In this document: one piece after another, positions 1 to 36,117 of the stretch
Layout: each line of letters opens with the position of its first letter
Numbering within the stretch: position 1 is the first letter of the stretch
NCBI GenBank assembly: GCA_003218475.1
Contig: QHNR01000049.1
Coordinates: 1-36,117 of the forward strand
Reading direction: 5' to 3'
Origin: Verrucomicrobiota bacterium
GTDB lineage: Bacteria; Verrucomicrobiota; Verrucomicrobiia; Chthoniobacterales; UBA10450
Length of the DNA: 36,117 nt
The notes under the pieces: model-generated
What the model saw: only the letters and a program-made list of their open reading frames with translations
Database searches by the model: none
Told to the model about the DNA's origin: nothing
Translations under genes and position numbers: made by a program

Positions 1-365
1 AACGCGCCGAGACGCTGCTGGCGCAACGTTTCGCCCAGTGAATTAATTTCGATAAGGACTTCCCCCAGCGCGCTGCCAGCGCGAGCGCCGCGCGCACGGA
101 TTGAGTAATCGCCCTCTCGGAGCGCAGCCAGCAGGTTGGACATGGTTTGCAGTGGACGAACCATGTGTTCGCGCGTGGAGGAGATAAACACGGCAAAGCA
201 GGCAACGATGAGAATCGTCAACGTCCACTGAAGCTTTGCGCTGTAGTCGCCAAACCAGAGGAGAGCGAGAGCAACAACAGTTGCAGGAGCGACTGCAGCA
301 AGCGTGAGCCAGCTAATTCTCCCTTCGTAGGAAAGACGGTGGCGACGTTTCGCTGCCCGATTCAT
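1..365 (-). CDS. Sensor histidine kinase N-terminus (NtrY-like, TM + HAMP), truncated by window edge
   Basis: Open minus-strand frame with no stop in the window, so missed by the ORF track. Reads MNRAAKRRHRLSYEGRISWLTLAAVAPATVVALALLWFGDYSAKLQWTLTILIVACFAVFISSTREHMVRPLQTMSNLLAALREGDYSIRARG...: TM segments followed by a HAMP-like 'RPLQTMSNLLAALREGDYSIRARG'. Lies directly downstream of a sigma-54 response regulator. Confidence 0.7.
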   Translation of the reverse strand, partial: MNRAAKRRHRLSYEGRISWLTLAAVAPATVVALALLWFGDYSAKLQWTLTILIVACFAVFISSTREHMVRPLQTMSNLLAALREGDYSIRARGARAGSALGEVLIEINSLGETLRQQRLGA

Positions 366-389
366 TTCCACTCGGAATGACGCGCTTCC

Positions 390-524
390 GGGGAGCGCAG
401 GCTGCTAGCCTGCAGGTGCCGGCAGCCCTGCCGGCAACGTCTTTGCACGCGCCATTACGACGTGTCGCCCTTCCCCGGTCTCGGCAAGCTGCCGAGACCT
501 ACAGGCTGGCAGCCTGTGCTCCCC
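390..524. repeat. Palindromic multi-hairpin element (four hairpins, GGGGAGCG-type termini)
   Basis: Outer arms 390-415 GGGGAGCGCAGGCTGCTAGCCTGCAG and 499-524 CTACAGGCTGGCAGCCTGTGCTCCCC are inverted repeats (23/26). Inner perfect hairpins GCCGGCAG-CC-CTGCCGGC (419-436) and GGTCTCGGCA-AGC-TGCCGAGACC (477-499). Confidence 0.85.
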
Positions 525-551
525 AGAACGCCAAACGCATGCACTAACCAT

Positions 552-1898
552 TTATAAACCATATTGCTGCAGGCGGCGGTAGAACGCGCTTCTGCTCAAT
601 CCGAGGGCCTCTGCCGCCTTGCGCGCATTGCCATCATTTCGAGCCAACGCCTTTTTAATCAGAAATGCCTCCACTTCTTCGAGGCTCATGTCCTCGAGAT
701 TGCGCGTTTCGGCGGCGCTGGTCGTCAGACCCAGGTCGCTCGTTCTGATTTGTCGATCTTGCGTCATAAGCACGGCGCGTTCGATGATGTGATCGAGCTC
801 GCGAACATTTCCTGGGAAAGGATGCCGCAGCAGACGCTCTCGGGCAGTTTCATCGACGCCGCTAATCTGTTTCCGATAACGCTCTGCGTGTTGATGAAGA
901 AAACTGTTGGCAAGCGGCATGATGTCCTCGCGTCGGTCTCGCAGAGGCGGCAGCGTGACCTGAATTGTATTCAGGCGAAATAGGAGGTCCTGCCGAAAAC
1001 GGCCGGCGGCAACTTCATTCTCAAGATTCGCGTTCGTAGCGGAAATAATGCGCACGTTTGCATGCAGAGTTTTCGACGAGCCCACCCGTTCAAAATCTCC
1101 AGTCTCGATCACCCGCAATAGTTTTGCCTGTTGAGCAAGCGGGATATTGGCGATCTCGTCGAGAAAAAGCGTGCTCTCATCCGCGAGTTCGAATCGGCCT
1201 GCTCGATCCGCCTTTGCGTCAGTGAAGGCGCCTTTCACGTGTCCGAACAGTTCGCTCTCAAATAGAGTCTCGGACAACCCGCCCATGTTTACGGTTATCA
1301 TGGTGCGCGCCGTTCGAGGCGACAGCGCGTGAATCGCCCGTGCAATTAGACTTTTCCCAGTGCCGTTCTCGCCAGTGATCAGCACGTTCGCATCGGACGG
1401 CGCAACGCGCGAGATCATGTCGATGACAGGCCGCATCGCAGGGGCTTGCGCAATCAGATCTGGCATGGTGCCGCGCAGCATTTCGTTTTCCGCCGCAAGC
1501 TTGCGTTCGCGACGGAGTGCTGAAGCGAGCTCGATTTGCGTCCTCACAATCGCCAGCAATCGCTGGTTGTCCCACGGCTTGGTCACAAAATCGCGCGCAC
1601 CGCGTTTCATTGCGTCCACAGCCAACTCAATCGTTGCCCAGGCGGTCATCACAACAATCGGCAGCATGTTGTCGATCGCCTGAATTTTCGAGATGGCTGA
1701 TAAACCTTCCTGGCCGGAGGTGGTATCGCGCGTGTAGTTCAGATCCATCAGCAGCAGCGCATACTCTTTCTTTTCCAGCGCATTGAAGATGCCGGCGAGC
1801 GACGTGACCGTTTCCGTCTGATAACCTTCGCCCTTGAGCAAGATCCGCAGCGCTTCGAGCACGTCGCGCTGATCGTCTGCGATTAGAATTCTCGTCAC
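552..1898 (-). CDS. Sigma-54-dependent response regulator (REC - AAA+ - Fis HTH), NtrC family
   Basis: TRILIADDQRDVLEAL receiver; GENGTGKS Walker A; GAFTDA sigma-54 interaction loop; C-terminal Fis-like HTH 'ARKAAEALGLSRSAFYRRLQQYGL'. The ORF track starts at 1976, but the receiver starts at a GTG at 1898 and a sigma-54 promoter lies inside the 5' extension. Confidence 0.93.
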   Translation of the reverse strand: MTRILIADDQRDVLEALRILLKGEGYQTETVTSLAGIFNALEKKEYALLLMDLNYTRDTTSGQEGLSAISKIQAIDNMLPIVVMTAWATIELAVDAMKRGARDFVTKPWDNQRLLAIVRTQIELASALRRERKLAAENEMLRGTMPDLIAQAPAMRPVIDMISRVAPSDANVLITGENGTGKSLIARAIHALSPRTARTMITVNMGGLSETLFESELFGHVKGAFTDAKADRAGRFELADESTLFLDEIANIPLAQQAKLLRVIETGDFERVGSSKTLHANVRIISATNANLENEVAAGRFRQDLLFRLNTIQVTLPPLRDRREDIMPLANSFLHQHAERYRKQISGVDETARERLLRHPFPGNVRELDHIIERAVLMTQDRQIRTSDLGLTTSAAETRNLEDMSLEEVEAFLIKKALARNDGNARKAAEALGLSRSAFYRRLQQYGL

Positions 1899-1942
1899 TG
1901 ACTTATCTCTCAACCGCTTGTTTGCGGCGGTGTCAATCTCCT

Positions 1943-1960
1943 TTGCAATGCTTGTGCCAA
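1943..1960 (-). promoter_or_regulatory. Sigma-54 (RpoN) -24/-12 promoter
   Basis: Minus-strand TTGGCACAAGCATTGCAA; close match to YTGGCACGRNNNTTGCW with correct GG/GC spacing, about 45 nt upstream of the GTG at 1898. Confidence 0.75.
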
Positions 1961-2049
1961 CTAGGCTTGCGATCACTAAACTCCATCTTTGCCGACGATT
2001 TGCGCCTCGCTAGTCGAACTACCGCGAGCGTTCTTCTCATTCCGCTTGC

Positions 2050-2092
2050 GGGATTTCGTCGTCCCAATCGCGGGACGTCCGGTACGGTACCG
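2050..2092. promoter_or_regulatory. Candidate upstream activator sites (palindromes)
   Basis: GTCCCAATCGCGGGAC (2061-2076), CGGTACGGTACCG (2080-2092) and GGGATTTCGTCGTCCC (2050-2065), about 100-130 bp upstream of the sigma-54 promoter. Confidence 0.35.
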
Positions 2093-2108
2093 AAGGAGAT
2101 ACAGACAT

Positions 2109-3326
2109 TTAGCCTAGCGAACCAAAAGCCAGGCCAAGACCGTAAGTCACAACGGCGACAATAATGCCGATCCACGTCATCTCGAGACCGGATGCCCACC
2201 ACGAGCGAATCGTGATTAGCGATTTTAAGGCGCCGACAGCAAAGTGCGCTACCAAACTAATGACGAAGGACGCGATTACCGCAGCCATGCCACCGAAGAA
2301 AAAGAACGGAATGATTGGAACAAAGGCGCCAATCGCCGTGGAAACCGCAGCCGAAATCGCAGCGGTCCAGTGATTTGGAAAGCGGTGCTCGGACAAGCCG
2401 AGTTCGCTTTGCGCCATCGCCTGCACGAATTGCTCAGGTTGCTGCGCCAGGCGCTCAGCCATTTTCTGTGACTCTTCCGAAGTGAATCCCTGCAATTGAT
2501 AAAAGAGCGACATCTCTTCGATTTCTTCCTCAGGATTTTCTTCGACCTCTGCGCGCTCGCGTGAAATCTCGGCCTCATAAACTTCCGCTTCGCTCTTCGC
2601 GGCAAGATACGCGCCCGCGCCCATCGACAGCGTGGAAGCTAGCATTCCCGCAAGGCCGGAGATCAGAATGTAATGTTGCTGATTGTTCGTCGCGCCGGCT
2701 ACGCCCGACACAATTCCGAAGACCGCGCCTAGCCCATCGTTTGCGCCATAGATTGCGTCGGCAACCCAACTGCCGCCGCGCCCGTGCCAACGTTCGCGCT
2801 TCAGGATTTTGTCGAGCGCGGTGCGCGGACTGACCGGCGGCGCCATCGCGCTAAGCGCTCGCGCATGGGCTTTTTCTTCGAGCGCGCTTTTGCGTAAGAA
2901 TTCCTGCACGTCCTTTTCGCCAGCGAACGCGCGCTCGGCTTGATCTTGAAATTGCGCTTCCTGCCGTTCTTCCGTCGCTTCCATCCGGCGAATGGCGATC
3001 TCCGCTCCGGCAATCTTGTTCCACCAACGATTCAATCTGCGCGCAATCGTCTCTTTGAATACAGGTGGCTCTGCGCCGAGATCTCGAAGTTTCTTCTCCC
3101 AACGCTGCGCATGGCGCTCTTCCGCTTCGGCCATGCGTAAAAGAACGCCCTTGCGTTTCTCGTCCCGCTCGCGCTCCGCCAGGTCGCGATACGTTTGCGC
3201 AGTCTCGACTTCCGCCTGCCAGTTGCGCGTGACCACGTCGATTGTTTCCTGTCGCTCCGGTCGACTGCCGCTCAGGAGAGGGTCTTTGGGATCACTAGAG
3301 AGATTTTCACTGCTCATAATGTTCAA
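2109..3326 (-). CDS. Rubrerythrin/ferritin-like domain fused to VIT1/CCC1 membrane domain (MbfA-like)
   Basis: N-terminal ferritin-like helices (AQTYRDLAERERDEKRKGVLLRMAEAEERHAQRWE) followed by a VIT1-type domain (DAIYGANDGLGAVFGIVSGVAGA). Confidence 0.9.
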   Translation of the reverse strand: MNIMSSENLSSDPKDPLLSGSRPERQETIDVVTRNWQAEVETAQTYRDLAERERDEKRKGVLLRMAEAEERHAQRWEKKLRDLGAEPPVFKETIARRLNRWWNKIAGAEIAIRRMEATEERQEAQFQDQAERAFAGEKDVQEFLRKSALEEKAHARALSAMAPPVSPRTALDKILKRERWHGRGGSWVADAIYGANDGLGAVFGIVSGVAGATNNQQHYILISGLAGMLASTLSMGAGAYLAAKSEAEVYEAEISRERAEVEENPEEEIEEMSLFYQLQGFTSEESQKMAERLAQQPEQFVQAMAQSELGLSEHRFPNHWTAAISAAVSTAIGAFVPIIPFFFFGGMAAVIASFVISLVAHFAVGALKSLITIRSWWASGLEMTWIGIIVAVVTYGLGLAFGSLG

Positions 3327-4273
3327 TCAGCCGGCTCTAATGCCACACTTACAGGTGGCTCGATCCTCGCTCTTAGTTGCTGCGCCGTGATTACGAGCGC
3401 AACGGAACCAATAATGAGAGCGGCAGCAATCAACGTGCGCATGGTTACAGTTTCGCCTGCAAAAAGAGCGCCCAACAGGACTGCGACAATCGGATTCACG
3501 TACGCATAAGTGGCGACTTTGGCCGGTTCGCAGTGACGCAGCAGCCAAATGTAGGCCGTGTATCCAACCACAGCGCCAATGATCACCAGATAGATGAATG
3601 ATGTGAGCGACAACATCGAGATGGAACTGGGATGAAGGCGCCGCAGCTCGCCAGTGAGGATCCCGACAAACAAAAGGAGCATTCCTCCGCAGAGCATTTG
3701 TTGAGCAGCCGTGAGAAAAGGTGAGGCAGCATGTCTTGCAACGCGCGAGTAGAGCGAGCCGACTGACCATATGAAAGATGACACGAGTAGAATCGACATT
3801 CCGATCGCCGGATGGCGGCCGTCATTTGAGGAAAAACGCAATGCCGGCCCGAATAAAACTCCAACGCCGATGAAACCCGCTATGAGCCCGACCCAAACGA
3901 TTGGAGTTGGTCTCGGCGCCATTCCCGTCGCCCACCCCAGCAGCACAATATAAATGGGAACAATCGCAACGATCAGCGCAGCCAGTCCGGAGTCGATGTA
4001 CTTTTCCGAAATTGTTACTCCGCCGTTGCCTGCAAGCAGCAAACAAGCGCCAATAATCAGCGATGTGCGCCAGTTAGCCCAGCTCGATTTGCTGATGCCT
4101 TCCGACCAGGCGATCACATACATAATTAGTCCGGCCAACACAAACCTCCCGCCGGCCATTAGAAACGGTGGAATCGTTTCAATGGCAAACCGAATACCGA
4201 GATAAGTCGAGCCCCAGATCACGTAGAGCGCGGCGAATGCGATGATCACTAGCGTTCTTTTGGATGCGGCCAT
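3323..4273 (-). CDS. EamA/DMT family permease
   Basis: MAASKRTLVIIAFAALYVIWGSTYLGIRFAIETIPPFLMAG... typical EamA start and ten-TM pattern. Start placed at 4273 because the longer ORF (to 4375) reads into a palindromic repeat. Stop overlaps the next start (ATGA). Confidence 0.9.
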   Translation of the reverse strand: MAASKRTLVIIAFAALYVIWGSTYLGIRFAIETIPPFLMAGGRFVLAGLIMYVIAWSEGISKSSWANWRTSLIIGACLLLAGNGGVTISEKYIDSGLAALIVAIVPIYIVLLGWATGMAPRPTPIVWVGLIAGFIGVGVLFGPALRFSSNDGRHPAIGMSILLVSSFIWSVGSLYSRVARHAASPFLTAAQQMLCGGMLLLFVGILTGELRRLHPSSISMLSLTSFIYLVIIGAVVGYTAYIWLLRHCEPAKVATYAYVNPIVAVLLGALFAGETVTMRTLIAAALIIGSVALVITAQQLRARIEPPVSVALEPAD

Positions 4274-4315
4274 GGGAGCGCTAATCTGGCATAAATTCGT
4301 ATCGCGCGCGCCTTC

Positions 4316-4448
4316 GGGGAGCGCGGGCATTGTGCCCGCTTTGTCCGGCATGTTGCCGGACAGTTCAGTTCGCAAGTTGTGTAATCAACGCGCAGGGGAA
4401 GCCACCGGCAATATGCTGGCGGCGACGGGCAAAAAGCCCGCGCTCCCC
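4316..4448. repeat. Palindromic multi-hairpin element, same architecture as 390-524
   Basis: Ends GGGGAGCGCGGGCATTGTGCCCGC (4316-4339) and CGGGCAAAAAGCCCGCGCTCCCC (ending 4448). Inner hairpins TGTCCGGCA-TGT-TGCCGGACA and GCCACCGGCA-ATA-TGCTGGCGGC. 133 bp versus 135 bp for the first copy. Confidence 0.8.
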
Positions 4449-4467
4449 AATCTCGTACGAACGCTAC

Positions 4468-4728
4468 CTATACGCCGCGCCTGAAAAGCAATCGATACAG
4501 CAGCAACAGAATCATTGCACCAACGATCGACATAATCCAACCGGCGACATAGTTTTCGCCTGCAAAGATGCGACCAATCCACGTGCCTACGAGCGCACCC
4601 GCGATGCCTAGCAGAATCGTAATGATACAACCACCGGGATCTTTCCCTGGCATCAACAGCTTTGCGAGCGCACCGATAACCAGTCCAACAAGGATAGTCC
4701 AAATAATTGAGTGAGCGCTAAAGTCCAT
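4468..4728 (-). CDS. GlsB/YeaQ/YmgE family membrane protein
   Basis: MDFSAHSIIWTILVGLVIGALAKLLMPGKDPGGCIITILLGIAGALVGTWIGR...: glycine-rich three-TM family pattern. Confidence 0.88.
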   Translation of the reverse strand: MDFSAHSIIWTILVGLVIGALAKLLMPGKDPGGCIITILLGIAGALVGTWIGRIFAGENYVAGWIMSIVGAMILLLLYRLLFRRGV

Positions 4729-4805
4729 ATGCGGCCAGTTGTATCGGATCGAATCGGCCGCGGCAAGATGAAAGGAGTGACGGCTGCCCAAGCCGTTGCT
4801 CCTTG

Positions 4806-6398
4806 TCAAAGTTGAATCACTTGCGCAGAGTGAATGTCTTCACTTGCCCGAATTTCGCTCAGTAATTCTTCGCCGGGCGCGGTGTCGAGATTTAAAACCG
4901 TCAGCGCGGTGCCGCCGGCCTGATTCCGGCTGAGCGACATCGTGGCGATGTTCACACCGTGATTACCGAGCAAAGTACCAATGCGCCCCACCATCCCGGG
5001 GCGATCGGTGTTTTCCAACACGAGCACGACGCCGTGCGGGCGCGCTTCAACCGGTCGGCTGTTGATGCTGACAATTCGTGGCGTAGCCCCGAAGAACGCA
5101 CCGCCGACAGACACGGTTTTCCCTTCTGCCATGGCCGAAAGCTCGAGCATGTCGGTGTAATCGCCCGGCGCGCTCAATCGCGACTCGGTAAGTTTAAGAC
5201 CGAGAGTCTCGGCAAAGGCAGGCGCGTTCACTTCGTTGACTTCGGTGCCACCGGCAATCTGCAAAAAGCCTTTCAACACCGCACGAGTGATCGCAGTCGT
5301 ATCCGCCTCGTTGACTTTTCCGCTGTAATTGATGTTGAGCGACTCGGCGCGTTTCGGCGCGATCTGCGATAGAAATTTGCCGAGCTTTTCGCCAAAACGC
5401 AGATGCGGTCCTATGATCGCCAGAGTTTTCGCGTCGAGATTGGGCATGTTCACAGCATTGCGAATCGTGCCTTCGAGCAGCGCCGCCCGAATTGATTGCG
5501 CAATCTCGATGCCAACGCTCTCCTGTGCTTCGACTGTGGACGCACCAAGGTGCGGCGTCAGTACAAGATTGGGTGCGCTGCGCAATGGCGAATCGGACGG
5601 TAGCGGTTCAATTTCGAAAACATCCAGCGCCGCGCCCGCCACATCACCAGCTTGCAACGCTTTCGCAAGCGCGGCTTCGTCAATCAAACCGCCACGCGCA
5701 CAGTTGATGATGCGCACGCCGCGTTTTGTTTTTGGCAAACGCGCCGCATCAAGAATGTGGCGCGTCTCTCCGGTGAGCGGCGTATGCAGCGAGATGAAAT
5801 CGGCGTTCGTAAGCAAATCGTCCAGCTCATCCACGAGCTCGACTTGCAGACTGCGAGCACGTGTCACGGAAAGGTACGGATCGTACGCGACGACCCGCAT
5901 CCCAAAAGCTATGGCGCGCCGGCTTAACTCACTGCCGATTCGGCCCATGCCGATAACGCCAAGTGTCTTGTTGTAAAGCTCGACGCCTTCAAAGTTTCTT
6001 TTGTCCCAATGCTTATTGCGAACGTTTGCGTCTGCGTGCGGAATCTTGCGCGCCACCGCGAGCAACAGGGAAAAGGCGTGTTCGGCAGTGGAAACGGTGT
6101 TTCCACCCGGCGCATTTAACACGACGATGCCGCGGCGCGTCGCCGTCTCAACATCGACATTGTCGACCCCCACCCCGGCGCGGCCTACCACGCGAAGCTT
6201 CGCGCCGGCATTCAAAATGTCCGCCGTGATTCTTGTCTGGCTGCGCACGATTAGCGCGCTGAATGTGGGGATAACCTCGATCAGTTCTTTTTCGCTCAGC
6301 CCCGTCTTGATCGCCACATCAAGCGCATCATCGCATAAAAGCTCATCAACGCCGCGTTGGGAGATCGAATCGGCAATGAGGACTTTGAGCGGAGTCAT
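4806..6398 (-). CDS. serA: D-3-phosphoglycerate dehydrogenase (long form with ACT domain)
   Basis: NAD-binding GVIGMGRIGSELSRRA; INCARGGLIDEAAL; LTPHLGASTVEAQESVG; C-terminal ACT domain (NTDRPGMVGRIGTLLGNHGVNIATM). Confidence 0.96.
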   Translation of the reverse strand: MTPLKVLIADSISQRGVDELLCDDALDVAIKTGLSEKELIEVIPTFSALIVRSQTRITADILNAGAKLRVVGRAGVGVDNVDVETATRRGIVVLNAPGGNTVSTAEHAFSLLLAVARKIPHADANVRNKHWDKRNFEGVELYNKTLGVIGMGRIGSELSRRAIAFGMRVVAYDPYLSVTRARSLQVELVDELDDLLTNADFISLHTPLTGETRHILDAARLPKTKRGVRIINCARGGLIDEAALAKALQAGDVAGAALDVFEIEPLPSDSPLRSAPNLVLTPHLGASTVEAQESVGIEIAQSIRAALLEGTIRNAVNMPNLDAKTLAIIGPHLRFGEKLGKFLSQIAPKRAESLNINYSGKVNEADTTAITRAVLKGFLQIAGGTEVNEVNAPAFAETLGLKLTESRLSAPGDYTDMLELSAMAEGKTVSVGGAFFGATPRIVSINSRPVEARPHGVVLVLENTDRPGMVGRIGTLLGNHGVNIATMSLSRNQAGGTALTVLNLDTAPGEELLSEIRASEDIHSAQVIQL

Positions 6399-6401
6399 AT
6401 T

Positions 6402-6452
6402 TTGTGGGGCAGGCGCTTCGCCTGCCGGGGAACCGGAGCGGTTGCCCTACAA
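6402..6452. repeat. Palindromic element with two hairpins
   Basis: Outer arms TTGTGGGGCA (6402-6411) / TGCCCTACAA (6443-6452), 9/10. Inner GGCAGGCG-CTT-CGCCTGCC (6408-6426) and AACCG-GAG-CGGTT (6431-6443). Begins 4 nt upstream of the serA start codon. Confidence 0.75.
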
Positions 6453-6474
6453 TTTCTCCCTGCGATTGATGTTT

Positions 6475-8385
6475 TCATCCGAAGATGAGCAAGTGAATGG
6501 ATTCGGGCAACTGCTGAGCGACGTTTGTGGCAACGCTACCGCGGAGGAGCTTCACCAACGCGGGACGTTGTGACGCACCGATGACGAGGAAATCAATGCC
6601 CATGGTTGCTGCAAGATCGACAATTGTCGTGGCGGCGTCCTGACTTACGGCGTAAAGCGGAACCACGTTCATGCCGCGCTCGCTCCCGAGTTTCCGCATC
6701 GAGCACATGATAGCATTTGCTTCCGGGTCGTCCTGCCAGTTGGAGCGGCCAAGCCGTGTGCCGGCTGCCGTGTAATAAACAGCGACCTCTTTGACGTAGA
6801 GCACAAACAGCGTCGCTTTTCGCAATTGCGCTTCGTCCAAGGCAAAGCTGAGCACCGGCGTGATTCCGCGTGCTGCGACCATGATTTTTTGACCTTCCTG
6901 CAAACGCGGTCGCATCGTTGCCGCGAGGTCGGGGGTAACCATCCGGGCAACTTCACGCGTCACGGTGAGAGTCGTGAGACCCTGACGCTTCAATGTGTAA
7001 GCGCGCAATGCCAGCCCGCCCATTAGAATCGCGAGCACGAATTGCAGGGCATCGAGTTTCGTGTGCGCTAGCGTAAGCTCGACAAAAGCCAGAACTACGA
7101 ACGTGACGGCAAACAGCACGCGATCGTACCATGTGAAACCTCTGGTGCGATTGAATGTACACGAACCGACGTTGACCGTGATCGCCCCTACTACGCCGAT
7201 GGCATAAAGGCCGGCCAACGCGGTAAAGTTCGCCGCAAATAGCAGCACCACCACTGGCAGCCCGGTGGCGATGAACAGGGGCCACATGGGAACGCCATGG
7301 CCATTGAGGCGACGGAATTGCCGCGGCATCTCGCGGTCGCGCGACATCATGTAAAGCAGACCGATCATTGCCACGATAGCTGTGTTGGCCGCGCTCAAGA
7401 GCAGCAGGCAGAAAACAACTCCAACAATCCAGCCGAAAATCTGGCCGACTGCGGGCGAAAATGTGGCGGTGGCAAATTCCTCGCCGATGAAGCGCAACAT
7501 GTCTTCACTCCGTTGTCCCAGAATCGCGGAGATCGCGCCCTTATCTGTTAAATGCAGTGTTTTATCCAGGACGGCAGGCAATGAAAGCATTGCCCATCCG
7601 AGCAGCGCCGTCCCAATAACAACCTCGATCGCCACCGGCGTAATCGCCTTGAGCGACTCGCGCGCGACCCTCGGGTGTTCCATTGTCGATCCAGGATCGA
7701 GCTTCATCACGCCGGTAAGATTCGCGATCGACTCCGCACCCGACAACGCCAGGATCACGCTGACAAATTGCACCCAGACGGTGGCTAAACTCTGATGCCG
7801 CGGCTCGAGAAAGCGCGTGGTGAAATGCGGCGCGCTCATCGCGATTAGAAACACCACTACGAGTGCAGTCGGCAGTGCCAGCGCCACTGCGAAACTTCCG
7901 GAATGCTTCGGCCCGAAATAATTGACGAGGCCCATGATCAACAGCACACCAATCGTCGTGAGCGCTATGTGATCGCGAAGAAACCCGATCCAAGTCATCT
8001 GCTCCGCACCGGAAGTGATGTAGCTCAATGCAGACCAACCACTGAGCGCAGCCGTGACCGTAAGATCTGCAACCAGCAGCAGCGCCCCGACAACCGCCAG
8101 CAACCGGCTTTGTTCGCGCGCGGCTGAGTAAACACCGCCACCGTCAGGAAAATGACGGCAGATAACAATGTAATTGATGCCGACCAGCCCGGTGAGCGCG
8201 CAAACGGCAAGGATGATCGGCAGCGATGAAAATCCGGCGGCGACAAACGCCAGACCAATTACGTACGCTTTGCTGGTACCCCAATCGCCGTAGAGCAAGG
8301 CGGCGGCACGTCTCCAATCCAGATTGCGCGGCCGATGCACGCCTGCATGCGTGTCCAGAACAACATCCTCTACGAGCCGCGCCAT
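6475..8385 (-). CDS. APC-superfamily permease with C-terminal UspA-like domain
   Basis: RPRNLDWRRAAALLYGDWGTSKAYVIGLAFVAAGFSS..., multiple TM segments, 'FPDGGGVYSAAR' motif, C-terminal 'GIDFLVIGASQRPALVKLLRGSVATNVAQQLP' UspA-like. Paralogous to 8726-10546. Confidence 0.88.
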   Translation of the reverse strand: MARLVEDVVLDTHAGVHRPRNLDWRRAAALLYGDWGTSKAYVIGLAFVAAGFSSLPIILAVCALTGLVGINYIVICRHFPDGGGVYSAAREQSRLLAVVGALLLVADLTVTAALSGWSALSYITSGAEQMTWIGFLRDHIALTTIGVLLIMGLVNYFGPKHSGSFAVALALPTALVVVFLIAMSAPHFTTRFLEPRHQSLATVWVQFVSVILALSGAESIANLTGVMKLDPGSTMEHPRVARESLKAITPVAIEVVIGTALLGWAMLSLPAVLDKTLHLTDKGAISAILGQRSEDMLRFIGEEFATATFSPAVGQIFGWIVGVVFCLLLLSAANTAIVAMIGLLYMMSRDREMPRQFRRLNGHGVPMWPLFIATGLPVVVLLFAANFTALAGLYAIGVVGAITVNVGSCTFNRTRGFTWYDRVLFAVTFVVLAFVELTLAHTKLDALQFVLAILMGGLALRAYTLKRQGLTTLTVTREVARMVTPDLAATMRPRLQEGQKIMVAARGITPVLSFALDEAQLRKATLFVLYVKEVAVYYTAAGTRLGRSNWQDDPEANAIMCSMRKLGSERGMNVVPLYAVSQDAATTIVDLAATMGIDFLVIGASQRPALVKLLRGSVATNVAQQLPESIHLLIFG

Positions 8386-8493
8386 TGCTTATTGGCTGTG
8401 ACTGTCAACGGCGCGCCTGCTCACTGGCAAGCCGTTTCTCAAGTACGCCTGGTTTGACTATGAATCGACTCAATCAGATGTTTCGGCGGTTCT

Positions 8494-8656
8494 TTGTTTC
8501 GCTTAATGGATCGGCGAGTGACCGCTCCAACGGGGGAACCAAATTTCGTCTGCGAATTCGCGGTGGATCGGGGCAAACGATGCGCGGCATCGAGAGCATT
8601 TAATGGCTCTAGCCCGACAGCTAACCTCGTAAGCAACATTAAAGTGCAAAGGAAGT
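8494..8656 (+). ncRNA. ydaO-yuaA type c-di-AMP riboswitch aptamer
   Basis: Core signatures in correct order: GGGGGAACC, then GGGGCAAA, then AGCCCGACAGCTAACCTCGTAAGCA, then tail AAAGGAAG. P1 GTTtcGCTTA / TAAGCAAC closes the element. Sits upstream of an APC-type transporter, a known genomic context for this class. Confidence 0.88.
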
Positions 8657-8725
8657 CGTGGAACCGACTCCTCGCAAAGTGAAGCGCCTCGTCGCGCGAG
8701 TGACGCTTCGTTTGAGTCGAACGAA

Positions 8726-10546
8726 TTGATTCCAACTAACGTTAAACGTCCGCGCAATGTGGATTGGAAGCGCGCGGCAGCGATTTTGTACGGCGATTGG
8801 GGGACGAGCAAGGCCTACGTCATCGGTCTTGCATTCGCTGTTGCAGGCTACAGTTCGTTTTGGCTGATCGCGGCGATGTGCGTGCTCACTGCACTTGTTG
8901 GCCTCAACTACATGGTCATCTGCCGCCTTTATCCCGACGGCGGCGGCGTTTACGCTAGCGTGCGCCATCGCAGCGAAGTTATATCCATCGTCGGCGCGTT
9001 CTTGCTCATCGCCGATTATTTGGTCACCGCGGCCATCAGCGCGCTTTCCGCTTTTCAATATCTGGGCGTGCCGCACCCAGAAAAATTCGCGGCCATGTCA
9101 ATCTTGATCATTGGCTTACTGAATCTGTTAGGACCGAAACAAACTGGTGGCCTTGCGTTCTTGATTTCGATTCCAACCGCCGTGGTCGTGGTTGTCCTCG
9201 GTCTGTTCTGTCTGCCGCACCTGGGCGAAGCATTTGCTCATTTGCAGCCATTGCGCGGAACATTTGGCCAGAACTGGGCCGCTTTTGTCGGAATCGTGCT
9301 GGCCCTGTCGGGGGTGGAAGCGATCGCCAATGCCACGGGCGTGATGAAGCTCGATCCCGGGAGCAGCGACGAGAAGCCATCGGTGATCAAAACATCCACG
9401 CCCGCAATCATGATAGTGATGATCGAAGTCTGCCTGTTCACGGCGTTGCTTGGGCTCGCGATGCATGCGCTCGGCGGATTGCAGATCGTAAACGGCGACG
9501 TCAACGCGCCAGGGGCCGAAGGCGTCCGCGATTATATGCTGCGTTACATGGGCCAAATCTTCGTCGGAGGAGCGCTTGGCCCCGCGCTGGGTCATGCATT
9601 TGGTTTCCTCGTCAGCATTGTTTTCGGTCTGCTTCTCCTGTCCGCGGTCAACACTGCGATTGTCGACCTCATTGCAATCCAATTTCTCATGTCACGCGAC
9701 CGCGAAATACCAAGAATCTTTCAGCGCCTCAACAAATGGGGCGTTCCAAGCGCGGGAATGTTTCTCGCTACGCTCGTCCCAATGCTTCTCGTGATTATTG
9801 TGAAGGACATGTCTGGCCTGGCCGATCTTTATGCTGTTGGCGTGGTCGGCGCGATAGCAACCAACCTCGGCGCGACTTCAACCGACCGAAAATTGTCGAT
9901 CAAAAGCTGGGAGCGTACGCTCATGTTTGGAACTTTTCTTGTCATGGCAGCGATCGAAATTTCTCTGCTCATCGACAAGCCGAACGCGCGTTATTTTGCC
10001 GTCACGATTCTCGCTGTTGGATTGATTCTCCGTGGACTTGTGCAGGAGCGCCAAATGAAAAAGGAAGCTGCGCCCACGCTGCCGCCACGACAATTAGGTG
10101 TCGATGTTGCGCGTCCGATGTCCAAAGCGCCGTCTTCTCCAGAGGGCGAAGCAATGTTATGCGCGGTTCGAAGCGCAGGGCGTACCCTCGATTTCGCATT
10201 ACGAGAAGCAGCCAGGGCCGGCTCGCGCCTTTACCTGCTCTTCGTGCGTGAACAACCGTTCATGACAGAAGAGGACGCCAGACGCAAATGGCAGCAGGAT
10301 CCGGAAGCCAGCACGATTTTCGCTGAAGCGAAACAGAAAGCTGAGGACATCACGCCGTTGTTCTGCTACGCCGTGAGTCCCTCTGCCGCCGAAACGATTG
10401 TTGATATTGCTGCGACGCTCGGTGCATCGCGCGTCATTCTCGGCGCGCCACAACGCAGCGCGCTGATGAATCTGCTTCGCGGCAACGTCATCCGCGAAGT
10501 ATCTAACTCGTTGCCGGAAGAAATTGATCTGCTCGTTTATGCTTGA
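8726..10546 (+). CDS. APC-superfamily permease with C-terminal UspA-like domain (candidate KimA-type K+ importer)
   Basis: RPRNVDWKRAAAILYGDWGTSKAYVIGLAFAVAGYSS..., 'YPDGGGVYASVRHRSEVISIVGAFLLIADYLVTAA', C-terminal GASRVILGAPQRSALMNLLRGNVIREVSNSLP. Start called at TTG 8726. Follows a c-di-AMP riboswitch. Confidence 0.87.
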   Translation: MIPTNVKRPRNVDWKRAAAILYGDWGTSKAYVIGLAFAVAGYSSFWLIAAMCVLTALVGLNYMVICRLYPDGGGVYASVRHRSEVISIVGAFLLIADYLVTAAISALSAFQYLGVPHPEKFAAMSILIIGLLNLLGPKQTGGLAFLISIPTAVVVVVLGLFCLPHLGEAFAHLQPLRGTFGQNWAAFVGIVLALSGVEAIANATGVMKLDPGSSDEKPSVIKTSTPAIMIVMIEVCLFTALLGLAMHALGGLQIVNGDVNAPGAEGVRDYMLRYMGQIFVGGALGPALGHAFGFLVSIVFGLLLLSAVNTAIVDLIAIQFLMSRDREIPRIFQRLNKWGVPSAGMFLATLVPMLLVIIVKDMSGLADLYAVGVVGAIATNLGATSTDRKLSIKSWERTLMFGTFLVMAAIEISLLIDKPNARYFAVTILAVGLILRGLVQERQMKKEAAPTLPPRQLGVDVARPMSKAPSSPEGEAMLCAVRSAGRTLDFALREAARAGSRLYLLFVREQPFMTEEDARRKWQQDPEASTIFAEAKQKAEDITPLFCYAVSPSAAETIVDIAATLGASRVILGAPQRSALMNLLRGNVIREVSNSLPEEIDLLVYA

Positions 10547-10556
10547 AGAATGCACC

Positions 10557-10590
10557 GCGACTTCGATCTCGGCGGTTTGCGGAAACATGT
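10557..10590 (-). pseudogene. Remnant of the 3' end of an RNA m5U methyltransferase gene
   Basis: Identical at 32/34 positions to 12133-12166; minus strand reads MFPQTAEIEVA, the TrmA/RlmD C-terminal motif, with no gene attached. Confidence 0.75.
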
Positions 10591-10694
10591 GACAATGATC
10601 TCTATGATGATGAATTCGCTCATAAAAACCGACCAAAGATAAGCGGACTTTTGCGGCCGTAATTAAACTGCAACCGAAAGACGTTAAAAAAACG

Positions 10695-11999
10695 TTAATG
10701 CTGACCCGGGGCGACGCTTGCGCTACCGGGGAAAAAAAAGATCGACACCAACACAAATGCCGGAATTAGGATTGGAAGGGCGAACTTCCAGATATAGCCG
10801 ATAAAGCTTGGCGTTGGAACCTGCCCATGCTCAGCAATCGTTTTCACCAGCAGGTTCGGAGCGTTGCCTATATAGGTGAGTGCGCCAAAGAAAGTCGCGC
10901 CCAGTGAAAGCGCGATTAATTCGCCGCCGTTTTTGGAAATAAAGTCGGCTACCTGCGACGGTTCGTTGATGTCGAAGTGGTGGAGTCCGAGTGCTGCCGC
11001 GAAAAAAGCGAGATAGGTTGGCGCGTTATCGAGCAGTGCGGAGAGTATGCCTGTTGCCCAATAGATTGCCGTCTCGGAAGTCAATCCCAGTTTCTCGGCT
11101 GATCCTTCCATGTATTCCAAAACCGGAATCATCGTTCCGAAAATACCGAGAAAGAGCCAGCCGATTTCTTTGAGCGGCGCCAAAGTGAAATTGTTGGCTT
11201 CGCGAATGCCCTGTGGCGTAGCGAAATAGGATCCCAGAGCAATCAGTACCATGAGCGGCTCGCGCCAGCCCGCGCGCACGGCGATGAGCGCAGCCAAAAG
11301 CGCAAACAGGAATAGGAAGTTGTGGGCGCCGTTGCAGCGCCATTGCGTGATCTCGCTTTCATGAATGGCCCTTTTGCGCGCGCGAAGATTGACAAGATCG
11401 AGAATAAAAAAGACGACGAGAACAATCGCGACCGTTAGCAACCATTGGCGCCAGCAATTTTGCAGCGTCCAGCCGAATGGCACGCCTTTAAGAAATCCCA
11501 GGAAGAGCGGCGGACCCACCGGCAACAGCGCGCCGCCAATGTTGCTGACCAGAAAAACAAAGAACGCGATATGCATAGGCGCAACGCGGCCTCTGTTCAT
11601 CGCGATCCACGGCCGGATTAGCAGCATCGATGCGCCGATGGTGCCTATTAGATTTCCCAAGAACGCACCGACAAGGAGGAACAGAGTGTTTCTCATCGCA
11701 CCGCTCGGCGATTTGACGCGCAAATGAATTCCGCCTGCGACAACAAAGAAAGAACCGACCACGACCATGAAGGTCACATAATCGATTCCCGCGTGAACGA
11801 CGCGCGCGCACTGCTTAGCAACGAAGAGATGATAAAGACAAACTATGCCGGCGAGAGCGACGCAAAGCTTGTGGTAATGACGCTCCCAGTGATGCTGAGC
11901 GATGAGCGGAGCGAGTGCGATCGCCACCAGCAAGATCACAAACGGCAGCATTATCGGCCAGTCCGGGCGCGTCGCGACGAGACCCAGGACCCAAATCAT
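10695..11999 (-). CDS. NhaD-like sodium:proton antiporter / citrate-transporter (IT superfamily) family
   Basis: Multi-TM protein with FLVSNIGGALLPVGPPLFLGFLKGVPF and LSLGATFFGALTYIGNAPNLLVKTIAEHG, typical of ArsB/NhaD-type ion transporters. Confidence 0.85.
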   Translation of the reverse strand: MIWVLGLVATRPDWPIMLPFVILLVAIALAPLIAQHHWERHYHKLCVALAGIVCLYHLFVAKQCARVVHAGIDYVTFMVVVGSFFVVAGGIHLRVKSPSGAMRNTLFLLVGAFLGNLIGTIGASMLLIRPWIAMNRGRVAPMHIAFFVFLVSNIGGALLPVGPPLFLGFLKGVPFGWTLQNCWRQWLLTVAIVLVVFFILDLVNLRARKRAIHESEITQWRCNGAHNFLFLFALLAALIAVRAGWREPLMVLIALGSYFATPQGIREANNFTLAPLKEIGWLFLGIFGTMIPVLEYMEGSAEKLGLTSETAIYWATGILSALLDNAPTYLAFFAAALGLHHFDINEPSQVADFISKNGGELIALSLGATFFGALTYIGNAPNLLVKTIAEHGQVPTPSFIGYIWKFALPILIPAFVLVSIFFFPGSASVAPGQH

Positions 12000-12101
12000 C
12001 TTGCCATTGGACTTATCGCCGTGCGATCCGTCAATGAAACTCGGTTTTGTGGCGCCTGCTTTGAGGAACGTTCGAAAAAGCCGGGCGCGCTTCGATGATC
12101 T

Positions 12102-13208
12102 TCAGGACGCCGGCACAACTCGCAAGCTCGCGGCGACTTCGATCTCGGCGGTTTGTGGGAACATGTCGAGCGGTGTGACGGATTCGAGCGCGAATCTTTC
12201 CTGCAATTCTCTCAAATCGCGAGCGAATGTGGGCGGATTACACGAGACGTAAATCAATGTGGCTGGCGCAAGATCAACAATCGTTTTTCGCACATCCGCG
12301 CTCAGCCCAGTCGCCGGAGGATCCACAATAAGGGTCAAGGAATGACGGCTTCCCAGCCGTCGTGTCTCACCCTCAACGGCTAGGAAGCCGTCGTTCCTTG
12401 AGACGCTTGCCAGCTCTTCTTCCACATCACTAGCGATGTAGGTTTCTTTGTCGGTGGCGTTTTGTTTCGCGGCCGCGATTGCGAATTTGTCCCAATCAAT
12501 CCCGATTACGCGCTCGAATTTGTCGAGCAGCGCTTTTGCAAAGAATCCTGCGCCGCAATAAGCATCGATCAACAGCTCTTGCTTTGGGGGAACGAGATTG
12601 ACGACCAAGCCGCGCAATGCATCTGCGACCTCGTCGTTGGTTTGGGAAAAAACGCGCGAACTGGCCGAAGCCCGCAACGTGTAATCGCCATCGCGCACGT
12701 ATGGTTGTGCGCGTAACTCCGTCAGCGCACGATTCACTTCATCGGTCGAAATCGGGCACTGCTCGATATCAATCAATTGGTGCGAATCGCGTCGAAAAAA
12801 ACCGATCACGCCCTCCTGCGCGTGCACGGTGATACGATTGCGATATGCGTACTGCTTGGGCGAAGGGATGATCGGTCGCAGCGGAACATCTTTTAGTTTG
12901 CCGATTCGCTGGAGCGCGTCACGAACCTGTCGCCATTTGATCGCAAGCTGATGTTCGTAGCTGATGTGCTGGTAAGCGCATCCGCCACACCGGCCGAAAT
13001 AAGGGCACAGTGGTTCTACACGATCCGGTGAGCTTTGCTTGACTTCGACTAGCTCCGCTTCGGCGAATTGCTTTTTCTCGCGCACGATTTCCGCAGAGAC
13101 CAGCTCGCCTTCGATCGTATAAGGAACGAAGACAGCTTTCCCTTGGTCTCGCGCGACTCCTTTTCCCCCGAACGCAATATCTTCGATTTCCAGATCGACG
13201 ATGCGCAT
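12102..13208 (-). CDS. TRAM-domain 23S rRNA/tRNA uracil-5 methyltransferase (TrmA/RlmD family)
   Basis: N-terminal TRAM (IEDIAFGGKGVARDQGKAVFVPYTIEGE), Fe-S motif CPYFGRCGGCAYQH, DAYCGAGFF, IVDPPATGLS, YVSCNPPTFARDL, terminal DMFPQTAEIE. Confidence 0.92.
   Translation of the reverse strand: MRIVDLEIEDIAFGGKGVARDQGKAVFVPYTIEGELVSAEIVREKKQFAEAELVEVKQSSPDRVEPLCPYFGRCGGCAYQHISYEHQLAIKWRQVRDALQRIGKLKDVPLRPIIPSPKQYAYRNRITVHAQEGVIGFFRRDSHQLIDIEQCPISTDEVNRALTELRAQPYVRDGDYTLRASASSRVFSQTNDEVADALRGLVVNLVPPKQELLIDAYCGAGFFAKALLDKFERVIGIDWDKFAIAAAKQNATDKETYIASDVEEELASVSRNDGFLAVEGETRRLGSRHSLTLIVDPPATGLSADVRKTIVDLAPATLIYVSCNPPTFARDLRELQERFALESVTPLDMFPQTAEIEVAASLRVVPAS
12335..12401. repeat. Palindromic element inserted in-frame inside the methyltransferase CDS
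   Basis: Arms TCAAGGAATGACGGCTTCCCAGCCGT (12335-12360) and ACGGCTAGGAAGCCGTCGTTCCTTGA (12376-12401), 24/26 complementary. Each arm itself contains an ACGGCT...AGCCGT-type hairpin. Encodes SRNDGFLAVEGETRRLGSRHSL. Confidence 0.85.
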
Positions 13209-13231
13209 GCGCTGACTCGCGAGAAGCGTCC

Positions 13232-15250
13232 TTAGCCTGCGATGGCCCGCTCAATCGCGGCTTCAAGCTTCTCGAGCTTGATGGGTTTGATCAGGTGTTC
13301 GGAGAAACCCGCCTGTAAACTTCTCTTGATATCACTGTTATTACCAAAACCGCTGATGGCGATCCCCGGAACGTTGGAGATCGCGCGCAATTGCATCATC
13401 AGGTCCATGCCAGTTCCGTCAGGCAGAGCGATATCGCTGATGAGCAGATCGAACTTGTTGCGCACTGCCGCTTCCATCGCCGAGCGGACATTATGCGTCG
13501 CCGCCACAAGATATCCTCGGCGGACAAGCAATTTCTCCAAAGCAGCGCACGTGTCCTGATGATCGTCAACGAGCAGAATTTTCAAACCTTGCTGCGAGGC
13601 TTCACTGGTCGTTTTGAGAGGAACAGTGGCTGCTTCGGCGGGCGAAAGCGTTGGCATTGAAAGGATGAACGTCGAGCCGCGGTCGCACCCGCCGCTTTGC
13701 GCGGTGAGGGTGCCGCCGTGCGCCTGCGCGAGAGATTTTGAGATGGCCAGCCCGAGACCCAGCCCGCCAAATCGCCGCTCAAACGAGCGGTTGCCCTGTT
13801 CGAACGGATCGAAAATGCGGCGCATGATTTCTGCGTCCATCCCGATACCGGTGTCGCGCACGCTGATCATCAAGCCTTCCGAGGACGGATTGGAAGAAGA
13901 GATGGTGATCTCACCATCCTCCGGTGTGAACTTGACCGCGTTCTTGAGCAGGTTCCAGATGATTTGTTGAAACTTTGCCGTGTCTGCTGCGACGAGATGC
14001 GCGTTCGCCCGCAAATTGAGATGCGCTCGAAGTTTTTTGGATTGCACCTCTGCTCGGCAAATCTCCACCACATTCGAGATCGCTAGATGCGCATCGACCG
14101 GGGCGAATCGCAGCTGCATTTTGTCTCTGGCGATTCGCGTGAAATCGAGCAAGTCATCAATGAGCTGTGTTTCCAATTCGATGTTGCGACGGATCATCGC
14201 CAGGGCAGACCTGGCGTCTTCAGTTTGCTCGGGTTCTATCTCAAGGGATTCCAATGCGGAAATGACCGGCGTGAGTGGCGTGCGGAGTTCGTGTGAAAGC
14301 ATGGCTAGGAAGTGGTCTTTGGTACGATTGGCGGCTTCCACGACCGCCTTTTGCTGCTGAAGCTCTTCCTCAACGCGCCGTCGTTCGGCCATACCGGCGG
14401 AAAGCGCCATCGCCGTGATTGTCAGCACCGCTGTCCATGATTGCAGGGCGAGCAGCGACTGATTTTCCGTCTCCCTAATGAATGGCCCGAAGCCACGCAG
14501 CGTTCCCCACACCGCGACCACGGACAGGATGAAAATCCCGGTGGCCGTTTCGCGTTGAGTAAAACGGAAGGCCGTCCAAATTACAACGGGTCCAAAAATA
14601 AAAGCGATGGGATAATTCCGGAACGAAATTTCAAACCATCCGCTAAAGACAACGATGCTCAGCAGCACCAGCAAAAGCAGGAGCGTGCCGACTTCCGCGG
14701 CGTCCTTTTTGTTCCAACGTCGTTTTGCGGCAACGCACCAGAGAAGAACAAGCGGAGTGAAAACAAGGTCGCCCGTTGCATCGCCGAGCCACCATGTGAG
14801 CCAGATGGCACCGTAGTTTGTCCAGTCGGCAAAGCCGGCGAGCGCAAGACTGGTCACACCAAAAACTGGGCTGATGATGGTGCTAATCGCTGCTGCAAGC
14901 GCAAATCTGAAGACGCCTTGGGGACGATCACAGAAATTTTTGCCGCCCGCGAATCGATTCACGAGCCATGCGCCGGCCAGAGCTTCCAGGGTGTTGCCCG
15001 TCGCGATGGCAAATGATGTGGCGACGTCTCCCGCGGTCGTCACGTTCACCAGAAACGCGCCCACAAAGATCGCCGGCCACACGCGATAACCGAACAAGAG
15101 TGCAGCGGCTAGCGCGATTCCCGTCGGCGGCCACACCGGCGATGCGCTCGCGTGCAATGACGCCAGCATCAAACCGAGTTTGCCGGCTGCGAAGTAAATG
15201 ATGGCTAGGATACCGATGAGCGGCAGCCCAGAGAAACGTCGCGATTCCAT
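13232..15250 (-). CDS. Hybrid sensor histidine kinase: MASE1 - HisKA - HATPase - REC
   Basis: MASE1-type TM N-terminus (GKLGLMLASLHASASPVWPPTGIALAAALLFGYRVWPAIFVGAF); H box FLAMLSHELRTPLTPV; GLGLGLAISKSLAQAHGG; C-terminal receiver ILLVDDHQDTCAALEKLL. Confidence 0.94.
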   Translation of the reverse strand: MESRRFSGLPLIGILAIIYFAAGKLGLMLASLHASASPVWPPTGIALAAALLFGYRVWPAIFVGAFLVNVTTAGDVATSFAIATGNTLEALAGAWLVNRFAGGKNFCDRPQGVFRFALAAAISTIISPVFGVTSLALAGFADWTNYGAIWLTWWLGDATGDLVFTPLVLLWCVAAKRRWNKKDAAEVGTLLLLLVLLSIVVFSGWFEISFRNYPIAFIFGPVVIWTAFRFTQRETATGIFILSVVAVWGTLRGFGPFIRETENQSLLALQSWTAVLTITAMALSAGMAERRRVEEELQQQKAVVEAANRTKDHFLAMLSHELRTPLTPVISALESLEIEPEQTEDARSALAMIRRNIELETQLIDDLLDFTRIARDKMQLRFAPVDAHLAISNVVEICRAEVQSKKLRAHLNLRANAHLVAADTAKFQQIIWNLLKNAVKFTPEDGEITISSSNPSSEGLMISVRDTGIGMDAEIMRRIFDPFEQGNRSFERRFGGLGLGLAISKSLAQAHGGTLTAQSGGCDRGSTFILSMPTLSPAEAATVPLKTTSEASQQGLKILLVDDHQDTCAALEKLLVRRGYLVAATHNVRSAMEAAVRNKFDLLISDIALPDGTGMDLMMQLRAISNVPGIAISGFGNNSDIKRSLQAGFSEHLIKPIKLEKLEAAIERAIAG

Positions 15251-15382
15251 CGCCGACCGCCTGTTGCGCGTCGCGTATGTTTACGCCTGCACGAGGCGAC
15301 GGTCAATTACGGTCGCTTACCAAGGTTCCAAATCCGAAGAACCTGTTCGCTCGCGGGCGCGACATCGGCATAATTTCCATGC

Positions 15383-16596
15383 ATGGCCTGGCGGCTTCAC
15401 GAGCATGTTTTGCGCGGCAAAATCGACAACCGCACGCGCGGGTGCGTAAAGGGTGAGGTGTGGCTGGCGGGCATCGACCACCCGCTGGTGCTGGAATTAA
15501 CGGGCGATTGGGCGCCTGATCTCGCTGGCTGCGAGTTAAGCTTTGAAAATCCCGACCCGATTCCCATGACGACGAAACCGCCGGCTCCTCAGCAACGCGG
15601 CGCTCCCGGCGACATCACCGCAGCGCGCAAGGTGCGCCTGTTCGATGTCCCGATTGAAGAAGCTTTGGCGATGTGCAAACGCGGTGATACGCCGCCCGAG
15701 CACATGGCCAATAGTCTCTACCTGGAATGGTTCAGCGAACTGAGCGGCCGCGTGGTGATCGAAAGTGCAGATTATCGTCTGCAAATCTCCGAGCCCGCGT
15801 GGCGTTATACGTCGGAAGAAATTGCCGAGCGCGGGAGCTGTATCGCGGAAGAGCAGACACCATTTTCCATCGGCATCACCCAGGACGGCGAGACACAAGG
15901 GTGGGACGAAATTCGCTATGAGCAATTTCTCCGCGAATCCGATGCGCGCACGGATCGATACGGGCGGTTATTGGAGAAATACGCCGACCATCCCGATAGC
16001 GAACGGATCATTGCCCGCGAAATGGGATGGACGTGGCTGGAGGAGGCGCTCGATCGGCAGGAACAGGAAAAAGAGCGAGAGCAGGAGCCAGAGACGGACG
16101 CTTTGGAAGCGAAGCTAAACAAAGAGGACGAAGATGTGTTTGAGGAGGATATTGAAGATTACGAATTGCCGCCGCCCAATCCCATGCGGGAAGGAATTGA
16201 TTGGGTGCGTGACAAGAGGGGGCGGATCTCGCATCCGATCAAGAAACGCGCCGATGAGGCGCTGCATGCATTGCTCGACGAGCTAGAGACGGCGGGACAT
16301 TTCCCAGAGGAACAAGATGAACAACTCGCCGACTTCGTGAGCGGTTTTATGACCCTCAACGCAAAGCTCGCAGGCGCGCTCGGCGGACTGGCGCGCGGAG
16401 ACGATCTTCTGGAGGCGGGACTCGTAATCGCCTGGCTCAAACGCGTTCTGGATATTTTGAACAAACCATCGCAGCCGCCAACGCAATTAAGGACAAGCGA
16501 TTTCTCCCAGATGAGCGGTTTGCCTATTATCGCGGCGAGCTTTTTGCGATCCGCGAAAAGATTTTGGAATTGATCACGCGGTTGCGAGCGCAGTGA
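15383..16596 (+). CDS. Conserved hypothetical protein with apparent -1 frameshift near the C-terminus
   Basis: Long ORF 15383-16573. From about 16454 the -1 frame reads FEQTIAAANAIKDKRFLPDERFAYYRGELFAIREKILELITRLRAQ*, which looks more protein-like than the annotated tail. Confidence 0.65.
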
Positions 16597-16624
16597 CCAA
16601 AGGGGAGCGCATGCTTTTCAGCTT

Positions 16625-16651
16625 GATGCGCGCGTTAAAACTGCGCGCATC
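16625..16651. repeat. Perfect inverted repeat (possible terminator or palindromic repeat)
   Basis: GATGCGCGC (16625-16633) - 9 nt loop - GCGCGCATC (16643-16651), 29 nt after the frameshift-corrected stop at 16596. No T-run. Confidence 0.5.
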
Positions 16652-16708
16652 GGACAAAGCAGCCGCTTAAGTCATCCGAGTACGCACCAGGTTCGATGAA
16701 AGCGAGTA

Positions 16709-17128
16709 CTAATTGAAATCTTGGTGCGAATCGCGCACGTAAGGATATTTCGACTCGTTACCCACCTCAGGCGGAAATTCGGGATAACCGGCATGAATGT
16801 AAGGAATGTCTGGCGGCAGAATGGGGTAATAGCTTTCCCGCCAAATTGGAAACGGAAATGTCAAAATCTCGATTAAACCAGCCACGTGTCGTGTCGCTGA
16901 GCGTCCCAGGCCGCGCACAACACCATAACTAGCCCCCGCGGAATTACCTTCTGTTTGGTTGACCTGGTTAACCGTCACAAAAAAGTCAGTCGGAGCCCAG
17001 ACGAAATTCGAAAGACCGCGACCAAGCTTGCGCGTTGGCCCATAATCGTTCGAAGGCGGGTCTTGAATATCGGCTAAGGCACCGCTGGCAAGTCCAGCGA
17101 CCGCTGCGAGGGAAAGGATGGTTTTCAT
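16709..17128 (-). CDS. Secreted protein resembling the exosortase-associated TIGR04073 family
   Basis: MKTILSLAAVAGLASGALA signal peptide, then GPTRKLGRGLSNFVWAPTDFFVTVNQVNQTEGNSAGASYGVVRGLGRSATRHVAGLIEILTFPFP; pattern recalled for TIGR04073, not searched. Confidence 0.6.
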   Translation of the reverse strand: MKTILSLAAVAGLASGALADIQDPPSNDYGPTRKLGRGLSNFVWAPTDFFVTVNQVNQTEGNSAGASYGVVRGLGRSATRHVAGLIEILTFPFPIWRESYYPILPPDIPYIHAGYPEFPPEVGNESKYPYVRDSHQDFN

Positions 17129-17175
17129 AGGCACTCGAAACCAGTTAAACGATTCCGAACAGCGAAAGCAACACT

Positions 17176-18126
17176 TTATTTTTGGCCTTCGTCTGCGATG
17201 CGGGGCTGTGTCTTTAACATCGAAATACCGATCGTGATCCCGAGAATGAGTACGATGATCCCGAGTGAAAGGCTCCTCGGCAGGGGTAAAAGATCCGCGA
17301 TAATCATTTTCAAGCCGACAAAGGCGAGCACGAATGCAAGTCCTGTTCGCAAGTAAATAAAGCGATCCATCAAGCCGGCTAAGAGGAAATAGAGCGACCG
17401 CAGGCCGAGAATGGCGCAAATATTTGAGGTATAAGCAACAAATTGATCGCGCGTAATCGCCAGTACCGCGGGAATCGAATCGATGGCAAAGATCAGGTCC
17501 GTAGTCTCGATCACGATCATGGCTAGAGCGAGTGGCGTGAACATCCAGCGGCCATCCAGGCGCACATGAAAATGTTCATCATAGTAATCGCGCGTGATCG
17601 GAAGGACCCGACGGCACGTTCGCAACAGCCAACCCTCAGTAAGATCGCGCGCGGCGTGTTTCTTGAAAAGCATTCGCGCTGCGGTGATAAGCAACAACGC
17701 ACCGAACAAATAAAGGACAAAATGAAAGCGCTCCACCAGCGCGATACCGCACAAGATCATTGTGCCACGCATGATGAGCGCCCCGATGATTCCCCAGACC
17801 AGGACGCGACGTTGTGCGAGCGGAGGAACCCGAAAATGCGCGAAGATCAGTACAAACACAAAAATGTTGTCCATGCTCAGGGAATATTCGATGAGATAGC
17901 CGGTCAGAAAATCGAGGCCGTGATGGGGTCCCTTGATACGCCAGACCAACGCATTAAATCCCAGCGACACGAGCACCCAGATCACGGTCCGCTGAAGCGC
18001 GGCACGCATGCTCAATTCGCGACCGCGCCGCTTGGAACTAAAGAGGTCGATGCCTAATGCAATGAAGACGCCGATGTGAAACGCGATCCAAACCCACAGC
18101 GGTGCTCCAGCGATCGTCTTGCGCAT
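17176..18126 (-). CDS. TerC/Alx family integral membrane protein
   Basis: EYSLSMDNIFVFVLIFAHFRVPP and IVIETTDLIFAIDSIPAVLAITRDQFVAYTSNICAILGLRSLYFLLAG are TerC hallmarks. Start at 18126 preferred over 18216. Confidence 0.92.
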   Translation of the reverse strand: MRKTIAGAPLWVWIAFHIGVFIALGIDLFSSKRRGRELSMRAALQRTVIWVLVSLGFNALVWRIKGPHHGLDFLTGYLIEYSLSMDNIFVFVLIFAHFRVPPLAQRRVLVWGIIGALIMRGTMILCGIALVERFHFVLYLFGALLLITAARMLFKKHAARDLTEGWLLRTCRRVLPITRDYYDEHFHVRLDGRWMFTPLALAMIVIETTDLIFAIDSIPAVLAITRDQFVAYTSNICAILGLRSLYFLLAGLMDRFIYLRTGLAFVLAFVGLKMIIADLLPLPRSLSLGIIVLILGITIGISMLKTQPRIADEGQK

Positions 18127-18291
18127 GAGAACATCGAAGTGAGAAACGACCGAAAACGAAATGCTCGTCGTCACGGCGGGCAGGTTTTCATGCCGCGAGG
18201 CATGCGGCAATCGCAAATTGCACGTGTCCCATTCATCTCATGAACCTATGGCGTATCCGCTATGAGGTGATATTGTCTCCCCTGCCCAAAA

Positions 18292-20001
18292 ATGGATGCT
18301 GAGTTACAAAAGCTTGTCGAATCGGGGAAGCTCACCTCCAAAGCCACCGAGCAACTGGAAAAACTAAGGCCGGGCACATTTTGTCTCCATAAAAGTTGGG
18401 GATTCGGCCGCGTACGCGGATGGAACCTGCTCCTCAATCAGATTGAAATCGATTTCGCAAGCAAAAAGTCCCATGCCATGCAGGTTCAGTACGCGGCGGA
18501 GAATCTTAAGCCTCTCGCGCCTGAGCATTTTCTTACCCGCAAGGCGACGGATCTCGCCGCGATTAAGAATTTGGCAAGGGAGGACCCTGTCGCGCTGGTC
18601 CGAAATATTGTGGAAAGTTTGGACGGCAAAGCTACCACCCAGCAGATCGGTGAATGGCTGATAGGCGATGTTTTCATCGAGGCGGAATGGAAACGCTGGT
18701 GGGAATCAACCAAGAAGGCGCTGAAGGCGAGCGGCGCTTTTTCTATCCCCGCAAAAAAAACCGAGCCGATCCAAATTCGCGGCGAAGGCGTATCGCACGC
18801 TGAGGAGCTGATCGCCGCTTTCAACAAAGCGCGACAGCCGAAAGAACAAATCGCGGCCTTCGAGCAGATCATAAAATTTCACGAGCAATTCAAGGAGCCT
18901 GACAAACAGCTTCAACCCATCATTGTCGCCATCGAGAACACAGCAGTGCGCAACCAGAGAATGCATCCTGAGCTCGCGTTCGTGTTCATCATCGCGCGGG
19001 ACGATTTGGTTGGGCGCGTCCCGTCTCTGCACACAACCCATATCGGCCTGACCCTTTCAAAACTAATTCTCGAGGAAGAAAACCGTTTGACATCAATCCT
19101 GCCCAAATTGCCGGCGGCAAAAGAGAAAAGAATCTTGCAAGCGTTGCCGTCGGCGCTTGGTCCGCGCTGGACGGAGCGCGCCTTAAATTGGATGCAAGGC
19201 AGTCACGGCCGCATGGTCGCACAGATTCCGCGCCTCTTAAGCGAAGCCGGCCAACATGCCGAGCTTCGGACAGTCCTGGAACGAAGCATTCGCGAACATT
19301 CGGCCACGAGCGAGATGCTCGCCTGGTTATGTAGTGAACGGGAAAGCTGGAGTGAGCTCATTACGCCAGATTTGCTCAGTGCGATTTTGTCTGCGCTGGA
19401 ACGCGAACAGCACAACGCTCCTGGTCGTGCCAGCAAGTTACAGCGCGCCCTGGTCGACGACCGCCAATTGCTTGGCGAGATTTTTACAAACGCAGATGTC
19501 GGTCTCGCGCGCGATGCGATGCGGCGGCTCCAGTTGAGCCCGCTGTTTGACGAGTTGACGAAACGCTCCTTATTGGCGCGGATCGTGAAAGTCTATCCAG
19601 AACTGGAAAGCGTGATCACAGGCGCGCAACCACAGGAAAGGGCTGCACCACTTATCGTTTCCTGGAGCAGCTTGGAAAAACGCGAGGCCGAATACGAAGA
19701 GCTCGTGAAAACAAAAATTCCAGAGAACAGCAGGGAGATCGCGCTCGCCAGGTCGTATGGCGATCTGAGCGAGAACTTTGAATTTAAAGCGGCGAAGCAA
19801 ATGCAAAGCGTCCTGATGCGGCGCAAGGCAGAGCTCGAACAAATGCTGCACCATGCGCGCGGGACTTCCTTTGAGAATCCCGACACCTCGCGCGTTTCCA
19901 TCGGTACAATCGTGACACTGCGCAACGCAGTGACAAACAGCGAAGAAACGTACACCGTCCTCGGCGCGTGGGACGGCAACCCCGATCGCCACATTATTTG
20001 A
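18292..20001 (+). CDS. Large protein with C-terminal GreA/GreB-like coiled-coil; FKBP-like domain appears truncated
   Basis: C-terminal REIALARSYGDLSENFEFKAAKQMQSVLMRRKAELEQML resembles the GreA coiled-coil GDLxENxEYxAAKE. Ends at ...VLGAWDGNPDRHII* inside the expected C-terminal domain. Confidence 0.78.
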   Translation: MDAELQKLVESGKLTSKATEQLEKLRPGTFCLHKSWGFGRVRGWNLLLNQIEIDFASKKSHAMQVQYAAENLKPLAPEHFLTRKATDLAAIKNLAREDPVALVRNIVESLDGKATTQQIGEWLIGDVFIEAEWKRWWESTKKALKASGAFSIPAKKTEPIQIRGEGVSHAEELIAAFNKARQPKEQIAAFEQIIKFHEQFKEPDKQLQPIIVAIENTAVRNQRMHPELAFVFIIARDDLVGRVPSLHTTHIGLTLSKLILEEENRLTSILPKLPAAKEKRILQALPSALGPRWTERALNWMQGSHGRMVAQIPRLLSEAGQHAELRTVLERSIREHSATSEMLAWLCSERESWSELITPDLLSAILSALEREQHNAPGRASKLQRALVDDRQLLGEIFTNADVGLARDAMRRLQLSPLFDELTKRSLLARIVKVYPELESVITGAQPQERAAPLIVSWSSLEKREAEYEELVKTKIPENSREIALARSYGDLSENFEFKAAKQMQSVLMRRKAELEQMLHHARGTSFENPDTSRVSIGTIVTLRNAVTNSEETYTVLGAWDGNPDRHII

Positions 20002-20247
20002 CGACGACGGCACTCAATTTACAATCACTTCAATCCAAGCCGCGCCGCCGGACCGGACGCCTGCAACAAATCTTCCAGACGAATCTGCCGTTGAAGCGGC
20101 AGTGGCTGACTAATCGGCCAAAAATCTGGCAGCGCGCGCGCCTCGCGTGCTAATGCCAGTCCAGCTCAGACCGATCGCGCCTTCGCGATTGCCGCTTTTC
20201 TTTTGGCGACACCGACCGCCGATCGAGCAAGCCGCCGTCCACAGCGA

Positions 20248-21000
20248 TTAAATCAGTAATTCGTAGGAGAGAATGCTCAGGCAATAGATTGCCGCCGTTT
20301 CTACTCGCAGAATGATTGGCCCCAGCGTGATCGGCTGGCATCCATGGCGACGCGCGAGCGAAAGTTCCGCAGGCGTAAAATCGCCTTCGGGCCCAATAAG
20401 CATCAGCACGCTGCGAGGGCGGTGTTCATGTTCTCTCGAATAATCTGCCAGGATCTTCTTAAGGTGTTGCGCGTCAGGCTGGAGTGATCCGATCAGCCGA
20501 AGATCGAACGATTCCTCTGAAGCCATAGAAAATAATTCTGCTAATTTTCTCGGCGTATGTACGCGCGGCAGCCAGTTCTGACCGCATTGCTTGGCCGCTT
20601 CAATCGCGACCTGCTGCCATTTCGACTGTTTTTGCGCGGCGGTTTCGGAATCGACCTGCACAATCGTCCGGTCGGAAATGATCGGCGCAATTTCGGCTGA
20701 GCCAATCTCCACAGCCTTTTGCACGATCAGCTCCATATTTTTCCCTTTTGGAATCGCTTGTCCGAGAACAATCCGGCACTGAAGCGGCGGCGTTTCAGCT
20801 TCGTGCAATTTTCGCAGTCTGATTTCGTCGTCGCTAAGATCGGCAATTTCCGCAGTGCTTTCGCGTCCTTGTCCATTGAATAACACCAGCTTGTCCCCAA
20901 CTCTCATGCGCAGAACGTCGCGCGCGTGGTGCGCTTCGGGACCCACTAACGTAGGCGTGGCTGGGTTCCAATTCTCGGGGCAGATGTAAAAGCGATACAT
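20248..21000 (-). CDS. rsmE: 16S rRNA (uracil1498-N3)-methyltransferase
   Basis: HHARDVLRMRVGDKLVLFNGQG; GQAIPKGKNMELIVQKAVEIGSAEIAPIIS; AAKQCGQNWLPRV; LIGPEGDFTPAEL; LGPIILRVETAAI. Start at MYRF (21000). Confidence 0.93.
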   Translation of the reverse strand: MYRFYICPENWNPATPTLVGPEAHHARDVLRMRVGDKLVLFNGQGRESTAEIADLSDDEIRLRKLHEAETPPLQCRIVLGQAIPKGKNMELIVQKAVEIGSAEIAPIISDRTIVQVDSETAAQKQSKWQQVAIEAAKQCGQNWLPRVHTPRKLAELFSMASEESFDLRLIGSLQPDAQHLKKILADYSREHEHRPRSVLMLIGPEGDFTPAELSLARRHGCQPITLGPIILRVETAAIYCLSILSYELLI

Positions 21001-21020
21001 AGGCGTGGGTGAAATGAAGC

Positions 21021-21060
21021 AGTTGTGACCCACGGGACTCATGTGACCCATGGCACAACT
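21021..21060. repeat. Short palindromic element with internal GTGACCCA direct repeats
   Basis: AGTTGTG (21021-21027) ... CACAACT (21054-21060) enclosing GTGACCCAC and GTGACCCAT. Confidence 0.5.
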
Positions 21061-21062
21061 TG

Positions 21063-21926
21063 TTATTGGTAGTTAGACCCAATCAGTGAATTCAGTGCCA
21101 CCACGTTCGCCAAAGATTTGCCTATCGGTAGCTCTACACCTCTCTCTTGAAGCGCTGCGAGCACCGTTTCGGTGGGAATGTTTCCGACCAGCGCGTCCTG
21201 CGCGAATGGACATCCGCCAAGACCGCCGATAGCAGAATCAAAACGGCGGCAACCCGCATCGTAGGCTGCTAGCACTTTTGCTGCTGCTGTATCGGGTGCG
21301 CTGTGAAGATGCACGCCGATGTCGTAATCGGCGTGTTGCTTCGTGACCGACTGGACCATGCTGTGAATCAGATCAGGGCCAGCAACTCCAACGGTGTCAG
21401 CCAGCGAAATCGACCGGATACCAATCGCGGCCAGTTTCTCTACTGCCTCGCACACCTCATCTTCATTCCACGGATCGCCGTATGGATTCCCGAACGCCAT
21501 CGAAATGTAAGCAACGATACCAAGCCTCGCGTTGTCAGCCTTGCTTTTGATCGATTCCAGCACTTTGTAGCAATCTTCGAGTGTCTGGTTTTGATTTTTG
21601 CGCAGAAATGTCTCAGAGATTGAACAGGGATAACCCAGAGTCGTAACTGCTTTCATTGCCATGGCGCGCTCGGCGCCTTTCTCATTCACCACAATGCCGA
21701 TGATTTCGACGTCGTCTGGCCGATCGATTTGCTCCAGCACCTTCTCGCTATCGGCCATTTGCGGGACGGCTTTAGGAGAAACAAAGCTTACGGCATCGAT
21801 GTGCTTGAACCCCGCTGTTATCAACGCGCTGAGATAGCGCGCCTTCAGTTCTGTCGGGATTTGCCGGTTGAGACCCTGCCAGGCATCACGTGGGCATTCG
21901 ATTAATTTGACCGTTTTGCGAACCAC
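21063..21926 (-). CDS. Hydroxymethylglutaryl-CoA lyase-like protein
   Basis: ECPRDAWQGL...; HIDAVSFVSPKAVPQMAD; ISLADTVGVAGP; GVHLHSAPDTAAAKVLAAYDAGCRRFDSAIGGLGGCPFA: the HMGL signature. Confidence 0.9.
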   Translation of the reverse strand: MVRKTVKLIECPRDAWQGLNRQIPTELKARYLSALITAGFKHIDAVSFVSPKAVPQMADSEKVLEQIDRPDDVEIIGIVVNEKGAERAMAMKAVTTLGYPCSISETFLRKNQNQTLEDCYKVLESIKSKADNARLGIVAYISMAFGNPYGDPWNEDEVCEAVEKLAAIGIRSISLADTVGVAGPDLIHSMVQSVTKQHADYDIGVHLHSAPDTAAAKVLAAYDAGCRRFDSAIGGLGGCPFAQDALVGNIPTETVLAALQERGVELPIGKSLANVVALNSLIGSNYQ

Positions 21927-21941
21927 GGAAATCTCCGCCGC

Positions 21942-23087
21942 TTACTTGAAGAATTCCTTCGCGCGTTCGAAGAAACTTTTGCGCATTGGAGTGTTTTCGT
22001 CGCCGCAAAGCGCTGCAAATTCCTCGAGCTTGCGACGCTGCTCCGCGTTCAAGTGCGACGGTACCTCGACGATGAGACGCGCGAACAAATCACCATGCCC
22101 GCGGCCGTTGACGTTCACGATGCCTTTGCCGCGCATTTTGAACATTTGTCCACTTTGTGTGCCCGCTGGCACTTTGAGATGCGCTTTGCCTTCCAAAGTC
22201 GGCACATCAATCTCGCCGCCTAGAGCCGCAATAGAAAATGGGATTGGCACCCCGCAATACAGATCATCACTTTCACGCTGAAATATTTTGTGTTCCTTGA
22301 CGTGGATGACCACATAAAGATCGCCTGGCGGAGCGCCCCCGATGCCGGCCTCGCCATTGCCTAACGACCGCAGGCGGGTGCCTTCTCTGATTCCAGCGGG
22401 AATTTGAAGCTTGATTCGGCTCAATTTTTCCACGCGTCCCTCGCCGCGGCAATTTTGGCACGGCTTTTCAATGATCTCACCGGCTCCGTGACACCTGGGA
22501 CATGTTTGCGAAATGTGAAAAAAACCACGCGAACTGACGACCTGACCGCGGCCACCGCAAGTGGAACAGCTGATCCTGCGCGAGCCTGGTTCAGCGCCGC
22601 TGCCCTGGCATTTATCACATGTGTCCAGTTTCGAGATCTCAATCTGCTTTTCCACTCCAAAAGCCGCCTCCTCCAGTTTGATTTCCATGTCATAGCGCGA
22701 ATCTGAACCGCGGCGTCGATCTTCTGTCCGTGCGCCACCGCCACCGCCGAAGAAGGTCTCGAAGATTCCACCGCCAAATCCGCCGCCGCCGAAAACTTCG
22801 CGGAAAATCTCGAACGGATCATGGAAAGCACCGCGTCCAAATCCGGCGCCACCGGGAGCGAACGCTGCGTGACCAAAGCGATCGTAGGCCGCGCGTTTGT
22901 CCGCGTCCATCAGGACATCGTACGCTTCGCCTAACTCCTTGAACTTTTCTTCTGCGTGCGGGTCGTCCGGATTTTTGTCAGGGTGAAACTTGACCGCGAG
23001 TTTGCGATAGGCGCGTTTCACCTCCTCATCGCTGGCGCTTCGTCCAACGCCCAGCACTTCGTAGTAATCGCGTTTCTCAGTTGCCAT
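21942..23087 (-). CDS. dnaJ: Chaperone DnaJ
   Basis: J-domain with HPD ([29 protein letters not shown]), Gly/Phe region, four CxxCxGxG-type zinc motifs. Confidence 0.97.
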
Positions 23088-23144
23088 GTGGCCGACAAGT
23101 CGTGCGTGACCTATGCGATTGGGGGCCGCAGCAAGCAAGCAGGC

Positions 23145-23720
23145 TCACCTTTTTGCCGGCCCGCTGGAAACCACAACTTTCGCAGGCCGAAGCAATCGGT
23201 CTTTAATTCGATAACCACGACGGACCTGGCGGAGCACGGTGCCTTCGGGAACTTCGTCGCTCGGCTCGTGTGCGATTGCTTCGTGCAGGTTTGGATCGAA
23301 TCGTTTGCCTTCGGCTTCGATCGGTTGCAGCCCATTTTCTGCGAGCAAATCGTTCAGTTGTTTCTGGACGAGAACCATTCCGGAATAAATCGGGGATTGT
23401 TCCCCCTGCTCTTTAGCGGCTGCGAGACCAAGCTCAAAATTATCGATAATTGCGACCAACCGCTGGAGTAACGAGTTGTTCGCGTACTTGATTGCTTCTT
23501 CCTTTGCGCGCGCGCAGCGCTTTTTGTAATTCTCGAAGTCCGCCTGGCTGCGCAGCGCGAGATCGCGGAACCGGTCTAGATCGGCTTGTAAGCCGGCCAT
23601 TGGATCTTCCGCTTCAGATTCCTCGCGCCCAGCTGCGGGCGCTCCGGATGAAGGCGTATGTTTTGCCGGGCGTGATTCCGTCATTTCTTTGTTTTGTTCA
23701 GCAACAGGAATTTTTTTCAT
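23145..23720 (-). CDS. grpE: Nucleotide exchange factor GrpE
   Basis: Coiled-coil FRDLALRSQADFENYKKRCARAKEEAIKYANNSLLQRLVAIIDNFELGL; LNDLLAENGLQPIEAEGKRFDPNLHEAIAHEPSDEVPEGTVLRQVRRGYRIKDRLLRPAKVVVSSG. Confidence 0.96.
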   Translation of the reverse strand: MKKIPVAEQNKEMTESRPAKHTPSSGAPAAGREESEAEDPMAGLQADLDRFRDLALRSQADFENYKKRCARAKEEAIKYANNSLLQRLVAIIDNFELGLAAAKEQGEQSPIYSGMVLVQKQLNDLLAENGLQPIEAEGKRFDPNLHEAIAHEPSDEVPEGTVLRQVRRGYRIKDRLLRPAKVVVSSGPAKR

Positions 23721-25153
23721 GTTTTGCGAATCGCAATCAACGTCATGTCATCATTTTGAGGTGCCAGCCCGGTAAAATCGCGCACGTCTTCGATGATTTT
23801 CTTTACGATCGCCTGGGCACTATCTTTCGCGCTGGAGCGAACCGACTGCATCAGGCGATCGACGCCGAATTCATCCCCTTCGGTATTAAGCGCTTCGGTC
23901 ACACCGTCGGTGTAGAGGACGAGGCAATCATCGCGCTCGAGGGAGACGGCGAAGTCAACAGTAAGTCTATCAAACACGCTGCCGCTGTCAATTCCGACGA
24001 CCATGCCCGGCGATTTTACTGGCGCAACAATCTCCGATCGCCGCTGATAAAGTAGCGGCGCGTCGTGTCCCGCGCGAGCGAGGGTAACGCCGTTCCGCTG
24101 ATGATCGAGAATCAGATAGGCCATGCTGATGAACATGTCTTCCTTAATATCGGGGTAAAGCTGACGATTCACTTTTCGTAAGACATCTGCCGGAGAAGGG
24201 TTCCGCGCCGCCTCAGCACGCAACACACTGCGGCAGATCGCCATGATGAGCGATGCGGGGACACCTTTGCCTGAAACGTCCGCGATCGCCACGCCAAGCC
24301 GTACGTCATCCACTTCGATGTAATCGAAATAATCGCCGCTTACCTGGCGGGCCGGCACGTTGATGCCGCTGATCTGAAATCCATCAATGGCTGGCGCTTC
24401 CGACGGGAGCAGAATTCGCTGAATGTCCCGTGCAATCTCAAGATCGTGATCCAGCCGTTTCTTTTCGTTCGCCATCGAATAAATGATGGCGTTGTAGAGC
24501 GCAAAGGCAGATTGCTCAGCTATCGATTTAAAGACGACGAAGTCACCTTGCGAAAACGGTGCACCCATCGGGCCATTGGCGAGCGCCAGGACACCCAGAT
24601 CTTGATCTCCATAGCGAAGCGCTGCCGCCATGATGGATCCACTCCCAAATGCGCTGTCGCGTAACTTCGCCAACTCCGGCGCCTCGGAGAATTCGTCTAA
24701 GCAAACAGATTGGCCTGTTTGCCAGACCCGTCCGACCAGGCCTTCGTCGGGGGTGACTGTATGCAGCCGTAGAAACCTCTCAACAGCGCTGGGAGAGGCG
24801 GCCGCTTGTTGCAAAATGTCCGTCGGAATATCGATTAGCGGCGGACAGCCTTTGGAGATGAAAGCCGGCGTAAGCTTTCCACCAGTACGATCGGTTACGT
24901 AAAGCGCGCCGCCATGCGCATCGAGAATGCGCGTAGCCCCCTCAACGATGAGCCGATGAAGTTCCTGAGGTCGAATCGTCTCTCGAAAGGCTTCGCCAAG
25001 TCCGTGCAGGAAATCGAAAACGAGCGTCTCCTCGACTTGGATCTCCTCATGCGACCGCTCTAACTTGCGAATCCGCTGTCTCTGGAGATAGCTCGTGGCA
25101 ATCCATCCGGCAACGGACGCGACAAGCAGTCCGAGGAGAACAGTCGGCCACAT
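23717..25153 (-). CDS. GAF - PP2C/SpoIIE phosphatase (RsbU-like)
   Basis: GAF region (MAAALRYGDQDLGVLALANG); QRILLPSEAPAIDGFQISGINVPARQVSGDYFDYIEVDDVRLGVAIADVSGKGVPASL; CLVLYTDGVTEALN. Confidence 0.94.
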   Translation of the reverse strand: MWPTVLLGLLVASVAGWIATSYLQRQRIRKLERSHEEIQVEETLVFDFLHGLGEAFRETIRPQELHRLIVEGATRILDAHGGALYVTDRTGGKLTPAFISKGCPPLIDIPTDILQQAAASPSAVERFLRLHTVTPDEGLVGRVWQTGQSVCLDEFSEAPELAKLRDSAFGSGSIMAAALRYGDQDLGVLALANGPMGAPFSQGDFVVFKSIAEQSAFALYNAIIYSMANEKKRLDHDLEIARDIQRILLPSEAPAIDGFQISGINVPARQVSGDYFDYIEVDDVRLGVAIADVSGKGVPASLIMAICRSVLRAEAARNPSPADVLRKVNRQLYPDIKEDMFISMAYLILDHQRNGVTLARAGHDAPLLYQRRSEIVAPVKSPGMVVGIDSGSVFDRLTVDFAVSLERDDCLVLYTDGVTEALNTEGDEFGVDRLMQSVRSSAKDSAQAIVKKIIEDVRDFTGLAPQNDDMTLIAIRKT

Positions 25154-25168
25154 CGTACAAGGGCCAGC

Positions 25169-25735
25169 TTACTTCGAAGGCGTCTCGCGATGAAGGTCTT
25201 GTCTTAAGAAATCGAGAACGTCCTTAAATCGAAGGAGATTTTCCGGCGCCGCCTCGCAAAGTGCCTCGTGGGCTTCCAGCATCGTTTCTGCCTGCTCGTG
25301 TTTTTGGGCCGCTCGCGACTTGTCTTCCGGACTTTGCTCAAGCGCTCCGCATTACGGCGCGCGCGCTCCGTTAGCATGAATATCAAATATTTGATCGAGG
25401 CCGAGTCCAGAGAGAAGCTCCTGGCTGCGGTTCCCGCAGTGAACGATGTGAAGGTGACCGCGACCGAGTTCTTTCAACCGCAAGGCCACACTGGCCATCG
25501 TTCCCATGAATGTTGAATCCATCATGGCGCAGCCGGCTAAATCCACGACAAATTCGCGATAGCCGCGGTCCAACATCTCGCGCGCGAACTCCTTGAGGTT
25601 GCCGCTATTGAGAAAACTACCCTTCCCCTCGACTTTCACCCATATGGTCGGGCCTCTTACCCCTACTTGAATAGATGAATCCACAGTTAGCTCCTTAAAG
25701 GATACTAGTCCAAAAGGCATGCTGTCAAACCTCAC
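25169..25735 (-). CDS. STAS-domain anti-sigma-factor antagonist with internal TAA stop
   Basis: ORF 25352-25735 carries a STAS domain (EFVVDLAGCAMMDSTFMGTMASVALRLKELGRGHLHIVH). After TAA at 25352-25354 the same frame continues 60 codons: CGALEQSPEDKSRAAQKHEQAETMLEAHEALCEAAPENLLRFKDVLDFLRQDLHRETPSK*. Confidence 0.8.
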
Positions 25736-25852
25736 GGGACGCCAGAAGTTCCAGGAATTGATTCGAAACGCAGGGCGCGAAGGGCCGCATTAATGAAGCG
25801 TCGCCGTTGGACGCCAATAAGCAAGAAAGCGGCCGACCACCGCTGTCCAATA

Positions 25853-26434
25853 TTACTGCCACATGAACGAACGGTTTTCCGCCACGATCCGGCCGTTTGA
25901 GATCAAGAGGCAGCGCCAGGCAATAACCTCGCCATCGTCCCAGTAATCGTCTCCAATAACCTTGAATTCCGTCTTATGAGTCCCATGCACGTTTTGGTAT
26001 GAAATCTCCTGTGCCTGGACGTGCTCGTGCAATTTTTCCTGACGATACTCCAAACGCACTGTGACATCTGAGGGTCGTTTGGCCCGCCAAAAAAAATCGA
26101 AGTAATTACCGAACCGTTGTCGTTGATCGAGACCGGTCACAGCGCCGAACATCCGATATTGCCGCTCAAAGGTAATCGGCGCGTCCTGAAGCGTCGCCGT
26201 CCTTTGGCTCGGCGAATTAGACTTCTTGCTAATTGAGCTCGTTGTTTGCCGCGCACGTTCTGGTCGTTTCGTACTAAGAAGGAAAAGCTTCGTCTTTCGA
26301 AACTCGAAATCCTTGTCTAACGCCACCGGGAGAGGCGTTACTTTTTCCACGATTCTGGGTTCTACGGGCGCGGCCTTGCCGGAAGCGATGAAGACGAAAA
26401 GGGCCAAAACCCAAAGTGCGACGGCAAACCTCAT
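25853..26434 (-). CDS. Hypothetical exported protein
   Basis: MRFAVALWVLALFVFIASGKAAP signal peptide; conserved-looking C-terminus (LEYRQEKLHEHVQAQEISYQNVHGTHKTEFKVIGDDYWDDGEVIAWRCLLISNGRIVAENRSFMW). Confidence 0.7.
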   Translation of the reverse strand: MRFAVALWVLALFVFIASGKAAPVEPRIVEKVTPLPVALDKDFEFRKTKLFLLSTKRPERARQTTSSISKKSNSPSQRTATLQDAPITFERQYRMFGAVTGLDQRQRFGNYFDFFWRAKRPSDVTVRLEYRQEKLHEHVQAQEISYQNVHGTHKTEFKVIGDDYWDDGEVIAWRCLLISNGRIVAENRSFMWQ

Positions 26435-26534
26435 TTGCGTAATAAAGGCGGGTTTTGAATTGGGTGTCAATGCGCAACCACATATCTCATCGGCCTTATG
26501 GAACTAGCGAAAATTTGAAACTAAATTCGCTTTT

Positions 26535-29309
26535 ATGATTGAAGTCCGTTACCAACGCGGCGTTTACCTGCCGAAACAGGACCTGTGGCTGGATCCTTGG
26601 GACGCAAAGCGCTTCGCTTTTATTTCGCACGCGCACAGCGACCATATTGCGCCTCACCAGGAGATTATCATTTCCGAGCCGACAGCACGTTTGCTTCAAA
26701 GTCGGCTGCCGGGTCATCGCATCGAACACGTTCTGCCATTCGGTGGCGAACGAACCGTGCATGGCATCGGTGTTACGTTGCTGCCAGCCGGACACATCTG
26801 TGGTTCGGCGCAATGTTTTCTCTCCCTCGGTGACGAAACACTGCTGTACACAGGGGATTTCAAACTGCGTCCGGGAAAGTCTGCTGAACAAGCGCAGTGG
26901 CGCCACGCCGAAACCCTCATCATGGAAACTACATTTGGGCTGCCGCGGTATCGATTTCCGCCGACGGAACAAGTCATTAATCAAATGATCTCATTTTGCC
27001 GCGAAACAATTGACGCTGGCAACGTGGCCGTGCTTTTGGGTTACTCGCTAGGCAAAGCCCAGGAAATACTGTGTTCGCTTGATGGAGCCGGGCTGACTCC
27101 CATGCTGCATGGCTCCGTTTATCGGATGACGCGCATCTATGAGCAGTTCGGCCAATCTTTTTGCAAATACGTGCGTTACAACCCGAACGATGTTGCGGGA
27201 AGAGTCCTCATCTGTCCACCCAGCGCGAATCGGTCGCACATGTTGGAAAGAATTCCACACAAACGCGTGGCGATGATGAGTGGCTGGGCCGTCGACCCAA
27301 ACGCTGTTTATCGCTACCAAGTCGACGCAGCATTTCCTCTCTCGGATCATGCGGATTATGACGATTTGATCCGCTACGTTGAACTCGTACAGCCCAGGCG
27401 AGTGCTTACGCTTCACGGTTTTGCTGCTGCGTTTGCCCGCGATTTACGGGAGCGTGGCGTAGAGGCCTGGGCGTTGAGCGAAGAAAACCAAATGGAACTG
27501 CACCTGCCTGCTGCGGGTGGCACACGGCCTGTCCCTCCGAGTGGAAGCGCCTCGCGTATTGCCGAATCAACTGAAGACCCGTTTCCGCAGGAAGCGTCGG
27601 ATACCCCATCGGAATTTCTCACGTTTGCGAACATTGGTGAAGCCATCGCTGCGACTCCCGCAAAACTGGAAAAAATTCGGTTGCTTGCCGATTACCTTCG
27701 CGGCCTGACGAGCGAGCAACTTCCGATCGCGGCTCTCTACTTCACCGGAAGAGCGTTCGCCCAAAGTGATTTGCGCACACTACAGGTTGGGTGGGCTGTC
27801 ATTTTCCGGGCGTTGCAAGCCGCAACCACCATCGACGACGCGGAGCTTCATCGCATCGCCGGCGCGCATGGAGATGCCGGCAAGAGTGCGTTCGAAGTTC
27901 TCGATGGGCGAACGGCGCCACAGTCGTTCAGCATCCGTGAATCGCGCGAATTGTTCGAAAATCTCCACCTTGCGCGCGGCCTCGGCGCCAAGGCGAAGTT
28001 GCTGCAAAACCGATTCTCCACCCTTTCAGGACGCGAAGGTCAGTACGTCGTCAAAATTTTGACCGGCGATTTGCGCATCGGATTGCGCGAGGGTTTGGTC
28101 GAGGAAGCGATTGCAAAGGCATTTGACGTTCCACTCGACCAGGTAAGAGGGGCCAACATGTTGTTAGGCGACATCGGTCAGACGGCAGTCCTCGCCGCGC
28201 GGAAGAAACTGCAGCGGGCGGAGCTGTCGATCTTTCGTCCGGTCAAGTCCATGCTTGCGACTCCTCAGCCGAGCGCCGAAGCCGTGTGGCAACGGTTTGT
28301 TGGGGCGGCAGGCGCCGATCGCAAGCCACCATCACCAACCATGACCGCGGTTTATTTGGAGGACAAATTTGACGGAATCCGCGCGCAGCTTCATCGCAGT
28401 ACACAACGAGTTGAAATTTTCTCCCGCGATTTGCGGCGCATCACCAGGCAATTTCCAGAATTGGCAGATCAGGCCAAGAACTTGGACGAAGAGCTGATTA
28501 TCGACGGTGAAATCATCGCTTTCCAGGAAGGTCGGAGGCTCACGTTCTTCGACCTGCAAAGGCGCCTCGGCCGCAAGAGCGACGGTGAAGATTTGTTCGC
28601 ACGCGCAGCAGCAGACGTGCCGGTCGCGTTTGTGGTGTTCGATCTTCTCTGGCTGAATGGGCAGTCGTTGCTGAGAATTCCATTGCGAGAACGGCGAAGA
28701 CATCTCGGGAAGGTTCGATTACCGTCGCAATTTCAAATTGCGAAACTAACCTCGGCTCATTCTGCTGCGGAAATCGAACAAACGTTTCAACAGGCTCGGC
28801 GGCGATTGAATGAAGGTCTGATGATCAAAGACCCCAAAAGTTTTTACCTGCCTGGCACGCGTGGAATGTTTTGGTTTAAACTGAAGAAAGAGTTGGCGAC
28901 GCTGGATGTGGTGGTTGTCGCGGCTGAGCTTGGCCATGGCAAGCGCAATAACGTTTTAAGCGATTACACATTTGCGGTGCGCGATGAAGCGACTGGCGAC
29001 CTTTTGCCGATTGGCAAAGCTTACAGCGGATTGACGGACGAGGAGATTGCTGCGTTAACCGAGCACTTCAAGCAGAACACGATCTCCGATCTTGGTCGTT
29101 ATCGTAAAGTGAAACCGAATGTCGTGCTGGAGGTCGCCTTCAATTCAATCCAGCCTAGCACACGTCACGCCAGTGGGCTGGCACTGCGTTTTCCGAGAAT
29201 CAAGGCAATCCGGCGGGACAAGAACATTGATTCGATCGACACCCTCCAATATGCTTGGGACCTCGCAGGACAAACGGGGGAATTCGCCAAACGACGAGTA
29301 GGCACCTAG
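26535..29309 (+). CDS. Fusion of MBL-fold (beta-CASP-like) DNA exonuclease with ATP-dependent DNA ligase
   Basis: N-terminus FISHAHSDHIAPHQ (HxHxDH), LLPAGHICGSAQCFLSLGDETLLYTGDFKLRPG, FPLSDHADYDDLIRYVELVQPRRVLTLHG. C-terminus ligase YLEDKFDGIRAQLHR (KxDG), DGEIIAFQEGRRLTFFDLQRRLGR, EGLMIKDPKSFYLPGTRGMFWFKLKKELATLDVVVVAAELGHGKR. Confidence 0.93.
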   Translation: MIEVRYQRGVYLPKQDLWLDPWDAKRFAFISHAHSDHIAPHQEIIISEPTARLLQSRLPGHRIEHVLPFGGERTVHGIGVTLLPAGHICGSAQCFLSLGDETLLYTGDFKLRPGKSAEQAQWRHAETLIMETTFGLPRYRFPPTEQVINQMISFCRETIDAGNVAVLLGYSLGKAQEILCSLDGAGLTPMLHGSVYRMTRIYEQFGQSFCKYVRYNPNDVAGRVLICPPSANRSHMLERIPHKRVAMMSGWAVDPNAVYRYQVDAAFPLSDHADYDDLIRYVELVQPRRVLTLHGFAAAFARDLRERGVEAWALSEENQMELHLPAAGGTRPVPPSGSASRIAESTEDPFPQEASDTPSEFLTFANIGEAIAATPAKLEKIRLLADYLRGLTSEQLPIAALYFTGRAFAQSDLRTLQVGWAVIFRALQAATTIDDAELHRIAGAHGDAGKSAFEVLDGRTAPQSFSIRESRELFENLHLARGLGAKAKLLQNRFSTLSGREGQYVVKILTGDLRIGLREGLVEEAIAKAFDVPLDQVRGANMLLGDIGQTAVLAARKKLQRAELSIFRPVKSMLATPQPSAEAVWQRFVGAAGADRKPPSPTMTAVYLEDKFDGIRAQLHRSTQRVEIFSRDLRRITRQFPELADQAKNLDEELIIDGEIIAFQEGRRLTFFDLQRRLGRKSDGEDLFARAAADVPVAFVVFDLLWLNGQSLLRIPLRERRRHLGKVRLPSQFQIAKLTSAHSAAEIEQTFQQARRRLNEGLMIKDPKSFYLPGTRGMFWFKLKKELATLDVVVVAAELGHGKRNNVLSDYTFAVRDEATGDLLPIGKAYSGLTDEEIAALTEHFKQNTISDLGRYRKVKPNVVLEVAFNSIQPSTRHASGLALRFPRIKAIRRDKNIDSIDTLQYAWDLAGQTGEFAKRRVGT

Positions 29310-29545
29310 TTAGCGCCTCGGGGGTTACTCTTTGGTGTTGGGGATATTGGCGGCCTCACGACGACTGTCTCCACGTCGCCCCGGCGTTCAGTGACCGATG
29401 AACCGCTTCCACGGCGAAAGCGCTGCACATTAGCAAAGACAGCCAATAAGGCCAGTGCTCCTATAATCACGAGCATCACTGAAATAGCGCTCTTAGGGAC
29501 CGGGCGGGACGGATGCCTTTCGGGAGGCAGGTGTGGCGAATTCAC
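29306..29545 (-). CDS. Small hypothetical membrane protein
   Basis: 79 aa ORF with one TM (SAISVMLVIIGALALLAVFANV); convergent with the ligase gene, stop codons overlapping. Confidence 0.5.
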   Translation of the reverse strand: MNSPHLPPERHPSRPVPKSAISVMLVIIGALALLAVFANVQRFRRGSGSSVTERRGDVETVVVRPPISPTPKSNPRGAN

Positions 29546-29670
29546 ACGCTAGTATCGGTGCCGGTTTCACCCGCGCAACGCAGCAATAGTGGCTCCCGGA
29601 ATTCTGAATCGATCGTGCCTGCCAATTACTCTCAAGGCTATTTCATCCGAATTAAAACAGCAGGTGCTCA

Positions 29671-30285
29671 TTATTCCAGACGCAGTGACGCAATTGCATC
29701 CATAACGCGCTGGCTTAATTGCTGGTAGAGATTTTTTCCCGGCAGACCAAGCTCGGCGGCGGAAAATAAGATCGGTTCTCCGACGATGATCGTGAGTGGG
29801 ACAAAATGCAAACCGCCACCGCCCCGTGGCAGGGCTTCGTGCGCTCCAAAAATTCGCATCGGGACAACCGGCGCGAGTGTTTTTGCAATCACCAAGCCCA
29901 ATCCGGGCTCGGCCGGCTGCAAGTTACCGTCGAGAGTGCGCGAGCCTTCTGGGAAAATCAGCACGGCGTTACCGGCGTTCAAAATGCGAATGACGGCCTT
30001 AATCGCGCTGCGATCGACGCCTTCTTGATTAACTGGGATCACATTCAGCTTTGGCAAAAGCCAGCCGAGGGTCGGCGCGTCTAACAACGTTCGCCGGGCC
30101 AGAAAGTAAATCGCTCGATCACTCGTAATCCCTGCAAGCAGCGGATCGAGATAACTCTGGTGATTCATTGCCAAAATCGCAGGCCCGCTCTGAATCATTC
30201 GCTCCCGATGAATTACACGAAGCCGAAAAAACAATCGCCCGGCCAGACGAGAAAACTGATAGCCAAGCCAGTAATAGAAATTCAT
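29671..30285 (-). CDS. plsC: 1-acyl-sn-glycerol-3-phosphate acyltransferase
   Basis: NHQSYLDPLL (HX4D box) and FPEGSRTLDG motifs; PlsC-like length. Confidence 0.92.
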   Translation of the reverse strand: MNFYYWLGYQFSRLAGRLFFRLRVIHRERMIQSGPAILAMNHQSYLDPLLAGITSDRAIYFLARRTLLDAPTLGWLLPKLNVIPVNQEGVDRSAIKAVIRILNAGNAVLIFPEGSRTLDGNLQPAEPGLGLVIAKTLAPVVPMRIFGAHEALPRGGGGLHFVPLTIIVGEPILFSAAELGLPGKNLYQQLSQRVMDAIASLRLE

Positions 30286-30349
30286 TTTAACGAGGAACCA
30301 ATTTCGTGACTGGGCGATCGATTTTGCGAAATCTGGATCGCCAGATCAT

Positions 30350-31021
30350 CTAGATTGTTTGAATCCTAAGACCCGTTTCTTGAAGTCGGGTGAGAATCTC
30401 GTGGACAACTTTTTCGACGGTTAAATGCGACGTGTCGATAACATGTGCGTCTTCGGCAATGACGAGCGGTGAAACGAGCCGTGAAAAATCGGCGTGGTCG
30501 CGCAGCGCGATTTCGTCGCGTTCGCCCTGTGCAGCACGACGCTGGAGACGGACCTCAGGAGAAGCGTCGACATAAAATTTATAAGGCGTATCTGGGAAAA
30601 CGACCGAGCCAATATCTCGCCCTTCCACGACCAAATCTTCGCTGCGGGCGTGCTCGTGCAGTTTCTGCGCGACAATTTCGCGAACCAACGGAAACCTGCT
30701 GACGTGTGCAACGCTTTGGTTCACACGATCATCCCGCAAATGGTCTGCGGGATCCACATAATCGATAACAATGTGCGACTCGCCGTCTCCAATGCGGCTC
30801 GTAATCGCTGCTGACTCCAGAGCCTCGGAGATGCGGTCGATCTCTTCTGTATGAATCCCGTTTTTGAGGAGATGCCAGGTGATCGCTCGGTAAATCGCGC
30901 CCGAGTTGACATAGACAAAGCCGAGCCGGCGGGCGAGCGCTCGCGCGACACTACTTTTGCCAGAGGCAGCTGGGCCATCAATCGCGACTACTCGATGAAA
31001 ATCTCGCTGAGAAGAGTGCAT
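30350..31021 (-). CDS. cmk: Cytidylate kinase
   Basis: VAIDGPAASGKSSVARALARRLGFVYVNSGAIYRAITW; VVEGRDIGSVVFPDTPYKFYVDASPEVRLQRR. Confidence 0.96.
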   Translation of the reverse strand: MHSSQRDFHRVVAIDGPAASGKSSVARALARRLGFVYVNSGAIYRAITWHLLKNGIHTEEIDRISEALESAAITSRIGDGESHIVIDYVDPADHLRDDRVNQSVAHVSRFPLVREIVAQKLHEHARSEDLVVEGRDIGSVVFPDTPYKFYVDASPEVRLQRRAAQGERDEIALRDHADFSRLVSPLVIAEDAHVIDTSHLTVEKVVHEILTRLQETGLRIQTI

Positions 31022-31041
31022 GAAACGCTGGGTCCCAGTTT

Positions 31042-31085
31042 AGCCGCGCATTGCGCGGCAATGCAACGCGCCTTAATGCGCGGCT
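31042..31085. repeat. Inverted repeat between cmk and aroA
   Basis: AGCCGCGCATT (31042-31052) / AATGCGCGGCT (31075-31085), perfect 11-bp arms, plus a competing inner hairpin GCCGCGCA-t-TGCGCGGC. Confidence 0.6.
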
Positions 31086-31094
31086 GCTACCACG

Positions 31095-32447
31095 TTAGGT
31101 TGCCTCTGGGGGAGTGGGAGTAAGTGAACCGATCACAGGGGTGCTGATCTGCATCCGTTTCGGATTCGTGAACTCTTCGAGCACGCCTTCAAATCCTGGA
31201 TAAGACTCACGAATGCACTCCGCATCCTGAACAATAGTTTCGCCATCGGCGAAAAGACCCGCGATGGCAAACGCCATGGCGATGCGATGGTCACCGAAGC
31301 TTGCTACACGCGCTCCGTGCAGCGGCGCCGGCCCATAGACTTCAAGGCCATCACTCAGCTCGGCCACGTGAGCGCCCATGGCGCGCAGATTGTGCGCGAT
31401 TGCCGCGATACGATCAGTTTCTTTTACCCGTAACTCCTGTGCCTGTCGAACAATTGTCTTGCCGTTTGCCAGGGCGCCTGCAATGGACAAAATCGGCAGT
31501 TCGTCAATCAGTTGGGGCACTTCCTTACCCTGGATTACGGTGCCTTTCAGCGGCAAACCAGTGACCTCGACAATCCCCCGCGGTTCAAGCTGATCGACAT
31601 CCTCGACCGCCTCGCGCACCTGCGCACCCATGCGGAGCAGGACCGCAAGCAACGCGGTTCGCGTGTCATTCAGGCCGACGTCGCGGACGAGCAGATGCCC
31701 TCTCCGTTGCGCCGCAGCGGCAACCAGCCAAAATGCTGCTGACGAGATGTCGCCTGGAATGGCGAAGTCGCGTGATTCCGGAACCTGGTCGCCGAATGTC
31801 GTGACACTGCCATCACCTTCAGCTGCCGTTCGCACCAGGAAATAATTGAAAATCTTTTCCATATGGTTTCGCGTCGGTAACAGTTCCTCGACGGTGGTTT
31901 TCCCCTTCGCAAAAAGACCTGCCAGCAGCAAAGCCCCTTTCACCTGTGCGCTTGCCACAGGTGGCCGGTAATGAATTCCGCGCAGCGAACCGCCGCGGAT
32001 GCGCAGCGGTGGCGTTTCGTCTGGCCCTTCCGCAACAACGCTGGCGCCCATCTCACAAAGCGGCGCGATCACGCGGTCCATCGGACGTCGCGACAGTCCC
32101 GCGTCCCCAACGAGCCGGCTTTCAAATGTTTGTCCGGCCAGCAGACCGGCGAGCAGCCGCATCGTGGTACCTGAATTGCCGCAGTTGATTTCTTCTTTGG
32201 GTGCATTAAGGACCCGTTTTTTTCCGTGAACGATCAGCGTGGTCGGCTCAGGCTGTTCGATTTTTATGCCTAGTGCGCGCATTGCGTTCACGGTGTGCAT
32301 GCAATCGTCGCTTGGAAGAAATCCGTGCAATGTGCATAGCCCATTCGACAATGCTGCGACGATGACCGCACGGTGCGAAATGCTTTTATCGCCCGGTACA
32401 GTAATTTCGATGTCAATTCGAGGCGCGCGTTTTACCCGTAACTCCAT
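31095..32447 (-). CDS. aroA: 3-phosphoshikimate 1-carboxyvinyltransferase
   Basis: VPGDKSISHRAVIVAALSNG; NCGNSGTTMRLLAGLLAG; DAGLSRRPMDRVIAPL; ELRVKETDRIAAIAHNL; FGDHRIAMAFAIAGL. Confidence 0.96.
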   Translation of the reverse strand: MELRVKRAPRIDIEITVPGDKSISHRAVIVAALSNGLCTLHGFLPSDDCMHTVNAMRALGIKIEQPEPTTLIVHGKKRVLNAPKEEINCGNSGTTMRLLAGLLAGQTFESRLVGDAGLSRRPMDRVIAPLCEMGASVVAEGPDETPPLRIRGGSLRGIHYRPPVASAQVKGALLLAGLFAKGKTTVEELLPTRNHMEKIFNYFLVRTAAEGDGSVTTFGDQVPESRDFAIPGDISSAAFWLVAAAAQRRGHLLVRDVGLNDTRTALLAVLLRMGAQVREAVEDVDQLEPRGIVEVTGLPLKGTVIQGKEVPQLIDELPILSIAGALANGKTIVRQAQELRVKETDRIAAIAHNLRAMGAHVAELSDGLEVYGPAPLHGARVASFGDHRIAMAFAIAGLFADGETIVQDAECIRESYPGFEGVLEEFTNPKRMQISTPVIGSLTPTPPEAT

Positions 32448-32570
32448 AGAAGACGAAAGAAAGCTGGATGCTTGATGCTTAATGAAAAAAGCCAAGCTGC
32501 GCTAATCCGGCATCCGGTATGTGGGATCCAGCATCGGCGCAACGGGTAAATTATCGAGGCAGCGCCGCTG

Positions 32571-32957
32571 TTACGGCACAAGAAAGATCTTGTCGGTATA
32601 AGGATCCTTCACTTCAGTTCCCGGAGGGAATCCTTCCACATCAATGTATTTGCCAGGAGAATAAGGGCTCTCCACGAGATGGGGTTTGCCAGGGACAGGA
32701 ATTCCATAAGGATAATCTCCCTTCGCGACCTTTGTTGGCGCAGCCGTGGGAGGGGGCGATGCTGCTGTCGTCTCTGCTGGCGGCGAACTCGTGGGCTGAA
32801 CTGGTCCGTTTGGATTAAAGGGCTGTTGCTGCGGCGGGTATTCTGCGGTGGCAGGATATCTCCCTGGCCTTTGGTGGGTAGTTGGCGGTGGCGGTTCTTC
32901 AGAACAGGAGGCGAGCAAGAAGGCCGCAAGGAGCGCAAGCGACAATGAAAATTTCAT
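32571..32957 (-). CDS. Hypothetical proline-rich lipoprotein
   Basis: MKFSLSLALLAAFLLASCSEEPPPP: signal peptide with lipobox LLASC; C-terminus GIPVPGKPHLVESPYSPGKYIDVEGFPPGTEVKDPYTDKIFLVP. Confidence 0.78.
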   Translation of the reverse strand: MKFSLSLALLAAFLLASCSEEPPPPTTHQRPGRYPATAEYPPQQQPFNPNGPVQPTSSPPAETTAASPPPTAAPTKVAKGDYPYGIPVPGKPHLVESPYSPGKYIDVEGFPPGTEVKDPYTDKIFLVP

Positions 32958-33069
32958 AACTGTAAAGACTCTCTCAATCGTATCCGGAGTCCGATTCGTT
33001 GCCAATGAATTAAATCACTTTTTTCTGAAGCGCCCTACGCATGTGTTGAGAAACAAAGGAACTAATACA

Positions 33070-34278
33070 ATGACCAAGCGCGTCTCATCCGAATCGAAAG
33101 AAGAGATGTCTGACAAATCCCGTGCAGAAATTTTGGTGGTGGACGACGACGCCATGAGTCGCAGGGTTCTTGCGCAATTGCTCACCGCTGGTGGTTATAA
33201 GTGTCGCGTGTCCAAGAACGGCTCCGAAGCTCTGGAGACGGTTCAGGCCAAGCCGCCTTCACTCCTGCTGCTTGATTTCGATATGCCAGGATTAAACGGC
33301 GCTGAGGTGTTAAAACGCCTGCGCTCGGATCGGCATTCGGCAGTCGCGCAAATTCCCACCATCATGTTGACAGCACACGGAAGTGAAGAAAGCGAGGTGT
33401 CTTGTCTGCAGGCTGGTGCGGATGATTTCGTGACAAAGCCAGTCAATGCGGCAGTATTGCGGGCCAGAATCGAGACCCAGCTTCGGCTCCGCTCCATGCG
33501 GCGGCAATTAGAGCGGCAGAATGATGAATTGGAGGAATGGCGTCGTAATCTTGAGCGCGATCTGGCAGCTGCACGTCTAACACAGCAATCGTTAATCCCA
33601 CAGAAACCGCTGGCATTGGCAGGTTGGGAGGTTGCGACGTGTTATCGCCCAGTCATCCAGGTGGGCGGCGATATCTATGGCTGGCTGCGAATGAAAGACG
33701 GCCGAATTTTGTTCTGGATCGCAGATGGCACCGGTCACGGAGCCGCTGCGGCTTTGCTTACGACGCTGGCAAAACTTCTCTTCCACCATGGCAACGACGA
33801 GCAGGATACGCCGGCCTCCGTGATGAAAGCTGTGAACCATGACTTTCGCAGTATCTTTGGCTCAAGCTCTTTCATGACGGCAATGTGTGTGGCGGTGGAC
33901 CCTGCAACCGGAAGTGCCAGTGTTGTCGGCGCAGGTCATCCCCCGCTTTTGGTCAGCCGCCATAACGGCAAGACCGAATCGGTCCGCTCGATTGCGCCTC
34001 CGCTCGGTTTAATCGAACAATCGGAATTTTCCGAAACGCCGATCAATCTTGAGCCAGGAGATGCTTTTCTTCTGTACACAGACGGCTTGTTTAGCTGGAC
34101 AAAAGACGAACGCCATCGATCGACTCCCCAGCAACTCGAGAAGATGCTGGATCACTCCGCGCCCACCGCCGAGGCGTTGCTCAAGGAAGTTTTAGCGTAC
34201 GCGGCCCCAGATAATTCGGTGAAAACTTCACCGGACGATATGACAGTTCTCGCAGTACGCCGGATGGCCGGGCAATAA
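33070..34278 (+). CDS. Response regulator with PP2C/SpoIIE phosphatase output domain (REC-PP2C)
   Basis: EILVVDDDAMSRRVLAQLL; LLLLDFDMPGLNGAEVLKRLR; FVTKPVNAAVL; QKPLALAGWEVATCYRPVIQVGGDIYGWLRM; LLYTDGLFSW. Start at ATG 33070 rather than 32848. Confidence 0.94.
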   Translation: MTKRVSSESKEEMSDKSRAEILVVDDDAMSRRVLAQLLTAGGYKCRVSKNGSEALETVQAKPPSLLLLDFDMPGLNGAEVLKRLRSDRHSAVAQIPTIMLTAHGSEESEVSCLQAGADDFVTKPVNAAVLRARIETQLRLRSMRRQLERQNDELEEWRRNLERDLAAARLTQQSLIPQKPLALAGWEVATCYRPVIQVGGDIYGWLRMKDGRILFWIADGTGHGAAAALLTTLAKLLFHHGNDEQDTPASVMKAVNHDFRSIFGSSSFMTAMCVAVDPATGSASVVGAGHPPLLVSRHNGKTESVRSIAPPLGLIEQSEFSETPINLEPGDAFLLYTDGLFSWTKDERHRSTPQQLEKMLDHSAPTAEALLKEVLAYAAPDNSVKTSPDDMTVLAVRRMAGQ

Positions 34279-34341
34279 AAATTTTAAGTTTGCCCAAAAT
34301 TTAGTCTTGCTCTCTTTCGAGCGAAACGTTAGTCAGCCTCC

Positions 34342-34623
34342 ATGCCGAAAACCAAAAAGAAAACTTCCAAGCGCAAACCGAATCCCGCCTTCATGAGGCC
34401 GGTTCAACCTGATGATAAGCTCTCTGCCATCGTTGGGTCGCAGCCGCTGCCACGCTCCGAGCTAACAAAGAAGCTCTGGAACTACATCAAGAAGCATGGT
34501 TGCCAGGATAAAAAGAAAAGAACCATGATCAACGCCGACGACTCACTACGGCCGGTATTTAATGGGAAGAGCCAGGTGAGCATGTTCGAGATGACCAAGC
34601 TCGTCTCGAAACATTTGCGTTAG
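34342..34623 (+). CDS. SWIB/MDM2-domain protein
   Basis: MPKTKKKTSKRKPNPAFMRPVQPDDKLSAIVGSQPLPRSELTKKLWNYIKKHGCQDKKKRTMINADDSLRPVFNGKSQVSMFEMTKLVSKHL: basic N-terminus and full SWIB fold motif. Confidence 0.93.
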   Translation: MPKTKKKTSKRKPNPAFMRPVQPDDKLSAIVGSQPLPRSELTKKLWNYIKKHGCQDKKKRTMINADDSLRPVFNGKSQVSMFEMTKLVSKHLR

Positions 34624-34640
34624 GTTTCGGTTATCCGTTG

Positions 34641-34669
34641 ATAGCCCGGCGTTGTTCCGCCGGGCTATT
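34641..34669 (+). terminator. Rho-independent-type terminator after the SWIB gene
   Basis: ATAGCCCGGCG-ttgttc-CGCCGGGCTAT followed by TT; 11-bp perfect stem shortly after the stop codon. Confidence 0.75.
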
Positions 34670-34755
34670 TGCGGCTTGGTAAAAGAATGATTGCCGCATC
34701 GGCGGTGCGTTGTACCGCTCTTGCGGCGGGTTGTAATCACATCGAACGTGGTGAC

Positions 34756-35208
34756 GTGAAAACGTATCGTCTCATTCCTCTCATACTTGCAATCTCTGTT
34801 TTTCTCTCCGGGCAATTCGCGCGCGCGGAGTCCGGCTGGCTGAATGATTACAAGAAAGCACAAGAAGAGGCCAAGGCGTCTAACAAATTTCTTCTGCTTA
34901 ATTTCACCGGTTCGGACTGGTGCGGCTGGTGTATCAAATTCGATAGAGAGGTTTTGTCGCAACCGCAATTTAAAGATTATGCGCGCGACAATCTGGTCCT
35001 CGTAGAACTCGATTTTCCTCGTGCCAAATCCCAGAGTGCCGAGGTGAGAAAACAGAACCTGGAATTAGCACAACATTACGAGGTTGTCGGGTTTCCCACG
35101 ATCGTCGTGCTCAACAGCGACGGACAAGCGGTCTGGCATTACGACGGTTACTTTCCGGGCGGACCTGAGGCCTTCATCGCGGAACTGCAAAAATTACGGA
35201 AAGGTTAA
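34756..35208 (+). CDS. Exported thioredoxin-fold protein
   Basis: Signal peptide (VKTYRLIPLILAISVFLSGQFARAES), FTGSDWCGWCIKFDREV (CxxC), VVGFPTIVVLNSDGQAVWHYDGYFPGG (cis-Pro). GTG start proposed. Confidence 0.85.
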   Translation: MKTYRLIPLILAISVFLSGQFARAESGWLNDYKKAQEEAKASNKFLLLNFTGSDWCGWCIKFDREVLSQPQFKDYARDNLVLVELDFPRAKSQSAEVRKQNLELAQHYEVVGFPTIVVLNSDGQAVWHYDGYFPGGPEAFIAELQKLRKG

Positions 35209-35356
35209 AAAGCGCATTGTCCCAATATTTGGGCGACTTGTGGGAAGGGCAAAAATGCGCGCGATTAATTGTTCTGCCGTCCTGATTTGGCTGCGTGTTG
35301 CAAGTAACTGACGGCCTCTGCTAGACACGCGCACTCAGTATGCCACTTTCGTGCTC

Positions 35357-36117
35357 ATGTCTGTTTACCTTTACTTCGCGACCGTAATCGCCGCGCTCGG
35401 GCTCGGAGCCGAATCCATATCGGCAACGCAGGATGCAGCGGAACAAAGTCCAGCCGGACCAAAGGAACCAAGCATCACATTCAATTCGGTACATGTGGAT
35501 GGACCTTACATCGCTATGACTTTTGACGATGGCCCAAGTGCAACGCTTACCCCAAAATTACTTGATCTACTGGCCGCGCGTCATATCAAGGCCACATTCT
35601 TCGTGATCGGCGAAAACGTCGCGGAACATCCCGAGATCGTCGCGCGGGCTGCCCGGGAAGGCCATGAAATCGGGAATCACAGTTGGTCACATCCCAACTT
35701 CGGCAAAATGTCGGACCAGGCCGTTCGCCGCCAATTGCAGCAAACTGATGATGCAATTAAGAACGCAACTGGGGAGCGTCCCACATTAATGCGGCCACCC
35801 TACGGATCGATTACAGCACGCGAAAAACGGTGGGTCCACGATGAATTCGGATACCGGATCATACTTTGGGACGTTGATCCATATGACTGGAAACGGCCCG
35901 GGCCAGCCGTGGTTCGCAATCGCATTCTTAAGGAGACTCAACCCGGTTCCATTGTGTTATCCCACGATATTCACCCGGGAACAATCGAAGCGATGCCCTC
36001 TACTTTTAATGCGCTCGAGGCCAAAGGCTTCAACTTTGTGACCGTGTCGGAACTGATTCGCATGGCGACGCCGAAACCTTCTCATCCGAGTCCACAGCCC
36101 GGTGGAAACGCACCGAC
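35357..36117 (+). CDS. Polysaccharide deacetylase (NodB homology), truncated by window edge
   Basis: IAMTFDDGPSATLTPKLLDLLAARHIKATFFVIGENV; GHEIGNHSWSHPNF; MRPPYGS; LWDVDPYDWKRPG; ILSHDIH-like SIVLSHDIHPGT. No stop before the edge. Confidence 0.9.
   Translation, partial: MSVYLYFATVIAALGLGAESISATQDAAEQSPAGPKEPSITFNSVHVDGPYIAMTFDDGPSATLTPKLLDLLAARHIKATFFVIGENVAEHPEIVARAAREGHEIGNHSWSHPNFGKMSDQAVRRQLQQTDDAIKNATGERPTLMRPPYGSITAREKRWVHDEFGYRIILWDVDPYDWKRPGPAVVRNRILKETQPGSIVLSHDIHPGTIEAMPSTFNALEAKGFNFVTVSELIRMATPKPSHPSPQPGGNAP

Follow-up and report, generated by a model that had tools for sequence, protein, structure and literature searches.

The locus and its c-di-AMP aptamer

The stretch of DNA analysed here, called the window below, comprises 36,117 nt of a Verrucomicrobiota genome assembly (3.16 Mb, 83% complete). 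On its forward strand, a full-length c-di-AMP (ydaO/yuaA) riboswitch aptamer (8490-8651) is located in the leader of a gene with a TTG start codon (8726-10546), which encodes a 606 aa KimA/KUP-like permease ending in a Usp domain (residues 483-595, positions 10172-10510 of the forward strand; PF00582, E 2.8e-10). A paralogue of 636 aa, about 46% identical and likewise composed of an APC permease and a Usp part, is encoded divergently (6475-8385, reverse strand) and lacks a riboswitch of its own; the idea of a hidden second element serving it was rejected, since the 501 bases between 8300 and 8800 contained no Rfam match besides RF00379 up to an E value of 5. The next gene downstream of the permease is convergent and encodes an ion transporter of the CitMHS_2 family (10695-11999, reverse strand; E 1.2e-119).

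When the whole window was compared with all 4227 Rfam families by cmscan, RF00379 was the sole match above cut-off (57.0 bits against a gathering threshold of 38, E 7.9e-11); the alignment covers positions 1-134 of the 134-position model and is not truncated, and the window copy is the single match in the genome. The preliminary description had placed the riboswitch at 8494-8656 and had listed the conserved ydaO-yuaA blocks in their order. All of these blocks are present in the sequence, namely cGGGGGAACC near 8531-8541, GGGGCAAAC at 8571-8579, CCCGACAGCTAACCTCG at 8613-8629 and CAAAGGAAG at 8647-8655, and the element itself is borne out by the search proposed there, while its boundaries shift by 4-5 bases. 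Across 27 relatives the core blocks are invariant and the core helices are kept (91-100% of the aptamer cells paired), whereas the loops are variable and the helices show compensating changes; since most core pairs do not vary at all, the core contributes little covariation. An outer extension of P1, formed by the 5′ strand CUUUG (8492-8496, forward strand) and UAAAG (8640-8644), appears in the RNAalifold consensus and in the pair counts and is kept in 25-27 of the 27 relatives, with CAAAGGA (8647-8653) as an alternative partner of CUUUG. The element is a real c-di-AMP riboswitch of a known class, and the window RNA is expected to bind this ligand.

The genome also encodes one diadenylate cyclase, a CdaA-type protein of 291 aa with CdaA_N and DAC domains (PF02457, E 7.7e-39), whose gene adjoins a folP-like gene; a search of the genome for the PgpH-type phosphodiesterase domain PF07697 returned nothing. 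The two features on which the preliminary description had made its proposal depend, a significant RF00379 match and a diadenylate cyclase in the same genome, are thus both present.

A Usp-tailed permease related to KimA and Kup

The TTG start codon of the permease gene lies at a conserved position that is occupied by ATG in many relatives. Pfam recognized only the C-terminal Usp domain and a sub-threshold amino-acid permease, and a single-sequence phmmer search of the PDB gave no match and did not reach KimA, from which we conclude that the protein belongs to a distant branch and is not KimA itself. A profile built from 11 members of the permease family, in contrast, found KimA (6s3k) as the best PDB match with an E value of 2.8e-12, followed by a lysine permease at 0.0066. 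The AlphaFold2 model of the permease is of medium confidence (pLDDT 69), and its top three Foldseek matches are all KimA (E 5.9e-17 to 5.8e-13), aligned over the full length with TM values of 0.5-0.6, a high rmsd and 17-18% identity.

Nine KimA residues reported near its K+ and H+ sites (PMC6994465, PMC10284832) were compared, and all of them are conserved in the permease, one as a change from T to S. The pairs, given as KimA/permease and invariant among the 11 aligned family sequences, are D36/D24, Y43/Y31, D117/D97, T121/T101, S125/S105, T230/S195, E233/E198, N237/N202 and Y377/Y369. The first transmembrane segment reads YGDWGTSKAY and is close to the Kup signature YGDIGTSPLY; identity with Kup was nevertheless rejected, because the permease has no Pfam match to PF02705 (K_trans) at an E value of 1. 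In profile-profile comparisons, the permease family scored 78.9 with KimA and 74.5 with Kup of the same class, compared with 51.8 between KimA and Kup, and these scores place the family between the two. The permease is a distant KimA/KUP relative with a Usp tail and probably a potassium importer.

The downstream protein had been described beforehand as having the domain layout of KimA, and its APC-type membrane part with a Usp tail was confirmed. The accompanying statement that the cytosolic domain of KimA is USP-like did not hold, as this domain is PPAT-like according to the literature (PMC6994465, PMC10284832), and the Usp tail thus represents a difference between the two proteins and not a common feature. 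Nor does the tail carry the c-di-AMP motif (A/G/C)XSXSX2N of KdpD; its first strand and loop read AMLCAVRSAGRTLDF, and KdpD-type binding of c-di-AMP by the Usp tail was rejected on the absence of this motif. The residues R337, Y118 and N237 of KimA correspond to R330, Y98 and N202 in the window protein, with R330 varying among relatives, and at the c-di-AMP contact residues H579-N580-Q581-S582 the permease has diverged, reading about RGNV.

Relatives, class-wide regulon and potassium uptake in the genus

Relatives of the permease were collected from 54 loci in public genomes, nearly all of them metagenome-assembled genomes of Verrucomicrobiota and mostly from soil, together with the cultured Chthoniobacter flavus Ellin428, which agrees with the soil Verrucomicrobia-type host suggested beforehand. 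Among the 48 loci with readable upstream DNA, the core motif of the riboswitch was found upstream in 34, while 14 keep the gene without the motif; an Rfam scan of a subset gave 21 c-di-AMP matches in 32 loci. Two of the close relatives (L027 and L062) are on contigs titled Acidobacteria gp4 and Binataceae, which might reflect a binning error or transfer. At another locus (L020), elements were noted at 62-137 on the reverse and 256-417 on the forward strand, and the counterpart in L023 precedes a gene for a Na+/H+ exchanger.

The gene order around the riboswitch is variable. In C. flavus and one further genome (G326), the paralogue lies behind the permease in the same orientation instead of being divergent as in the window, and another case (G024:C132 / L064) has two tandem copies of riboswitch plus permease. 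An ORF of 470-484 aa is inserted between the riboswitch and the permease in at least five relatives (L022, L026, L031, L034 and L051); it lies ~80 nt after the aptamer and overlaps the start of the permease gene, and all three of the inserted ORFs that were tested are BBP2 porins (PF07642). No porin gene was found in the window's own, 83% complete genome.

In a sample of 286 genomes from the class, 63 contained RF00379. The riboswitch lies upstream of 10 of the 14 close orthologues of the window permease, in one case with a porin gene in between, and directly in front of none of the divergent paralogues in this sample. The first large ORF following 64 fetched riboswitches encodes Kup in 18 cases, a KimA-like protein in 14, an SPFH/Band_7 protein in 19 (two clusters), KdpA in three and TrkH in two, with a few unassigned; Pfam checks covered one or two members of each main cluster, and the remaining ones were assigned by BLAST clustering. 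One of the KimA-like proteins of the class matched the PDB with an E value of 2.1e-61. If the riboswitches of the window permease family are added, up to 10 and most of them assigned by coordinates, ~47 of the ~71 riboswitches with an examined downstream gene precede potassium importers. K+ importers make up the greater part of the regulon of this riboswitch in the class. SPFH/Band_7 (flotillin-like) genes follow about one quarter of the riboswitches in the class sample (e.g., L075, L076, L085, L093, L094, L095, L098 and L100), and the open-access literature that we searched contained no paper joining a c-di-AMP riboswitch with flotillin.

Among 35 genomes of the window's genus, TrkH was found in none and intact KdpA and a clear Kup in one each; these counts come from a search over 58 relatives that covered TrkH, Kup and KdpA, in genomes that are incomplete. 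Other families of the same order often have Kup or Kdp. The near absence of the three importers suggests that the permease may carry most of the K+ uptake in the genus.

These data also bear on the substrate. The riboswitch could be functional while controlling a permease of the APC superfamily for amino acids or another solute, such as glutamate or an osmolyte. Such a transporter would explain why Pfam returns amino-acid permease models and Usp but not K_trans, and why a lysine permease ranks second among the PDB profile matches; c-di-AMP has been linked to glutamate homeostasis as well (PMC7857571), and with an identity to KimA as low as 17-18% and a model of the stated confidence, an amino-acid substrate keeps some probability. 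We nevertheless consider this reading unlikely, because two close KimA homologues (L083 and L096) match only amino-acid permease models, too, because KimA ranks first by both profile and fold with invariant ion-handling residues, and because the riboswitch of this class mostly precedes K+ importers while the other known ones are nearly absent from the genus. The potassium import role suggested in the preliminary description thus gains support from profile search, fold comparison, residue correspondence and regulon, and the permease would be a proton-coupled K+ importer in a branch of the KUP/KimA superfamily marked by its Usp tail. More tentatively, and in our estimate with slightly less than an even chance, this family could be a third branch of proton-coupled K+ importers between KimA and Kup that provides the main or only K+ uptake of the genus, in which case the riboswitch would set most of the K+ import and, in several relatives, control the importer and an outer-membrane porin in one operon.

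Expression platform, switching model and known systems

Two hairpins separate the aptamer from the start codon. The first, H1 (UGC..AGGA.GUCG / CGAC.UCCU.GCA; 8645-8676, forward strand), appears in the per-sequence folds; among the 27 relatives, both partners have changed in 4 of its 8 counted pairs. The second, H2 (8681-8709, forward strand), is followed by GUUU, ends 16 nt before the start codon and has both partners changed in 5 of 10 counted pairs in the same relatives. For aptamer and platform jointly, we counted 43 double-change cells, compared with 16 ± 4 in shuffled and at most 13 in slid alignments, controls that leave some relatedness in, so that the count of 43 is not to be read as a probability. 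An alternative pairing, H3 (8665-8719, forward strand), would join CGACUC (8665-8670) to GAGUCG (8714-8719); it cannot form together with H1, surrounds H2 and would cover the sequence immediately 5′ of the start codon, and with 75% of cells paired and a single both-side-changed pair it is put forward here as a tentative candidate. Competition between P1 and H1 via CAAAGGA is plausible by sequence, although in RNAalifold the nearly invariant UAAAG is the favored partner. A strong intrinsic terminator was rejected: the scan of the leader gave a terminator-like match within H2 (8690-8705), but the result was not above chance, and no canonical U-tract follows H2.

The two covarying hairpins between the aptamer and the start codon are consistent with an OFF switch. 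We commit to this direction because the class behaves in this way at kimA and kdp in Bacillus, where the c-di-AMP riboswitch exerts OFF control (PMC6488665). When potassium is plentiful and c-di-AMP high, the aptamer would bind c-di-AMP and P1 would close, whereupon the downstream RNA would refold and expression of the permease would be lowered; possibly, H1 yields to H3 around H2, by which the region 5′ of the TTG would be hidden or transcription ended. Once K+ and c-di-AMP drop, the importer would be made. When the leader is folded without constraints, its minimum-energy structure differs from this model and pairs the 5′ end with the region before the start codon, a pairing that closure of the aptamer would break, as expected if c-di-AMP binding raised expression of the permease. 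An ON switch is nonetheless improbable, given that a minimum-energy prediction is not dependable for an RNA of 246 nt, that OFF control has been seen where such riboswitches were studied in front of K+ importers (PMC6488665) and that more K+ import at high c-di-AMP opposes the known logic. That the aptamer is a degenerate relic without c-di-AMP binding or gene control, which could account for CAAAC in place of the CGAAC of most close relatives and for the mismatch at the bottom pair of P1 in the Rfam model, is highly improbable in view of the full-length match, the invariant core blocks and compensating helices in the relatives, and the occurrence of CAAAC in Chthoniobacter flavus as well. We favor, with a probability of about 0.75, the interpretation that 8490-8651 is a c-di-AMP OFF riboswitch preceding, within the same transcript, the coding region of a K+ importer; it would bind its ligand and, possibly through a switch between H1 and H3, control K+ transport by the encoded protein.

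With this interpretation, the control of potassium by c-di-AMP, which is well understood, would be extended to a group of soil bacteria whose physiology is little known. It also offers evidence from gene regulation on what is transported by a family for which Pfam reports no more than amino-acid permease and Usp. If the family is the main K+ importer of the lineage, one RNA switch would govern its K+ supply. The same arrangement of riboswitch and importer is present in the cultured C. flavus Ellin428 (L061), so that it is directly testable.

Publications to date already describe this class of riboswitch, connect it with K+ transporters and record it in Verrucomicrobia (PMC6488665 and earlier work cited there). 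Like the ydaO/yuaA riboswitches of B. subtilis kimA (ydaO) and B. thuringiensis kdpFABC, the window element combines a full-length aptamer with a location in the 5′ leader of a gene resembling those of K+ importers and a cyclase in the genome, whereas its platform, made of two short, GC-rich hairpins, lacks a clear U-tract and its target gene belongs to a distant branch. The KdpD USP domain that binds c-di-AMP resembles the permease tail in placing a Usp fold on a K+ system and differs from it in the motif discussed above. The permease resembles Kup/TrkD (PF02705) in its TM1 signature and scores nearly as high with it as with KimA in the profile-profile comparison, while it has Usp in place of K_trans_C and falls outside the Pfam family. 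The K+/H+ symporter KimA (YdaO) of B. subtilis (PDB 6S3K, 8B70, 8B71) is similar in its length of about 606 aa, the APC fold joined to a cytosolic alpha/beta domain, the K+/H+ residues, the counterparts of R337, Y118 and N237 and the upstream riboswitch, and is set apart by the low Foldseek identity, the PPAT-like instead of Usp domain and the HNQS stretch. The less familiar parts of this system are the Usp-tailed importer branch and the porin inserted into the operon of relatives, while the riboswitch itself is an ordinary member of its class.
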